Origin: Candidatus Planktophila sp.
Lineage (GTDB): Bacteria > Actinomycetota > Actinomycetes > Nanopelagicales > Nanopelagicaceae
Length of the DNA stretch: 64,000 nt
Assembly: GCA_030681675.1 (NCBI GenBank)
Contig: JAUXRP010000040.1
Coordinates: 62,001-126,000, forward strand
Direction of reading: 5' to 3'
The notes below the pieces were generated by a model. That model saw nothing but the letters and a program-made list of their open reading frames with translations, ran no database searches and was not told the origin of the DNA. Position 1 is the stretch's first letter. Every line of letters begins with the position of its first letter. A program made the translations under genes and the position numbers. Positions 1 to 64,000 of this stretch are shown one piece after another.

Positions 1-2
1 CA

Positions 3-608
3 TCAAAAATGAGCAGTGAATTAAGTAGAGCCTACGGTGAATCGCGAAAAGATTTAACCCGTTTATCAAGGGTCGTCAGCTCGCCTGAGCTCGTACAACT
101 GCGCATGAGTTTGGCGCGATTATTATCGCCATCACTCAAAGTTAAGGAGCAAGCCGCGTTTTCAGTTAATGCGCGTATTGCAGTTGATGCGCAGGTTCAA
201 AAACTTCGGATAGTTAGGGGTAAATACCAACTCACTACTGAGATGAGCTCTCTTCCAGTAACAGTGATTAATGAGTTTCCGGTTGAGGTCACGGTGAATA
301 TACGCATGGTGGCAGGAAATGCGCGAATCATTGTCGATAGCTTTACGGGAGTGGTACTACCTGCTCTTTCTAAGCTCCAACTAGAACTCAACGCCTTTGT
401 AATTGCACCCGGCCAAACAGTTGTTCTTGCTCAGATTACAGATGCTCTCGGAATTAGTGTGGTGCCTTCAGCGGTTTTAGAGCTTAATGCGACGGTTATC
501 GATTCGCGGGTAACCTGGTTCACGACTGGAGCGGCAATACTTCTCTTATTGGCTGCAATTGCTCAAAGTGTACGTCGAATAAAGAGGGGGCGACAAAGTG
601 AAATCTAA
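3..608 (+). CDS. DUF6049-like membrane-anchored protein, C-terminal part
   Basis: Only the 3' part of this gene is present: the reading frame is open to the window edge, so the ATG at position 9 is probably an internal methionine. The visible part is mostly beta-rich sequence and ends in one hydrophobic segment (about the last 30 residues, core AAILLLLAAIAQ) followed by a basic tail, as in a protein anchored at its C terminus with its bulk outside the cell. In Actinobacteria a large secreted DUF6049 protein is normally encoded directly upstream of murJ. The assignment rests on that position and on the tail architecture. The 3' end overlaps murJ by 11 bases, so the two are probably cotranscribed. 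Function unknown. Confidence 0.6.
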   Translation, partial: SKMSSELSRAYGESRKDLTRLSRVVSSPELVQLRMSLARLLSPSLKVKEQAAFSVNARIAVDAQVQKLRIVRGKYQLTTEMSSLPVTVINEFPVEVTVNIRMVAGNARIIVDSFTGVVLPALSKLQLELNAFVIAPGQTVVLAQITDALGISVVPSAVLELNATVIDSRVTWFTTGAAILLLLAAIAQSVRRIKRGRQSEI

Positions 609-2235
609 CGAGCTATTTCGAGCCTCTGGAATCATGGCGCTTGGAACAATTATTTCTCGAATCACTGGATTTATTCGAGGTATTTTGATTGTGGCAGTTC
701 TGGGTACGACATTGTTGGCTGACACATACAACGTGGCAAATACCATGCCAAATATTCTTTACAACTTACTTGTTGGTGGGGCACTTACAGCGATATTTAT
801 TCCACAATTAGTTCGCTCATTTGATCAAGAAGATGGTGGGGATGGTTTTGCTTCTCGCTTAATTACAACTATTTCTCTTATATTAATGGTCTTGGTTGTA
901 GTTGGAGTTTATTTTGCGCCGGCCCTTGTGCGTCTCTATGCCCCTGAATTCTTTACTCCGGGCTTTGAAAGCGAAAAAGAAATTGCGATTGCATTCACTC
1001 GTTATTGTTTACCGCAAATTTTTTTCCTTGGACTCTTCACCATGCTTGGACAAGTTGCAAATGCTCGAGGATCTTTTGGTCCACTTATGTGGGCTCCAAT
1101 TGCTAATAACATCGTTGGCATAATTTTATTTGGCAGTTTTTTATTTTTCTCCTCTGAGATTGCAGTTTCGACGATTACTTCAACTCAAATCCTAATTTTA
1201 GGTTGGGGTACAACTATTAGTGTTGTGGTTCAAGCACTGGTCTTGTTGCCGGTCATTAAGCGCTTAGGTATCAAATTACGCCCGCAGTGGGGTCTAGCAG
1301 GTCTTGGAAAATCCTTTGGTTTGGCGGGGTGGACTTTGCTATATGTTTTAATTTCACAACTCGGTTATCTTGTAACAGTAAATGTTGCTACAAGCGCAGC
1401 GGTGCGAAGTGCCCAAGAGGGTGTGGTTCGAGGAGTCGGATATACCCCTTATACATACGCTTATTTCGTAATGTTATTGCCTTATTCAATCGTCACCATC
1501 TCTATAATCACGGCGATATTGCCACACCTGTCTCGTTTGGCCCTTGCTAAAGACAGTGAAGAGGTTCGCCTTCAGTTGATACGAGCTATTAAGTTAGTTG
1601 GGGTCATTACGATTCCTAGCGCCGTTGCCTTTCTATTTTTCGGTCCCTTAATCACCGAGGTGATTTTTATTGGGGTGCCCGTAGAGGATTCGAGATACAT
1701 CGGTTTTGTTTTATCAGCGTTGAGCTTTGGGCTCGTAGCATTTTCTATTAATTTAATTCTAATCCGAGGCTTTAATGCCTTTGAAGACACCCGTACACAA
1801 GTAATTTCTATACTTCTCATCAATGTGATCTCTGTGGCGCTCTCATATCTCTTCCTTAATATTCTCAAGAATCAATGGGTGACTATCGGTCTTGGGGTGG
1901 CTTTTTCTATTAGTTACATCGTCGGCCTGTTGATTACTCTCTCGCTCTTGAAAAGACATACTGGTCCGCTCAAGATCAGGGATTTCTTTGGGCAACATCT
2001 GCGATTAATTGGGGCTTCAGTTGCGGTAATGGCTCCGTTGTTTGGGCTAACGCAATACATTACTTGGGTTGGGGTTGAGTTAACTCCCATCGCCCGTGCT
2101 GGTGAGTTAGCTATCGTGATGGTGATGGCTTTTTTTGGTTATTTGATTGCCGGCAAAGCCGCCGGAGTAGAAGAAATTTCCATGATTGGCCACCTTCGTG
2201 ATTCTGTCGTTCGTCGTTCATCTAGCAATGATTAA
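598..2235 (+). CDS. murJ: Lipid II flippase MurJ (MviN family)
   Basis: This polytopic membrane protein of 545 residues is built of about 14 hydrophobic helices. It belongs to the MOP/MviN family, which flips lipid II across the cytoplasmic membrane for peptidoglycan synthesis. The N terminus (GTIISRITGFIRG) and the following segment with asparagine and proline (YNVANTMPNILYNLLVGGAL) are typical. It starts with GTG and overlaps the upstream gene by 11 bases. Some actinobacterial MurJ proteins carry a C-terminal pseudokinase and extracellular domain; this one stops soon after the last helix, so it is the short form. Nearby cwlM, trxB and trxA give the standard actinobacterial order. Confidence 0.93.
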   Translation: MKSNELFRASGIMALGTIISRITGFIRGILIVAVLGTTLLADTYNVANTMPNILYNLLVGGALTAIFIPQLVRSFDQEDGGDGFASRLITTISLILMVLVVVGVYFAPALVRLYAPEFFTPGFESEKEIAIAFTRYCLPQIFFLGLFTMLGQVANARGSFGPLMWAPIANNIVGIILFGSFLFFSSEIAVSTITSTQILILGWGTTISVVVQALVLLPVIKRLGIKLRPQWGLAGLGKSFGLAGWTLLYVLISQLGYLVTVNVATSAAVRSAQEGVVRGVGYTPYTYAYFVMLLPYSIVTISIITAILPHLSRLALAKDSEEVRLQLIRAIKLVGVITIPSAVAFLFFGPLITEVIFIGVPVEDSRYIGFVLSALSFGLVAFSINLILIRGFNAFEDTRTQVISILLINVISVALSYLFLNILKNQWVTIGLGVAFSISYIVGLLITLSLLKRHTGPLKIRDFFGQHLRLIGASVAVMAPLFGLTQYITWVGVELTPIARAGELAIVMVMAFFGYLIAGKAAGVEEISMIGHLRDSVVRRSSSND

Positions 2236-2267
2236 ATTAGTTTGATTAGCCACCCAAAGGAGCGCAC

Positions 2268-3197
2268 GTGAATGAAGTGAGAGATGTTGTCATTGTTGGT
2301 TCAGGCCCGGCCGGATATACGGCTGCAATTTATGCTTCACGTGCTCAATTGAATCCAATTATTTATGAAGGTGCTGTTACAGCTGGTGGTGCCTTAATGA
2401 ACACGACCGAAGTTGAAAACTTTCCAGGTTTTGTCGATGGAATTATGGGTCCTGACTTGATGGAAAATATGCAAAAGCAAGCTAAACGTTTCGGTGCTCA
2501 ATTAATTACCGATGACATTGTAAAGATGGATTTATCTGGTGCAATAAAAACATTAGTGGATGGATCAGGGAACACTGTTAAGTCGCGGTCGGTTATTCTC
2601 GCAATGGGATCTGCTTATCGTGAAATTGGTTTAACAAATGAAAAGCGATTATCCGGACATGGTGTCTCATGGTGTGCAACTTGCGATGGTTTTTTCTTTC
2701 GTGATCAAGAGATCGCTGTCGTTGGTGGGGGTGATTCAGCCGTTGAAGAGGCTACATTTTTAACTAAATTTGCGAGTAAGGTTGTATTAATTCATCGCCG
2801 AGATTCTCTGCGAGCATCCAAAATAATGATTGAACGTGCAGTAGCAAATCCAAAAATTGAATTTCTCTGGAATACGGAGGTTGTAGATGTACTTGGTGAT
2901 TCAAAGGTTTCTGGATTAAAACTACGTAACACCATTGATGGAACCGTAAGCGAACGCTCCTTCACTGGTTTGTTTGTTGCAATCGGCCACATCCCACGTA
3001 GTGAGCTAATCGTCAATCAGGTAACTCTTGATAATGAGGGTTACGTAGAAGTAGATGCTCGCTCTACAAAGACCAATATTCCTGGTGTTTTCGCCTGTGG
3101 AGACCTTGTAGATCACACTTACCGCCAAGCGATCACTGCCGCAGGCTCAGGCTGCCAAGCAGCACTTGATGCTGAAAAGTTTCTGACTCACCACTAA
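2268..3197 (+). CDS. trxB: Thioredoxin reductase TrxB
   Basis: Cytoplasmic NADPH-dependent flavoprotein of 309 residues, the usual length, which reduces the thioredoxin encoded just downstream. Visible motifs are the N-terminal FAD-binding GSGPAGYTAAIYASRA, the redox-active CATC pair inside WCATCDG (about residue 135), the NADPH-binding GGGDSAVEEA, and the C-terminal FAD motif GVFACGDL. The start is GTG with an upstream AAAGGAG about six bases away. The 37-base gap to trxA suggests one operon. Confidence 0.96.
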   Translation: MNEVRDVVIVGSGPAGYTAAIYASRAQLNPIIYEGAVTAGGALMNTTEVENFPGFVDGIMGPDLMENMQKQAKRFGAQLITDDIVKMDLSGAIKTLVDGSGNTVKSRSVILAMGSAYREIGLTNEKRLSGHGVSWCATCDGFFFRDQEIAVVGGGDSAVEEATFLTKFASKVVLIHRRDSLRASKIMIERAVANPKIEFLWNTEVVDVLGDSKVSGLKLRNTIDGTVSERSFTGLFVAIGHIPRSELIVNQVTLDNEGYVEVDARSTKTNIPGVFACGDLVDHTYRQAITAAGSGCQAALDAEKFLTHH

Positions 3198-3234
3198 AGT
3201 TAGCTCACTACATATATAGATCTGGAGATTAAGA

Positions 3235-3558
3235 ATGGCAACGACAAATGTTACGACCGCTACCTTTGATGCAGAGGTATTGAAAAGCTCTACCCCTGTT
3301 TTGGTTGATTTCTGGGCAGAGTGGTGTGGTCCATGTCGGGCGGTCGGTCCAATTCTTGAAGAGATCTCAAATGAGCATGGCGCAAAATTGAAGATCGTAA
3401 AACTCAATACTGACGATGAGTCGGCAATTGCAATTAAGTATGGGATAACTTCCATTCCGGCTATGTACGTCTTTGTCAATGGTGAAGTAGTAAAGACTAT
3501 TGTTGGCGCGCGACCAAAACCTGCCATGCTTAAAGAGCTTGAAAGTTTTATTTCATAA
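3235..3558 (+). CDS. trxA: Thioredoxin
   Basis: Small (107 residue) thioredoxin with the canonical active site WCGPC (about residues 30–34) after VLVDFWAEW, and the cis-proline loop SIPAMYVF. It is the electron carrier reduced by the adjacent TrxB and serves ribonucleotide reductase and protein disulfide reduction in the cytoplasm. A GGAG ribosome-binding site precedes the ATG. The next gene starts 14 bases after the stop. Confidence 0.96.
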   Translation: MATTNVTTATFDAEVLKSSTPVLVDFWAEWCGPCRAVGPILEEISNEHGAKLKIVKLNTDDESAIAIKYGITSIPAMYVFVNGEVVKTIVGARPKPAMLKELESFIS

Positions 3559-3572
3559 ATTGGTCTTGACAT

Positions 3573-4565
3573 ATGTCAGAGTTAAGTGAAGCTCAGATTC
3601 GAAGTTTTCAACAGAGCCGCGGATTAAATGTCACTGGCGTTATTGATGCTGTCACCGAACGGGCACTTGATGAGGCACGATGGAAACTTGGTGATCGCTC
3701 TCTAAATTTACAGGTGCCTCCATTAATGCGGGGTGACGATGTTGCTGCACTGCAATCGCGGTTGACTGAGATGGGTTTTGACTGTGGGCGAGTAGATGGG
3801 ATCTATGGTCTGCGCACTGAAGCTGCGGTGAAAGAGTTTCAACAATCAGTAGGTATCGTCGGCGATGGGAAATGTGGCCCAGGAACAATAATTGCTTTAT
3901 TGCGATTGACTCGAACCGTTTCGGGTGGTGCACCAACTGCGATGCGTGAGAGTGCAACACAACGAAATCGTGGTCCTGCTCTTGCCAATAAAGTTATAGT
4001 TTTAAATCCCGCTGAAGATGACTCGCTGATTTATGATGTTGCTCTGAGAACTGAAGGTAGGTTACTTGCACTAGGTGCATCGGTTTTTTTAACTCGTGGT
4101 GTATCAAATAATCCGACTGAAACTGAACGCATTGCCTTCACAAATCAAAGTAATGCAGATCTTATGATCTCATTTAGTCGCGACAGTTATGTTAATGAGG
4201 TGGCACATGGAGTTGCCACATATTTTTATGGAAGCGATGCACACGGTATTCATTCAATTGTCGGTGAGCGATTTGCCTCATTGGTTCAGCGTGAGATTTG
4301 TGCCCGGACAGATTTAGTTAATTGTCGAACTCATGCGATGACGTGGGATTTATTGCGATTAACACGAGCACCGTCGGTTCAGATTGATCTTGGTTATATG
4401 ACCAGCCCGATTGATGTTGAGAGAATTTCCCGCTCGGATTTTCGCGATGTAATCGCCGAAGCTTTAGTAATCGCAATTCAGCGGTTGTATTTAGCATCTG
4501 AGGATGATGCAAAAACGGGAACACTGCGCATCTCTGATTTACGTAAGGCAGGCATTCGCCGCTAA
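3573..4565 (+). CDS. cwlM: CwlM-like peptidoglycan regulator (pseudo-amidase)
   Basis: The N-terminal half carries two peptidoglycan-binding repeats (about residues 5–45 and 50–110, with DVAALQSRL and GIYGLRTEAAVKEFQ). The C-terminal half (about 140–315) has the Amidase_3 fold order. The zinc ligands of that family are missing: the expected DPGHGG is NPAEDD, SIHAN is SFSRD, and the catalytic Glu region is QIDLGYM. No signal peptide is visible. In mycobacteria the gene after trxC is cwlM, whose product is a cytoplasmic PknB substrate that stimulates MurA and contacts MurJ; position, lost catalytic residues and lack of export signal fit a regulatory role here. That role is inferred from the family, not shown by the sequence. 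Confidence 0.8.
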   Translation: MSELSEAQIRSFQQSRGLNVTGVIDAVTERALDEARWKLGDRSLNLQVPPLMRGDDVAALQSRLTEMGFDCGRVDGIYGLRTEAAVKEFQQSVGIVGDGKCGPGTIIALLRLTRTVSGGAPTAMRESATQRNRGPALANKVIVLNPAEDDSLIYDVALRTEGRLLALGASVFLTRGVSNNPTETERIAFTNQSNADLMISFSRDSYVNEVAHGVATYFYGSDAHGIHSIVGERFASLVQREICARTDLVNCRTHAMTWDLLRLTRAPSVQIDLGYMTSPIDVERISRSDFRDVIAEALVIAIQRLYLASEDDAKTGTLRISDLRKAGIRR

Positions 4566-4606
4566 ATAGTGTTCGGCACGTGCTTAGCGTGTGGCAGACT
4601 TGGACC

Positions 4607-5869
4607 ATGTCCGAAATCACCAATCGCTTTGCAACCGGTGCCCCTCAGAATTTGGAGGAGCGCTTTGCAAGCCGGGCTGCACACATGAAGCCCAGTGAAA
4701 TCCGCTCGCTTTTTGCCGTTGCCTCTCGCCCTGAGATTGTCTCTTTGGCCGGCGGAATGCCAAATCTCTCAGCCTTTCCGATGGGGATGATGGCAGATGT
4801 TGTTCAAAAATTAATCCTCACCAATGGTTCTGAGGCCTTGCAGTATGGAAGCGGGCAGGGCCATCCAAAACTACGCGAGCAGATCTGCGAAGTAATGGCG
4901 CTAGAGGGAATCCGCGCTAACCCCGACGATGTCTTAATTACAACCGGCTCCCAACAGGCCCTTGATTTAATCTCACGAATTTTCATCGATCCCGGCGATG
5001 TTGTTTTGGTTGAAGCGCCTTCATACGTCGGCGCTTTAGGAACCTTTCATCAATACGAAGCCTCGGTGGTCCATGTTGAAACCGACGACTTAGGTTTAGT
5101 GCCTCAAGCTCTTCGTGAGGCGATAATCAATGTCCGTGAAGTTGGACGTAAAATTAAATTTTTATACATGATACCTAATTATCAAAACCCTTCAGGGGTT
5201 TTACTGCCTGCTGAGCGCCGAACTGAGATTTTGAATATCTGTCGCGAGGCTGGGATTTTTGTTGTTGAAGATAATCCTTATGGTCTTCTGGGTTTTGATA
5301 AACCATCACCGAACGCGATGCGGGCTGAAGACTCAGAAAATGTAATTTATCTCGGAACTTTTTCTAAAACAATAGCTCCGGGTCTTCGAGTAGGTTGGGC
5401 GTTAGTCCCGCCCTCATTGAAAGAAAAATTAGTAATTGCAAGTGAGTCCTCAATTTTGTGTCCTTCGAATTTTGCTCAGCTAACTATTTCAAGCTATCTA
5501 GCCGAACAACCTTGGCGAGATCAGATCGCCTCCTTTTGTGATTTATATAAAGTTCGGCGTGATGCAATGCTTGAATCTTTAGATGAGTTTTTTCCGGCTT
5601 CCGCAAAATGGACGAAACCTGGGGGCGGTTTTTATGTATGGGTTACATTGCCACCGGAAATCGATACGAGTGCTTTAATGCCAAAAGCTATCGTTGCAAA
5701 AGTTGCCTACGTTCCGGGCACCGCCTTTTACGCCGATGGTTTTGGTTCGTGGTCGCTGCGCCTTTCGTACTGTTATCCAACTCCGGAGCGCATCCGTGTT
5801 GGTGTAAAAGCTTTGGGAGGGGTTATAAAGACAGAAATGTCACGCCGCGGTAGTGGTGAACTGACTTAA
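4607..5869 (+). CDS. PLP-dependent aminotransferase (2-aminoadipate/MocR-like class I/II)
   Basis: Fold-type I aminotransferase of about 420 residues. Family signatures are SLAGGMPNLSAFP near the N terminus, QYGSGQGHPKLREQI, the PNYQNPSG substrate/PLP loop, VVEDNPYGLL with the PLP-binding Asp, and GTFSKTIAPGLRVGW, whose lysine should form the Schiff base. It resembles 2-aminoadipate or valine–pyruvate-like aminotransferases; the amino donor cannot be read from sequence. An upstream in-frame GTG at 4580 is possible, but the ATG at 4607 is preferred because homologous sequence begins there. There is no clear ribosome-binding site, so translation may be leaderless. The 3' end overlaps parB, on the other strand, by 4 bases. 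Confidence 0.85.
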   Translation: MSEITNRFATGAPQNLEERFASRAAHMKPSEIRSLFAVASRPEIVSLAGGMPNLSAFPMGMMADVVQKLILTNGSEALQYGSGQGHPKLREQICEVMALEGIRANPDDVLITTGSQQALDLISRIFIDPGDVVLVEAPSYVGALGTFHQYEASVVHVETDDLGLVPQALREAIINVREVGRKIKFLYMIPNYQNPSGVLLPAERRTEILNICREAGIFVVEDNPYGLLGFDKPSPNAMRAEDSENVIYLGTFSKTIAPGLRVGWALVPPSLKEKLVIASESSILCPSNFAQLTISSYLAEQPWRDQIASFCDLYKVRRDAMLESLDEFFPASAKWTKPGGGFYVWVTLPPEIDTSALMPKAIVAKVAYVPGTAFYADGFGSWSLRLSYCYPTPERIRVGVKALGGVIKTEMSRRGSGELT

Positions 5870-6723
5870 CCTTCGATTGTGTGTGTAATCCTTTTTAAAT
5901 CCTCGGCACCAGCAAACTCAATCATAATAATTCCTTTTTGAACACTTCCTTGAATTGAAACTCTTGTATCTAATGCATCGCCGATTCTCTCTGCGATTTC
6001 ATTAAATTCAACCACACTTGATTTTGTGTTCTTTAATTTCTTTCGCTCCTTTGGTGCAGTTTTAGAGATAATCTCTTCAACTGCGCGCACGCTCAACCCT
6101 TCATTAACGATACGTTGAGCAAGGTTTTCAATACTATACATCTCACTTAATCCGAGTAAGGCACGTGCGTGGCCTGCGCTAATTACCCCTGCAGCAACTT
6201 TGCTTTGTACCGAAATAGGAAGATTTAATAAGCGAATTGTGTTCGAGATTAAAGGACGCGAGCGGCCAAGTTTTCGAGCAAGTTCGTCGTGTGTGCATTC
6301 AAAATCATTAAGTAGCTGCGAATATGCGGCGGCCTCTTCGATTGCATTCAATTGACTCCGGTGAATGTTTTCAATGAGTGCTTCTCGGAGTAGTTCATTA
6401 TCTGACGTTTGGCGGATAATCACTGGAATTTTTGTAAGTCCTGCTGCTTTAGCGGCACGGAAACGCCGCTCGCCCATAATTAATTCAAATCTTCCATCAG
6501 TTGTTTGGCGAACTACTGGAGGTTGCAAAATGCCGATCTCTTTTATTGAAGCTATTAATTCATTGTGTGCCTCTTCGTCAAAATGCTTACGGGGTTGACG
6601 GGGGTTTGGGGATACTAAATTAATATCAACTTCATCGTGTCTAGCAACTTCTTGACCTTCAACTGTAAGTGATGTTGGAATTAATGCATCAAGATTTGTT
6701 CCTAGTCCACCTCGACGAGCCAT
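5866..6723 (-). CDS. parB: Chromosome partitioning protein ParB
   Basis: DNA-binding CTPase that loads at parS sites and organises the origin for segregation. The 285 residues show the N-terminal RGGLGTNLDALIP segment, the CTP-binding region with NPRQPRKHFD and the GERRFRA box, then NIHRSQLNAIEEA, the helix-turn-helix (CTHDELARKLGRSRPLISNTIRLL), and a C-terminal dimerisation domain. Its start overlaps the parA stop by one base (TAATG), so the two are translationally coupled. Two parS sites lie within 1.5 kb. Confidence 0.96.
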   Translation of the reverse strand: MARRGGLGTNLDALIPTSLTVEGQEVARHDEVDINLVSPNPRQPRKHFDEEAHNELIASIKEIGILQPPVVRQTTDGRFELIMGERRFRAAKAAGLTKIPVIIRQTSDNELLREALIENIHRSQLNAIEEAAAYSQLLNDFECTHDELARKLGRSRPLISNTIRLLNLPISVQSKVAAGVISAGHARALLGLSEMYSIENLAQRIVNEGLSVRAVEEIISKTAPKERKKLKNTKSSVVEFNEIAERIGDALDTRVSIQGSVQKGIIMIEFAGAEDLKRITHTIEG

Positions 6724-7634
6724 TATGCGATCTCACCTTCACGTTTGTAATGTATTGAAACAACATTGGAATCAAATACTTTTGCGCGTGACGCTAATTC
6801 TCTGGCTACTGCCATGTATGCAACCGCTCCCGGTGATGATGCGTCATATGTCATCACTGTCTGTCTAAATCCTGGTGCTTCAGATATGCGCACCGCTCGA
6901 GGAATTGGTATGTCGATAAGTTCTGCTGGGTAGTGTTTACGGATTTCATCTGCAACATCATTTGCTAAACGTGTTCGTCCATCGAACATAGTTAATACAA
7001 ATGTTGAGAGTTTTAAATCTGCATTGAGACGCTTCTTTACAAGTTCAAAAGTTTTTAGAAGTTGTGACAAACCTTCTAACGCGTAGTACTCGCATTGAAT
7101 TGGAATTAACAACTCTTTCGCCGCAGTTAATGCGTTTATTGTTAGTAATCCTAAACTTGGAGGGCAGTCGATAAAAATATAATCCAGCGCCGCTCCCTGT
7201 TCTGCACGCGCTGCAATTAACTCCTCAATCGCCTCTTTTAGTCGGGTCTCTCTAGCGACCATTGGCACTAGTTCAATTTCAGCTTGGGCCAGAGATGTAT
7301 TCGATGAGATGCACTCAAGGGACGGGAAGGCTTTGACTCTTTGAAGGCAGGACTGCATTGTTGCCTCACCCATGAGAACTTCATAAATCCCCGTGTTATC
7401 GAGGTGCTCAACACCCAAAGCTGTTGAGGCGTTGCCTTGAGGGTCTAGATCAATAACTAGAACTCTTAAGCCCCCCATGGAAAGAGCTGCTGCGAGATTT
7501 ACCGTTGTTGTGGTCTTACCTACTCCGCCTTTTTGGTTTGCAACGGTAATAATGCGCAATGCTGAAGGCTTATCCATCGCCTCTTTGAGGCGTCGAACCC
7601 CTACAACTGGCTTTGTTTCACGTGAATCATCCAC
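6723..7634 (-). CDS. parA: Chromosome partitioning ATPase ParA
   Basis: Walker-type ATPase of the ParA/Soj family, partner of ParB in origin segregation. The deviant Walker A motif [14 protein letters not shown] is at about residues 35–48, the Walker B region [12 protein letters not shown] further on, and the length of 303 residues is normal. The GTG start at 7634 is chosen because it gives MDDSRET, matching the MDVSRET start of the next gene. No ribosome-binding site precedes it, and an ATG at 7577 is an alternative that would put the parS site in the leader. The gene runs with rsmG upstream and parB downstream. Confidence 0.94.
7614..7629. promoter_or_regulatory. parS site in the 5' end of parA
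   Basis: TGTTTCACGTGAATCA differs from the bacterial parS consensus TGTTTCACGTGAAACA by one base. It lies in codons 2–7 of parA and encodes part of DSRET. It is expected to be a ParB loading site. Confidence 0.85.
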
Positions 7635-7643
7635 AGGGGTTAG

Positions 7644-8222
7644 TTAAGCACCTTTGCGCACTTCAACGATACGCCCGAGCTCAATGCCATCGAGATTCAC
7701 CTCGTGGAGGATGGATTTAGGAACGCTCTTCATCTCCTCCTCGGCAGATTTACCCTTTATTGCCATAAGTGAACCACCGGTTTTCAGCAAATGCCAGGTG
7801 ATCCTCTTGAGTTTTTCTAGCGGGGCGACGGCTCGAGCAGTAACATAGTGCGCCGTTGAACGAAAATCTTGGGCCTGTCCTCTAAATACCTCAATATCTA
7901 GGCCTACAACGGCCTCTTTCAAAAATTCAACTCTCCGCTCAAGCGGCTCAATAAGGGTTACATGCAGATCGGGCCGCGCAAGCGCAATAACTATTCCAGG
8001 GAGCCCCGCCCCAGATCCAACATCAAAAAGGATTGAGCCCTCTGTGAGCAGTTGTGTGACGGATAAACAGTTGAAGATATGACGCTCCCAGATTCGATCA
8101 GCCTCACGCGGACCGATTAAACCACGCTCAATCCCTGGCCCCGCTAGAAAATCAGCGTAGGCCTTTATTCGAACGGTATCTGGAAAGTACTGTTCGATAA
8201 GGGTTTCACGTGAAACATCCAC
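7644..8222 (-). CDS. rsmG: 16S rRNA (guanine-N7) methyltransferase RsmG
   Basis: S-adenosylmethionine-dependent methyltransferase that modifies G527 of 16S rRNA (E. coli numbering). The 192-residue protein shows DRIWERHIFNCLSV, the SAM-binding glycine motif DVGSGAGLPGIVIA (about residues 67–80), ETLR-like LIEPLERRVEFL, and TARAVAPLEKL. It starts with GTG immediately after the jag stop codon. The first codons (MDVSRET) contain a perfect parS core, so the N-terminal sequence is constrained by a DNA site as well as by the protein. Confidence 0.95.
   Translation of the reverse strand: MDVSRETLIEQYFPDTVRIKAYADFLAGPGIERGLIGPREADRIWERHIFNCLSVTQLLTEGSILFDVGSGAGLPGIVIALARPDLHVTLIEPLERRVEFLKEAVVGLDIEVFRGQAQDFRSTAHYVTARAVAPLEKLKRITWHLLKTGGSLMAIKGKSAEEEMKSVPKSILHEVNLDGIELGRIVEVRKGA
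8202..8217. promoter_or_regulatory. parS site in the 5' end of rsmG
   Basis: GGTTTCACGTGAAACA contains the perfect 14-bp palindrome GTTTCACGTGAAAC (8203–8216), the core of the ParB loading site. It lies in codons 2–7 of rsmG, in the same codon register as the site in parA. Confidence 0.93.
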
Positions 8223-8783
8223 TTATGCGCTATAAATGGTTACAAAGCGGTTAGGGTCTTCTCCGTCAGATTCGCTTGTCAAACCTAACTCCTGGATGGT
8301 GTCATGAATAATTTTACGCTCAAAGGCGTTCATAGGTGCAAGTTTGATGGATTTGCCAGATGATTTAGCCTCTTCTGCCATCTCCTGTGCTAATTTTTTT
8401 AGCTCGGTGCGTTTATTGCCACGGAAATTATCGATATCTAGCATTAAGCGGGATCGATCACCCGTTGACGTCTGTACCGCCAAACGCGTGAGCTCTTGAA
8501 TTGCATCTAGAACCTCACCATCGGCGCCAACTAAATGCCGTAGTTTTCCACCAACGATAGCAAGTGAGGCGCGATCGTTCTCGACATCGATATCTATATC
8601 GCCATCAAGATCGGCTATATCAAGGAGTGCCTCTAAGTAGTCGGCGGCGATGTCGCCCTCCTCCTCTAATCGTGCAACACCCTTAACGCCCTTACTCTCC
8701 TGGGATTCAACTGCTTCTGTGGGTTCAACTTTCTCAGCATTACCCTCAATTGTGCTCTCATCACTCTTTTTAATCTTTGCCAT
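8223..8783 (-). CDS. Jag/KhpB-like RNA-binding protein (KH + R3H)
   Basis: Actinobacterial Jag homologue of 186 residues. A charged N terminus (about 1–40) is followed by a KH-type domain (about 45–110, LAIVGGKLRHLVGADGEVLD) and a C-terminal R3H domain (about 125–186) with the R3H-like MNAFERKIIHDTI. Members bind RNA and are implicated in cell-wall and membrane-protein regulation; the gene is conserved between rsmG and yidC. A GGGAG ribosome-binding site precedes the ATG. Its stop codon is directly followed by the GTG of rsmG. Confidence 0.9.
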   Translation of the reverse strand: MAKIKKSDESTIEGNAEKVEPTEAVESQESKGVKGVARLEEEGDIAADYLEALLDIADLDGDIDIDVENDRASLAIVGGKLRHLVGADGEVLDAIQELTRLAVQTSTGDRSRLMLDIDNFRGNKRTELKKLAQEMAEEAKSSGKSIKLAPMNAFERKIIHDTIQELGLTSESDGEDPNRFVTIYSA

Positions 8784-8853
8784 TGTGCTCTCCCTGTCGG
8801 GTTTGTTGTAAATTAGTATATATTGGGGTGATTTGTCCTAATTAGACTGATAT

Positions 8854-9759
8854 CTATTTATTCTTCTTTTTCTTCTTTTTTGGTTGATTTCTTTGGCCTT
8901 TGAGCTCCTCGGTTGGCTCGATAACTTCAGCTTCAGGGCTTGGGATAACTCCGGATTTTTTAGTTTTCTTCTTTTGGAGCTCTTCATAGGCCGGGGATCC
9001 AGGCGTTGGGTTTCGTTTAATGACATAGAACTGTTGCCCCCATGTCCAAAGATTTGTTGTCGACCAATAAATTAAAACCCCGATAGGAAAGTTCACTCCT
9101 GAGATCGCAAAAATAACTGGGAACGCATACAACATAATTTTTTGTTGTTGCAGCATCATATTATTACTGGAATCCATTTTTGGCATGCCTTTTAACATCA
9201 ACTGCCGTTGAGTGGTGAAGGTTGTTAACGACATAAATGCAATCAAAATAACTGTAACTACTTTAACTGTTGTGATGTCGGTGCCAAGAAAAGTTTGTGA
9301 AATTGGCGCACCGAAGAATTTAGCGTTTGCCGCACTGACTACATCCTCTTGAGTAAGTACGCCGTGTTTAACTGGTGGTGTTTTTCCAATTCCGTTCAGA
9401 ACTGTAAAAAGTGCAAAAAAGATTGGCGCTTGAGCAAGAATTGGAAAACATGATGCAAGCGGATTAGTTTTGTGTTCTTTGTAAAGCTTCATCATCTCTT
9501 CAGATTGTTTTTGGCGATCATCTTTGTATTTTTTTTGAATCTCTTTCATATGTGGTTGAAGCGCAGTTAATGCTCGTTGGCTCTTTATTTGTTTAACGAA
9601 GAGTGGAATCAAAATAATTCGAATGAGAATCACAAGACCCACGATCGCGAGTGACCATGAGACTCCGCTATCTGTACCAAATATTGGAGAGAGTAGGTCG
9701 TGGAGTGTGACAATCACCCAAGAAACAGCGATATATAAGGGTTTTAGGATGCTATCCAT
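8854..9759 (-). CDS. yidC: Membrane protein insertase YidC
   Basis: YidC/Oxa1/Alb3 insertase of 301 residues, shorter than the proteobacterial form because it lacks the large periplasmic domain. The first hydrophobic helix, the conserved arginine-containing helix (VILIRIILIPLFVKQIKSQR), a cytoplasmic hairpin (LQPHMKEIQKKYKDDRQKQ), and helices around FPILAQAPIFFALF and FPIGVLIYWSTTNLWT are present. The tail is very lysine-rich (KKKKKKNK), as expected for ribosome contact. It lies in the conserved rnpA–yidD–yidC–jag–rsmG series. Confidence 0.95.
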   Translation of the reverse strand: MDSILKPLYIAVSWVIVTLHDLLSPIFGTDSGVSWSLAIVGLVILIRIILIPLFVKQIKSQRALTALQPHMKEIQKKYKDDRQKQSEEMMKLYKEHKTNPLASCFPILAQAPIFFALFTVLNGIGKTPPVKHGVLTQEDVVSAANAKFFGAPISQTFLGTDITTVKVVTVILIAFMSLTTFTTQRQLMLKGMPKMDSSNNMMLQQQKIMLYAFPVIFAISGVNFPIGVLIYWSTTNLWTWGQQFYVIKRNPTPGSPAYEELQKKKTKKSGVIPSPEAEVIEPTEELKGQRNQPKKKKKKNK

Positions 9760-9762
9760 GTA

Positions 9763-9987
9763 TTAAACTCCAACCTTTTCTTTAACTGCGTAGTCAACGC
9801 CGCCGTAAGACCATGGATTGCACCGCACTAAACGCCACGCGCTCATTGCAACTCCTTTGATTCCATAAGCTTCTATTGCTGACACTGCGTAACTTGAACA
9901 CGATGGGTAGTACTTGCATTTCGGAGCAAACATTGGGGAAATCCATTTTTGGTAAAATTTAATTGGGGCGGTTAAAAGTTTTCTCAC
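9763..9987 (-). CDS. yidD: Membrane protein insertion efficiency factor YidD
   Basis: Small protein of 74 residues with the YidD hallmark of conserved cysteines and tyrosines ([19 protein letters not shown]) and the following [12 protein letters not shown]. It assists insertion of membrane proteins together with YidC. Its GTG start overlaps the rnpA stop (GTGA), and yidC begins three bases after its stop. Confidence 0.94.
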
Positions 9988-10340
9988 TTCTTACTCGCCC
10001 GTTCATGTGTTTTTTTCACTAATAAACTAACAACTTCACTAATTTCAATTTGGCAGTTCGCAGTTGCCGATTTATTTAAGCCTTTAATGACTAACAAGCT
10101 TCCAGCGGGAAGTTGTGCATATTGATCGTGTAAGCAATGTCGGATTTTTCGTGCTAGCCGGTGACGTACTACTGACCCACCCACAGATTTACTAATAATC
10201 AATCCTGCTCGGGCAGGTTCGGTAGAGGTCGCGTTGATATACAAGTAGCCGACAAAGTTGGCTGTAGAACATCGAAGGCCGGTTTTTGTTGCGCGGGCGA
10301 AATCTCCGCTCTCGGTAAGCCGTGCAGTTTTAGCTAGCAC
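9984..10340 (-). CDS. rnpA: Ribonuclease P protein component
   Basis: Protein subunit of RNase P, which matures the 5' ends of tRNAs. The 118 residues include an N-terminal [21 protein letters not shown] and the basic RNA-binding helix [20 protein letters not shown], a variant of the usual RNR motif (His in place of Asn). The start is GTG. It follows rpmH by 21 bases and overlaps yidD by four bases. Confidence 0.93.
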
Positions 10341-10361
10341 CAGGATCTGTCTTAAAAAACC

Positions 10362-10499
10362 CTATGCCGAAAGTCGAGAGCGACCTTTGACGCGACGTGC
10401 GGCAAGAACTGCGCGACCTGCGCGAGTTGCCATGCGGGCGCGGAAGCCATGCTTCTTGGCGCGACGCCGAGTATTAGGTTGAAAGGTACGTTTTGTCAT
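10362..10499 (-). CDS. rpmH: 50S ribosomal protein L34
   Basis: I translated this 45-residue gene directly. It begins [20 protein letters not shown] and ends [15 protein letters not shown], the full and highly basic L34 sequence. AGGAG-like sequence (GAGCC region) precedes the ATG on the - strand. It is the first gene of the - strand series that runs to parB and is divergent from dnaA, the standard arrangement. Confidence 0.97.
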
Positions 10500-10622
10500 G
10501 TGAGGCTCCTAAAAAACATAAAAGTTGTGCGGTCAAAAATACGGGGGAAGCGAGGGTGTAACGGTAGAGGTCTGGGGATAAGCCGGTCAAACTCAACTCT
10601 CTCGCCCAATAGCCTCTTGTGC

Positions 10623-10755
10623 TGTGGATAACTAGTTGCTATTTTTACCTTTTCGCTCTACTTTTCATCTCTCTCCACAGGTTTTCCTGGTTTAGGGAGT
10701 TTTTAGGGCTCAACCTGAGGTTTAGACCACAGGTTGTGGATAACCCTGTGGATAT
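10623..10755. promoter_or_regulatory. rpmH–dnaA intergenic region with DnaA boxes
   Basis: The 270 bases between rpmH and dnaA contain no gene. They hold two perfect TGTGGATAA boxes (10623–10631 and 10735–10743) and a one-mismatch TGTGGATAT (10747–10755). The last two lie directly upstream of the dnaA start, as expected for autoregulation of dnaA by DnaA. Confidence 0.8.
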
Positions 10756-10769
10756 CAGAGAGGTCTCGT

Positions 10770-12176
10770 GTGGACGTTAAAGGGATAGAGCTCAGCGCTT
10801 TATGGGGGCGGGTGATTGAAGATGTTGCCTTAGATGCACCTCAACACCGCGCCTTTCTTCAACTGTCAAAGCCTTTAGGTCTTCTGCACAACAGTGATCA
10901 AACAACCCTCTTGGTCGCCACCCCAAATCTCTTTGCTAAGGATGTCTTAGAGAGTCGTTTACGTGGGGCTGTTAGTGAATTCCTAACGCGTGAGCTTGGT
11001 GAAAAAATCAACATCGCGGTGACTGTTGATGAAACTCTAGAAACTTCTTCTCTGCCCACACCTGAAGTTGATATTGAATTTTTAGCACCGAAAGTGGGTA
11101 CTGGTCGCGATGATGCGCCAGGAGAAAAAATGCAGACCGGGGAGTTATCCCAACTCAATCCACGATACACATTTGAGAAATTTGTTGTTGGTTCTTCCAA
11201 CCGTTTTGCACATGCTGCCGCGGTTGCAGTTGCTGAGGCTCCAGCAAAGGCTTACAACCCATTATTTATTTATGGGGATTCAGGATTAGGTAAAACCCAC
11301 CTCCTGCACGCTATTGGAGCCTACACTAAAGAGTTATATGGAAATGTGCGGGTTCGATACGTATCTTCTGAGGAGTTTACAAACGATTTTATTAACTCTA
11401 TTCGAGATGACAAAGCATCGGCATTCCAGCGCCGTTATCGTGATCTTGATGTTTTAATTGTTGATGATATTCAATTTTTAGAAAACAAAGAGCGGACACA
11501 AGAAGAGTTTTTTCATACTTTTAATACTTTGTACAATGCTAATAAACAAATAGTAATATCGAGTGACCGTCCTCCAAAACAATTAACTACTTTAGAAGAT
11601 CGATTGAGGAGCAGGTTTGAGTGGGGTTTAATCACCGACATTCAGCCACCTGAGCTTGAGACACGTATCGCTATCCTTCGCAAAAAGGCTGCGCAAGATA
11701 AATTAAACGCCCCCGATGATGTTCTGGAGTACATTGCGAGTAAAATCTCAACTAACATCCGAGAGTTAGAGGGTGCGTTGATACGTGTGACGGCTTTTGC
11801 CTCCCTTAATCGTCAAAGTGTTGATCTCTCTTTAGCCGAGATTGTCTTAAAGGATTTAATCCCTAATGAAGGAAATCCAGAGATAACAGGTGCGACGATC
11901 ATGGCTCAAACCGCAGTCTATTTCTCACTCACGATTGATGATTTGTGTGGGACTTCTCGCTCGCGAGTACTGGTTAATGCCCGACAGATAGCGATGTACT
12001 TATGCCGCGAGTTAACTGAGCTCTCATTACCAAAGATCGGCCAAACATTCGGTGGGCGTGACCATACAACGGTTATGCATGCCGACCGCAAGATCCGTCA
12101 ATTAATGGCTGAGCGTAGATCGATCTATAACCAGGTCACTGAGCTCACCAATAGGATTAAGCAGCAGGCGAGATGA
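10770..12176 (+). CDS. dnaA: Chromosomal replication initiator DnaA
   Basis: AAA+ initiator that binds DnaA boxes and opens oriC. The 468 residues show an N-terminal domain I, a linker, the signature [20 protein letters not shown], Walker [10 protein letters not shown] (about residue 168), Walker [11 protein letters not shown], sensor II region and the C-terminal DNA-binding motif [19 protein letters not shown] at 10734 would extend the frame but falls inside a DnaA box. The GTG at 10770, preceded by AGAGAGG at seven bases, is the better start. Confidence 0.97.
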
Positions 12177-12488
12177 TTGCCGTAATCGACGGCTCTGTCC
12201 TTCTCGAACTTGCCCCCAGCTGTGGATAAGTTGTGGATAATTATGGGGTTTTTCGTTATTTGTGTGGGTAACACAACCGGTTCTATAGAGAGGTGTGGTG
12301 TTTAGGCTTATGTTTGCACGAGTTATCCACAATTTTCTCTGTTTTCTCCACATGTTATCCCTTCCCACACTCCGTTGTGAGCAGGGTGTTTATATTTTCT
12401 CCACAGTAAATCCTTGTGGTTACTACGACTACCTTTATATATATAGATCTGGATGTGGAACGAACCTTTCACTGAATTGGAGTGCGCC
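12177..12488. other. Probable origin of replication (oriC) between dnaA and dnaN
   Basis: This 312-base stretch has no gene. It contains perfect DnaA boxes TGTGGATAA at 12221–12229 and 12232–12240 and TTATCCACA at 12323–12331, a near match TGTGGGTAA at 12263–12271, and weaker TGTTATCCC- and CTCCACA-type sites. A short AT-rich tract (TTTATATATATAGATCT, about 12433–12450) next to dnaN could be the unwinding element. Location and box cluster match known actinobacterial origins. Confidence 0.88.
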
Positions 12489-13619
12489 ATGAATTTCACC
12501 GTTGAACAGTCTGTTTTAGTTGATGGGGTTAACTGGGTATCAAGGAGCCTTTCGGCGAGACCTATAAAAACAGAGTTATTGGGCATTGTTATTGATGCAA
12601 CGGGCGATCAGGTTTATTTGTCAGCTTCGGATTTAGAGACGGCCAGCAAATCGCATTTTCACGCAGAGATTAAAGAGAGCGGGAAGGTTTTAGTACCGGG
12701 AAGGCTACTTGCAGAAATTTCACGCTCTTTACCAAGTAAGCAAATCACATTTGTACTCGACGGAACACGCGTATTAGTAACGTGTGGGAGTGCGAAATTC
12801 ACGCTACCAACTCTGTCGGTGGACGAGTATCCAAACCTTCCAGAGTTACCAGATACGACCGGGGTTATAACCAGCGATGTTTTTGCGGCGGCAGTTGCTC
12901 AAGTAGCTATAGCGGCGGGGAGAGATGATTCACTTCCAACACTAACAGGTGTACATATTGACGTTAACGCTGAAACCGTGGTTTTAGCTGCCACTGATAG
13001 ATATCGATTAGCAGTTAGAGAGTTTGAATGGGAGCCAACAACACCAAACTTTTCTACAACTGCGCTTTTGAGAGCACGAACAATCGCCGAAGCGGCAAAA
13101 TCTTTAACTGGAACTAAAACCGTTTCAGTGTCATTCGCTCCAAACACAAGCAATGATCGATTAGCAGGTTTTGCAAGCGATGGTAAAACAATGACATCTC
13201 GCATGTTGGATGGAACCTTTCCCCCTTATCGACACTTACTACCTCAAGAAGTTACGACCACCGCAGTTATTGACGTAGCGACACTTCTAGATTCTGTAAA
13301 ACGAGTAGCTCTAGTTACAGACAAAACCGTTCCTCTTCGCTTAGATTTTAATAATAACTCGCTCTCATTAGAGGCTGGAGCGGGTGAAGAAGCTCAAGCT
13401 ACCGAGGTTATTGACATCCTGTTAACAGGAGAGGCTATATCTATAGCCTTCAACCCAACATTTCTAGCCGACGGTTTGACTGCAGTGGGGACAAAATTTG
13501 TTCAAATCTCATTTACCGGAGCGAACAAACCAGCGATTTTAATGGGTAAGAGCGATAAGGATGGCGCACTGATTGAAAATTATCGATATTTGTTAATGCC
13601 TATGCGCTACGCCTCTTAA
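12489..13619 (+). CDS. dnaN: DNA polymerase III beta subunit (sliding clamp)
   Basis: Ring-forming processivity clamp of 376 residues with three similar domains. The start region MNFTVEQSVLVDGVNWVSRS and the C-terminal YRYLLMPMR are typical. An upstream ATG at 12453 is in frame, but the ATG at 12489 has a TTGGAG ribosome-binding site six bases away and matches the family start. It lies 14 bases before recF. Confidence 0.96.
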   Translation: MNFTVEQSVLVDGVNWVSRSLSARPIKTELLGIVIDATGDQVYLSASDLETASKSHFHAEIKESGKVLVPGRLLAEISRSLPSKQITFVLDGTRVLVTCGSAKFTLPTLSVDEYPNLPELPDTTGVITSDVFAAAVAQVAIAAGRDDSLPTLTGVHIDVNAETVVLAATDRYRLAVREFEWEPTTPNFSTTALLRARTIAEAAKSLTGTKTVSVSFAPNTSNDRLAGFASDGKTMTSRMLDGTFPPYRHLLPQEVTTTAVIDVATLLDSVKRVALVTDKTVPLRLDFNNNSLSLEAGAGEEAQATEVIDILLTGEAISIAFNPTFLADGLTAVGTKFVQISFTGANKPAILMGKSDKDGALIENYRYLLMPMRYAS

Positions 13620-13633
13620 ACACAGAGTTTTAT

Positions 13634-14728
13634 ATGCGTATAAATAAGTTGGAGTTAACCAACTTCCGCTCATACCCTTTTTTAGAGCTAGAGCTCCCGC
13701 CAGGAGTCACAACCTTTATCGGAGACAACGGTTCTGGAAAAACTAATATTGCAGAGGCTTTGATTTACCTCTCATTTCTATCCTCACATAGAGTTTCAAA
13801 CAACACACCACTTATCACTTTAGGCGCATCACAAGCGATTATTCGCGTCGAGATTGAAAGAGATGAAAGAATTTTGCAGGTTGATTTAGAAATAAACAGC
13901 GGTAAAGCCAATCGTGCGCGGATAAATTCCAATCCAACCCGAAGCCAAAGGGATATTTTAGGGGCTTGCCAAGTTGTTTATTTTTCACCTGAAGATCTAG
14001 ATTTAGTTCGAGGCGAACCAGGGATCAGACGTGATTTTCTAGATCGATTATTAATAACTCGCTCACCTCGTTTAGCTGGTGTTATCTCAGATTACGAACG
14101 TGTGGTTAAACAAAGAAACGCATTACTAAAAACTCGCGCTTCAACCAACGCTCTTGTTCCTTGGAATGAACAACTAATTAAATTCGGCGCTGAGTTGTCA
14201 GCGGAAAGAATCGCGCTTATTGAAGTACTTAATCCTTGGGTCGCCAAAAACTACGCTAATTTAAATGAAGTTAAACCCGCCTCAATTTCCTACAAAAGTG
14301 GCACGGAAGGTCTTAGTAATGATGTTGAGAACAATGTTTCTGTTTTATCACAACGTTTAGAAGAGGTTGCTTATCAAGAGATAGAGCGAGGGGTTTCTTT
14401 AATTGGTCCGCACCGCGACGATTTACATTTACAACTCGGAGAGTTTCCAGCAAAAGGGTATGCAAGCCACGGGGAATCATGGTCTATAGCAATATCTTTA
14501 CGAATTGGCTCATTCAACTTACTTAAAAGCGAGGGCTCAGAACCCATTTTAATTTTAGATGATGTGTTTGCTGAACTTGATACTTCAAGAAGAGTTCAAT
14601 TAATGTCAGCGACCACAATTGCAGAACAAACTATTATTACTGCTGCAGTTGAGATCGATTTACCATCTGAGTTGTTAACCCATCGATTTTATATAACACC
14701 AGGGTTAGTGAAGAAAGGTAAAAGTTAA
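13634..14728 (+). CDS. recF: DNA replication and repair protein RecF
   Basis: SMC-like ATPase that helps load RecA at gaps. It starts MRINKLELTNFRSYPFLELE, with Walker A GDNGSGKTNIAEAL (about residues 32–45), the ABC signature region around KGYASHGESWSIAISLR, and Walker B EPILILDDVFAELD. Length 364 is normal. Its stop overlaps the next ATG by one base (TAATG). Confidence 0.95.
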   Translation: MRINKLELTNFRSYPFLELELPPGVTTFIGDNGSGKTNIAEALIYLSFLSSHRVSNNTPLITLGASQAIIRVEIERDERILQVDLEINSGKANRARINSNPTRSQRDILGACQVVYFSPEDLDLVRGEPGIRRDFLDRLLITRSPRLAGVISDYERVVKQRNALLKTRASTNALVPWNEQLIKFGAELSAERIALIEVLNPWVAKNYANLNEVKPASISYKSGTEGLSNDVENNVSVLSQRLEEVAYQEIERGVSLIGPHRDDLHLQLGEFPAKGYASHGESWSIAISLRIGSFNLLKSEGSEPILILDDVFAELDTSRRVQLMSATTIAEQTIITAAVEIDLPSELLTHRFYITPGLVKKGKS

Positions 14729-15186
14729 TGAGTAAACGAGACTTAGCTCTTGATTTGTTTAATAGCTTTAAAACAGGGGCGACCCGAAAGAAAAATACTC
14801 CTACGCCTACTCGACGCGTTGGAGAACCAGGGGATCCAGAGTTAATTGGTGGAGTTCTAAATAATCTCATCACAGAGCGAGAGTGGGACAGTGGATTAGC
14901 TGAAGGAAATTTATTTATTACATGGCCCCAGATTGTTGGCGTTGAAATTAGTCAACACGCAACACCTATCTCTATTTCAGGTGGAGTGCTAACTATTCAA
15001 AGCTCATCCACAGCCTGGGCCGTTCAACTATCTCTGGTAGCAAGCGAACTTTTGACCACAATCCAGAGGGATCCAGCAGGTGCCACGGTTGAAAAACTAG
15101 TATTTATAGGCCCTCACGGACCCACATGGAAAAAAGGGATTCGAACAATTCGCAACGCTAGAGGCCCAAGAGATACATACGGCTAA
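14728..15186 (+). CDS. DciA-like (DUF721) helicase-loader-type protein
   Basis: Protein of 152 residues with the DUF721/DciA domain in its second half: ITWPQIVGVEISQHATPIS followed by a beta-rich stretch (GVLTIQSSSTAWAVQL) and a helix ending the domain. The N-terminal half is basic and probably disordered. DciA proteins load the replicative helicase in bacteria lacking DnaC. The position between recF and gyrB is conserved in Actinobacteria. Translation is coupled to recF by a one-base overlap. Confidence 0.85.
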   Translation: MSKRDLALDLFNSFKTGATRKKNTPTPTRRVGEPGDPELIGGVLNNLITEREWDSGLAEGNLFITWPQIVGVEISQHATPISISGGVLTIQSSSTAWAVQLSLVASELLTTIQRDPAGATVEKLVFIGPHGPTWKKGIRTIRNARGPRDTYG

Positions 15187-17307
<2,121 letters not shown>

Positions 17308-17308
<1 letters not shown>

Positions 17309-19803
17309 TGGATGAATTAAACCCAAAGAATTTACAGTCCTTCGACAAGATTGAGACCGTCGACCTACAAGTAGAGATGGCGCGTTCATATCTTGACTAT
17401 GCGATGTCAGTCATTGTTGGTCGGGCACTTCCTGATGTGCGAGATGGATTAAAACCTGTTCACCGCCGCGTCTTGTACGCGATGTATGACGCGGGTTACC
17501 GCCCGGATAAGGGTTACTACAAATCCTCACGTATCGTCGGTGATGTTATGGGTAATTACCACCCACATGGCGATACGGCTATTTATGACTCAGTTGTCCG
17601 CCTCGCTCAGCATTGGTCACTTCGGTATTTATTAATCGATGGCAATGGAAACTTTGGCTCACCCGGCAACGATCCGGCAGCGGCAATGCGCTATACCGAA
17701 GCTCGCTTATCTCACATAGCTATGGAGATGATGCGCGATATCGATGAAGATACCGTCAACTTTGTACCTAACTATGATGGCCGATCTCAAGAGCCAACTG
17801 TTTTACCGTCACGATTCCCAAACCTCTTAGTTAACGGAAGCGCGGGAATCGCCGTAGGAATGGCTACTAATATCCCCCCACACAACTTACGCGAAATCGG
17901 CGAAGCGGTTGTGTACACACTTGAACACCCAGAGTTAAAACCAGAAGAGCTTCTTAGTGAACTTCTTAAAATAGTTAAAGGTCCAGATTTTCCAACAAAA
18001 GCACTCATTGTTGGACGTGGTGGAATTGAAGATGCTTATCGCACAGGCCGAGGTTCGATCACAATGCGTGCAGTCGTACAAGTTGAAGAGATTAATAAAC
18101 GCACATGTTTAGTTATTAGCGAATTACCATATCAAGTTAACCCCGACAACCTTGCGCTTAAAATCGCGGAGTTAGTCAAAGATGGAAAAATTAAAGGTAT
18201 CGCCGATGTGCGCGACGAAGGCAACGAGCGATTAGGTCAACGCTTAGTTGTTGTTTTGCACAATAGCGCGATTCCTAAAGTGATTCTTAACAACTTATAT
18301 AAACACACCCAATTACAGGATACTTTCGGCGCTAACATGTTAGCGCTCGTCGATGGTGTTCCACGTACTTTGCGCCTTGATGAATTTATTCGTTATTACA
18401 TTGAACACCAAGTCGAAGTAATCGTTCGCCGCACTAAGTTCCGTTTAGCTGAAAAGGAGCGCCGAGCACACATCTTGCAGGGTTATCTAAAAGCCCTCGA
18501 CGCCCTCGACGCCGTAATCGCATTAATCCGTGCCTCTACAACTCCTGAAGAGGCGCGAACAGGTTTAATGAAGTTACTGGATGTTGATGAGATTCAAGCT
18601 AATGCAATTTTGGATATGCAACTTCGCCGTATTGCTGCTCTAGAGCGACAAAAAATTAATGATGAATATGACTCTTTAATGTCCGACATCGTTGAATTAA
18701 ATGCAATCTTGGCTAGCACGGATAAACAACGTGGAATAGTCAAAAATGAGCTTATAGAGCTCGTTACTAAATATGGAGATGAGCGCCGCACGCAGATTGT
18801 AGCCAGCGAAGGTGACTTTAGCGCTGAAGATTTGATTCCAAATCAAGATGTGGTCGTAACGATTACTCGCGGTGGTTATTCCAAGCGCACAATGGCAGAT
18901 CTCTATCGATCTCAACGACGTGGAGGCCGCGGCGTAAAAGGGGCCGCATTAAAAGAAGATGATGTTGTAGATCATTTCTTTGTTGCATCAACTCATGATT
19001 GGTTGTTGTTTTTTACTAACCAAGGCCGTGTCTACCGTGCAAAAGTTCATGAACTCCCAGATGCAGGACGCGATGCACGGGGCCAACACGTAGCGAATTT
19101 AATGGCCTTCAAATCCGAAGAAAGAATTGCACAGGTATTAGCGCTCAAAGATTACACAATCTCACCATTCTTAGTGCTAGCAACGAAAGGTGGACTTATT
19201 AAGAAAACTCCACTTGCTGAATTTGACTCTCCTCGCACTGGAGGCTTAATAGCAATCTCATTAAAACCACATGACGAAGTTGTTAGCGCATCACTTATTA
19301 ATAAAGAAGATGAACTTCTATTAGTATCAACAAAGGGAATGTCACTTCGATTTACCGCAGACGATGGATCATTGCGCCCAATGGGTAGATCAACTAGTGG
19401 TGTTATCGGTATGAAGTTTCGAAGCGGAGACTCATTGTTAACTATGGCTCGAATTGATAGTGATTTAGCAGCACACTCATTTGTCTTTACTGCAACTGAT
19501 GGCGGTTTCGGTAAAAAAACTCCAATTGATGAGTATCGACTACAAGGACGAGGCGGGATTGGTATTAAAGCTGCCAAAATAGATGAAAACTCACGTGGAT
19601 TATTAGTGAGCGCTCTTGTATTACGTGATGAGGATGAGGTTTTAGCCATCACATCGGCGGGAACAGTAATGCGAACACCAGCTGCACAGGTTCGTCAAAC
19701 CGGCCGAGATTCAATGGGTGTCCGTTTAGTCAATCTAGATGAAGGCGTTACCTTGGTATCAGTGACTAAAAATAGTGAAGATGAGATTTCCCCAAAAACT
19801 TAG
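17308..19803 (+). CDS. gyrA: DNA gyrase subunit A
   Basis: DNA-cleaving subunit of gyrase, 831 residues. The catalytic tyrosine lies in [12 protein letters not shown] (about residue 129). The quinolone-resistance-determining helix reads [17 protein letters not shown], with Thr at the E. coli Ser83 position and Asp kept at the Asp87 position. The C-terminal beta-pinwheel contains the GyrA-box-like [10 protein letters not shown] (about residues 535–545). It is coupled to gyrB by overlap. Confidence 0.97.
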
Positions 19804-19830
19804 TATGGTTCACACCTGAAGTTGTAGGGC

Positions 19831-19854
19831 CTAACTCTCCATTTTGGGAGTTAG
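19831..19854 (+). terminator. Hairpin after gyrA
   Basis: CTAACTCTCC and GGGAGTTAG form an imperfect stem (one bulged base) around an ATTTT loop, 28 bases after the gyrA stop. No uridine run follows, so it may be a transcript end-stabiliser rather than a classic terminator. Confidence 0.4.
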
Positions 19855-19905
19855 CGAAGTTCAAGGTAACCTTGCGCTTCTGCATTAAAGAGAGATCTTT
19901 TATGC

Positions 19906-19980
19906 GGGCCTATAGCTCAGCCTGGTTAGAGCGCTTCCCTGATAAGGAAGAGGTCGATGGTTCGAGTCCATCTAGGCCCA
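19906..19980 (+). tRNA. tRNA-Ile (GAT)
   Basis: Acceptor stem GGGCCTA/TAGGCCC, D arm AGCTCAGCCTGGTTAGAGC, anticodon loop CTGATAA with GAT, and T arm with GGTTCGAGTCC. No CCA is encoded. The tRNA-Ile/tRNA-Ala pair after gyrA is conserved in Actinobacteria; no rRNA genes follow here. Confidence 0.97.
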
Positions 19981-19993
19981 CCCGTTCTAATAC

Positions 19994-20066
19994 GGGGACC
20001 TAGCTCAATTGGTAGAGCACCGCCTTTGCAAGGCGGGGGTTAGGGGTTCGATTCCCCTGGTCTCCA
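19994..20066 (+). tRNA. tRNA-Ala (TGC)
   Basis: Acceptor stem GGGGACC/GGTCTCC includes the G3:U70 pair that marks tRNA-Ala. The anticodon loop TTTGCAA gives TGC. The discriminator A is at 20066 and no CCA is encoded. The start codon of the next gene begins two bases later. Confidence 0.97.
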
Positions 20067-20067
20067 C

Positions 20068-20580
20068 ATGACAAATAGCGCAACCCTTCATACATCTCTC
20101 GGCGACATAGTCGTTGAGCTATTCCCAAACCACGCACCTAAGACCGTTGCCAACTTTGTTGAGTTAGCTACCGGCGCTAAGGAGTGGACAGATCCAAGAA
20201 CCGGCTCAACAACAAAGGCTAATTTGTATGACGGAACAATTTTTCACCGCGTCATTGACGGCTTCATGATTCAAGGTGGAGATCCACTTGGAAAAGGAAC
20301 TGGCGGTCCTGGTTACCGCTTCGCAGATGAATTCCACGGAGAGTTAGTCTTTGATCGCCCATACATCCTAGCAATGGCCAACTCAGGACCGGGAACCAAT
20401 GGTTCACAGTTCTTCATTACCACCGCACCAACAACATGGTTAAACCGGAAGCATTCAATCTTCGGTGAGGTTAAAGATTCGGCTAGCCAGGCAGTAGTAG
20501 ATGCAATCGGCAAAACTAAGACTGGTGCGCAAGATAAGCCAGTAACCGACATCACGATCAACAGCATCACCATTGCTTAA
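20068..20580 (+). CDS. Cyclophilin-type peptidyl-prolyl cis-trans isomerase
   Basis: Single-domain cyclophilin of 170 residues that catalyses proline isomerisation in protein folding. The motifs [43 protein letters not shown] and [12 protein letters not shown] hold the catalytic Arg, Phe, Gln and the binding pocket. No signal peptide, so cytoplasmic. The ATG begins two bases after the tRNA-Ala discriminator base with no room for a ribosome-binding site outside the tRNA, suggesting a leaderless message released by tRNA 3' processing. Confidence 0.95.
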
Positions 20581-21106
20581 ACGTTCTGCAACATATTCTT
20601 TAATCGCAATTATCAGCGGTGCATTTCTGCTGCAGATGATTGTTCCAGAAATCGAAGTACATTTAGTTTTACCGAACATCGACTATTTAAAAGCAACCAA
20701 TGAGTGGTACAGATTGATTACTGTGGCACTAACACATGCAGGTTTACTGCACCTAGGTTTTAATATGTATGCGTTAATGGTTTTAGGAAATCCAATTGAA
20801 GATGCATTTGGAAAAAATAAACTGTTGATTATTTTCTTCTTCTCGCTTTTAACAGGGTCACTAACATCGGCTTATTTTGCATCAGCAACTAGTTATTCTG
20901 TCGGTGCATCAGGAGCGATTTTTGGTTTATTTGGAGCTATGGTCATCGTTGGAAATAGAATCGGTGCGGAGGTTCGATCTATATATGTGATCATCGGACT
21001 CAATTTTGTAATTGGCTTTGCCCTAGGAGGAGTAGATTGGAAAGCCCATCTCGGAGGATTAATCGGCGGCTTAATTAGCGCCAAGTTTGTGTTACATAAG
21101 CGCTAA
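20573..21106 (+). CDS. Rhomboid family intramembrane serine protease
   Basis: Membrane protein of 177 residues with about six helices. The catalytic serine is in [13 protein letters not shown] (about residue 114) and the histidine in [11 protein letters not shown] near the C terminus; [14 protein letters not shown] supplies the conserved HxxxN-type segment. Rhomboids cut single-pass membrane substrates inside the bilayer. It starts with TTG inside the end of the cyclophilin gene (8-base overlap). Its substrate is unknown. Confidence 0.92.
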
Positions 21107-21109
21107 GAG

Positions 21110-21131
21110 TTATCCACAGCGATTATCCACA
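21110..21131. promoter_or_regulatory. Pair of DnaA boxes between rhomboid and crgA
   Basis: Two perfect TTATCCACA boxes in the same orientation at 21110–21118 and 21123–21131, start-to-start 13 bases, in a 66-base gap between convergent genes about 9 kb from oriC. The rest of the gap (21137–21176) can form an imperfect hairpin that could be a shared terminator. Confidence 0.75.
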
Positions 21132-21172
21132 GTGTGGAGAGAGTTACACCCTTGTAATTTAGAGGGTTATCT

Positions 21173-21439
21173 CTACCTCCACCTAGTTGCTAGAGTGAAG
21201 CCAACACCAATGAAACTGAAGCCAACAATCATGTTCCAGGCGCCAATTCCTGGGATTGGATAACGAGTTTGAGTAACATAAAAAATGACTATCCAAAAAA
21301 GGCCAATTAAAAAGCCAGCCACCATGGTCGGAGCGAGCCACTTTGGGCTCTCAAGCGGGGCATGTGGAGCGTCAACGACGATCTGAGCCTCATGGGAGTG
21401 CTTTTCAATAACTTTCTTACGGAGCTTTGATTTAGGCAT
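21173..21439 (-). CDS. crgA: Cell division protein CrgA
   Basis: Small divisome protein of 88 residues with a basic cytoplasmic N terminus (MPKSKLRKKVIEKH) and two transmembrane helices (about 38–60 and 67–85), the CrgA architecture. CrgA interacts with FtsZ and septal synthases in Actinobacteria. An ATG at 21457 would add six residues; the start at 21439 is preferred because the family begins MPKSK and a -10 element sits at the right distance for a leaderless transcript. Confidence 0.9.
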   Translation of the reverse strand: MPKSKLRKKVIEKHSHEAQIVVDAPHAPLESPKWLAPTMVAGFLIGLFWIVIFYVTQTRYPIPGIGAWNMIVGFSFIGVGFTLATRWR

Positions 21440-21473
21440 ACACGAAAGATACACCATGGGTAAGAATGCTCCT
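21440..21473. promoter_or_regulatory. Overlapping divergent promoters of crgA and pabA
   Basis: Only 34 bases separate the two start codons. On the - strand TATCTT ends six bases before the crgA ATG; on the + strand TAAGAA (21461–21466) ends seven bases before the pabA ATG. Both geometries fit leaderless transcripts starting at the ATG. Confidence 0.55.
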
Positions 21474-22106
21474 ATGGCAACAAAAATCCTCGTTATCGAT
21501 AATTACGATTCCTTTGTTTTTAACCTGGTCCAATATCTGGGTCAATTAGGCGCAGAGTGCATAGTTGTTCGAAATGATGAGGTACAGGCAGATGCCGCTA
21601 AAGATTTTGATGGAGTACTTATCTCTCCTGGGCCAGGGATTCCAGAGAAAGCTGGAGTAAGTATCGCAATGATTAAATTCTGCGCAGAAAAAAAGATTCC
21701 TTTATTTGGGGTTTGCCTTGGGCATCAAGCAATCGGTGTTGCCTTTGGTGCAACTGTTTCTCGAGCACCAGAGTTGCTCCATGGAAAAACTTCACTCGTG
21801 TACCACAAATTCCAAGGAGTTCTAGCAGGTCTACCTACCCCATTTACGGCAACACGCTATCACTCATTGTGCATTGAGCCAGCTACGGTCGGCGAGGATC
21901 TTGAAATAACAAGTCAGACCGATTCTGGGATTGTAATGTCGATGCGCCACCGCACTTTACCAATCGAAGGAGTGCAGTTTCATCCTGAATCGGTTTTGAC
22001 AGAGCATGGACATGCAATGCTAGCTAACTGGTTACATGAGTGTGGAGACATGCAAGCGCGTGAAAAAGCGGTTGGTCTATCGGCGATTGTGGGCGTTAAA
22101 GTTTAA
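21474..22106 (+). CDS. Anthranilate/aminodeoxychorismate synthase glutamine amidotransferase component
   Basis: Class I glutamine amidotransferase of 210 residues that supplies ammonia to a chorismate-using synthase (tryptophan or folate branch). The oxyanion region SPGPGIPEKAG, the nucleophile cysteine in PLFGVCLGHQAIG (about residue 80) and the His–Glu pair in GVQFHPESVLTEHG are all present. An in-frame ATG at 21456 is possible. The gene lies between crgA and pknB, where mycobacteria carry a gene named trpG/pabA. It overlaps pknB (other strand) by four bases at the 3' end. Confidence 0.92.
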   Translation: MATKILVIDNYDSFVFNLVQYLGQLGAECIVVRNDEVQADAAKDFDGVLISPGPGIPEKAGVSIAMIKFCAEKKIPLFGVCLGHQAIGVAFGATVSRAPELLHGKTSLVYHKFQGVLAGLPTPFTATRYHSLCIEPATVGEDLEITSQTDSGIVMSMRHRTLPIEGVQFHPESVLTEHGHAMLANWLHECGDMQAREKAVGLSAIVGVKV

Positions 22107-23653
22107 GGTGCAGTATTAATTGTAATTGTCACAGTTTTACCAATTGTTTGAGTCGTACCTGCATCGGGTGCTTGTCTAATAACTACATCCAGAGGTTGAT
22201 TAGGATCGTAGGCTTGAATCTCATTCACTAAAAAACCAACTTGAGCAAGAAGTGTTTTCGCTTGGATCGCATCGACTCCGATAAGTTCGGGAACTTCAAT
22301 CTCACCATTTGCGATTCGTAGAATTACGCCACTTCCAGCGGTTATTGTTGAACCACCTTCAGGGGTAACTTTCAAGACAGTTCCTTGTGGTTCAGTTGAA
22401 GGTACGGCCTCGGTTCGCGCAATTAATAAGCCAACTGCAGATAATGCAGCTCGGGCATCTGCTAAAGACATTCCAACTAAATCCCCCGGAACTATTGAAT
22501 CTCCAGGACCATCTGAGAGTGTGAGCACAACACCGGAGCCTTTTTGAGCACGCACTGTGGCAAGTGGAATCTGACTAGCAACGCGATCTTTAGGAATTTG
22601 AGCATCTCGTGCTCGTGTAACTGTGACCACGTAATCTAATAACAAAGCTTTAGCTTCGGCCTCAGTAAGTCCGACAACATTTGGAATCTGAGGGAAAGTT
22701 GTTGCATCTTCCGAGGGTTTAGTCAGTATCAACCCGGTAGCGATTAAAGAAATCGCGAGAATTGATGAGACTGCAGTTATTAATACTTTACGTCTGGAAA
22801 TCTTTGCCCGAGGTGCTTTAGTAGTTAAAGCCTGCCCCGCCGAGATCTTAAAGAGATCATCGAGCATGAGACCTGCAGATTGATATCGATCCTCAACCTT
22901 TTTAGCAAGCGCAACGGCCAAAATTACATCCACATCCGGTGGCAAATCAGGTTGAAGCACGCTTGGGGCAACTAACTTTCCTGAGACATGTTGATATGCA
23001 ATCGAAACCGGAGTATCACCCGTAAAGGGAGGTTTTCCAGTGAGAACTTCATAGAGCAAGCAACCAGTTGAGTAAATATCACTGCGAAGATCTGCAACTT
23101 CACCCAAAGCTTGCTCAGGGGATAAGTATTGGGCGGTCCCAACAATGTTCCATGTATTTGTTAACGTCGCACCTAAATCTGCAAGCGCACGCGCTATTCC
23201 AAAATCCATGACTTTTACATCACCTTGATCAGTAATCATAACATTTGCAGGTTTGATATCACGATGGACAATACCTCGCTCATGCGAATATTCGAGAGCG
23301 GCTAAAATTCCTTCACCAATTGTAAGAGCTCGTTTAAGCGGAATACGCTCGCCTTTATGTATGAGTTCGCGAAGAGTCTGACCAGAGACAAGTTCCATAA
23401 CAATATACGGCGCGGGTTCTTCGCCCGAATCATAAACAGCCACAATGCCTGGGTGGTTTAAACCAGCGGCAGCAAAGGCCTCTTTTCTAAAACGAGCAAC
23501 AAAGGATGGATCGCGGGCTAAATCACTCCGCAAAACTTTGATAGCAACAGCGCGTGCAAGCCTTATATCTGTTGCGGCATAAACATCGGCCATTCCACCG
23601 GTGCCAATCATCTCACCGAGCTTGTAACGTCCACCCAGAAGTGCTGTGCTCAC
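22103..23653 (-). CDS. pknB: Serine/threonine protein kinase with PASTA domains (PknB)
   Basis: Membrane receptor-type kinase of 516 residues that senses cell-wall fragments and regulates growth. The kinase domain (about 7–270) has the glycine loop IGTGGMADVYAA, catalytic loop HRDIKPANVMI and DFGIARA. A transmembrane helix is at about 288–310, and three PASTA repeats fill the exterior (about 320–516). Mycobacterial PknB has four PASTA repeats. It follows pstP with an ATGA overlap. CwlM near the start of the window is a likely substrate by analogy with mycobacteria. Confidence 0.95.
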   Translation of the reverse strand: MSTALLGGRYKLGEMIGTGGMADVYAATDIRLARAVAIKVLRSDLARDPSFVARFRKEAFAAAGLNHPGIVAVYDSGEEPAPYIVMELVSGQTLRELIHKGERIPLKRALTIGEGILAALEYSHERGIVHRDIKPANVMITDQGDVKVMDFGIARALADLGATLTNTWNIVGTAQYLSPEQALGEVADLRSDIYSTGCLLYEVLTGKPPFTGDTPVSIAYQHVSGKLVAPSVLQPDLPPDVDVILAVALAKKVEDRYQSAGLMLDDLFKISAGQALTTKAPRAKISRRKVLITAVSSILAISLIATGLILTKPSEDATTFPQIPNVVGLTEAEAKALLLDYVVTVTRARDAQIPKDRVASQIPLATVRAQKGSGVVLTLSDGPGDSIVPGDLVGMSLADARAALSAVGLLIARTEAVPSTEPQGTVLKVTPEGGSTITAGSGVILRIANGEIEVPELIGVDAIQAKTLLAQVGFLVNEIQAYDPNQPLDVVIRQAPDAGTTQTIGKTVTITINTAP

Positions 23654-24423
23654 AGCGCGGCCCCCAAAAACTCATTTGTAGTAACTTCTTCACGAGTGAT
23701 ATCCGCAATAAGAGCTGTGATGTTATCTGGTGCACCTTGAATATATGTTGCATCAATCAGCGCTTTAATTGCGATTTTTTTATCACGTTTCTTTAATAGA
23801 AGCTTTATCTCTTTCTCATTCAAAACACTCGATAAACCATCGCTACATAAAAGATAACGATCACCTTCTTTAGCATCAAATAGTTGCAAAACAGGAACAA
23901 TGTTTCCTTCACCCATGAGCGCTTGGGTTAATACAGAACGTTGAGGATGTTCAAGAGCCTCGGTAATGGTGATAGCTCCTTGAGAAAGTAATTCTTGAAT
24001 AACGGTATGGTCATTACTTAACTGCTCAATCGTGTTTCCGCGTAATCGATAACACCGTGAATCACCAACATGCAATAGTGCAATTGAATCATTATGAATC
24101 ACGAGCGCAGTTAAAGTAGTTCCCATTCCTCGTAGTTCGACTGCCTCACGGGAATAATCGCCAATTTCAGTGTCGATTGTGTGCAACGAGTTGATTAATA
24201 AGTCGTGCGCCGAATCAGAATCAATAGTTACATCCGTGAGCATCGGAGCCATTGATTCAAGAGTTCTAATTGCGATTTTGGAAGCCACCTCTCCACCGGC
24301 ATGGCCTCCCATTCCATCAGCAACGGCAATTAAACGGCCAGAGACAAAAGCCGAATCCTCATTTCCGTTTCGTACCAATCCCAGGGCTGAGCGCGCATCG
24401 CTATCGAAGTAAAAGCCACCCAT
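23650..24423 (-). CDS. pstP: PP2C-type serine/threonine phosphatase (PstP)
   Basis: Metal-dependent phosphatase of 257 residues that opposes PknB. PP2C motifs: GLVRNGNEDSAF, VADGMGGHAGGEVAS, the LHVGDSRCYRLR segment and LLCSDGLSSVL, with the final APDNITALI. There is no C-terminal transmembrane helix, unlike mycobacterial PstP, so it is probably soluble. The FHA, rodA and pbpA genes that usually sit beside it in Actinobacteria are absent here. Confidence 0.93.
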   Translation of the reverse strand: MGGFYFDSDARSALGLVRNGNEDSAFVSGRLIAVADGMGGHAGGEVASKIAIRTLESMAPMLTDVTIDSDSAHDLLINSLHTIDTEIGDYSREAVELRGMGTTLTALVIHNDSIALLHVGDSRCYRLRGNTIEQLSNDHTVIQELLSQGAITITEALEHPQRSVLTQALMGEGNIVPVLQLFDAKEGDRYLLCSDGLSSVLNEKEIKLLLKKRDKKIAIKALIDATYIQGAPDNITALIADITREEVTTNEFLGAAL

Positions 24424-24457
24424 AAGAGGTAAGCCTAACCCCTGTTAATCTTTAATC
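24424..24457. promoter_or_regulatory. Divergent promoters of pstP and the GDPD gene
   Basis: The 34-base gap holds TAATCT at 24446–24451, six bases before the + strand ATG at 24458. TAGGCT on the - strand lies eight bases before the pstP ATG. Both fit leaderless or near-leaderless transcription. Confidence 0.45.
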
Positions 24458-25135
24458 ATGAAGATTTACGCCCACCGAGGGGCATCGATTGATTTTCCTG
24501 AGATGACAATGAGGGCGTATCAAGGCGCTCTTGATGATGGGGCCGATGGCTTTGAATGTGATGTTCGAGTGACACAAGATAACCAACTCGTTCTCTGGCA
24601 TGACGCCGATATGAAGCGGGTGGCTAGTTATAGCGGGCGAATTGCCGAGATGGATTTTTTGGAGATAAAACGCCACTACCCAGAGGCAATTCTATTAGAT
24701 GAGTTACTTGAACTAGCTAGAGACAATAAAAAAGAGTTAGCAATTGAAACAAAACACCCCGTACCAACTGGAAGTGCAGTCGAGAAGAAAGTGATGCAAC
24801 TCATCGCTCAAGAAGTGCAGCTACATGAGATAACAATTATGTCTTTCTCCTGGCTTGCCATAGAAAATATTAGAAAGATCAATCCACTACAACCAACAGT
24901 TGCCTTATTGGAAGATCGTTTTAACGCTCTCATGCGTAGATATACCTCGGCGCATTTCTTAGGACCAAGCGTGGAATATCTACGACTAAGGCCCGAGTTA
25001 ACCCACGAGCATCGAAAACTCTTTGTTTGGACTGTAGATGACGCTGATGACATGCGTTTTTGTTCAGATAATGGAGTAGAAGTTCTGATTACAAACAATC
25101 CGTCATATGCACGTAGGGTGCTCGGGTATCATTAG
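24458..25135 (+). CDS. Glycerophosphodiester phosphodiesterase
   Basis: GDPD-family TIM-barrel enzyme of 225 residues that hydrolyses glycerophosphodiesters to glycerol 3-phosphate and an alcohol. The catalytic and metal residues are visible in YAHRGASIDFPEMT, GFECDVRVTQD and LVLWHDADM, and further in LAIETKHP. No signal peptide, so cytoplasmic. The next gene starts three bases after its stop. Confidence 0.9.
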   Translation: MKIYAHRGASIDFPEMTMRAYQGALDDGADGFECDVRVTQDNQLVLWHDADMKRVASYSGRIAEMDFLEIKRHYPEAILLDELLELARDNKKELAIETKHPVPTGSAVEKKVMQLIAQEVQLHEITIMSFSWLAIENIRKINPLQPTVALLEDRFNALMRRYTSAHFLGPSVEYLRLRPELTHEHRKLFVWTVDDADDMRFCSDNGVEVLITNNPSYARRVLGYH

Positions 25136-25138
25136 CAA

Positions 25139-25969
25139 GTGAGTACATATGCATATCTTGGCCCAAAGGGAACTTTCACCGAAGCGGCACTTAAAAAGAT
25201 TACCTCTTCTAACGACTCGCTCATTCCTTATGCAAATGTCACAGCAGCGCTAGATGCCGTCCGAGTTGGTAAGGCTCATTTTGCTCTGGTACCCATTGAA
25301 AACTCCGTTGAGGGTGTGGTCGCTAGGACTCTTGACGAACTTGCTACAGGCACCCCACTAACAATTGTTGGTGAAGTTACCTTGCCCGTCTCCTTCGCTT
25401 TGATGGTTAAGAGAGATGTTTTTGACATACGTCGAATTGCAACCCATCCACATGCAGAAGCTCAGTGCCGAACATACATAGCAACTAATTATCCGGAAGC
25501 TGAATTAATAGCTACAGCCTCAACAGCGGCAGCGGCCGAAGCAATTGGACGTGGAGAGTTTGATGCGGCAATTGCTGCCCCAGTAGCCGCTGCGCACTAT
25601 GGTCTGCGCGTAATCGCCGACAATATTGGTGACAATTTAGGGGCAGTTACTCGCTTCGTTCTTGTTTCAAAGCCAGGCGTGACTCCAAAAGCAACTGGCT
25701 TAGATCGCACATCACTGGCGGTATTTATCGGAATAGACCACGCCGGGGCGCTTCTAGATATCTTGACTGAATTTGCTAAACGGAATGTTAATCTAACTTT
25801 TATTCAAAGCCGGCCTACAGGTTTAGAGCTGGGACATTACCATTTCATTATCGATGCAGAGGGCCATATTGCAGACACTGCTGTAAAAGAGACGGTTGAA
25901 GCTTTGCGTGCGATATGTGAAGACATCCGCTTCCTTGGCTCTTACCCACGAGAAAAGGCTGGAAAATGA
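25139..25969 (+). CDS. pheA: Prephenate dehydratase
   Basis: Enzyme of phenylalanine synthesis, converting prephenate to phenylpyruvate; 276 residues. The N terminus [14 protein letters not shown], the substrate region [16 protein letters not shown] and the TRFVLVSK motif (about residue 178) are diagnostic. The C-terminal ACT domain contains the ESRP-like [15 protein letters not shown] for feedback control by phenylalanine. It starts with GTG and overlaps serS by four bases. Confidence 0.95.
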
Positions 25970-27225
25970 TTGACCTCAAATTCTTGCGTGAGAATCCTGA
26001 AGTAGTACGAGCATCTCAACGAGGTCGTTTTGAGGATGAGAGCATTGTAGACAAAGCTTTGGCCAGTGATGAAAATCGTCGGAAAGCAATAAATGAGTTT
26101 GAAGCACTTCGTGCCGAGCAAAATACTTTGTCTAAATTAGTTGCTTCGGCAAAAGGTGATGAAAAAACCACGCTCCTTGAAAATTCAAAGGCACTGGCCC
26201 AGAAAGTTAAAGAAGCCGACACTAAGCGTACAGAACTTAAGGATGCAACTAAAAATCTCGTGATGCAGCTTTCTAATGTCTTAGATCCAGCTGCGCCAAT
26301 AGGAAAAGAAGAGGATTTTGTAGTAATCGAACATGTTGGTGCTCCACGCACATTTGATTTCATCGCGAGAGATCATGTTGAACTCGGGAAACTTTTAGGT
26401 GCAATTGATACTGAACGCGGTGCGAAAGTAGCCGGTTCTCGCTCATATTATTTAACAGGTTCGGGTGCAATGCTTGAGTTTGCACTTGTTAACTTTGCAA
26501 TTGCATCCGCGCTAAAAGCGGGTTTTACGCCCGTAATTCCACCCGTGTTGGTAAACCCACCAGCGATGGAAGGAACAGGATTTTTAGGTCAAGCGGCAGA
26601 AAATGTTTATCACTTAGAAAAAGATGATGTCTACCTTGTAGGTACGAGCGAAGTGCCTCTTGCGGCATTTCATATGGACGAAGTTCTCCCAGCTGAAAAA
26701 CTGCCAATTCGTTACGCTGGCTATTCATCGTGTTTTCGACGCGAGGCTGGTACATATGGCAAAGACACTCGCGGAATTATTCGTGTTCACCAATTCGATA
26801 AAGTTGAAATGTTTTCATTCTGCCACCCAGATCAAGCCATAGAAGAACACAAACGTTTATTACAGTGGGAGAAAGACTTTCTAAATGCAATGGAGATTCC
26901 TTATCGTGTCATAGATGTCGCATCGGGGGATCTTGGATCAAGTGCCAACCGGAAATTCGATATAGAAGCGTGGATTCCAACTCAAAATGCCTATCGAGAG
27001 GTTACAAGCACTTCGAATTGCACTGAGTTTCAAGCCCGCCGCTTAAATATTCGTTACAGGGACGCTGATGGCACAAGGGCCGTTGCAACTTTAAATGGAA
27101 CTTTAGTTGCAATCCCACGAATGATCGTTGCAATTTTAGAAAATCATCAAAATAGCGACGGAACAGTCAATATTCCTGCTGCACTGCGTCCATTTCTTAA
27201 TAAAGATCGATTTGAGTTGGTGTGA
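25966..27225 (+). CDS. serS: Seryl-tRNA synthetase
   Basis: Class II aminoacyl-tRNA synthetase of 419 residues. The N-terminal coiled-coil arm (about 25–105) binds the long variable arm of tRNA-Ser. Class II motifs are visible: motif 2 around [18 protein letters not shown] and motif 3 in [19 protein letters not shown]. The order pheA–serS–HAD hydrolase with four-base overlaps is common in Actinobacteria. Confidence 0.97.
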
Positions 27226-28034
27226 GTAAACGCCCAAAACTTATTGCTACCGATTTAGATGGAACCATTGTTCAATACGATGGAACAATTTCAAGGCGTA
27301 CGATCGAAGCCTTCTCGAAGGCTCACGCGATGGGAATTCATATTTACTTCGTTACGGGCCGCCCACCGCGTTGGATGGATGAAATTCGTGATGCTTTTGG
27401 ATTCGGTGGTGCAATTTGTGGCAATGGCGCGATGCTATATGACCTTAAAACCAGTACCGTCACAGAAGAGTGGATGATTTCAAAAGAGTTACAGGTAGAA
27501 GTTGCCCAACGTCTTCGCATCGCGATCCCACCAATATCTTTTGCAATCGAGTCACATGATTATTATCACCGCGAGAAAATTTATGTTCCTCGGTGGGATA
27601 TTGGTTTAGATAATGTTGGAGTTGAGCGAATCGAAGATGCAATTAAAGGCCCAGCCTTTAAAATGCTAGCCCGTTGCAGCGGTAGCGAACTTACATCTGA
27701 TGAGATGTTAGAAATTGCACTTCCTCAACTCGAGGGTCTTGTTACGGTAACCCACTCAAATGCAAATGAGTCTTTACTTGAAATCTCAGCCTTAGGTATT
27801 TCTAAAGGGCAGACACTTGCAAAAGTCGCTGCGCGGCTAAATATTGATTCCAGTGATTGCATCTCATTCGGCGATAACCCCAATGATTTTTCAATGCTTC
27901 AATGGTGTGGACGATCGTATGCAATGGCCGATGGCCATCCTGACGGAGTTAAGTATTCAAGTGGTGTTGCTGGTCCTCATATGGAAGATGGTGTGGCGAT
28001 AGTTATTGAAGAGCTTTTAAAACTACCTGCCTAA
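27222..28034 (+). CDS. HAD-superfamily Cof-type phosphatase
   Basis: Protein of 270 residues. HAD motif [14 protein letters not shown] holds the nucleophile Asp, motif II is VTGRPPR, and motif IV is [12 protein letters not shown], with a Cof-type cap domain between. Such enzymes dephosphorylate small sugar or nucleotide phosphates; the substrate here is unknown. It starts with GTG and overlaps serS by four bases. Confidence 0.9.
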
Positions 28035-28082
28035 ACTAGCGCCGATTTTTCGATAAGACCCAAGTCAGGTAACCTCTCCCAC

Positions 28083-28168
28083 GGAGGGCTCGCATAGCGG
28101 CCGAGTGCACCGGTCTTGAAAACCGGCAAACGAAAGTTTCGTGGGTTCAAATCCCACGCCCTCCGCCA
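28083..28168 (+). tRNA. tRNA-Ser (TGA)
   Basis: Acceptor GGAGGGC/GCCCTCC, anticodon stem CCGGT/ACCGG with loop CTTGAAA (TGA), long variable arm (AAAC…GTTT), T arm GTGGGTTCAAATCCCAC, discriminator G and encoded CCA (28166–28168). Confidence 0.97.
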
Positions 28169-28289
28169 GTTTTTACCCATGTGGCTGAGTTCATAGCAAC
28201 TAGGCGTAGATTTTTATAGCCGTTTTTTCTCGACAAGAGCACACTAGCCCCTAGTGATTTACCCAAATCAATGAGGCTGGGGGCTTGTA

Positions 28290-29093
28290 ATGTCAGGTGT
28301 TTTTTCACCAAGTAGAGCGAAGATTAAAGAGCGCACTCTGCGTACCGATAAATGGTGGTTACAACCGGCCATAACCTTCGGAGTACTCTTCGCATTTGTT
28401 ATCTATGCAACTCTTCGCGCATTTGAAAATAAATATTATTTTGCCGAACCTTTAATCTCACCATTCTATTCACCATGCTTATCTACATCATGCGAACCTG
28501 GAACCGCACTAGCAATCTTTGGTCAACCTTTTAATAATAAGTATTTTGGAATTGGGATATCACCAGCGCTATTTATTTTGATCTTCCCACTTGGTTTCCG
28601 CATGACATGTTACTACTACCGTAAAGCTTATTACCGAGCATTTTGGTTGTCACCACCTGCTTGTGCAGTGGCCGAGCCACATAAAAAGTACACAGGTGAA
28701 ACACGTGCACCTCTCATCTTGCAGAACAGCCACCGCTGGTTTTTTTATGCAGGCTTGGTTTTCAATGTAATTTTAACGTGGGACACAATCTTGGCATTTA
28801 GAAATAGCGATAAAGAGTGGGGCCACATGAGTGTTGGAACGCTTGTGTTTCTATTTTCAACAACAATGTTGTGGCTCTATTCACTCTCATGCCACACATG
28901 TCGTCATACACTTGGCGGTCGCTTAAAGCACTTCTCAAAACACCCAGTGCGTTATAAGGCGTGGACTTTTGTTTCCGCGCTCAATCACAAGCACCAAAAC
29001 TTTGCATGGGTCTCACTCTTCGGAGTAGCAAGTGCCGATATTTACGTCCGCGCGGTTGCATCTGGTGCAATCACTAACTTCTACTTCTTTTAA
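28290..29093 (+). CDS. sdhC: Succinate dehydrogenase membrane anchor (Sdh1 type)
   Basis: Membrane protein of 267 residues with about five helices, matching the single large anchor of the actinobacterial Sdh1 complex (the gene before sdhA in Rv0249c–Rv0247c of M. tuberculosis). Histidines that could bind haem or quinone lie in NSHRWFFYAG, SCHTCRHTLGGR and NHKHQNFAW. It stands 12 bases before sdhA in a three-gene operon. The 121-base gap upstream, after tRNA-Ser, should hold the promoter but shows no clear consensus. Confidence 0.85.
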   Translation: MSGVFSPSRAKIKERTLRTDKWWLQPAITFGVLFAFVIYATLRAFENKYYFAEPLISPFYSPCLSTSCEPGTALAIFGQPFNNKYFGIGISPALFILIFPLGFRMTCYYYRKAYYRAFWLSPPACAVAEPHKKYTGETRAPLILQNSHRWFFYAGLVFNVILTWDTILAFRNSDKEWGHMSVGTLVFLFSTTMLWLYSLSCHTCRHTLGGRLKHFSKHPVRYKAWTFVSALNHKHQNFAWVSLFGVASADIYVRAVASGAITNFYFF

Positions 29094-29104
29094 AGGAAAT
29101 TAAA

Positions 29105-30988
29105 ATGAGCGAATTAGAGCGTCACTCATACGACGTGCTTGTCATCGGTGCAGGTGGTGCTGGCTTACGTGCGGCAGTTGAAGCTCGCGAGGCAGGATTA
29201 CGGGTTGCCATCATATGTAAATCCCTATTTGGCAAGGCTCACACAGTAATGGCTGAAGGCGGAGCTGCAGCATCAATGGGTAACGTCAACGACAACGACA
29301 ATTGGATGGTTCACTTTCGCGACACCATGCGAGGAGGCAAATTCCTCAATCATTACCGTATGGCCGAGCTACATGCCAAAGAGGCGCCCGATCGCATCTG
29401 GGAGTTAGAAACATGGGGCGCGCTCTTTGATCGCACTAATGAGGGAAAGATTTCTCAACGCAACTTCGGCGGACATGAGTATCCACGTCTTGCACATGTC
29501 GGAGATCGCACAGGTTTAGAGCTCATCCGCACAATGCAACAGAAAATAGTTGCGTTACAACAAAAAGATGGCAAACAGTATGCTTCGATGGAGAGCAATA
29601 TTAAAGTCTTTGCGGAGTTAACAATTACCGATATTTTAAAGGAGAACGGTAAGGTTTCAGGTGCTTATGGTTATTGGCGCGAAAGCGGTGCCGAAGTTTT
29701 ATTTGAAGCACCAACTGTCATTATCGCAACAGGTGGAGTAGGAAAGACTTTTAAGATCACGTCAAACTCTTGGGAAGGCACAGGAGATGGCCACGCGTTG
29801 GCACTCAAAGCCGGTGCGAACTTGGTTGATATGGAGTTCTTACAGTTCCATCCAACAGGAATGGTTTGGCCACCATCGGTTCGAGGAATTTTAGTTACTG
29901 AATCGGTACGCGGCGAGGGTGGCGTCCTTACTAATACTGCTGGCGAGCGATTTATGTTTAATTACATTCCTGATGTATTCAAGGAGATTTATGCCGACAA
30001 TGAGGCAGAAGCCGATCGTTGGTATGTTGATCAAGATAACAATCGCCGTCCACCTGAACTGTTGCCGCGCGATGAAGTTGCGCGCGCAATTAACAGCGAA
30101 GTAAAAGCAGGTCGCGGAACCGAACATGGCGGAGTCTTCTTAGATGTATCAAAACGTTTATCAGCTGAAGTAATTAAGAAGCGCTTGCCCTCAATGTGGC
30201 ACCAGTTCTTTGAACTAGCCGGTGTTGATATTACGAAGGAGCCGATGGAGGTTGGCCCAACCTGTCACTATGTGATGGGCGGAGTAGAGGTAGATCCTGA
30301 TACCGCCGCCGCAGTCGGAGTACCTGGATTATTTGCTGCGGGCGAAGTTGCCGGTGGAATGCATGGTTCAAATCGTTTAGGTGGAAACTCACTCACTGAT
30401 CTCTTGGTATTTGGCCGACGAGCTGGAATCGGTGCTGCGCAATACTTTAAGAGCAACGGTAAGAATCCAGTGAGCGAAGCGGCGATTAAAACTGCCGCGA
30501 CAAGGATTCAAGCACCATTTGATCGCGAGGGCGGTGAAAACTCTTACGCTCTCCACGCAGAGCTTCAGGAGGTTGCCCACAACTTAGTTGGGATTATTCG
30601 AACTGCTAGCGAATTGGAAGATGCAATTACTAAGATTGCAGATATTAGAAAGCGCAGCGCAAATGTCTCTGTGAGCGGGGGGCGTAAATTCAACCCAGGA
30701 TTCCATTTAGCATTCGATTTAGACAACATGCTGTTAGTTGCTGAATCAACTGCAAAGTCTGCAATTCTGCGTGAAGAGTCACGAGGCGGACACACACGGG
30801 AGGATTTTCCTGGGATGAACAACAAGTGGCGTCAAATCAATCACATCTCATCATTTGATGGGGTACAAGTAAATGTTCGCGAACAAGCACTGCCTGCACT
30901 ACCTAAAGAACTCTTCGACCTCTTTGATATTCATGAGTTGGAGAAGTACATGACACAAGAGGAAATTGCGAAAGGCGGTACCAATTAA
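29105..30988 (+). CDS. sdhA: Succinate dehydrogenase flavoprotein subunit
   Basis: FAD-containing subunit of 627 residues that oxidises succinate to fumarate. It shows the dinucleotide fold VLVIGAGGAGLRAAVEA, the flavinylation-type histidine region KAHTVMAEGGAAAS, the active-site LQFHPTGMVW and GGVFLDVSKR, and HGSNRLGGNSLTDLLVFGRRAG. It overlaps sdhB by one base. Confidence 0.96.
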   Translation: MSELERHSYDVLVIGAGGAGLRAAVEAREAGLRVAIICKSLFGKAHTVMAEGGAAASMGNVNDNDNWMVHFRDTMRGGKFLNHYRMAELHAKEAPDRIWELETWGALFDRTNEGKISQRNFGGHEYPRLAHVGDRTGLELIRTMQQKIVALQQKDGKQYASMESNIKVFAELTITDILKENGKVSGAYGYWRESGAEVLFEAPTVIIATGGVGKTFKITSNSWEGTGDGHALALKAGANLVDMEFLQFHPTGMVWPPSVRGILVTESVRGEGGVLTNTAGERFMFNYIPDVFKEIYADNEAEADRWYVDQDNNRRPPELLPRDEVARAINSEVKAGRGTEHGGVFLDVSKRLSAEVIKKRLPSMWHQFFELAGVDITKEPMEVGPTCHYVMGGVEVDPDTAAAVGVPGLFAAGEVAGGMHGSNRLGGNSLTDLLVFGRRAGIGAAQYFKSNGKNPVSEAAIKTAATRIQAPFDREGGENSYALHAELQEVAHNLVGIIRTASELEDAITKIADIRKRSANVSVSGGRKFNPGFHLAFDLDNMLLVAESTAKSAILREESRGGHTREDFPGMNNKWRQINHISSFDGVQVNVREQALPALPKELFDLFDIHELEKYMTQEEIAKGGTN

Positions 30989-31749
30989 TGGCACGCATGC
31001 TTAAACTTCGTATCTGGCGCGGCGACTCAACTGATGGTGCGCTTCAAGATGTTCAAGTAGAAGTTAACGAAGGCGAAGTAGTTCTCGATGTAATTCACCG
31101 CGTTCAAGCAACTCAGATGGGTGACTTAGCTGTACGTTGGAACTGTAAAGCCGGCAAATGTGGTTCTTGTTCCATGGAGATAAATGGAAAGCCTCGATTA
31201 GCATGCATGACTCAAGTTGCAGCATATGGCGACGAAGAGACAATCACAGTTACGCCGCTTCGCGCATTTCCAGTAATTAAAGATCTGGTCACGGACGTGT
31301 CATTTAATTACAAGAAGGCAATGGAAATCCCGGCATACGCACACCCAGATGAGTTATCACCGGGGGAGGCGCGCATGGAGCAGATCGATGTTGAGCGAAG
31401 CCAAGAGTTTCGCAAATGCATCGAGTGTTTTTTATGCCAAGACACGTGCCACGTAATTCGTGACCACGAGGAGAATAAGAAATCCTTCGCTGGTCCACGA
31501 TTCTTTATCCGTATCGCTGAGCTGGATATGCATCCTCTCGATATATTGCGAAACCGCAAGAAAACCGCACAGGAAGAGCACGGTTTAGGCATGTGCAACA
31601 TAACCAAATGCTGCACCGAGGTCTGTCCTGAGCACATTCGTATTACTGACAACGCCATTATTCCCATGAAGGAGCGGGTTGTAGATATTAAGTATGATCC
31701 AGCTCGGTGGTTGGGCTCCAAAATTCGCAAGCGAGACGGTATCGTTTAA
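30988..31749 (+). CDS. sdhB: Succinate dehydrogenase iron–sulfur subunit
   Basis: Electron-transfer subunit of 253 residues. The [2Fe–2S] cysteines are in CKAGKCGSCSMEINGKPRLAC (as C…C..C…C), and the [4Fe–4S]/[3Fe–4S] cysteines are in CIECFLCQDTC and CNITKCCTEVCPEH. It completes the sdhCAB operon that feeds electrons to the quinone pool. A small membrane-protein gene starts three bases after its stop. Confidence 0.96.
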   Translation: MARMLKLRIWRGDSTDGALQDVQVEVNEGEVVLDVIHRVQATQMGDLAVRWNCKAGKCGSCSMEINGKPRLACMTQVAAYGDEETITVTPLRAFPVIKDLVTDVSFNYKKAMEIPAYAHPDELSPGEARMEQIDVERSQEFRKCIECFLCQDTCHVIRDHEENKKSFAGPRFFIRIAELDMHPLDILRNRKKTAQEEHGLGMCNITKCCTEVCPEHIRITDNAIIPMKERVVDIKYDPARWLGSKIRKRDGIV

Positions 31750-31752
31750 TAC

Positions 31753-32106
31753 ATGAAATTATTAATCCGTTGGGGCGCATTGAGCGCGGCTTTTTGGGTG
31801 GCAACTGCATTGATTCCAGGCATCGATGTTAAAGGCGGTTTCACAACGTATCTATGGGTAGCTCTCCTTTTTGGACTACTCAATGCAACGCTTGGCTCTT
31901 TACTTAAACTTCTTACTCTTCCAGCAGTTATCTTAACGCTTGGACTTTTTCTCGTCGTTGTTAATGCCGCGATTCTAATGCTTGTAGCACGTTGGAGCGA
32001 CAAGCTAGATGTCAATAACTTCTGGTCGGCACTCTTTGCCGCTTTCATAATCAGCATCATTACACGATTGATCTATGGAGTTACAAAGAAAGCTCTACCT
32101 CTCTGA
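31753..32106 (+). CDS. Small membrane protein of the phage-holin-4/YvlD-like family
   Basis: 117 residues with four predicted helices and the typical N-terminal IRWGALSAAFWVATALIPGI, then LLNATLGSLLKLLTLP and FLVVVNAAILML. This fold family has no established function in free-living bacteria despite its holin-derived name. It starts three bases after sdhB and ends in CTGA, where the first crcB appears to begin. Confidence 0.8.
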   Translation: MKLLIRWGALSAAFWVATALIPGIDVKGGFTTYLWVALLFGLLNATLGSLLKLLTLPAVILTLGLFLVVVNAAILMLVARWSDKLDVNNFWSALFAAFIISIITRLIYGVTKKALPL

Positions 32107-32456
32107 AATCACTGGTTCTTGTTTCAATAGGTGGAGTCGCAGGGACATTAGTACGGTACGCGCTCGGTATAGCAATACCTGATACTCGTAACGGTACTCT
32201 GGCAGCAAATTTAATTGGGGTTGCACTTGCAAGTGCGCTCTTAGTTTTAATGGAGCGACGAGGCATTACTGAGCTTCGCCACCTTTTATTACCTGGATTT
32301 TGCGCAGGTCTTACAACTTTTTCTGCGGTAACGGCTCAATCCCTGGAACCGCGCGAAGGTGGAATGCTCTTCCTAGCGCATAACTTAATATTCTCATTGA
32401 TGATTGTTGTAATCGTTCTTCCTTTAGCACGAAGAGTAATTCCAGCGCGAACATGA
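32103..32456 (+). CDS. crcB: CrcB fluoride channel, first subunit (probable CTG start)
   Basis: Translated directly. The frame gives SIGGVAGTLVRYALG, GTLAANLIGVALASALL and LPGFCAGLTTFSAVTAQS, which is the CrcB/Fluc pattern, and 117 residues with four helices if it begins at CTG 32103. Between the in-frame stop at 32016 and the internal ATG at 32250 there is no ATG, GTG or TTG in this frame. The CTG overlaps the stop of the previous gene as CTGA, parallel to the ATGA overlap with the next gene. Starting at 32250 would remove the first two helices. Fluc channels export fluoride and work as antiparallel dimers with the second subunit. Confidence 0.8.
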   Translation: MKSLVLVSIGGVAGTLVRYALGIAIPDTRNGTLAANLIGVALASALLVLMERRGITELRHLLLPGFCAGLTTFSAVTAQSLEPREGGMLFLAHNLIFSLMIVVIVLPLARRVIPART

Positions 32457-32788
32457 ATACTTTTTATGTGATTCTCGGTGCTGCGATTGGCGCGCCAGCA
32501 CGTTTTGTAATCGATCAATACATACGTAGATTTTCATCTCGGCCGTATGGGATATTTCTTGTTAATATTCTTGGTTCCTTCTTACTTGGCTTCACATTCA
32601 ATAAAAGTGAACAAGTTTATGATTTCTTCGCGATTGGTTTTGCTGGAGCTTTCACAACATGGTCAACTTTCATGCTAGATATCTTTTTAGCGTATGAACT
32701 GCGCCGCTACAAAGAGGCGGTATTAAACCTTGTTTTATCCCTTGGTATTGGTCTTCTGGCCGCTTGGTACGGCCTTCAAATCGGCTAA
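32453..32788 (+). CDS. crcB: CrcB fluoride channel, second subunit
   Basis: 111-residue four-helix protein with GAAIGAPARFVIDQYI, the pore-lining asparagine in FLVNILGSFLLGF, and GFAGAFTTWSTFMLD. It overlaps the first crcB by four bases (ATGA). Paired crcB genes produce two subunits of opposite membrane orientation, so the two should assemble as one heterodimeric channel. Confidence 0.93.
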   Translation: MNTFYVILGAAIGAPARFVIDQYIRRFSSRPYGIFLVNILGSFLLGFTFNKSEQVYDFFAIGFAGAFTTWSTFMLDIFLAYELRRYKEAVLNLVLSLGIGLLAAWYGLQIG

Positions 32789-32849
32789 AAAATCTTCAAT
32801 GGAGATGCAAGAAAGACTCCACTCATGACATATAGCAATTGGAGGGCCA

Positions 32850-33332
32850 ATGAGTACATTATTAGCTATGAATACTCAAACTCGATTTGAGCAGATATAT
32901 GAGTCCCACGTGGGCTCCATATATAAGTACTTCACTCGCCGGAGTTCTATCTCGGATTGTGAGGATTTAACCTCCGAAGTCTTCACAATTGCATGGCGCA
33001 AGATTGCAGAGATTCCAACCGAGATGGAGCTTGCCTGGCTTTATAAGACTTCTTGGAATGTTCTTGCAAATAAGCGGCGTAAGTATGTTGAAATCCCGAT
33101 CGAAGAACTAGACATAGAGGGCGATGATATCGCCGACGTAATCATTGAGGATGAGAATTTAAAGGATGCCTGGTTAAGACTCTCAATCCGAGATCGTGAG
33201 GTGTTACGACTAACCGCATGGGATGGTCTAGCACCAGATCAACTTGCCCTAGTTTTAAATATTTCAGTCAGTGGTGCGGGTGCTGCATTAAGTCGCGCCC
33301 GAAGAAAATTTGAAGAGGAGATGGTGAAATAA
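32850..33332 (+). CDS. ECF-type RNA polymerase sigma factor
   Basis: 160-residue sigma-70 family protein with region 2 (about 10–75, CEDLTSEVFTIAWRKI) and region 4 (about 105–155, LRLSIRDREVLRLTAWDGL with a helix-turn-helix ending in ALSRARRKFEEE). There is no region 3, as in ECF factors. GGAGGG precedes the ATG. One base separates its stop from the next gene, a single-pass membrane protein that could be its anti-sigma factor. Confidence 0.9.
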   Translation: MSTLLAMNTQTRFEQIYESHVGSIYKYFTRRSSISDCEDLTSEVFTIAWRKIAEIPTEMELAWLYKTSWNVLANKRRKYVEIPIEELDIEGDDIADVIIEDENLKDAWLRLSIRDREVLRLTAWDGLAPDQLALVLNISVSGAGAALSRARRKFEEEMVK

Positions 33333-33333
33333 T

Positions 33334-34536
33334 ATGAGCGATAATTTTGAGAGGTTACAAAAGGCTGACCCTTCCCGCGAACTTGATCAATTAAGTAAAG
33401 CCCGCATCAAGGCGGCAATTAAGATTAAAAGAAATTCTTCACCCTCAATTCTGAAGTATGTAGCTGCGATTACTTTATTTGCAGTTAGTGGAACTATAGG
33501 TATTGGGATTGGCCGAGCAAGCGAGAATCAAAACTTTACCGTCATGAGCGCAGATGAAGGCGCCCCCACACGACAGGATGCAGGTATCGCTAGTTCAAAA
33601 GTGGACTCCATGTACTTTGGCTTCGGTCGGATTTTACTCCAAACCGATCCCCAACTAAAAGGCGATGCCGGCACCGCTAATGGTTATATTTTTGCAAACA
33701 GCTCCGTCAAGCGAGAAGTACTAGTTAAGGCGGTAGCAGAAATAATTGGGGCGACTGGGCCAGTATCTGAGCAGGAGCAATCACTGTTTATTGGTTCACA
33801 GGATGGATCTTCCCCTAATGCAACAGTAGATGCTGAATCACTTATTAATTTCTACGGTTATAACCCTAGTAAATCTCCCTGGGACTGCGTGAATTCGGCA
33901 GGTTCGTCTACAGGATCAGAGGGCACACCAGACATCAAGGTATGTGATTCAAAAGAATTTACGCTTCCCTCGCGCGAGTTTGCAATTCAAGAGCTAAAGC
34001 GTGTTGTAGAACTACTTGGAATTGACATCAATATTGATGGGGCGGTCATTGAAGAACAGGACAAAAGCCTAAATGTTTATATTAATTTAGTAATCGAAGG
34101 TTCGAAGATTTCAATGCAGAGATTGGGATTCAATCTTTCTTCCAAAGGTATTTATGGAATAAATGGGTTTGCTGCTCCAACAGAAAAAATCTCTGGATAC
34201 GAAATAGTTTCGGCAAAAGATGCAGCAGAGCGAACTCTGGATGCGCGATGGAGCAACCTTGGGCCGATCTATATTTCAGGTAACGAAGTGGTGGCATATA
34301 GCGAACCTGCTTTGCCACGTACTGGAGGGTTGACTGGTTCTAGCATTGAAGGCAAACCAATGGTTGAGGCAATGATTGAAACTAAAATTGCCTCTTCAGC
34401 AACGTTAGAACTTGGAGTTTTTTATAACCAAGGACAAACACTAATTCTTCCGATGTGGGTGTTCACGGATAAAGAGGGCAGTAAATGGGGTGTACTAGCC
34501 ATTGCAAGTAAGTATGTAAAATTCACTAATAGTTAG
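33334..34536 (+). CDS. Single-pass membrane protein, putative anti-sigma partner
   Basis: 400 residues: a 40-residue charged cytoplasmic N terminus, one transmembrane helix (about 41–62, YVAAITLFAVSGTIGIGIG), and a long exterior part without a recognisable domain. The arrangement directly after an ECF sigma gene resembles actinobacterial sigma/anti-sigma pairs, but no zinc-binding HxxxCxxC motif is visible in the N terminus. The role is inferred from context only. Confidence 0.55.
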   Translation: MSDNFERLQKADPSRELDQLSKARIKAAIKIKRNSSPSILKYVAAITLFAVSGTIGIGIGRASENQNFTVMSADEGAPTRQDAGIASSKVDSMYFGFGRILLQTDPQLKGDAGTANGYIFANSSVKREVLVKAVAEIIGATGPVSEQEQSLFIGSQDGSSPNATVDAESLINFYGYNPSKSPWDCVNSAGSSTGSEGTPDIKVCDSKEFTLPSREFAIQELKRVVELLGIDINIDGAVIEEQDKSLNVYINLVIEGSKISMQRLGFNLSSKGIYGINGFAAPTEKISGYEIVSAKDAAERTLDARWSNLGPIYISGNEVVAYSEPALPRTGGLTGSSIEGKPMVEAMIETKIASSATLELGVFYNQGQTLILPMWVFTDKEGSKWGVLAIASKYVKFTNS

Positions 34537-34552
34537 CGGGTTTTATTGCTCG

Positions 34553-35989
34553 TTACTTAAGGAGGGAAGCCATCCAGGCCTCGATCGCATCTGGATGGCG
34601 AGGTATGTTCTCGCTCAAATTGAGATAACCAGTCTCAGTAACAAGAACATCATCCTCGATCCGAATCCCGATCCCTCGGTACTCTGGGGGAAAGAGTTCG
34701 TCATCTGGTTGGATATAAAGGCCCGGCTCAACCGTTAAAACCATTCCCGCTTCCAACTTAGCTTCGGTGTATTGCTCTTTACGAGCTTGTGCGCAGTCGT
34801 GGACATCTAAGCCCAACATGTGGCTCACACCGTGCAGAGTCCAGCGCCTATGAAGTCCTACCTCTGGACGCATAGATTCTTCAGCGCTGATCGTTAAAAT
34901 CCCCAAATCAACTAGACCTTGAGCTAACACCGTGTGGCACGCTTTATTGATTTCCAGGAAATCAACTCCTGCTCGGATTGCGGCGAAGCCTGCTTTCTGC
35001 GCTTCATACACCAACATATATAAAGAGCGTTGAGCAGGAGAAAACTTTCCATTAATCGGCATGGTTCGTGTGATATCTGCGGTGTAATACGAATCTAACT
35101 CGACACCCGCATCTAGTAATAACAGATCACCGGTTTTAACATCACCATCGTTTCGCGTCCAATGTAATACACATGCATGCGAACCCGCCGCCGAGATAGT
35201 GTCGTAACCAAGCTCATTTCCCTCAATCCGCGCCCGACCATAAAAGGCAGCTTCTACCACGCGCTCGCCGCGAGGTGTGACAACTGCAGCTGGTAGCGCT
35301 CGAATAACATCGCTGAATCCACGATGTGTCACATCAACAGATTTCTGTAGTTCATTTATCTCATATTCATCTTTAATTAATCGCGCGACAGATACAAAAT
35401 TCTCAAGCTCGCTTCCGCGTGGATTTTTCTTAATTACTGAATCGACAAGATAATCAATGCCACTTAAAGCAACTGCGGGAGTGCCATCTTTTAAAAGTGT
35501 TTTAAGCTCATCAACTTTGCGAACCTCAATCCCAAAACGCGCTGATGCTTCATCAGTTGTGTAGCGTCGTCCTACCCATAATTCACCGAATTTGCGATCA
35601 TTGTAAAACGCACTGGTATCTCGCGTTGATCGAGGTTGAATATACAAAATCGAATCATGAGCATCGCCAATTGGCTCCATCACTAAAACAGCATCTGATG
35701 TAACTTCTTCGCCCTGAACACCTGTGTAATAAACGAAGGCACTATGAGGACGGAAACGGTAATCAGTGTCATTACTGCGCACTTTAGAGTTTCCGCTTGG
35801 AATAATAATTCGTAACCCTACAAAAGCCTCAGAAAGTTTGATCCGACGCGCAAAACAGAAGGGAATAACCGCATCTTGGGTAATTCCATGTAGAGGCGAT
35901 GGCGCCCAACCTGTAGTCATAAAATCGGCGTACACATCAGAGGGTGGCACATCGTAAACACGACGGTTTTCTGCAGTTTTATCTTCCAT
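34553..35989 (-). CDS. Xaa-Pro aminopeptidase (aminopeptidase P)
   Basis: M24B metallopeptidase of 478 residues that removes N-terminal residues before proline. An N-terminal AMP domain (about 1–170) is followed by the pita-bread domain. Metal ligands are visible in LLLDAGVELDSYYTADITRT (two Asp), LHGVSHMLGLDVHD (His), VLTVEPGLY (Glu) and GIGIRIEDDVLVT (Glu). Alone between convergent and divergent neighbours. Confidence 0.93.
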   Translation of the reverse strand: MEDKTAENRRVYDVPPSDVYADFMTTGWAPSPLHGITQDAVIPFCFARRIKLSEAFVGLRIIIPSGNSKVRSNDTDYRFRPHSAFVYYTGVQGEEVTSDAVLVMEPIGDAHDSILYIQPRSTRDTSAFYNDRKFGELWVGRRYTTDEASARFGIEVRKVDELKTLLKDGTPAVALSGIDYLVDSVIKKNPRGSELENFVSVARLIKDEYEINELQKSVDVTHRGFSDVIRALPAAVVTPRGERVVEAAFYGRARIEGNELGYDTISAAGSHACVLHWTRNDGDVKTGDLLLLDAGVELDSYYTADITRTMPINGKFSPAQRSLYMLVYEAQKAGFAAIRAGVDFLEINKACHTVLAQGLVDLGILTISAEESMRPEVGLHRRWTLHGVSHMLGLDVHDCAQARKEQYTEAKLEAGMVLTVEPGLYIQPDDELFPPEYRGIGIRIEDDVLVTETGYLNLSENIPRHPDAIEAWMASLLK

Positions 35990-36038
35990 AGCTTTAGCCT
36001 ACAAGAAGGTCAAGTGCTTGTGCAGAACGCTAGTTTTT

Positions 36039-37013
36039 TCAGGCTCGAAACTTAGGTAAATCCAGTAACTCACCTTCAAGGGGACCATCAGGCGGACAGC
36101 TTTGGTTAAGTTCGGCAATTTCATCGGCAGTCAACGCAATTGTGGTTCCAACTAATGAATCCAGAATTGATGCCGATGTTGAAGCGCCAGGAATTGGAAT
36201 TGACGTTGGGAATTGAGCTAAATGCCAAGCGATAGTAATTGCATAAGGCGAGACTCCTCTTTGTTCGGCGATTGTGTTAAATACACCCATTTCTCCGGTA
36301 GCAATCTTTGAAAAACTATTCGTGCCTCCAAGAGGCGCCCAGGGCAAGTATGCAATTCCGTATTGAGTACAGATATCAATAACATCGGCCCAGAGTCGAT
36401 AACGTGGGCTGAACTCATTTTGTACTGAGACGATTCCGCCTTGCTCTGGTGTTCCCCCAATTTCAATAGCACGGCGAAGCATTTCGGCGTTGACATTGCT
36501 GACTCCGATAGCCTCAACATAACCGTGCTCCTTCAAATTCAGAACATTTTCGATTTGCTCCTCATAAGAAATTGAAGGATCGGAGCGGTGGTGTTGCCAC
36601 AAGGGAATCTTTGATAGACCCATTTTAGAAGCCGAAGCTTCAACAGCACGGTAGAGATAATGTTTTGAGGAGTTTCGGCCAGAAAGTCCGAACATGGTTC
36701 CATTTTCCTCGCGTGTAATTCCCGCCTTTGTCGCAAGGACTATTTTCGATTTTTGCTCTGGCGTACCACTCCAACTTCGAAAAGCTTTTCCCACGAGAAT
36801 TTCATTGTGACCCATACTGTTCCAACTCGGCGCATAAATATCGGCCGTATCAAGAAGGGTAATTCCTGCGTCAAGGGCGGCGTGGATGACTGCGATTGCT
36901 TGATCTGGTTCGTTGATAAGATTTGGATTTCGTTTATTTGGAATCGATAAATGCATACAGCCCAGACCGATTGCCGAGACATGATAAGGGCCGAGTTTTC
37001 TCTGTGGGATCAT
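36039..37013 (-). CDS. Aldo/keto reductase (first paralogue)
   Basis: NAD(P)H-dependent TIM-barrel oxidoreductase of 324 residues. The tetrad is visible: Asp55 in LLDTADIYAP, Tyr60, Lys96 in LATKAG and His in LWQHHRSDP. The C-terminal IPIPGAST loop binds the cofactor phosphate. It is a clear paralogue, equal in length, of the aldo/keto reductase at 49849–50823. By context a sugar or sugar-aldehyde dehydrogenase is plausible; the substrate is unknown. Confidence 0.9.
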   Translation of the reverse strand: MIPQRKLGPYHVSAIGLGCMHLSIPNKRNPNLINEPDQAIAVIHAALDAGITLLDTADIYAPSWNSMGHNEILVGKAFRSWSGTPEQKSKIVLATKAGITREENGTMFGLSGRNSSKHYLYRAVEASASKMGLSKIPLWQHHRSDPSISYEEQIENVLNLKEHGYVEAIGVSNVNAEMLRRAIEIGGTPEQGGIVSVQNEFSPRYRLWADVIDICTQYGIAYLPWAPLGGTNSFSKIATGEMGVFNTIAEQRGVSPYAITIAWHLAQFPTSIPIPGASTSASILDSLVGTTIALTADEIAELNQSCPPDGPLEGELLDLPKFRA

Positions 37014-37110
37014 CTGCTGACCCTACCAATTAAGATCCGTAGCAGAGGCAATTAATCCATCACTCAAGGTTTAAGAAGTGATAGCGTGGCGACAATAAGA
37101 GAGGCAAGAG

Positions 37111-37746
37111 ATGACAATTCAAATTTGCTCACTTGAAGCCGCAGTCGAACGGGCAATCTCATTAACTCAAAGTACAGAACCTCGTGTGATCATTGGATTA
37201 GTGGGAAAGCCTGGCTGCGGCAAATCAACGCTCTCAAACCACCTGTTAAAAAAATTACCAAAAGAGACTACGGCCTTAGTTCCGATGGATGGATATCACT
37301 TAAGTAATTCTCAATTGGCCTTTCTTGGACGTGCAGAGAGAAAGGGAGCTCCAGATACATTTGACTCCAGCGGCTATTCAAATTTAATGCATCGGATTAA
37401 GACCACATTTAATGAGGATATTTACTTTCCAAGATACCACCGAGAAATTGAAGAAGCCATTGCTGCAGATGGGGTTGTCCACCCCCACACGTCACTTGTT
37501 ATAACCGAAGGAAACTATCTACTTTTGAGGAGCGATGGTTGGTCTCAGGTCGCTGAGATGCTTACGGAGTCTTGGTTCATAGAGACCGACCACGACAAAC
37601 GAATGTCGCGGCTTGTGTCAAGGCACATCAAGTTCGGCAAATCACCATCGGATGCACATGCTTGGGCAAACGGCACGGATGCGCGGAATGCCGAGTTAAT
37701 AGAGACCACTCGAGCCAAGGCTGACGTCATTATTAATTTGGATTAA
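37111..37746 (+). CDS. P-loop sugar/nucleoside kinase family protein
   Basis: 211-residue kinase with Walker A GLVGKPGCGKST (about residues 29–40), the phosphoacceptor-site region ALVPMDGYHLSN and a base/substrate motif YFPRYHREIEEA, ending with VIITEGNYLLL-like sequence. This uridine-kinase-like family includes FrcK, encoded with the fructose-type frcBCA transporter. An Rbs/Frc-type transporter lies about 3 kb downstream, beyond a tRNA and several decayed genes. GAGAGG precedes the ATG. Confidence 0.8.
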   Translation: MTIQICSLEAAVERAISLTQSTEPRVIIGLVGKPGCGKSTLSNHLLKKLPKETTALVPMDGYHLSNSQLAFLGRAERKGAPDTFDSSGYSNLMHRIKTTFNEDIYFPRYHREIEEAIAADGVVHPHTSLVITEGNYLLLRSDGWSQVAEMLTESWFIETDHDKRMSRLVSRHIKFGKSPSDAHAWANGTDARNAELIETTRAKADVIINLD

Positions 37747-37770
37747 CCGCTAAACTTTCGCTTGCAACTC

Positions 37771-37859
37771 GGAGACGTCGCATAGCCCGGTCGAGTGCGC
37801 CTCACTGCTAACGAGGTAAGGTTTAATCGCCTTCAGGAGTTCAAATCTCCTCGTCTCCG
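37771..37859 (+). tRNA. tRNA-Ser (GCT)
   Basis: Acceptor GGAGACG/CGTCTCC, anticodon loop CTGCTAA (GCT) on a stem CCTCA/CGAGG with an A·C mismatch at the loop-closing pair, long variable arm (AAGG…CCTT), T arm AGGAGTTCAAATCTCCT, discriminator G and no encoded CCA. Its 3' 61 bases are repeated at 44759–44819. Confidence 0.95.
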
Positions 37860-37908
37860 CAGATTAGTTTTAAAAGAGCAAAAGGAACGGTTCCCGCACC
37901 TGGGATTC

Positions 37909-38634
37909 CTACATCAACACAAAAAGATTTCCGTCTTCGCTTCCTATTTTTCGCCCATCTCCAAGATCAATTGATGCTGTAGTGATGTAAAGGGTTGTGG
38001 TGTCTTCACCAACAAAGCAACAGCTAGTAATTTGAGGTACAAGAAGTTGAATTTCATGGGTTTGAATGCCTGCTTCTGAAAATCTTCGCACATGCTGTCC
38101 ACCAAAGAATGCGATCCAAACTCCACCTTCTCGATCGGCGCACATGCCATCTGGAATACCGAATGAGCCTGGAAATTCAATAAAGTTTTTAAAACCAATA
38201 ATTGAAGAACTAGATGCATCAAAATCTGAAACTTGAACTGATTTTTTCCCAGAGTCAATGTAGTACATTTTGGATCCATCAGGATTCCAAGCTAGTCCAT
38301 TTGAAACTGTGACATCATTACAAACCCTCGTAAATCCATGGGAATCAATTCGATACAGCGAACCAGTAGGTGAATTTCCATCACCCATAGTTCCGGCAAA
38401 AAGCACTCCGTTGGGATCGCATTTTGCATCATTCATACGGTTTCCAAGAATTCCAGGCTCAATAGAGAACTTTTTTCTAAATTCTTTCCATCTAGATCGA
38501 CAAGATATAAGCCGTCATCTAAGGCAATCGCTAATTTATCGGTAGTAGTTGGTAAAACAGCTCTAGGCAGGACCTTCACCTAAAGTTGCTTGAATTTTTG
38601 CGGCAACTTCTAAACCTTTAATACTTTTTATCAA
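37909..38634 (-). pseudogene. SMP-30/gluconolactonase-family gene, decayed
   Basis: The C-terminal 175 residues are open (37909–38436: NDAKCDPNGVLFAGTMGD, SNGLAWNPDGSKMYYIDS, GIPDGMCADREGGVWIAFFGG), typical of the SMP-30 beta-propeller lactonases. Upstream, the expected protein continues in other frames: IEPGILGNRMNDAK in frame with the open part, then VLPRAVLPTTTDKLAIALDD shifted, then an N-terminal AAKIQATLGEGPA in a third frame followed by a stop. Thus at least two frame changes and a deletion near the LGEGP motif have destroyed the first third of the gene. It follows the SDR gene on the same strand. Confidence 0.85.
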
Positions 38635-38638
38635 GCTC

Positions 38639-39421
38639 TTAATTCCCTTTCTCGTAACCAAGTCGTGAAAGTAAGCCACCATCTGCTTGAATTGTTGTGC
38701 CAGTTATGAAAGATGCTTCAGGAGACGCGCACCAAGTCAAAATTCTTGCGATCTCTTCCGGCTCTCCCACGTGACCGATAGATTTTCCATCAGTTGGGAA
38801 ACCTAAACTGTTCAATAATTCTGCATCTCGCACCAAATCAGTAGTTGTCATTGGTGTTCTGATGGATCCAGGTGCCACACCAACCACCCGTATGGATTGT
38901 GGATTCAATTCAATAGCTAACTCTGAAGTCAGAGAATTCATTCCACCTTTTGATGCGGCATAGGCAGCATGATTCTTCATCGTTGAATAAGCATGAACAG
39001 ATGAGACATTCACAATGCACCCGCCGCTATTATTTCTAAACAAAGGTAGAGAATGTTTGGAGGTTAGGAAAACTGCACGCAAATTAACATTAATAATTCT
39101 GTCCCAGTCGCTAACGCTGGTTTCCTCGATACCTACCCCATTGGTGGGCAACCCAGCCACATTAAACAAAGCGGCTAATTTTGAATTCTTAAACTCGGCG
39201 AAGACTTTTTCAATATCTTCTGGAACTTCTAAATCACACTTTCGGTAGAGGTTTTTGTTTTCCGAAAAAACCTTTGCATGTGATCCGACATTTTCACTTC
39301 TTTCTAAACCTAGAATCGTTGCTCCGTTATCACTGAGTAATTGTGCAGTTGCGAGCCCAATGCCTGAACCAGCCCCAGTGACAATACAGAATTGACCTTC
39401 CCAATAATTCTCCGAATTCAC
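38639..39421 (-). CDS. SDR-family oxidoreductase
   Basis: Short-chain dehydrogenase of 260 residues. Cofactor motif VTGAGSGIGLATAQLL (about 14–29), NVAGLP, catalytic Ser in VNVSSVHAY and YAASK (Tyr/Lys, about 153–157). The C terminus FITGTTIQADGG is typical. Intact, although the lactonase gene that follows it is decayed. Such pairs often oxidise a sugar to its lactone and open the lactone. There is only a weak ribosome-binding site. Confidence 0.88.
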   Translation of the reverse strand: MNSENYWEGQFCIVTGAGSGIGLATAQLLSDNGATILGLERSENVGSHAKVFSENKNLYRKCDLEVPEDIEKVFAEFKNSKLAALFNVAGLPTNGVGIEETSVSDWDRIINVNLRAVFLTSKHSLPLFRNNSGGCIVNVSSVHAYSTMKNHAAYAASKGGMNSLTSELAIELNPQSIRVVGVAPGSIRTPMTTTDLVRDAELLNSLGFPTDGKSIGHVGEPEEIARILTWCASPEASFITGTTIQADGGLLSRLGYEKGN

Positions 39422-39485
39422 ATCAGGTCTCTCTTTCCTGTTGAACTACTTCTAAGAACTAACAGACTACGCCATTAATGTATGC

Positions 39486-40440
39486 ATGGTCGAATATATT
39501 CAAGGCTGGAAAACAGAAGTACTTAAAAATGATTCTTTAAAAGTATCTGTTATTCCAGAGTTGGGTGCAAAAATTGTGCAAATCAGAGACAAGCAAGCCA
39601 ATTATGAATGGCTATGGGATTACCCAACGTGCCCCATAAGGGCGAGGCAACCAAATGATAATTACGACGAACATGACATCACGGGGTTTAATAAGTGCTT
39701 CCCAAACATCGGGATTAATACTTATCCAGGGGATCCCAATATAACTTATCCGGATTATGGAGAGTTATGGTCTCAAGCCTGGTCATGCCAGAAATCTGAT
39801 AATTCAATTGTCACTACTACCACAGGCAAAGTTTTCTCGTACAAATTTCATCGAGAGATTACATTGAAGAATTGTTCCCTAGTATTTTCATACGTCATCG
39901 AGAATACGGGCCAAGAAAGTTTTAAAGGTTTTTGGTCTGATCATCCACTTTTTCACGCTGTCGAAGGAATGCAGATTCTATTAAGCGGTAATCCGCCAAT
40001 AACCAAGGAGTTTAGTTTTGGCGGTCGAATAGGAAGCGATGGAGTTGATAGTTACTCAGGTCATTTAGACACATACACCTGGCCGAACACGGTGGGAGAG
40101 TCGGGGAGAAGCTATGACATGAGCCAGATAACTTTGGCTGAACCATTAACCGACAAGGTTGTTCTGGCTTCACCCAATGATGGTGAAATTACCCTGTTGA
40201 ATCCGCACCAAAAGTGCGCGGTGCAATTTTCATTTGACCCTCAAGAAATACCATTTGTTGGAATTTAATTTAAAGGCATGGCCCTTTACAGGATAGAAAG
40301 GTCGATGGTTGGCGATCGAACCATCATCGGGTCCAACCGATAAATTAGATGAAACCGATCGGGTGAGTGACACCCCTATTTTTTCATCTGAAAGACCGGT
40401 CACTTTTAGTTTTACGCTCTACTTTGATGCTTTTCTATAA
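39486..40440 (+). pseudogene. Aldose 1-epimerase-like gene, frameshifted
   Basis: The first 260 residues are open (39486–40268) and show the galactose-mutarotase fold (DITGFNKCFPNIG, FKGFWSDHPLFHA, LLNPHQKCAVQFSFD). The frame stops after PFVGI. The next frame then continues the same protein: FNLKAWPFTG, an in-frame TAG where Trp is expected, then LAIEPSSGPTDKLDE, which is the conserved C-terminal motif holding the catalytic glutamate. It runs to a stop at 40440. The gene has thus lost about two bases near 40265 and gained a nonsense change, separating the catalytic end. Confidence 0.85.
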
Positions 40441-40477
40441 CAAAAATTTATAATATTAAAATACTGCAAGAAACCCC

Positions 40478-40523
40478 TTGCTATTTACCTTGCTTAGTCT
40501 AAATTGTAAACCGTGTACAATTT
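40478..40523 (+). promoter_or_regulatory. Promoter and operator of the sugar ABC transporter
   Basis: A -35-like TTGCTA (40478–40483) and a -10-like TAAATT (40500–40505) are 16 bases apart and predict a transcript starting at or next to the GTG at 40513. A 23-base near-palindrome at 40501–40523 (arms AAATTGTA and TACAATTT, two mismatching pairs inside) covers the -10 and the start codon. It resembles LacI/GntR operators. Confidence 0.55.
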
Positions 40524-41568
40524 ACGAATTAAAAAAGGCCAGTCCAAAAACTCCGAAGGATTCTTTTATCGGTTGTTAGCAGTTCCTGAATTAGGCGTGA
40601 TTGTCGCCCTGATTTCATGTGCAGCTATTTTCCAATCCTTTAATAGTGTTTTTCTTTCATCAGAGGTTATGGGATCAATTGTTCAAGCCGTCACTTTCGT
40701 TTCAATCATTGCTGTCGGTCAAGCCTTTCTTTTGATCAGTGGAGTTTTTGATTTATCCGTAGGTGCGGTGGCTGGATTAGTTGCTGTGTCTTCGGGCAAA
40801 TTAATGACAAGTATGGGTTGGCCAGTATGGGCCGGAATTCTAGGTGGCCTTGCACTCGGTGCAGCAATCGGTGCTGTTAATGGATTCATGGTGACACGTG
40901 CCGGAGTTCCGGCCTTTATTCAAACCCTCGGAATGATGTTTGTAGCACAAGGCCTCATCCAAGTAGTTTCAAAAGGTTATCCGGTGTATCCACTCCCGGA
41001 AGTGATGACAACCATTGGCGAAAGCTCATTCTTTTTCACTCTTGGTTGGAATGCACTAATTTGGGTTGCAGTTTCGATTGTTGGCGATTTTGTAATTCGC
41101 AAAACTTCAATTGGGCGAAATCTTTACGTAATTGGTGGAAACCCAGAAGTAGCAAAAATAGTTGGTATCAATGTGCAGAAGTATCAAATGAACTGCTTTA
41201 TTTTAGCTGGAACACTTTCAGCACTTTCAGGAATTCTTGTGATGGCAACTTTATCTGCCGGCGCTCCAAGTATCGGAGGTGGCTGGGAACTCACAGTGAT
41301 CGCAGGAACTGTTGTGGGTGGCGTGAGTTTGTTCGGAGGAGTAGGAACAATCGCAGGTGCGATTATGGGTGTTCTTCTCATTCAGTGTGTCCAAAGTGGG
41401 CTAGTTACAAGTGGTTTAAGCCCAAATTTCCAATTAATCGCCGTTGGATCAATTTTAGTTTTAGCAGTCTTCTTAGATGTTTTCCGTAGAGGTTACAGAA
41501 ACCGCATGCGCAATTCAGAAAAGGTCGAAATCCCAGTCTTTCCTCTCGAGAAAGGGGAAAGTAAGTAG
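40513..41568 (+). CDS. Sugar ABC transporter permease (RbsC/FrcC type)
   Basis: Membrane permease of 351 residues with about ten helices, of the family serving ribose, xylose and fructose importers. LLISGVFDLSVGAVAGLVAV is the conserved loop and GGVSLFGGVGTIAGAIMG the coupling region that contacts the ATPase. The GTG start lies inside the operator and has no ribosome-binding site, so it is probably leaderless. The next gene is the binding protein. Confidence 0.9.
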   Translation: MYNLRIKKGQSKNSEGFFYRLLAVPELGVIVALISCAAIFQSFNSVFLSSEVMGSIVQAVTFVSIIAVGQAFLLISGVFDLSVGAVAGLVAVSSGKLMTSMGWPVWAGILGGLALGAAIGAVNGFMVTRAGVPAFIQTLGMMFVAQGLIQVVSKGYPVYPLPEVMTTIGESSFFFTLGWNALIWVAVSIVGDFVIRKTSIGRNLYVIGGNPEVAKIVGINVQKYQMNCFILAGTLSALSGILVMATLSAGAPSIGGGWELTVIAGTVVGGVSLFGGVGTIAGAIMGVLLIQCVQSGLVTSGLSPNFQLIAVGSILVLAVFLDVFRRGYRNRMRNSEKVEIPVFPLEKGESK

Positions 41569-41631
41569 TTTTTATTCGAGTCTAAGGGAAATAAACAAGT
41601 ATCTACTTAATGAAAGGTTGAAAAGGTTAAA

Positions 41632-42612
41632 ATGAAAAAGAAATTTATAATCGCAACAGTTGCGGCATTCGCACTAGCTGTTCCTGCAATTTTTGTTGGA
41701 ACAAGTGCAAATGCAGCAGTTAGTTATAAGGGCCGTCCAAAGAGCATTTTGTTTGTTCAGCCAATGAAGGATCACCCAGTTCACAGACTTATGCAGGCAG
41801 GACTCCTTGCTGAATGTAAGAAGAAGGGCTTCTATTGCAAGGTTGTCGGAAATGCAAGTGCATCCAACTGGGATGATGTTGGCACATTGCCTCTCGTAGA
41901 TGCAGAGCTTGCAACCAGAAAATGGGGCGGAGTTGCTGTTTATCCAGTAAGCCCAGTTCTGTTCAAGTACGCAGAGAAGCTAGCAAAGAAGGGCTACCCA
42001 ATCATTGGATGGCACGCCATTCCGAAGGCAGGAACAACTTCTTATGTCGCATCCGTTGCTCAGCTAGTTCCTAATGCAGGATCTGGTCCAGCAGATGCAA
42101 TTTGTAAGATTCACGGCAATGTTGGAACTGTTGCAATCACTGAGGGAAGCCTAAATGATGAAGAAAACACCAAGGCAGCAGCTTTCAAAGCACAGCTTGC
42201 TAAGGCATGCCCTGCAATGAAGACAACTGAAATTGGAATCGAGGGGTTTGATCCAACAAAGGCTGTAGCAATTGCAGTTGGAATCCTTTCATCTGACAAA
42301 GACATCGTGGCTGCTTATTCAACAACCGGTAACGGAGCTCAAACCTGGTCACAAGCAGCAGCACAAGCTAACCGTAAGGTGACAATCATCGGTATGGATT
42401 ACATTCGCCAAAACCTAGACTTAATCCGGGATGGAAAAGTTTATGGCGTTGTAGCACAACCGTTGTATGAAGAAACAGCGATGATGGTTCAGCTCTATGC
42501 AAAATTGTTCAAGGGACAAAAGATTAAGTATTCAAATATCTTGCCCTCAACAATTGTTACAAAAGCCAACCTTGCCGCGTACTACAAGATTGTGGATGCA
42601 GCTGGACAGTAA
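41632..42612 (+). CDS. Sugar ABC transporter substrate-binding protein
   Basis: Exported binding protein of 326 residues. The signal peptide has KKK, a hydrophobic core (IIATVAAFALAVPAIFVG) and a likely cut after SANA (about residue 28). The mature protein has the type I periplasmic-binding fold of the RbsB family (SILFVQPMKDHPVHRLMQAG). No lipobox cysteine is seen. The ATG is preceded by GAAAGGTTG. A strong hairpin follows its stop, which may allow a higher level of this protein than of the ATPase. Confidence 0.9.
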   Translation: MKKKFIIATVAAFALAVPAIFVGTSANAAVSYKGRPKSILFVQPMKDHPVHRLMQAGLLAECKKKGFYCKVVGNASASNWDDVGTLPLVDAELATRKWGGVAVYPVSPVLFKYAEKLAKKGYPIIGWHAIPKAGTTSYVASVAQLVPNAGSGPADAICKIHGNVGTVAITEGSLNDEENTKAAAFKAQLAKACPAMKTTEIGIEGFDPTKAVAIAVGILSSDKDIVAAYSTTGNGAQTWSQAAAQANRKVTIIGMDYIRQNLDLIRDGKVYGVVAQPLYEETAMMVQLYAKLFKGQKIKYSNILPSTIVTKANLAAYYKIVDAAGQ

Positions 42613-42625
42613 GTAAATCTGATGC

Positions 42626-42665
42626 ATTACTGCGGTGCGCCTCTTTGTGGGCGTGCCGCAGTAAT
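42626..42665 (+). other. Intercistronic hairpin between binding protein and ATPase genes
   Basis: ATTACTGCGG (42626–42635) pairs perfectly with CCGCAGTAAT (42656–42665). Inside it, CGCC pairs with GGCG around a short loop. No T-run follows, so it looks like an mRNA-stabilising or processing element, not a terminator. Confidence 0.7.
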
Positions 42666-42686
42666 CTCAAAACCAGAAAGCAGTCG

Positions 42687-44210
42687 ATGATGGCCCTAAA
42701 AAGTGTTTTGAAGGTTATAGATCTAAGTAAGAGTTTCGGCAATGTCGATGCCTTGCGCAGGGTCAACTTCAATTTCTTTGAAGGCGAAATTCACGCTGTA
42801 TTAGGGCAAAACGGTGCAGGCAAGAGCACCTTGATAAAGCTACTTACCGGTCTATATGAAACAAGTAGCGCATCCGGTACCTTGATCTTAAATGGCGCTG
42901 AAATTCAACTACACAGCGTTTCAGATGCTCGTCAAAAGGGCATTGGATATGTACCTCAAGAGATTGAAATAGTTGACACCTTAACCGTTGCCGAAAATAT
43001 TTTTGCGGGAAACCTGCCTACAAATAACGGCGTTTTTTCACTTAAGCATATTTTAAAGCTCGCTCAGGAATTAGTTGAGAAGTTTGAACTCAATTTACCT
43101 GTAGCTGATGTGGCTTCAAGTTTGAGTACTGCGCAACGCCAGACGACAATGATTGCTCGCGCACTTGCTTCAAACCCGGCAATTTTACTTCTTGATGAAC
43201 CCACTACTTCGCTATCCAAAGAAGATGCACAAACACTTGCAAAAACAATGGTGGGTTTGCGTGCCAAGAATGTGACAATGATCTACATTACACACAGAAT
43301 TCCTGAAGTACTTAGTTTGTGTGATCGAGCCACAGTACTACGTGATGGTCAAGTCGCCTTAGAGCTTGCAAAAAGCGACTTCAGTACCGAAAAAATAATT
43401 AGCTCTATGATTGGTAAAAGTCTAAACAAAGACAACACCGAGAGTTACAAAGTCATATCTGGGAAAAATATTTTGACGTTGGAAAATATTCACGTTCCTC
43501 GAAGAGGTCCACAAAGCGTCTCGTTAGATGATGTGAATTTAACAGTTAGAGAAGGTGAAATTCTTGGCCTTGGAGGGTTAGTGGGCTCAGGAAGAACCGA
43601 AGTACTAGATTTAATTTCAGGACGAACACCCTTAGCCTCTGGAAAAATTACCCTGAATGGTGAAGTTATGGTAGGAGCTAACCCACAGAAGATGCGTGAT
43701 AAGGGAATAGTTTATTTAACCGAAGATCGCAAAAGAGAGGGTTTGCTTTTTAATTTAAACTTAATCAAGAACACCACTGCTGGTTCCTTAAACTTGTTTT
43801 CGAAATTTGGGTTACTAAACGAGGGCAAAGAGTCAGAGATTGCAGTTGCTGCGATGAAGTCGTTAACTGTAAAAACTAATAGTTACGCGGCAGAACCATC
43901 TCACTTAAGTGGTGGCAACCAGCAAAAAGTATTACTCGCACGAGCGCTCATCAGTAAGCCAAAGATTTTGTTATTGGATGAACCGACTAAAGGTGTTGAT
44001 GTGGGCGCTCGACACGAAATTTATGAGGTCATCCGAAGAGTTCAAGCATCTGGAACTAGCGTAATTGTCGTTGCCTCCGATCTAGACGAACTTTTGTCAT
44101 TAGCAAATCGAGTAGTTGTAATGGCAGGCGGCAAGTCGGTGGATGAATTTGAAAGAGCCGATGGAGACGAAGCAAGAATTCTGAAATTTGGCACAGGAGT
44201 TCTGAGCTAG
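42687..44210 (+). CDS. Sugar ABC transporter ATP-binding protein (RbsA type)
   Basis: Two fused nucleotide-binding domains in 507 residues. Domain 1 has Walker A GQNGAGKSTL and Walker B LLLDEPTTSL. Domain 2 has the degenerate GLVGSGRTEVL, signature LSGGNQQKVLLARAL and Walker B LLLDEPTKGVDVG. This is the standard RbsA/XylG layout. An in-frame TTG at 42645 falls inside the hairpin, so the ATG at 42687 is preferred. It ends the operon. Confidence 0.92.
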   Translation: MMALKSVLKVIDLSKSFGNVDALRRVNFNFFEGEIHAVLGQNGAGKSTLIKLLTGLYETSSASGTLILNGAEIQLHSVSDARQKGIGYVPQEIEIVDTLTVAENIFAGNLPTNNGVFSLKHILKLAQELVEKFELNLPVADVASSLSTAQRQTTMIARALASNPAILLLDEPTTSLSKEDAQTLAKTMVGLRAKNVTMIYITHRIPEVLSLCDRATVLRDGQVALELAKSDFSTEKIISSMIGKSLNKDNTESYKVISGKNILTLENIHVPRRGPQSVSLDDVNLTVREGEILGLGGLVGSGRTEVLDLISGRTPLASGKITLNGEVMVGANPQKMRDKGIVYLTEDRKREGLLFNLNLIKNTTAGSLNLFSKFGLLNEGKESEIAVAAMKSLTVKTNSYAAEPSHLSGGNQQKVLLARALISKPKILLLDEPTKGVDVGARHEIYEVIRRVQASGTSVIVVASDLDELLSLANRVVVMAGGKSVDEFERADGDEARILKFGTGVLS

Positions 44211-44212
44211 TA

Positions 44213-44641
44213 CCTGCCAAAATAAGGCTACAGGCAACAACAGAATTCAAGGTAAGGGTTGTCCTGTTTGTGCGAATAGAGTGATAGTGATTGGGTTCAA
44301 TGATTTGGCAACTTCTAATCCAGACCTTGCATCTCAAATGGTAAACGGAAGCCCTACAAAGGTCTCAGCAAATAGTGGGAAAAGCTTTAAATGGAAATGC
44401 TAAAAGAGCCATACATGGAGCGCTGTTGTTGCGAACTGCTCAACGGGCACGGGTTGCCCATCCTGTGCTGTATGCATGGAAGCGGTCGATCCTCAAAGCA
44501 CTAAAAGACAGTGGTGCGGAATTAGACAACACTTTAATCACAGGAAAACTTGATGGATATTCAGAAGCTTGGGTCCAAAGCCCATATCCTGTAAAGAAGC
44601 TAAAAGATTTAATGGAACTAGTTAGAGCAAGCGAAGAGTGA
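44213..44641 (+). pseudogene. Zinc-ribbon (DUF4379-like) protein remnant
   Basis: Begins two bases after the ATPase stop and has no start. The first frame gives GKGCPVCANRVIVIGFNDLA, then NPDLAS and FKWKC, followed by a TAA at 44401–44403. After that stop the same frame continues KSHTWSAVVANCSTGTGCPS and CA. This is the CxxC…NDLATxxPxLA…W.C…H.W…GCPxC pattern of probable zinc-ribbon (PF14311-type) repeats. A shift then leads into the frame of AWKRSILKALKDSGAELDNT and GKLDGYSEAW, a C-terminal segment ending at 44641. So the gene has lost its N terminus, contains a nonsense codon, and has an internal deletion with frameshift. The 88-residue open frame at 44375–44641 is only the tail. Confidence 0.75.
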
Positions 44642-44758
44642 GTTAAAATTGCCCATATTTTGCCCAAGAATTAGCTTTAGTTGCAGGTATTTGAACCAAT
44701 TAATTGCACTGTAAACTGGTTGAATAAGCGTAGATGAGAGATAAGACAGCCATGCAGT

Positions 44759-44819
44759 CCTCACTGCTAACGAGGTAAGATTTAATCGCCTTCAGGAGTT
44801 CAAATCTCCACATCTCCGC
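44759..44819 (+). repeat. Partial copy of tRNA-Ser(GCT) (direct repeat, possible att site)
   Basis: 58 of 61 bases match 37800–37860: the anticodon arm, variable arm, T arm and 3' acceptor strand of tRNA-Ser(GCT), with changes at the positions matching 37821, 37851 and 37853. The preceding bases (44730–44758) no longer form the 5' acceptor or D arm, so this cannot make a tRNA. Same orientation as the intact gene 7 kb upstream. Confidence 0.9.
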
Positions 44820-44900
44820 TCTGAATGTACGTCAAATTAGTTATGTATAAGCCTTCCCATAGGGTTTTGTGCAGTTAGTAGGAGGCCAGACCGCTAAAGA

Positions 44901-46166
44901 ATGAAGGGAAAGCCAAATTTAATGATTAAGAGCAAACGAAATTTCCCTGATTTTATGTATTTCTATTCACTAATTGACTGGAAGATGCTTGCGATATCAC
45001 CCAGAAAAAGAGCGACTAACAAAGCTCAAACTGTGGCAGATATGGCGACTGCTGCAAAAAAGCGAGTGCCAAAAGTCGTTTTTGATTATGTTGAGGGTTC
45101 TGCTTTAGATGAGATCGGCTATGCACGTTCAGCCGCGGCATATTCAAGAGTGGAATTTAATTGCAAGATTATGCGAGATGTTACGACAGTTGATTCTTCA
45201 GAAGCAATATTTGGTAAGAAAGTGGACTTACCAATTATCTTTGCTCCAACTGGATACACCCGTTTAATGCACCATGTTGGCGAACCAGCTGTAGCAGCTG
45301 CTGCAGCAAATAATAATTTAATTTATACACTTTCAACCATGGGCACTACATCGCCGGCAGAGTTAGCTGCTGCGGTGCCGCAAGTTCATCGGTGGTTCCA
45401 GCTTTATGTAATGCAAAATCGCGAAGATAGTTTGGCGGTTATTAAACAAGCACGCGAAAATGGTTTCCAGGCATTGGTTTTAACGGTGGACACCCCAGTG
45501 AGCGGCCTCCGGCTTCGTGATCTTCGTAATGGATTAACAATTCCACCGAGAATTAGGCTTACAACTGTATTTTCTATTGCGCGCAAACCCATTTGGTGGC
45601 TCAATCTCTTTACAACCAAGAAATTGGAGTTTGCTGCCTTCAGAGGATGGGACAAGTCTTTAGTTGAGTTGGCCGCAACTATCTTTTCACCAAACATTAC
45701 TTTTTCTGATGTTGAATGGCTTCGCAAAGAATGGGAGGGACCAATAATTGTCAAAGGTGTGCAGAGTGTTGCTGATGCGCTTGAGCTGACCAAACTAGGT
45801 GTCGATGGAATTGTCCTTTCAAATCACGGCGGTCGTCAGTTAGATCGTGGCCCAGTACCTTTGGAAATTCTGCCCGAGGTTATTAAAGCCGTAGGAAAGA
45901 AAGTGGATGTATTTATAGATGGCAGCATCATGTCGGGCCAGGATGCCTATGCCGCGATTGCACTTGGAGCAAAAGCAGTTTTTGTGGGGCGCGCCTATCT
46001 TTATGGAGTAATGGCCGATGGCGAACGAGGCGTTGAGAAAGTCATCGAGATTTTGCGTCGCGATTTTGTAAATACCATGGCACTGACTGGAAACCGAACC
46101 CTAAAAGAGGTTCGCGAATCAGGGGCAGTCCTCCCAGGTGCGGTGTTTCAAACTCCTATTCAATAG
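44901..46166 (+). CDS. FMN-dependent alpha-hydroxy-acid dehydrogenase (LldD type)
   Basis: Membrane-associated or soluble flavoprotein of up to 421 residues that oxidises L-lactate or related 2-hydroxy acids. Visible: VFDYVEGSALDE, FMN-binding QLYVMQNRE and LTVDTPVSGLRLRDLRNG, and the active-site SNHGGRQLDRGP (His at about residue 309) with VFIDGSIMSGQDAYAAIALGA and FVGRAYLYG. The start may be the ATG at 44901 or a later one (44922). GGAGG lies 15 bases before 44901. The 3' end overlaps the next gene (other strand) by 11 bases. Confidence 0.9.
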   Translation: MKGKPNLMIKSKRNFPDFMYFYSLIDWKMLAISPRKRATNKAQTVADMATAAKKRVPKVVFDYVEGSALDEIGYARSAAAYSRVEFNCKIMRDVTTVDSSEAIFGKKVDLPIIFAPTGYTRLMHHVGEPAVAAAAANNNLIYTLSTMGTTSPAELAAAVPQVHRWFQLYVMQNREDSLAVIKQARENGFQALVLTVDTPVSGLRLRDLRNGLTIPPRIRLTTVFSIARKPIWWLNLFTTKKLEFAAFRGWDKSLVELAATIFSPNITFSDVEWLRKEWEGPIIVKGVQSVADALELTKLGVDGIVLSNHGGRQLDRGPVPLEILPEVIKAVGKKVDVFIDGSIMSGQDAYAAIALGAKAVFVGRAYLYGVMADGERGVEKVIEILRRDFVNTMALTGNRTLKEVRESGAVLPGAVFQTPIQ

Positions 46167-46854
46167 GGTTTCTATTTAAACTCGTTGAAAGCTTGTCAAG
46201 CAGCGTAAAGGAAATTGCAATCGCCTGGCCGACAAATAGCATTACTAAAACTGTTCCCAATCCAACTTTTCCACCTAATAGGTATCCACCTAAAAGCGCG
46301 AAACACTCAATTACGAATCGAATTTTCCATATTCGAACCCCAGTTCTATCCAATAAGCCAATCATCCACCCATCTCGAGGTCCAGAACCCAGACCACACG
46401 AAATATAGAGCGCAGTCCCGAAACCAACCATTGAGATTCCGCAGACGACCATTAGTAATGAAAGTTCGAAGTTATTTTGTGGTGAAATTATTGTGACACC
46501 TAATTGAAGGGAGGCTGCAAAGAAGACGGTATTAGCAATGGTGCCAAAACCTGGAGTGACTTTTAGAGGAAACCAAATCAAAAGCACAAAGCAACTAACA
46601 ATAAAAAATGCCCATCCAAGTGATATTCCAGCTTGAAGTGAAATACCTTGCGCCAAAACTGTCCATGGCGGATTACCTAAATTAGATTGAACTGATAAGG
46701 AACCGCCAATTCCCATCATAAATAGACCACTGATGAGGATTAGAAATGTTTTAGGTTGGACAGTCCAGTACGTTGGCGCGCACCAAGTAGTTTTAGGCAC
46801 CGCACGTGCGGGCGTGAAGAATTTAATCGCACGCGATAGAGGTGGTGTTCCCAT
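46156..46854 (-). CDS. YczE/YitT-family membrane protein
   Basis: 232 residues with about five to six helices. The segment FMMGIGGSLSVQSNLGNPPW followed by GISLGWAFFIV and the repeat-like GTALYISCGLGSGPRDGWM are the hallmark of the YczE/YyaS/YitT family (two similar halves). Function in bacteria is not established; a small-molecule transport role is possible. Its start is 60 bases from the divergent GlcD-type gene. Confidence 0.8.
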   Translation of the reverse strand: MGTPPLSRAIKFFTPARAVPKTTWCAPTYWTVQPKTFLILISGLFMMGIGGSLSVQSNLGNPPWTVLAQGISLQAGISLGWAFFIVSCFVLLIWFPLKVTPGFGTIANTVFFAASLQLGVTIISPQNNFELSLLMVVCGISMVGFGTALYISCGLGSGPRDGWMIGLLDRTGVRIWKIRFVIECFALLGGYLLGGKVGLGTVLVMLFVGQAIAISFTLLDKLSTSLNRNPIE

Positions 46855-46880
46855 GTGTCCAATCTATTTTCAGAAATTTG

Positions 46881-46914
46881 TTGCGTTGTATCTCAATGGG
46901 TTTATACTTCCAGA
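46881..46914 (+). promoter_or_regulatory. Leaderless promoter of the GlcD-type gene
   Basis: TTGCGT (46881–46886), a 16-base spacer and TATACT (46903–46908) end six bases before the ATG at 46915. This predicts a transcript beginning at the A of the start codon. Confidence 0.65.
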
Positions 46915-48312
46915 ATGTTAACTGTAAACCGAATAGATCTCAATCCCCAGCACATATCGGATTTGAAAGCGATATTCGGTGCACGTTTCACTACAACTGA
47001 ATCTGTTCTAGTTCAACACAGTCGGGACGAATCTGCTTTTCCACCTGTGTTGCCTTCCGCAGTAATTTATCCTCATAACACGGAAGAGGTTTCAAAAGTT
47101 TTGGCTTATTGCAATCGTAATTTAATTCCAGTCGTTGCATTTGGGGCAGGATCATCATTGGAAGGGCATGTTTTGCCACTTAAAGGTGGCATCAGTTTAG
47201 ACATGACTGAGATGAATAAAATAATTGAAATTTCACCAGAGGATCTAACTGTACGAGTTGAAGCCGGATTAGCTCGAGTGGCACTAAATAATCGACTTGC
47301 TGACGTTGGACTATTTTTTTCAGTGGACCCCGGAGCAGATGCAACTATCGGTGGCATGGCTTCTACGGGAGCTGCAGGTACAACAACAGTTAAATACGGA
47401 TCAATGCGTGAAAATGTTTTAGCACTTACCGCAGTATTAGCAGATGGCACAGTAATAAAAACTGGCAGACCAACTAGAAAGTTGTCTGCAGGGTATGACC
47501 TAACACGTCTATTAATCGGTTCTGAAGGAACTTTGGCTGTAATAACTGAGATCACTTTAAGAGTTTTTGGAGTACCAGAGAAAATGTCCGCCGCAATTGT
47601 GCGCTTTGAAACTCTAGCCGACGGAGTTGCTGCAGCCGCCGCAATTGTGCAGATGGGTACAAATATTGCACGGTGCGAGTTTCTCGATGCAGTCAGTATA
47701 AGAAATGCCAATAAACACAGTGGCTTAACATTGCCTGAGCAACCAACTCTGTTATTCGAATTTCATGGCAGTCCAACAAACGTGGAGTCTGATGCTCAAA
47801 GCGTTGCTGAAATAGTTGCTGAATTCGGCGGATCAAACTTTGAATGGACTAGTGATGAAAGTGCCCGCCGAAAACTTTGGCAGGCTCGCCATGATGCATA
47901 TTGGTCAAATGTGCACATTTATCCTGGGAAAAGAATCGTAAGCACTGATATGGCAGTCCCCCTTTCCGCACTTGCTAAAGCAGTTGAGGCTTGTAACGAG
48001 ATATTGAGCACCCACGACTTTCCATTCAGCATCTTCGGGCACGTTGCAGATGGAAATTTTCATTGCATGATTATCACGGATCCATCAAATCCAAATGAAC
48101 TAACCGAAATCCGGGAGATTACTCATGCGATGGCGTCAAAGATTATTGAAATGAACGGCACTTGTACCGGCGAGCATGGAATTGGAATGGGGAAAATTGA
48201 ATCCTTAGTTGAAGAGACCGGCAAGAATGCCGTTGCACTAATGAGGACTATAAAAGACGCGATGGATCCACATGGAATTTTGAACCCAGGTAAAGTATTG
48301 GCGCACAAATAA
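46915..48312 (+). CDS. FAD-binding oxidase, GlcD type (glycolate/D-lactate dehydrogenase)
   Basis: 465-residue flavoprotein of the vanillyl-alcohol-oxidase/GlcD family. FAD domain: AVIYPHNTEEVSKVL, VAFGAGSSLEGHVLPLKGGI, DPGADATIGGMASTGAAGT and LIGSEGTLAVITEITLRV. C-terminal domain: FGHVADGNFHCMI and the metal/FAD motif GTCTGEHGIGMGK, ending DPHGILNPGKVL. It oxidises glycolate or D-2-hydroxy acids. A GTG at 46855 is in frame but lies before the promoter. Nineteen bases precede the next gene. Confidence 0.9.
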   Translation: MLTVNRIDLNPQHISDLKAIFGARFTTTESVLVQHSRDESAFPPVLPSAVIYPHNTEEVSKVLAYCNRNLIPVVAFGAGSSLEGHVLPLKGGISLDMTEMNKIIEISPEDLTVRVEAGLARVALNNRLADVGLFFSVDPGADATIGGMASTGAAGTTTVKYGSMRENVLALTAVLADGTVIKTGRPTRKLSAGYDLTRLLIGSEGTLAVITEITLRVFGVPEKMSAAIVRFETLADGVAAAAAIVQMGTNIARCEFLDAVSIRNANKHSGLTLPEQPTLLFEFHGSPTNVESDAQSVAEIVAEFGGSNFEWTSDESARRKLWQARHDAYWSNVHIYPGKRIVSTDMAVPLSALAKAVEACNEILSTHDFPFSIFGHVADGNFHCMIITDPSNPNELTEIREITHAMASKIIEMNGTCTGEHGIGMGKIESLVEETGKNAVALMRTIKDAMDPHGILNPGKVLAHK

Positions 48313-48330
48313 CCGTTAGGAATCAAGAAA

Positions 48331-49086
48331 ATGGATCAAAATGTTGCAGGAATATGGTCTACACCAAAGCTTGCACCAATGTACCCCCCATTTCCTATTC
48401 GCTATAAAAACGTATCAATTTTGAGTACGGTATATCGAACAGATCCACGAGCAATCGAGAAACATATCGATGCACCAGTTTTTCGCAATGGCGAGTTTGT
48501 AATGATTCACAATTATTTCATGCCAGATGTCGAAGGCATGGGCGTGGTTGAAGAGACTAATGTGATGGTGGGTGTGAAAGTAAACTCCGGAGGAGTAGAT
48601 CATTTCGGTGGATTTAGTACCAACCTACTGATTAGCTCTGAAGTTGGTTTGACTCAGGGACGAGAGATTCACGGGCAGCCCAAAAAAATGGGCAACACTA
48701 AAATAGAAACTGTAAATAATAAAATTGTGGCAGAAGTTTTCCGAGGGCAAGATCTAATCTCCAGAGCTGTCATGCCAGTTAGCAATGAGGTTGCTCAAAT
48801 AGGCGAACTCGAAAAATATTTTCCATTTCGAGAAAATATTAACCATAAGATAATAAGAAACATAGATGGTACCCAAGGAATCAATCAGATTACATCTAGA
48901 ATTTTGTCAGACGTAGTAGTCAAGGAGTGTTGGCGCGGTCCTTCGCAATTAACTATTAAATTTAATGAAAGTGCGCCATTTCACTTATTGCCGGTACTAG
49001 AGACTATAGAATCTTTTTATTGGAGAGCGGATTTTGCACTTGTGCCAGGAACTATTTTATACGACTACCTGAAAGCAGGACTATAA
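48331..49086 (+). CDS. Acetoacetate-decarboxylase-family protein
   Basis: 251 residues of the ADC fold. GREIHGQPKKMG (about 110–121) carries the adjacent lysines that form the Schiff base in acetoacetate decarboxylase. The neighbours suggest a role on a keto-acid intermediate; several ADC-like families instead catalyse aldol or dehydration chemistry, so the reaction is not certain. The following SDR gene begins right after its stop, showing close coupling. Confidence 0.8.
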   Translation: MDQNVAGIWSTPKLAPMYPPFPIRYKNVSILSTVYRTDPRAIEKHIDAPVFRNGEFVMIHNYFMPDVEGMGVVEETNVMVGVKVNSGGVDHFGGFSTNLLISSEVGLTQGREIHGQPKKMGNTKIETVNNKIVAEVFRGQDLISRAVMPVSNEVAQIGELEKYFPFRENINHKIIRNIDGTQGINQITSRILSDVVVKECWRGPSQLTIKFNESAPFHLLPVLETIESFYWRADFALVPGTILYDYLKAGL

Positions 49087-49839
49087 ATGGAGATGACCGA
49101 TCTCAAAGAGCATCTCGTACTGGTTACCGGGGCCGCTAGTGGTATAGGAAAACAAATTGCCACCTCACTTGCTAAAAAAGGTGCAATCATCGCTGCTTGC
49201 GACAAGAACTTGGCTGGGCTACAGAAAATTAAGAGCGAAATAAATAGCGAAAACTTTTATATATTCGAAATCGATTTCTCGAGCGAGAGTTCGATTAAAG
49301 GTTGTGTTGACAAAGTTGAATCTGAACTTGGTCCCCTAAAAGCGGTGGTTAATTGCGTGGGGGTACTTGGAAAAAATGGCGAAAAGATAGAAAGTTTAGA
49401 CATTGAAGATTTTGACCTGGTCTATTCCATTAATTTAAGGGGTGCGGTGATTTTAACGAAAGCAGTAATTAAAGGAATGACCGAGCGGGGCTATGGCCGA
49501 ATCCTGCACATGGCGAGCATTTCAGGCAAAGAGGGGAATCCACTATTGGTGGCTTACTCAAGTACCAAGGCTGGATTGATAGCAATGGTGAAGAGTGTAG
49601 GTAAGGAATATGCCTCATCGGGAGTTACAGTGAATGCAATTGCACCTGCACTTATAGAATCACCAATGTCCGATAGTTTTTCAGAGAGTCAATTGACCTA
49701 TCTCAAATCAAAGATTCCTATGAATCGACTTGGAACTAGCGACGAAGTTGCCGAAATGGCTGCCTGGATTATTTCTCCAGCGTGTAGTTTTACGACGGGC
49801 TTTACCTTTGATCTCTCTGGCGGACGAGCAACGTATTAA
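49087..49839 (+). CDS. SDR-family oxidoreductase
   Basis: 250-residue short-chain dehydrogenase: VTGAASGIGKQIATSL, NCVGVLG, MASISG with the catalytic Ser, and YSSTKAG (about 157–163) with Tyr and Lys. It resembles 3-oxoacyl-reductase-like enzymes, and the C terminus FTTGFTFDLSGG is typical. Directly downstream of the ADC-family gene without a gap, so the two are probably used in the same pathway. Confidence 0.88.
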   Translation: MEMTDLKEHLVLVTGAASGIGKQIATSLAKKGAIIAACDKNLAGLQKIKSEINSENFYIFEIDFSSESSIKGCVDKVESELGPLKAVVNCVGVLGKNGEKIESLDIEDFDLVYSINLRGAVILTKAVIKGMTERGYGRILHMASISGKEGNPLLVAYSSTKAGLIAMVKSVGKEYASSGVTVNAIAPALIESPMSDSFSESQLTYLKSKIPMNRLGTSDEVAEMAAWIISPACSFTTGFTFDLSGGRATY

Positions 49840-49848
49840 ACAGGCAGC

Positions 49849-50823
49849 TTACTTTAATGCAGGAATGTAAGTGCCGGCCTCCTGGCTCGATGGAGGTAGC
49901 CCATTTTCAATTTCATTAATATCAAATTCGGAAAGCTTGATGTGCGTTCCAACTAATGAGTCAAGGATAGTTTTCGGCTGAGAAGATCCTGGGATCGGGA
50001 TAACGTTCAAACCCTTCGATAGTTGCCACGCAATAGTTAGAGCAAAAACAGAGACATTCATTCTGCGCGCCATGTTCTGGAGCACTGAAAAACTCTGAGA
50101 TGCCACATTGTTGACTCCACGGACTCCACCAAACGGCGACCAAGGAATGAAAGCTATTCCCGTGCTTCTGCATAATTCCAAAACATCGGAATTTAATCTA
50201 AACCTTGGACTATATTCATTTTGAACAGAGACAACACCACCATCTTTTGGTCCACCGATGACATTTAATCCCACTTTTAACTGTTCAAGGTTGACGTTAC
50301 ATAAACCAATGTTTTCTACAATTCCATGGTCTTTTAAAGATCGAACATTTGAATATTGCTCTTCAATGCCAAGTTTTGGATCTACTCTATGATGGTGCCA
50401 TAATTTTATTTTATCAACCTCCATTCGAGCTGCAGATGCCTCAACTGCACGATACAGGTAATCCTTTGTAGAGTTAAATCCAAGTGCACCAAACCAATTG
50501 TCACTTTTCCCGCGTGTAATTCCGCATTTGGTAGCGATGACAATAGAAGACTTTTGAATCTCATTCCCGGTCCAACTTCGAACTGCTTCAGCAATTAGTT
50601 TTTCATTATGGCCATACTGATTCCAAGAAGGTGAGTAGGCATCACTTGTATCAAAAAAGTTTATTCCCGCATCCAAAGCGGCATGAATAGTTTGAATCGC
50701 CCGATCTCGATCATCCAATATAAAGGCCATCGATTCTGGGTAGCCAGAGAGAGACATGCAGCCCAATCCAATCGGCGAGACTTCAAGACTGCCGATAAAA
50801 CGAGAATACTTCTCCTGTGTCAT
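49849..50823 (-). CDS. Aldo/keto reductase (second paralogue)
   Basis: 324-residue NAD(P)H-dependent reductase with Asp58 in FFDTSDAYSPS, Tyr63, Lys99 in IATKCG and His in LWHHHRVDP. It shares long stretches with the aldo/keto reductase at 36039–37013 (ALDAGI, SPSWN/APSWN, GHNE, VEASA.RM/VEASASKM). Encoded downstream of the DapA-family aldolase on the same strand (21-base gap), so it may handle the sugar substrate or the aldehyde product. Confidence 0.9.
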   Translation of the reverse strand: MTQEKYSRFIGSLEVSPIGLGCMSLSGYPESMAFILDDRDRAIQTIHAALDAGINFFDTSDAYSPSWNQYGHNEKLIAEAVRSWTGNEIQKSSIVIATKCGITRGKSDNWFGALGFNSTKDYLYRAVEASAARMEVDKIKLWHHHRVDPKLGIEEQYSNVRSLKDHGIVENIGLCNVNLEQLKVGLNVIGGPKDGGVVSVQNEYSPRFRLNSDVLELCRSTGIAFIPWSPFGGVRGVNNVASQSFSVLQNMARRMNVSVFALTIAWQLSKGLNVIPIPGSSQPKTILDSLVGTHIKLSEFDINEIENGLPPSSQEAGTYIPALK

Positions 50824-50844
50824 CGCCTTTACTTTCGTAGCGCT

Positions 50845-51723
50845 TTAATTATGTAGGGCCTGATAATTTAGTACTGCTTGAGCTAAATCTGCCAGTTCTT
50901 TTTCCGATGGTTGCCAGGTTGGGCAAGGCAATCTCATTTTCCCAACTTTAGTTGGGATTATTGTTGCAGCGACATTCTTTAGACACCCAATAGCCACAAC
51001 CGGAGCAAAATTAGGTTTGAGAACATGATCAAAAAGACCGACCGTTTCTCTTATCAAAACTTCAGCTGCTTCTATATCTCCACTCATAGCGAGTGAATAT
51101 ACCCGCAACATTTGTTTAGGAAAAAAATTAGCTAGGCCGCATATCCCTCCGGATGCACCAGCCGCAATTCCCTTAACAAGTAAAATATCGCTGCCTAGTA
51201 GAACCCTGACTCCGTTTTCTAAGTAATTAATTGCAGAGTTAATATCGCCACTTGAGTCTTTCACACCCCAAATCGGAATTTCTTTAGCGACCTCGGTTTC
51301 AATTTTTAGTGAGCAGGAAGGAATGTTATATGCAACGATTTTATGATTAGTTCGACTAGCCACCGCTTTATAGAAATCTATCATTGACTGGTTGTCGATT
51401 GGTTTGAAATAGTTTGGTGGAGTAATCATTACAGCTTCAACAGGGATATCTTTTAAGAAATCCAAATACTCCCAAATCTCACCGAGACTATTTGATATCA
51501 CTGCCGGAACCAGAAATGTGTTTTTGGAGATACTAGCTAAATCTTCAGTGATTTTCATTCTTTCGCGCAAACTCAAAGATGCACCTTCGCCAAAAGTGCC
51601 AAAGGGAACTAAACCACTGACCCCATTGGAAAGTAACCACTGACCATGTTCAACTGTTGCAACGTAGTCGACATTATTGTTCTTATCGAAGGCGGTTAGT
51701 TGCGGCACTAAAAGACCTTGCAT
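50845..51723 (-). CDS. DapA-family (dihydrodipicolinate synthase/2-keto-3-deoxy acid aldolase-like) lyase
   Basis: Class I aldolase TIM barrel of 292 residues from the ATG at 51723, preceded by AGGAGAG at about six bases; an ATG at 51777 would add 18 residues inside the operator. The Schiff-base lysine is in IWGVKDSSGD (about residue 155), the tyrosine in VAYNIPS (about 132), and GTFGEGASLS replaces the GTTGE loop. Many members cleave 2-keto-3-deoxy sugar acids to pyruvate plus an aldehyde. With a GalD-pattern dehydratase nearby that is the favoured reaction, but it is not provable here. Confidence 0.85.
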   Translation of the reverse strand: MQGLLVPQLTAFDKNNNVDYVATVEHGQWLLSNGVSGLVPFGTFGEGASLSLRERMKITEDLASISKNTFLVPAVISNSLGEIWEYLDFLKDIPVEAVMITPPNYFKPIDNQSMIDFYKAVASRTNHKIVAYNIPSCSLKIETEVAKEIPIWGVKDSSGDINSAINYLENGVRVLLGSDILLVKGIAAGASGGICGLANFFPKQMLRVYSLAMSGDIEAAEVLIRETVGLFDHVLKPNFAPVVAIGCLKNVAATIIPTKVGKMRLPCPTWQPSEKELADLAQAVLNYQALHN

Positions 51724-51759
51724 AAAACTCTCCTGTTCAACCGGTGGCTCAATTGGCAT

Positions 51760-51778
51760 ATTGTTAACTATTGACAAT
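51760..51778. promoter_or_regulatory. Operator-like palindrome between aldolase and SDR genes
   Basis: ATTGTTAACTATTGACAAT has complementary ends (ATTGT/ACAAT) and sits between two divergent genes. It overlaps a perfect -35 hexamer TTGACA (51771–51776) for the + strand gene. Confidence 0.5.
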
Positions 51779-51837
51779 CATAAGGGTAATGTAGAAGAGT
51801 AAGCGCCATCTGAGAAAAGGTAATTCAAAGGGGAGCT

Positions 51838-52599
51838 ATGTCATATCAAGGGATTTTTGATTTAAGTGGAAAAACTGCCTTGGTCACCGGAGCAAGAAAA
51901 GGGATTGGTTTTGCCATCGCATCAATTTTGGCAGGTAACGGAGCAAATATAATTGCAGTTAGCTCACATCAGACCAAAGACGATGAGCTAAGTAAGATTG
52001 TTAAAAGTTGTGGCGTTGAATTTACTGGGATCGAGTCTGACCTACAGGAGCGCACACAAACCCTTTCCCTTCTTCAGCAGATAAAAGATGTAAAGATAGA
52101 TATTCTTGTAAATAATGCAGGTCTATCAAAGAGAAATCCAGTGCTCGAACACACAGATGAGCAATGGGATCAAACAATCGAGATTGATTTAAATGCACCA
52201 TTTCTACTTTCACGAGAGATAGGTCGTGGGATGGCCGAGAGAGGTTACGGGAAGATAATTTTTATAGCCTCTATGTGGAGCTATCAAGGGGGTAAAAATG
52301 TAATTAGCTATACCGCCGCTAAAACCGCGCTGGTAGGGCTTACTCGAGGTCTTTCAAATGAACTCATCCCGCTTGGAATAAATGTAAACGCTATAGCACC
52401 CGGGTTTATTGAAACTGACATAACAGCTGCTTTGAAGGGCGATCCAGTCAGGTACAACTGGTTAACAAGCAGAATCCCAATAGGTCGCTGGGGAAAACCG
52501 AGTGATTTAGCCGGAACAGCACTGTTTTTAGCCTCGCACGCTTCAGATTATGTCAGTGGAATCGTCGTACCTGTCGACGGAGGATTTTTAGCAAATTAA
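51838..52599 (+). CDS. SDR-family oxidoreductase
   Basis: 253-residue short-chain dehydrogenase similar to gluconate 5-dehydrogenase/2-deoxy-gluconate 3-dehydrogenase types. Motifs are LVTGARKGIGFAIASIL, NNAGLSKRNP, IASMWSYQGG with the catalytic Ser, SYTAAKTALVG with Tyr and Lys, and DYVSGIVVPVDGG. GGGGAG precedes the ATG. Divergent from the aldolase gene across an operator-like palindrome. Confidence 0.88.
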   Translation: MSYQGIFDLSGKTALVTGARKGIGFAIASILAGNGANIIAVSSHQTKDDELSKIVKSCGVEFTGIESDLQERTQTLSLLQQIKDVKIDILVNNAGLSKRNPVLEHTDEQWDQTIEIDLNAPFLLSREIGRGMAERGYGKIIFIASMWSYQGGKNVISYTAAKTALVGLTRGLSNELIPLGINVNAIAPGFIETDITAALKGDPVRYNWLTSRIPIGRWGKPSDLAGTALFLASHASDYVSGIVVPVDGGFLAN

Positions 52600-52631
52600 C
52601 CAAAAGTTATCTAAAAGTGACTCCCAAACCC

Positions 52632-52714
52632 TTGACTCTAAAGACAAAGAGTTGCAAAATAGCCGCACAGTTAACTAAATACAGTTCACAAAACCTGTGC
52701 TGTAATTTAGTTAA
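52632..52714 (+). promoter_or_regulatory. Promoter and operator of the second sugar ABC transporter
   Basis: TTGACT (52632–52637), 17 bases, then CAAAAT (52655–52660). Directly after the predicted start lies an inverted repeat TTAACTAAATACAG (52671–52684) / CTGTAATTTAGTTAA (52700–52714), placed to block transcription. GCACAGTTA (52665–52673) recurs at 60134–60142. Confidence 0.6.
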
Positions 52715-52738
52715 ATACTCATCAAAGGGGAGATGTGA

Positions 52739-54073
52739 ATGAGCAAAAAAAGAGTCGAGAGAGAAGATGTTCTCGGAGCAAGCACTCTAGAAGTAGGGCG
52801 TCGTGGATTTATAAAAGGTGCCGGCGCAGTTGCCGGTGTCGCCGCGGTTAGTTCAGTTGCTGGAGCAGCACCTGCCTCAGCAGCTAAAACTCAACTGAAT
52901 ATAACTACTTGGATGGGCGTAGAACCTGGCCGTAAAGAGGCTTGGGAATCAGTGTTAGCGAAATTTAATGCGCAAAGCACAACAAGTGAAGTCAAGTTGA
53001 CTGGTTGGCCATTCGCTCAGTATGTAAACCAAGTGTTAACTGGTTTAGAAGCGGGTACTCTCACAGACGATTTGATTATGTCAACTCCTGACTTAGCAGT
53101 TCGCCTCTTTAAGAGTGGTTACTTTTTGCCACTGACAGATGCGATAAAGGCAGCGGGTGTAACTCCAAATCCAAAAATTCACGCTTATGTCACAAATAAG
53201 GCTGGGGCAGTGCACGGCGTAAGCATTGTGACAGTTAACTTTGGGTTACTTTATAATTCAGAGTTGTTCAAAAAAGCGAAGATCAAACCACCAACCACTC
53301 CTGAAGAGCTTTTGGCAGCTGCAAAGAAACTCACTAAGAAGCCAAATCAACATGGTTTCTGGCATCCAAATACGATGGCAGAACAAGGTGATTTCTGGTT
53401 CAACATGCAGAACTGGGTGAATATGTACGATGGAGTTTGGGCAGTTGGTAAAACTCCAAAGGCAAACTCTCCTCAGGTTGTGAAGGCAATGAAGTTGTGG
53501 CTAGATCTTTATAACACTTCAATTCCTAAGGGAATCAATAATGCTGCAGCAACTCAGCTCGCAGCCAATGGGCGAATCGCACAGGGATTCTGGGTTTCAG
53601 CGGCCGTAAACGTTCTCAAGAGTACAAATGAGGCTGTTTATGCCAAGTTACGCAGCGTGCCATTGCCACATAAGAGTCACAAAGCGGCCTCACGTGTTCA
53701 CCCAATTTCACTCAATAAGTTGGGCAAAAACAAAGAGGCGGCAACAGAGTTCCTCACATGGCTATTTAAGCCAGAAAATATGGCTGATTTAACTATGCAA
53801 TGTTTAGACTTTATCCCTCCATTCCCAGAGATGACAAAGGTCGCAGCATTCAAGTCGTACCTTAAGACTCTTCCATGGATTGATGGATTCTTAACTCCTC
53901 CAAGTGTGCCTATCACTCCAATGGATATGATGGGCGACTTCATTACGAAGAGTGACGAATACGGAACTATTATCCTCACTAATTTACAGTCGGCTATGAA
54001 CAAGAAGAAGACTGTAAAACAAGCTATGGATCAAGCACAGAAGGAGCTTTTAGTTTTGGCAACAAAACTTTAA
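52739..54073 (+). CDS. Extracellular sugar-binding protein of an ABC transporter (Tat-exported)
   Basis: 444-residue family 1 solute-binding protein. The N terminus carries a twin-arginine signal, GRRGFIKGAGAVAGVAAV (about residues 21–38), with a likely cut after AASA (about residue 48), so it is exported folded. The mature part starts TQLNITTWMGVEPGR, typical of carbohydrate binders. GGGGAG precedes the ATG. The two permease genes follow; no ATPase gene is in the operon, so a shared MsiK-type ATPase encoded elsewhere probably energises it. Confidence 0.9.
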   Translation: MSKKRVEREDVLGASTLEVGRRGFIKGAGAVAGVAAVSSVAGAAPASAAKTQLNITTWMGVEPGRKEAWESVLAKFNAQSTTSEVKLTGWPFAQYVNQVLTGLEAGTLTDDLIMSTPDLAVRLFKSGYFLPLTDAIKAAGVTPNPKIHAYVTNKAGAVHGVSIVTVNFGLLYNSELFKKAKIKPPTTPEELLAAAKKLTKKPNQHGFWHPNTMAEQGDFWFNMQNWVNMYDGVWAVGKTPKANSPQVVKAMKLWLDLYNTSIPKGINNAAATQLAANGRIAQGFWVSAAVNVLKSTNEAVYAKLRSVPLPHKSHKAASRVHPISLNKLGKNKEAATEFLTWLFKPENMADLTMQCLDFIPPFPEMTKVAAFKSYLKTLPWIDGFLTPPSVPITPMDMMGDFITKSDEYGTIILTNLQSAMNKKKTVKQAMDQAQKELLVLATKL

Positions 54074-54146
54074 TTTCTTCGCTCTAATGATTAATGAAAG
54101 GCGCTTTACATAAATTGAGAATGGGGTGGGCCGAGATGGTGGTGAA

Positions 54147-55049
54147 ATGAAAAAGAATTCATCATCTCGGTCCTCTTCATCAAAACTACCGTACATTTTA
54201 GCACTGCCAATAATTTTAGTAACTTCGCTTTTAGTGGTATATCCAATAACTCAAGCCATTTGGACGAGTCTGACAGATAAAACCCTAGGCGCATCCTTAG
54301 ACACAAAAGTAAATTTTATTGGGCTTGATAATTATTTTTCATTGTTTAAAAGCACAACTTTTCTTGCTAGTTTAAGAATTACTACAACGTATGCTGTAGC
54401 AAATGTCATATTTTCAGTAGGAGCGGGCATCTGTACGGCTATTTTGGTTAATAAGAGATTTAAAGGACGAGGTGGAATCCGAGCCATAATGACGGCACCA
54501 TGGGCATTTCCAGATATAGCATCTGTTATTATTTTTATCTGGATTTTAAATTCAGCTTTCGGTGTTATTGGTATAGTGAATCAGCATCTACCATTTGATA
54601 CGTCAGGTGGGTGGCTTACATCCAGTCCATATGCATTTATTTCAATTATCGTTATGTCAACCTGGAAGACATTTCCTTTTTACAGCATAGTTTTCTTGGC
54701 CGCACTTCAAGGGGTCCCTGAGGATTTAACAGAGGCTGCAACCGTTGATGGTGCGAACGCATTTCAGAGATTTAGAACAGTAACATTGCCGAGCATTCGA
54801 CCTACTTTCGTTCTACTCTCTCTCCTGGCTTTCATTTTCGCTTTTCGCCAATTTAGTATGATCTATTTGACTACTGGAGGAGGACCTGAGAGAGACACGG
54901 AAACGCTGGTTTTAGCCGTTTACAATACAGCCTTTAAATATTATGACTTGGCGCTATCGTCGGCAATCGGAGTTGTCGGCTTGGCGGTCACATTCATAAT
55001 TGCAGTTGTTTTTCTTGCACTGCAGTCAAGAGCCGAGAAGAGTAATTAA
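54147..55049 (+). CDS. Sugar ABC transporter permease (MalF-like)
   Basis: About 300 residues with six helices. ALPIILVTSLLVVYPITQAIW is the first segment (20 shown of it would be the helix core), and the EAA loop PEDLTEAATVDGANAFQRF (about residues 195–213) contacts the ATPase. A GTG at 54126 is also in frame; the ATG at 54147 is preferred. The partner permease starts three bases after its stop. Confidence 0.88.
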   Translation: MKKNSSSRSSSSKLPYILALPIILVTSLLVVYPITQAIWTSLTDKTLGASLDTKVNFIGLDNYFSLFKSTTFLASLRITTTYAVANVIFSVGAGICTAILVNKRFKGRGGIRAIMTAPWAFPDIASVIIFIWILNSAFGVIGIVNQHLPFDTSGGWLTSSPYAFISIIVMSTWKTFPFYSIVFLAALQGVPEDLTEAATVDGANAFQRFRTVTLPSIRPTFVLLSLLAFIFAFRQFSMIYLTTGGGPERDTETLVLAVYNTAFKYYDLALSSAIGVVGLAVTFIIAVVFLALQSRAEKSN

Positions 55050-55051
55050 TT

Positions 55052-55903
55052 ATGGCAATCGTCAGAGGCTCAAAACAATCGATTCAAATTCGTACCGCAA
55101 TCAGATACTTTACTATTTTCTTGGTCAGTTTATTGATTCTCTTTCCGCTGTATTGGATGGGAGTAACCGCTGTACAAGCTCCAGAAGTCACCCTTCGCTA
55201 TCCCCCTGTTTTATATCCGATCGATCCAAATTTAGAGGGATTTCGCTTAATATTTGGAGAAAAGCAGATGAGCAGGTGGTTGATCAATTCAGCTCTGGTC
55301 GCCCTCCTAACTACTTTAATTACAACAGTTTTATCAATACTAGGCGCTTACGCTCTCTCCTGGTTTAAATGGAGGGGGAAAATTGCATTTGGGTTGATGT
55401 TGCTCTTTACCCAAATGTTGCCAGAAGCACTTATCGTGATTCCAATCTTCAAGATATATAGTAATTTTCAAATGACAGACTCTTTGACGGCTCTGTCATT
55501 AATCCATGCAGCTTTCGTTATTCCTGTAGGCGTATGGATCCTCAAACCAGCCTTTGAGAGTATTCCCAGAGAAGTAAATGAGGCGGCACAAATTGATGGA
55601 TGTACTCCAATGGGGGTTTTAAGGAAAATAATTATTCCTTTATGTTCTCCTGCCATTCTTGCCGTTGGTGTGGTTGCCTTCTTTGCCAGCTGGGGAGAAT
55701 ACCTCATTGCAGTAACAATGATTTCAACTGAGGAGAAATATCCCGCCTCAGTTGGTTTAGCATCGACAATGTCCCAGTTAGACACTCCAATACAAACTCT
55801 TTTATCGGGAGCAATCGTTTATGGATTGCCACCGGTCATTCTTTATATGTTTATCCAAAAGTTTGTTATTTCTGGCTTAACTGCAGGGGCGATAAAAGGC
55901 TAG
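55052..55903 (+). CDS. Sugar ABC transporter permease (MalG-like)
   Basis: 283 residues with six helices. The EAA motif REVNEAAQIDGCTPMGVLRK (about 172–191) is conserved, and the N-terminal helix YFTIFLVSLLILFPLYWMG leads into the usual MalG-type loop. It forms the membrane channel with the preceding permease. The following gene starts 25 bases later. Confidence 0.9.
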   Translation: MAIVRGSKQSIQIRTAIRYFTIFLVSLLILFPLYWMGVTAVQAPEVTLRYPPVLYPIDPNLEGFRLIFGEKQMSRWLINSALVALLTTLITTVLSILGAYALSWFKWRGKIAFGLMLLFTQMLPEALIVIPIFKIYSNFQMTDSLTALSLIHAAFVIPVGVWILKPAFESIPREVNEAAQIDGCTPMGVLRKIIIPLCSPAILAVGVVAFFASWGEYLIAVTMISTEEKYPASVGLASTMSQLDTPIQTLLSGAIVYGLPPVILYMFIQKFVISGLTAGAIKG

Positions 55904-55928
55904 CTGAGATACAGAAAATGGTGATGAT

Positions 55929-56735
55929 ATGGATGCAAAGAACAGTTCATTATGGCCAGTAATTCGGGATACTCCAGTACCGGCTGGCGCGGTACACGTA
56001 TGGTGGCTACTTCAAGCGGGCTTTGTCATAAAGAGTCCTGGGGGCAATACGGTTTGTATTGACGCGTATCTAACCGACTCAGTAAAAACCTCTTATGGCA
56101 TTAGTAGAGGTTATCCAGCCCCGCTTTCACCCGAGGAATCTGAATTTGATGCCGTTCTGGCAACTCATTCCCATGACGATCACCAAGACCCTGAGGCGAT
56201 CATTCCATTTTCAAAGCATGCAAAAACTCGATATATAGGTCCATTTAACGTTATTAAGCTGGCAAGAGCGGGAGGATTTTATGGAGAGCGTTCGGTACTA
56301 ATAAATCGTGGAGAAGTTGTAGAAGTAGGAGATATAAAGATTGAAGCGGTGTATGCCCGACATATGTTTGAACCAGAACCAACACCAGATGCGACGGGTT
56401 ACTTAATCACGGTTGGGAAATGGCGAATTTATCACTCAGGTGATACGGAGTACGATGCCAGAATTGTTGATGATACTGAAAATCGAACTGATATTTCTCT
56501 TATATGCATTAATGGAATTACGGGCAACATGGACACTAAGGAAGCGGCCTTTTTGGCATGGCGACAAGGGTGCCAAGTGGCGGTTCCGATGCACTTCGGG
56601 TTATGGAATGAAGATGAGGAGTTTAACAAGACTGCCACCCTTGATTTGAGTGAATTTACTGATACTTACAAACTTTTAGAACCCACCGGTCGAGTTTGGA
56701 TTCCAGTGCTGGGTGAACCACTTGAGTTGAAGTAG
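55929..56735 (+). CDS. UlaG-like metallo-beta-lactamase-fold protein
   Basis: 268 residues with the metal motif LATHSHDDHQDP (His80, His82, Asp84, His85), a further His in YHSGDTEYD and one in VPMHFGLW. The motif and its surroundings resemble UlaG, the L-ascorbate-6-phosphate lactonase, and other MBL-fold hydrolases of the RomA-like type. As the fourth gene of the ABC operon it could open a sugar lactone or cut a sugar phosphate diester. The ribosome-binding site is weak. Confidence 0.85.
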   Translation: MDAKNSSLWPVIRDTPVPAGAVHVWWLLQAGFVIKSPGGNTVCIDAYLTDSVKTSYGISRGYPAPLSPEESEFDAVLATHSHDDHQDPEAIIPFSKHAKTRYIGPFNVIKLARAGGFYGERSVLINRGEVVEVGDIKIEAVYARHMFEPEPTPDATGYLITVGKWRIYHSGDTEYDARIVDDTENRTDISLICINGITGNMDTKEAAFLAWRQGCQVAVPMHFGLWNEDEEFNKTATLDLSEFTDTYKLLEPTGRVWIPVLGEPLELK

Positions 56736-56741
56736 TTAGTT

Positions 56742-57398
56742 TTAGGCAGAAGATAACGATGGAAGCAGTTTTTTTGCTTCTATAAAAGTTATAGCTCCTT
56801 CACGAAGCATTTTAGGTTTAGCGTGAATGCAGTTAATAATACTTGTTTTTTCTTTTAACTTTATTGTCCCTGAGTCGATCGCCACCCTTATACACTTTCT
56901 GTTTTCTGGGGTTAAAAGAGTCAAAGATTTCAATAATCCACCCTTTGCATCAGTTAGAGAAACATAGATTATCGGTCCCATTAGTTCTGACATGGCATTT
57001 AAAAGTTCATTCTTAGGGCTTCTAACCATTACAGAGGTAGGAGCAATGCTGGCTCCAAGATTATTTGGAATTACATCTCTCGCCGGGAGTTCAATATTGA
57101 GCATACCTGGCCAAAAAAAGCCGGCTAAAAGACGGGCGCTATCAGGAATATCAGGGACATAATCAATCAATTGCCCCAAGTCACTTATAAAAATTGGGAA
57201 AAAAATATCAGGATCAGACTTCTTCAACTTCCTAAAACTCTCACCCGCATCTGGGTTAGAGGGGTCGGCAACTGCGACATATGAATTTTCAACTGCCACA
57301 ACCAAAACCGCTCCAGTTCGAAGAATTTCAACTAACTCAAACGACAGCTTCCTAAGTTTGTTAATTTCTGTTTTCTTTGGAGCTAAAATCTTTCTCAT
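56742..57398 (-). CDS. Degenerate YrdC/Sua5-like protein
   Basis: 218 residues that follow the YrdC fold: LRTGAVLVVAVENSYVAVAD in place of the GG.vv..PTDTVYGLaad start, then LLAGFFWPGMLNIELPAR (normally AFWPGPLTLVLPAR) and the closing KMLREGAI. The residues that bind ATP and threonine are not conserved: the PTDT motif is VENS, the KxR pair is absent and the SAN motif is replaced by SLTDAKGG. It is therefore unlikely to make threonylcarbamoyl-AMP. The true tsaC/sua5 gene should be elsewhere. It is the last gene of a - strand series with the kinase and dehydratase. Function unknown. Confidence 0.65.
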   Translation of the reverse strand: MRKILAPKKTEINKLRKLSFELVEILRTGAVLVVAVENSYVAVADPSNPDAGESFRKLKKSDPDIFFPIFISDLGQLIDYVPDIPDSARLLAGFFWPGMLNIELPARDVIPNNLGASIAPTSVMVRSPKNELLNAMSELMGPIIYVSLTDAKGGLLKSLTLLTPENRKCIRVAIDSGTIKLKEKTSIINCIHAKPKMLREGAITFIEAKKLLPSLSSA

Positions 57399-57423
57399 AG
57401 ATTCCTATTAGTAATTTTCATCA

Positions 57424-58896
57424 TTATCTACCTTGGCTTTTTTTGTGATCGGCTAAGCGAATCGCGAAACTTTGAGCTAGTAGAAATTCTTGGAACTTTC
57501 TCTGTGAGTACTCTTTATTTTCCTGATTTGCCGAAGATTTTAAAGGGTTAAATCTCAATTTCAGCGATGATTCAGCGAGATTTCCGCTTAAAACAGAGTG
57601 TGCGAGAATTGCCGCTCCACGAGTTGTTGTATCGATATCGTCATAACGTGCAATATTACGACCAAGAGTTTGCAGCCTGATTTTCTCCCACCTTGCGTCA
57701 TTGCCTGCATGTCCGCCTAATTTAACAGTAGATTGAGTTTCCCCATTCAACCCTTCTGCGGTCTCAAGAACTTGTTTTTCAGCAAATGAAATACCCTCTA
57801 AAACCGCCGCTGCAAACTCTGCTTTTCTCATATTTCCTGTAATGCCATAGAAGCCCCCTTGGATATCAGCCCTCCATAAGGGAGCCCTCTCACCAAATAT
57901 GTAAGGCAAGTATATTGGAAGGTTTTTCCCTTCTGATTGTTGTGAAAAATTCATGACTTCATCGAGATCGAGATTAAGCAAGTCGCGTGCCCAAGATATT
58001 GAACTTCCACTGGATTGTGTAGGTCCATAAGTAATCGTCAATGGAGCACATGATTCGGGGATTATGTAGAGCGATCCCCCATCCTTCGGGGGTGTGCGAG
58101 TTGACGATCCTACAATTGCAGAAGTGCCCGTAATTATGAAAGAGCTTGGCTCGCGCATCACGTCAATGGCTACCATTCCTGACATAGCATCAGACCACCC
58201 AGTACTTACTGGGATACCGGATGGGAAGCCGAAGGTTAATGCAGCGGTTTGTGAAACATTTCCACGACTCGAGAAGCCATCTCTTAATTCAGGAACTATC
58301 GAAGTAGGCCAACCCGTATATTTGAGAAGAGATTCAATTGGTTGCCTATTTTTTACATTGCATAACCCTTTTGAAGACCATGGGTCAGAGATTGCTTCAC
58401 CCGTTAAGTGAAACCCGACATAGTCTTTTGGCTGTAAAACCCAACGAGCCCTTTGAACCAGCCAACTTTCGTTTCTTGATAACCACAGTAGTTTGGCAGG
58501 ACAAGCACTTGGGGACCATGGCAATGAGGTTCCAATTACTTCAAGAGGATTCCCAAAAACCTCTTGCAGTTCTTGCGACTCTTTTTGTGCGCGAGTATCT
58601 TGCCATGTTAACACTGGGCGAAGCGCAACGCCGCTTTCATCGATGCAGACAACTGATGGTGTGTGACCAGAGAGTCCAATCGCTATTAAATTTCGAGTCA
58701 AATCTTTATTAAACTCCGCAATACTTTTTAAGGCATCCAGATAATCTTCAGCTTTTTGTTCTGCCAACCCAGGCTCTGCAGAAATTGTCGCAATTTTTAC
58801 CTCTACTCTTTCCAAAACATCGCCACCCTTGTTAATGAAAATAGCCTTCACAGAAGAAGTTCCGATGTCTAGACCAAGAATGAGTTTTTCACTCAA
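57424..58896 (-). CDS. FGGY-family carbohydrate kinase
   Basis: About 490 residues of the xylulokinase-like FGGY family: N-terminal LILGLDIGTSSVKAIFINKG, GLSGHTPSVVCID, VLTWQDTRAQKE and the C-terminal KLGGHAGNDARWEKIRLQTL, which holds the ATP site. A TTG at 58896 with GGTGGAG upstream is the likely start; an ATG at 58920 is also in frame. The start overlaps the dehydratase stop by eight bases. The substrate is not defined by sequence. Confidence 0.88.
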   Translation of the reverse strand: MSEKLILGLDIGTSSVKAIFINKGGDVLERVEVKIATISAEPGLAEQKAEDYLDALKSIAEFNKDLTRNLIAIGLSGHTPSVVCIDESGVALRPVLTWQDTRAQKESQELQEVFGNPLEVIGTSLPWSPSACPAKLLWLSRNESWLVQRARWVLQPKDYVGFHLTGEAISDPWSSKGLCNVKNRQPIESLLKYTGWPTSIVPELRDGFSSRGNVSQTAALTFGFPSGIPVSTGWSDAMSGMVAIDVMREPSSFIITGTSAIVGSSTRTPPKDGGSLYIIPESCAPLTITYGPTQSSGSSISWARDLLNLDLDEVMNFSQQSEGKNLPIYLPYIFGERAPLWRADIQGGFYGITGNMRKAEFAAAVLEGISFAEKQVLETAEGLNGETQSTVKLGGHAGNDARWEKIRLQTLGRNIARYDDIDTTTRGAAILAHSVLSGNLAESSLKLRFNPLKSSANQENKEYSQRKFQEFLLAQSFAIRLADHKKSQGR

Positions 58897-60097
58897 GACG
58901 ACTCCACCGGACGATTGCATCGCTGCGTTTGTTTATCCCGGGTTGTAAGGCCGTACCGAGTCCAGGACCCGTTGGGGGAGTTAAAAAACCATCTTTATAC
59001 TGTGGAAGAACCGTCACCATATCTTGGTACCAGCCATAGTAAAAAGCACGGACCATCTCCTGCAATTCAATGTTGGAGTATGCAACTCCGAGATGTGTAC
59101 CAACAGTCAAAACAACCGGGCCAGTACAATCATGAGGAGCGACGGGCGTTCCATAGGTTGATGCAAGAGCGATTACGGCGCTGGCCTCAGTAATTCCACC
59201 TACCCAGCCAGGATCGAGCATTAAATGGTCGACTGCACCAGAGGCGAGCAAGCGATGGTGATCCCACCTAGTACCGGTCGTCTCTCCCACAGTTAAAGGT
59301 AGATTTACCCCACTCTTAAATCTTTTGAGCGCGTCAGCACTTTCATTTCTGATTGGATCTTCAATCCAGAATGGAAAGAACTCTTCAACGGAGTTAGCGA
59401 TGATTGTCGCGGCGGGAGTAGACCAGAGCGAATGCATTTCCAGCATGATGTCAAACCCATCGCCTGCAGCTACGCGCGCGCGTTCAAATAGATCGACTGC
59501 AACTTTCAAATCATTTCTATCGATAGTCTGTCCACCAGATCGAATTGATGCCTCATCGAAAGGCCAAATCTTCATGGCCGTCATGCCCATTTCCTTAAGA
59601 CTTGAGACTAAAGATTCAGGTTCGTTTAAAAAGGCGTAGAGATCTTCATATTCACTACTTGTTACTGTTCCCAGCTGCGCCTTTCTATTACGATCAATAT
59701 TCGACGACCCTTTTGCATATCCTGAGCCAGCACATGTGTTGTAAGCCCGAATTTGATCACGAACTTTCCCTCCGAGAAGTTGATAAATCGGTTGGTTAGT
59801 AACTTGACCAAGCAGATCCCACAAGGCAATATCTATTGAAGATGCCGCTCGAACCGCTACGGAAGAGCCATTAAAACCAATGAAATCCTGGTGGAGTATT
59901 TCGTGAACTTCGTTGATGTTAAGTGGGTTCTTACCTAATATCCGAGGCGCAACACTTTCGTGAAGGAATGTCTCAACACTTTCTACACCTACACAATTCT
60001 CGCCAAGTCCAATCAAGCCCTCATCCGTATGGACTTGCACAAAAAGTATGCTTGGAAATTCTCGCAACCGTATTGTTTCCAAGCCAATAACTTTCAT
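58889..60097 (-). CDS. Enolase-superfamily sugar acid dehydratase (GalD-like)
   Basis: 402 residues of the mandelate racemase/muconate lactonising family. Metal ligands Glu220 (LEMHS), Glu246 (WIEDP) and Glu272 (VGETTG), with His222 and His322 (APHDCTGP), have the same spacing (2, 26, 52 and 102) as Asp183, His185, Glu209, Glu235 and His285 of E. coli D-galactonate dehydratase; only Asp183 is Glu here. This predicts an acid-sugar dehydratase giving a 2-keto-3-deoxy acid. The N-terminal capping domain covers about 1–120. First gene of its - strand series, before the kinase. Confidence 0.88.
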   Translation of the reverse strand: MKVIGLETIRLREFPSILFVQVHTDEGLIGLGENCVGVESVETFLHESVAPRILGKNPLNINEVHEILHQDFIGFNGSSVAVRAASSIDIALWDLLGQVTNQPIYQLLGGKVRDQIRAYNTCAGSGYAKGSSNIDRNRKAQLGTVTSSEYEDLYAFLNEPESLVSSLKEMGMTAMKIWPFDEASIRSGGQTIDRNDLKVAVDLFERARVAAGDGFDIMLEMHSLWSTPAATIIANSVEEFFPFWIEDPIRNESADALKRFKSGVNLPLTVGETTGTRWDHHRLLASGAVDHLMLDPGWVGGITEASAVIALASTYGTPVAPHDCTGPVVLTVGTHLGVAYSNIELQEMVRAFYYGWYQDMVTVLPQYKDGFLTPPTGPGLGTALQPGINKRSDAIVRWSRLE

Positions 60098-60133
60098 GTA
60101 AACCCCTTATCTGGATATTGATTTTTAACAGCA

Positions 60134-60167
60134 GCACAGTTACTCTTAATTGTTTATTGTTTACGAT
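60134..60167. promoter_or_regulatory. Divergent promoter region of dehydratase and Ldh_2 genes
   Basis: Contains GCACAGTTA (60134–60142), also found at 52665–52673, and two half-site-like elements TTGTTTAT (60150–60157) and TTGTTTAC (60157–60164). The latter matches a half of the palindrome before the GntR gene. GTAAAC also occurs just before the dehydratase start. Confidence 0.5.
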
Positions 60168-60194
60168 TCTCGCCTACGAGTCAAGGGGTTTCAC

Positions 60195-61211
60195 GTGCCA
60201 GAACCAGTAAAAACTCTCAAAATAACTCGACAAGAGGTGCTGCAGATTTCGCAGAGTATTCTTGAAAAATTCGGTTCTTCGAAGGTCTATGCACAATCTG
60301 TATCCGAATCTTTAGTACAGGCACAAGAGGCAGGGCACGCATCTCACGGAATAATTCGTCTAATTGAATATACAGATTCGATAAAAAACGGAGTAATTGA
60401 TCCGACCGTAGCACCAACGATTTTGAGGGAGGAGGGTTCAACTGCAGTTATCGATGCACACTGGGGGTGGGGGCAAGTTGCCTGCAAATTTGCGACAGAA
60501 GTAGCAGCGAGTAAGGCCAGAGAGTATGGTGTTGCAGCAATTTCTATTAATTCATGTAATCACATTGGACGAGTGGGTGAATATATTGAATTGTTGGCAC
60601 AAAAGGATCTTGTCTCAATGATGTGGTGCAACGCAGATCCAGCTGTAGCTGCATTCGGTGGCAGTCAAAGATTGTTTGGCACAAATCCATTTGCTGCTGG
60701 AATACCGTCGAATGACGAGCCAGTAATTATTGATTTTGCCACTGCGGCAAGTGCAGAAGGTAAATTAAGAGTTGCGCGAGCTAATGGAAGCATTATTCCG
60801 ACTGGTATCGTTATAGATAAAGATGGAAAAGATAGTAACAACCCACAAGACTTTTACTCCGGTGGGTCTTTGCTTCCTTTCGGGGGCCATAAAGGCTATT
60901 GCATGAGCCTAATGATTGAATTATTAGGCGGTGCGTTGTCGGGTAACCACCCTTCAATGAATAATGGGTTTACCAAAGGGTATGGGCCAGTTTTAATTGC
61001 GATTGATCCAGAAAAATTTTTTGGGTTAAGTTTTTTCAAATCGGAAATTTCAGAAGCGACGAAGATTATAAGATCATCCAAACCGACTGATTCAAACCAA
61101 CCGGTACTAGTTCCAGGTGACGTAGAAAATATTCAGCGCGCTCAGAATTCGCCAGAGATCCAAATCTCAGAGGCAATTTGGAGTTTAATTGTAGAACTTA
61201 GTCTTTCTTAG
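60195..61211 (+). CDS. Ldh_2-family (malate/L-lactate/2,3-diketogulonate-type) dehydrogenase
   Basis: 338-residue NAD(P)-dependent enzyme of the YlbC/YiaK family. Conserved SHGIIRLIEY near the N terminus, NSCNHIGRVGEYIELLA, FGTNPFAAGIPS and LLPFGGHKGYCMSLMIELL. Members reduce or oxidise 2-keto acids such as 2,3-diketo-L-gulonate, ureidoglycolate or sulfolactate. A TTG at 60150 is in frame; the GTG at 60195 with AAGGGG at six bases is preferred. It overlaps the GntR gene at the 3' end by 14 bases. Confidence 0.88.
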   Translation: MPEPVKTLKITRQEVLQISQSILEKFGSSKVYAQSVSESLVQAQEAGHASHGIIRLIEYTDSIKNGVIDPTVAPTILREEGSTAVIDAHWGWGQVACKFATEVAASKAREYGVAAISINSCNHIGRVGEYIELLAQKDLVSMMWCNADPAVAAFGGSQRLFGTNPFAAGIPSNDEPVIIDFATAASAEGKLRVARANGSIIPTGIVIDKDGKDSNNPQDFYSGGSLLPFGGHKGYCMSLMIELLGGALSGNHPSMNNGFTKGYGPVLIAIDPEKFFGLSFFKSEISEATKIIRSSKPTDSNQPVLVPGDVENIQRAQNSPEIQISEAIWSLIVELSLS

Positions 61212-61911
61212 CCGCTATAGGCTGTTCTGTAAAATGAACTGCCACTCTTTGGAATCCTCGCTCAACATGAGCACTCAACATATCTTTAGCCTTTTTAGTC
61301 TGCTTGTTTCTAATAACTTCAACTATTGCGGCGTGATCTGGTGCCCAACTTGGAAGAAAAGTCTTATTAATGTTTTTATCCTTCGACCATGTATAAACTA
61401 AAAACGCGAGAATTTGAGATCGGAGTACAGTCCATGCTTGCAATAAACGATCATGATGAGCGGCTGCAAAAAGAGCGGTATGAAATTCTAAATCAATACT
61501 GCTCACAACACTGGGTGTACGTTGCTTTTCAGTCAACTTTGCATAATGATGAAGAACATCCTCCATCGCTTCAATATCTAAAGCTGTAGCGTTTTTACAT
61601 GCCCACTCAATCGCTAACTCTTCAAGAACGCTTCTCATCGAATAAATTTCTAGGATATCGTCATGATCCCACGAAGCGATCCGAGCGCCTTTATGCCTTT
61701 CGGTGGTTATGAGGCCTTCTCGTTCTAGGCGCATTAGGGCTTCCCGGATGGGACCCCTCGATACACCCATCTGCAAAGCGAGTTCGTCTTCAGCTATTCG
61801 GCGACCGGGTTCTAACTCATGAGTGATAATCGCCTCACGAAGATCATCTGTTACTACATCCGAGAGCACTCGGCGTGATGCGACTTTTAGACCCAGAGGC
61901 TTTAATGTCAT
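61198..61911 (-). CDS. GntR-family transcription regulator (FadR/FCD subfamily)
   Basis: 237 residues. The winged helix is at about 25–85 (ELALQMGVSRGPIREALMRL). The C-terminal FCD domain (about 95–225) has the helical ligand site with EFHTALFAAAHHDRLL. FCD regulators usually sense hydroxy acids or sugar acids. A palindrome, TTGTTTGTAAACAA, lies 20 bases upstream of its start, suggesting self-regulation. Confidence 0.9.
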   Translation of the reverse strand: MTLKPLGLKVASRRVLSDVVTDDLREAIITHELEPGRRIAEDELALQMGVSRGPIREALMRLEREGLITTERHKGARIASWDHDDILEIYSMRSVLEELAIEWACKNATALDIEAMEDVLHHYAKLTEKQRTPSVVSSIDLEFHTALFAAAHHDRLLQAWTVLRSQILAFLVYTWSKDKNINKTFLPSWAPDHAAIVEVIRNKQTKKAKDMLSAHVERGFQRVAVHFTEQPIAAKKD

Positions 61912-61931
61912 TCATGACTCCCATTAAATTG

Positions 61932-61945
61932 TTGTTTGTAAACAA
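61932..61945. promoter_or_regulatory. GntR-type operator upstream of the regulator gene
   Basis: TTGTTTGTAAACAA has six-base perfect arms around a central GT, and is located just before the regulator start. A matching half-site occurs before the Ldh_2 gene. Confidence 0.6.
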
Positions 61946-61982
61946 TACCATCTAAATGGCAGTGCCCCAACTTCAAAGAAAT

Positions 61983-62795
61983 TTAGTAGTCACCCAGAGT
62001 TCCGCCGGCGTTATAGGCAAGATTGCCTCCATCAACTGGCAGGATAGTTCCGGTAACCATTGCCGCGGCATCACTTGCTAGGAAATGAACCGCATGTGCT
62101 ATATCGGCAGGTTCTGCAACCCTACCAAGGGGTATCCCACTGATTAAAAGATCCATAAGAGGTTTGGCTTTTTCTCCCTCTACTTCTATCCATTTTCTCC
62201 AACCGGGTGTATTTACTGAACAGGGCTGGATCGCATTGACGCGAATATTTGATTTCGCCCACTCGATTGCAAGTTCACGAGTCAACTGATTTACCCCACC
62301 CTTTGAAACGCTATATGCGAAATTTCCGCGTCCAATTGCCGAGCTACCGGCAATAGAGCTTATATTTACAATTACTCCAGGTTTTTTAGCTGCAAGAACT
62401 AGTTTCGAAAATTCTCTGGCGTTCAAAAAATATCCTGTTAATGAAGTTCCGATTACCTTATTCCAAATTTCTAAAGTTGTATCTTGAGGAGGTGTATGGG
62501 TACCCGCAGCGGCATTATTAATTAAAATATCTGCTACGCCGAATTTATTCGAGACAAATTTAAATAGGCTCACCACATCTGCTTCGATACTAGAATCGCC
62601 TCTGAAGGTTGTTGTGGATATCCCCAGGGACTCCAATTCTTTCTGGCCTGCAGCGAGTCCTATTTCATCTATGTCAGACATAATTATTTGCGCACCATCA
62701 CCGCCTAGCTGTCTGCAAACCTGCATTCCTATACCGCCGGCAGCTCCTGTAACAACGACAACTTTTCCTTTAACACTGAACGCCCCTATTGTCAT
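61983..62795 (-). CDS. SDR-family oxidoreductase
   Basis: 270-residue short-chain dehydrogenase: VVTGAAGGIGMQVCRQL, NNAAAGTHTP, NISSIAGSS with the catalytic Ser and YSVSKGG with Tyr and Lys. C terminus MVTGTILPVDGG. It follows the E1 beta gene by 13 bases and probably belongs to one transcript with E1 alpha and beta, with the GntR gene next. Substrate unknown. Confidence 0.87.
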   Translation of the reverse strand: MTIGAFSVKGKVVVVTGAAGGIGMQVCRQLGGDGAQIIMSDIDEIGLAAGQKELESLGISTTTFRGDSSIEADVVSLFKFVSNKFGVADILINNAAAGTHTPPQDTTLEIWNKVIGTSLTGYFLNAREFSKLVLAAKKPGVIVNISSIAGSSAIGRGNFAYSVSKGGVNQLTRELAIEWAKSNIRVNAIQPCSVNTPGWRKWIEVEGEKAKPLMDLLISGIPLGRVAEPADIAHAVHFLASDAAAMVTGTILPVDGGNLAYNAGGTLGDY

Positions 62796-62808
62796 TTAAT
62801 TCTCCATT

Positions 62809-63795
62809 TCAGTAAGAAACAACTTCTCTAACAGCCTTTGAAATTTGTTCGACTGAGGGTATTGCAGACTCTGTCATTGCGGGGTTAGCACTCAGTGGAG
62901 CACGAACAGCGCCAACTCTAATGATCGGGCCTTTCAGCGCACGAAAGTTTCGTTCGGTCGCTGCAGACGCAATTTCACCGGTGATTGAGCCAAACAATGG
63001 TGCTTCATCCAGAACAACAACTCTTCCGAACTCTTGAACCGCTCTGTCGATTGCCTCTTGATCGAGTGGATATAGCGTGCGTAAATCAATGATTTCCACC
63101 GAAATACCTTCGCCTTCTAGTGCTTGAGCTGCTTTTGTAGCGGTTATTACTGAGTAGCCATACGTAATTATTGCCGCGTCTTTACCTGTTTTCACCGTTT
63201 TGGCTTTTCCAAATGGAATAAAGAGATTTTCATCTCCAATTTCACCTCGTGCACCAGACAATTTCTTATGCATTAAGAAGATAACTGGATCCTCAGATCG
63301 CAAAGCAGTTTTTATGAGTCCCTTAACATCTCTAGCTGTCGAAGGAACGGCGATTGAAAGTCCGGGAGTTTGTGCAAAAAGAGATTCCAATGAATTACAG
63401 TGATGAGCTCCCCCAAGTGCAACTCCGGAAGTTGCTCGTATAACCAGCGGAACTGGCGTTCCAAACATAAATCGAATCTTTGCCGCTTGATTAATGATTT
63501 CATCCATAGCTCCTAGAGAGAAATCAATAAAGTTTAAATCCACAATGGGATGGCATCCATACATCGCAGCCCCAACTCCTGCCGCGACCATTGCCGCTTC
63601 AGAGATTGGTGCGTCACGAACTCTGTCATGACCAAACTCCTGCGCGAGGCCTTTCACTTGGGCAAAGTGCCCGCCTCGCTCTACAAGATCGGTTCCGAGA
63701 ATAAAGATGTTTTTATTGAGGTTCATTTCTTCGCGAACTCCGGATTGAAAAGCCTCGGAATACGTTGGTGTAATTGTTTTGACCTCGGTTGTCAT
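62809..63795 (-). CDS. 2-oxoacid dehydrogenase-like E1 beta subunit (thiamine-diphosphate enzyme)
   Basis: 328 residues resembling PdhB/AcoB: DAPISEAAMVAAGVGAAM with the cofactor-activating Glu, INQAAKIRFMFG, PLVIRATSGVALGGAHH, VPSTARDVKGLIKTAL and the C-terminal GRVVVLDEAPLFG. It overlaps the alpha subunit gene by four bases (ATGA). No E2 or E3 gene is in the window, so the full complex, if any, cannot be judged. Confidence 0.88.
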   Translation of the reverse strand: MTTEVKTITPTYSEAFQSGVREEMNLNKNIFILGTDLVERGGHFAQVKGLAQEFGHDRVRDAPISEAAMVAAGVGAAMYGCHPIVDLNFIDFSLGAMDEIINQAAKIRFMFGTPVPLVIRATSGVALGGAHHCNSLESLFAQTPGLSIAVPSTARDVKGLIKTALRSEDPVIFLMHKKLSGARGEIGDENLFIPFGKAKTVKTGKDAAIITYGYSVITATKAAQALEGEGISVEIIDLRTLYPLDQEAIDRAVQEFGRVVVLDEAPLFGSITGEIASAATERNFRALKGPIIRVGAVRAPLSANPAMTESAIPSVEQISKAVREVVSY

Positions 63796-64000
63796 AGTTG
63801 AACTCCCAACTTGCCTGAATCTACGCCCTGAGTAATTGTTGAAAGGTCAGGCTCTGGTGAAGACTCTGCAAAAGCAACTGCCTCCTCTATTTCCTGGCGC
63901 ACTGATGTACGAAGCTCATCCACTTCAGATTGAGTGATTAACCCTTCGGAGAGTACTTTCTCTGTGAACATGTCAATTGGATCTCGTGTATTACGCCACT
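63792..64000 (-). CDS. 2-oxoacid dehydrogenase-like E1 alpha subunit, C-terminal part
   Basis: I translated the edge of the window: WRNTRDPIDMFTEKVLSEGL, then QSEVDELRTSV, EEAVAFAESSPEPDLST and a stop overlapping the beta start. The RDPI…F…L…G…A..FA..SP.P pattern is the usual end of E1 alpha. The gene continues beyond the window. Confidence 0.8.
   Translation of the reverse strand, partial: WRNTRDPIDMFTEKVLSEGLITQSEVDELRTSVRQEIEEAVAFAESSPEPDLSTITQGVDSGKLGVQL

Follow-up and report, generated by a model that had tools for sequence, protein, structure and literature searches.

Which gene left the broken zinc-ribbon reading frame that lies beside a partial tRNA in a genome of Candidatus Planktophila sp., and how did it come to lie there? 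A preliminary description of this locus, within a stretch of 64 000 nucleotides (hereafter the window), had seen in it the remnant of a zinc-ribbon repeat protein of a kind that may travel with mobile DNA, and our analysis supports that interpretation overall. The explanation that we consider best, and regard as probable when taken as a whole, is that a now dead gene for a zinc-repeat, GIY-YIG-like protein belonged to an element at tRNA-Ser(GCT) and that the intact relatives of this gene are homing genes.

The relic and the island that holds it

The relic occupies positions 44224–44641 of the forward strand, between the stop codon of an ABC ATPase ORF (44210) and the partial tRNA that begins at 44759, and is a pseudogene retaining the last zinc repeats and the C-terminal tail of a protein in a broken frame. 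The motifs on which the preliminary description relied were all present on translation: the frame from 44212 reads ...GCPVC...FNDLAT...KWKC, an in-frame stop (44401–44403) and then ..HTW...GCPSC, and the frame from 44213 carries the tail, SILKALKDSGAELDNTLITGKLDGYSEAW..., which runs until the stop at 44641. The suggested PF14311-type array was borne out by a six-frame HMM search of the whole genome (1.83 Mb), in which the relic scored 36.7 bits (E 9.7e-9, cut-off 24.5) with one stop read through and was the sole match to PF14311 (DUF4379) above the cut-off. The N-terminal piece alone, with X replacing the stop, scored 40.8 bits against the cut-off of 24.5. The 51-aa tail alone had no match in Pfam, and relatives of it were found in 7 of 150 other genomes of the family (E ≤0.01, best 3.5e-12), as nine matches in open frames of 392–760 aa. 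Because these relatives recur in seven genomes and all nine are, by reading, zinc-repeat proteins, the resemblance of the tail goes beyond chance.

The nearest orthologue is an intact gene of 714 aa in genome G192 (locus L229), with 79 % DNA identity to the relic over 44224–44471 (248 bp) and 72 % identity to the window over 44471–44819. With four candidates per genome scored, G192 was the only other genome to carry the coding part of the relic at that DNA threshold among 135 genomes of the genus, the relic's own included. Compared with this gene, the relic has three lesions, namely loss of the 5′ part before 44224, a deletion of ~170 bp and the one in-frame stop. The 5′ truncation falls at a junction (44211–44224) that reaches to 13 bp past the ABC ATPase stop, homology to G192 beginning at 44224; of the extent first proposed, 44213–44641, the end stands and the start does not. 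An N-terminal piece with the end of one DUF4379 repeat and most of the next (44224–44471, + strand) is followed by the tail of the GIY-YIG-like domain (44472–44641, + strand). Alignment to L229 places the ~170 bp gap between them, at 44471/44472, where the frame shifts and the core of the domain is taken out, in agreement with the earlier view of the tail as a further C-terminal domain with a deleted middle. On both sides of this missing middle, the relic is homologous to intact DUF4379-repeat, GIY-YIG-like proteins of the Nanopelagicaceae. The gene probably encoded a zinc-repeat protein that cut DNA. The window copy, with the catalytic core deleted, does not itself qualify as a GIY-YIG member and is a dead relic, for which none of the activities proposed below is possible.

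The tRNA fragment noticed earlier proved to be real. Positions 44759–44819 (+ strand), 117 bp beyond the end of the relic, repeat the last 61 nt of tRNA-Ser(GCT) at 95 % identity and form the attR side of an island whose left end (attL side) is the intact tRNA-Ser(GCT) gene at 37771–37860 (+ strand; ARAGORN, and Rfam tRNA at 47.5 bits). Genome G109 matches the window up to 37865 and again from 46903 with ~15 bp between, which constitutes an empty site; as G109 is continuous across these two points, the window contains a 9-kb insert made up of a cassette, the relic, attR and two more genes. Both a tRNA 3′-end direct repeat and an empty site in a relative, the marks of a tRNA-integrated island, are therefore present. 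Of the flanking proteins in G109, two immediately upstream share 96.6 and 97.7 % identity with those of the window and the first downstream shares 91 %. A kinase-like gene (37111–37746) immediately before tRNA-Ser, inward of those two upstream genes, shares just 70 % identity with its counterpart in G109, and the exchanged block may therefore reach upstream of the tRNA.

The cassette (37866–44210) is absent from G109. Its ORFs were assigned by Pfam to an SMP-30/gluconolactonase-like protein, a short-chain dehydrogenase, an ABC permease, a periplasmic binding protein and an ABC ATPase, together with one ORF, between the dehydrogenase and the permease, that has no Pfam family; the families found suggest a role in sugar utilization. 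The SMP-30 ORF (37909–38436), beside the tRNA, matches Pfam profile positions 88–245 of 246, its counterpart in G218 being 307 aa long, and may also be broken or truncated. Beyond attR lies a second block absent from G109 (44820–46902), which holds an FMN-dependent dehydrogenase (44901–46166) and a membrane protein (46156–46854) that is YitT-like at a score below the Pfam cut-off. At E ≤1e-30, a homologous cassette was detected in only one further genome of the genus (134 compared), G218 (contig C100), where the sequence after the ATPase gene is unlike that of the window and there is no adjoining tRNA, a complete tRNA-Ser lying 13 kb further along the same contig. For these reasons the cassette and the relic probably have different histories and were joined at 44211–44224. 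No match to the tyrosine recombinase family PF00589 was found anywhere in the window, and the two such matches in the same genome are both on other contigs.

More tRNA-Ser(GCT) 3′ fragments were observed, by reading, between successive apparent sugar-gene blocks in other genomes of the genus (L230, L233 and L234), which suggests repeated cassette insertion at this tRNA. At another locus (L240 1–5886, contig G218:C67), five ORFs of 489, 219, 114, 468 and 377 aa directly follow a complete tRNA-Ser(GCT) and are possibly another element at the same tRNA site. No Pfam family was found for any of the five (at E limits of 0.001 for the 219-aa ORF and 0.01 for the rest), and the idea of a CapR-like protein and an integrase after this tRNA was dropped on that account.

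Intact relatives and their C-terminal domain

PF14311 is patchy in the family, with matches in 11 of 151 genomes at E ≤1e-4, the relic's own included. Our scan of genome contigs yielded 21 loci, 20 actinobacterial and one filed as Betaproteobacteria, and that of viral contigs one locus; three plasmids with homologues were found by tblastn. Among the scanned loci, 19 of 20 ORFs with the C-terminal motif have four to nine CxxC knuckles and that of L078 has two, and a stricter pattern gave one to nine whole repeats in 20 ORFs, L229 included. The invariance of W, C, H, C and C in the repeat alignment was forced by the search pattern and was not used as evidence. The C-terminal domain takes a more divergent version in G034 and G120, and G011 has three repeats without it. 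Candidatus Planktophila versatilis MMS-IA-79 has two intact relatives. A single tRNA-Val island (L074) was seen to hold two zinc-repeat nuclease genes in tandem (2710–4251 and 4244–5767).

Whether such proteins carry a nuclease-like C-terminal domain, as had been proposed, received a mixed answer from profiles. On the intact relatives, the Pfam families GIY-YIG (PF01541) and T5orf172 (PF10544) stayed below their curated cut-offs (E 0.016–0.16; at best 15.5 bits versus 22.6 and 16.1 versus 20, respectively), and for this reason the domain is named GIY-YIG-like here and not filed as a Pfam member. The proposal held in other respects. The PHROGs family phrog_681, 'endonuclease', matched one whole intact protein at E 1.1e-55 and two C-terminal domains alone at E 3.8e-13 and 3.7e-14. 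Residues Y19, R40, H44 and E67, which we take to be the GIY-YIG catalytic positions, are invariant in all eight C-terminal domains aligned, and an AlphaFold2 model of a 396-aa relative (mean pLDDT 85.8) has the order beta-beta-alpha-beta-alpha at residues 291–351, so that model and alignment together present the GIY-YIG fold with its Tyr, Arg, His and Glu. When residues 291–351 were compared using VIA-align, similarity was found to Slx1 (Z 4.8–5.3), At-HIGLE (5.2) and I-TevI (3.7), and GIY-YIG nucleases occupied ranks 9–16 for the C-terminal part; these scores are modest, and Z <8 may reflect merely a common arrangement. When the C-terminal domain was used in a profile search of the PDB, most matches were to designed ankyrin proteins and were taken as chance, and the trypanosome mitoribosomal proteins found by Foldseek with the zinc repeats have a fold in common with them, with no function implied. 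Neither NCBIfam nor PADLOC contained a substantial match to the two family proteins searched.

The preliminary description had called these proteins of unknown function, which was too modest. Phage T5orf172 homing endonucleases, a GIY-YIG subfamily, possess repeated CapR/DUF723/DUF4379 zinc-finger domains according to the passages of PMC10448857 that deal with them (the text prints DUF4397, one legend 4379), and the intact relatives have this same layout, a DUF4379-type array with one terminal GIY-YIG-like domain. Unlike the phage enzymes, the relatives are cellular, several of them lying in tRNA islands of freshwater actinobacteria, and they have up to nine repeats and a nuclease domain below the Pfam cut-offs, the window copy being dead. 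A comparable order of repeated zinc domains and then a C-terminal nuclease is reported, in a section of PMC12350094, for phage group II introns with CapR/DUF4379-like repeats and an EDxHD/Vsr-like homing endonuclease, although those enzymes are intron-borne and have another nuclease domain. With regard to the island, tRNA-bounded gene cassettes are described in the main text of PMC7771536 for Ca. Actinomarinales, which are likewise streamlined aquatic actinobacteria with partial tRNA direct repeats and ABC transporter genes beside some cassettes, whereas the words zinc and endonuclease are absent from that main text. Tycheposons of Methylophilaceae, as outlined in portions of PMC10872708, are cargo islands at tRNA genes with a tyrosine recombinase. 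The window holds a cargo island at a tRNA too, but with a zinc-repeat nuclease relic, and was not filed as a tycheposon because it lacks a PF00589 match. The parts of our explanation are thus already known, as tRNA cassettes of streamlined actinobacteria (PMC7771536, main text) and as T5orf172-type homing genes. Our literature search, mostly judged by title and with subscription literature thinly covered, found no title dealing with nucleases of this kind in the tRNA islands of freshwater actinobacteria. The present comparison ties a Pfam 'DUF' protein family to GIY-YIG-like nucleases in cellular mobile elements.

Probable attachment arms, tRNA sites and the explanations weighed

The spacer between the relic and the tRNA fragment (44642–44758) is a probable integrase-arm region of attR, with TTGCCC-type direct repeats at 44649–44666. 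Its 117 bp are homologous in G120, G169, G166 and G247 and degenerate in G192. In a pattern search confined to selected loci, the TTGCCC-type pair was found in six genomes, these five, with the G192 pair degenerate, and the window's own, at an equal spacing of 92 bp before the 61-nt tRNA-Ser 3′ sequence, or 96 bp before a fixed point inside that sequence by an alternative measure. Such constancy of distance is as expected of an integrase arm, and the repeats may represent its sites. The 3′ sequence in G192 is part of a complete tRNA-Ser gene beginning 88 bp beyond the stop codon of the nuclease gene; there (L229 7360–7538), the nuclease gene and the degenerate arm lead into the complete tRNA-Ser(GCT) at the usual distance, and perhaps the tRNA fragment was restored to a full tRNA. 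Genomes G034 and G120, of different genera, have in common a 1618-bp block of 99.75 % identity, which runs from ~140 bp before the nuclease gene into the arm, as far as the G034 contig end. No similarity was found between the two stretches beyond this block, upstream included, and the cross-genus identity could be due to misbinning.

The earlier expectation that intact homologues would sit at tRNA sites is true for some of them. A library of 81 tRNA/tmRNA sequences was compared with 24 family loci, the window included, and tRNA 3′-end pieces of at least 24 nt and at least 93 % identity were counted, a rule fixed after the matches were seen. Such fragments occur at 7 of the 24 family loci and in none of 20 control windows, which were evenly spaced 20-kb windows of one genome (G079), six of them with a complete tRNA. 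The Fisher p value was 0.011 for all loci, 0.003 for loci of at least 15 kb (4/8) and 0.008 without the window and the viral contig (3/6), the family loci varying in length and relatedness and the control being small. The script identified fragments in the window, L073, L074, L075, L076 and L081, and L064 was then included manually, since its fragment had been reported as a tRNA by ARAGORN and was therefore itself part of the library; the 89-nt tRNA-Leu called in L052/L064 was rejected as an intact gene, comparison with L073 showing it to be the fragment. The intact tRNA of L081 is not on the contig. Some loci are not independent: a single genome contributed both L064 and L066, a single bin both L067 and L072, and the genes of L080 and L081 differ very little. 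Not counted under this rule were a 16-nt tRNA-Lys piece in L079, an internal tRNA piece of 35 nt where the L078 contig ends and two weak matches in control windows, one of 21 nt at 90 % and one internal at 83 %. Seventeen family loci had no counted fragment, ten of these being contigs <10 kb; a complete tRNA or tmRNA with no fragment was found in L066, L071, L080 and L084.

Five tRNA-flanked islands with intact relatives (L064, L073, L074, L075 and L076) carry PF00589 tyrosine integrase genes. The integrase-bearing islands measure ~6–8 kb, and in the first four of those named the nuclease gene lies in the island interior, away from the fragment. Two further candidate integrases had no Pfam family, one an ORF of 75 aa on the far side of the L081 fragment and the other the 468-aa ORF of L240. 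Pieces of tRNA-Leu 5′ sequence (23–29 nt, 93–100 %) were also observed at L064 14283–14309, L073 8620–8642 and L065 4257–4285; those of L064 and L073 are on the opposite strand, 165–175 bp from the intact tRNA-Leu at the island start, and for L065 a complete tRNA was not found on the contig.

We propose that the relic gene was once carried by a DNA element that had inserted at the tRNA-Ser(GCT) 3′ end, where the tRNA repeat and the empty site are seen, and that the integrase of this element has presumably since been lost. What now separates the relic from the tRNA is a putative sugar-transport cassette. The gene has lost its 5′ part, and its nuclease core would have been removed in a separate deletion, the lesions being observed and their order presumed. 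In the intact proteins, the zinc repeats would bind a long DNA target and the GIY-YIG-like domain would cut the bound target site-specifically, after which recombination repair would carry the nuclease gene, along with adjacent DNA, into the locus that was cut. This amounts to homing, and such a gene would often be housed in integrative elements and at their attachment arms. Mobility is suggested by the tRNA 3′ fragments and integrases at family loci, by the patchy presence of the family and by the block common to G034 and G120, and homing by the prfB-side and phage copies and by the published phage enzymes of like layout. Precise target-site insertion was not seen at the presence/absence loci compared. 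On this explanation, the window records how a sugar cassette bounded by tRNA sequence builds up and decays in a planktonic bacterium of fresh water, and the dead nuclease gene marks a place where island DNA is exchanged.

Judging from sequence comparison, we lean towards a mobile homing-type nuclease, rather than an anti-phage nuclease, as the nature of the intact relatives. The interior position of the gene in L064, L073, L074 and L075 speaks against homing, as ordinary cargo could lie there, and the relatives might indeed be defence cargo, element-borne nucleases that cut phage or rival-element DNA, with the window copy a discarded defence gene. This would suit the intact G192 copy, which comes immediately after a restriction pair of McrBC type (PF10117, E 1.1e-53), the satellite-like size of the integrase-bearing islands, and the T5orf172 nuclease Odn, which PMC10448857 describes, in the part concerned, as turned to phage-satellite conflict. 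Defence nevertheless appears possible rather than likely, as the best PADLOC E value was 0.034 (two proteins searched, island ORFs annotated in part, so that linked defence genes may lie elsewhere in the islands) and phages themselves have homologues, as expected of selfish genes; tblastn returned 76 phage records, from Salmonella, Vibrio, Dickeya and Klebsiella phages among others, and the annotation of some is GIY-YIG or another endonuclease. The choice between homing and defence is testable because intact relatives exist, two of them in P. versatilis MMS-IA-79.

The gene adjoins the attR arm or a tRNA in the window, G120, G192 and, at tRNA-Arg, G109, and the block common to G034 and G120 unites it with part of the arm, as if the nuclease were mobility machinery of the element that cuts, for example, at or near the tRNA arm for cassette exchange by recombination. 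We consider this improbable, given that the four islands with an interior gene, off the fragment, have a tyrosine integrase, and that the prfB-side copy described below has no tRNA fragment. Only slightly less doubtful is an extension of homing in which the zinc-repeat nuclease and the tRNA arm, moving as a unit, make up the end module of cassettes in streamlined freshwater actinobacteria, the nuclease cutting cassette-free or rival tRNA loci and the window preserving a fossil end module beside a sugar-transport cassette; were this true, cassette turnover at tRNA genes would be partly homing-driven and not the work of the integrase alone. That the remnant is an ordinary chromosomal gene, decayed beside the tRNA fragment by coincidence, is very improbable. 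It is the single such relic in its own genome, as coincidence would allow, but its downstream spacer and fragment are common to the intact copy in G120, and tRNA 3′ fragments are commoner at family loci than in control windows.

Copies at the prfB site and in phages

The second intact copy of P. versatilis MMS-IA-79 (L066 8319–10412) lies directly before prfB, a gene name given by reading. At this site, both flanks were matched in 4 of 14 other genomes of the genus and the prfB side only, at the threshold used, in the other ten. The flanks are ~50 bp apart in G061 and 4.8–5.0 kb apart in G097, G016 and G040; the 5 kb in G097 (L265; flanks 99–100 % identical) include genes for a type II/IV secretion-type ATPase (T2SSE) and T2SSF and may be read as a tad/Flp pilus cluster. 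The pattern could be nuclease-linked replacement of a pilus locus, and it fits a gene that settles at exchange boundaries. The left boundary of this freestanding copy extends into the neighbouring gene.

In Salmonella phage GEC_vB_GOT, the homologue is located between neck and head-tail genes, on the opposite strand. This region had 231 matching records and was covered to at least 80 % in 41; among the 60 of the 231 matches listed, 35 cover 73 %, in two pieces spanning ~1.93 kb versus 2.70 kb. No endonuclease is named among the features of those 35 records, a few of which are without any annotation, and the span and annotations suggest that the piece absent from them is the homologue gene. The phage relatives, as far as these alignments go, look like freestanding homing genes.
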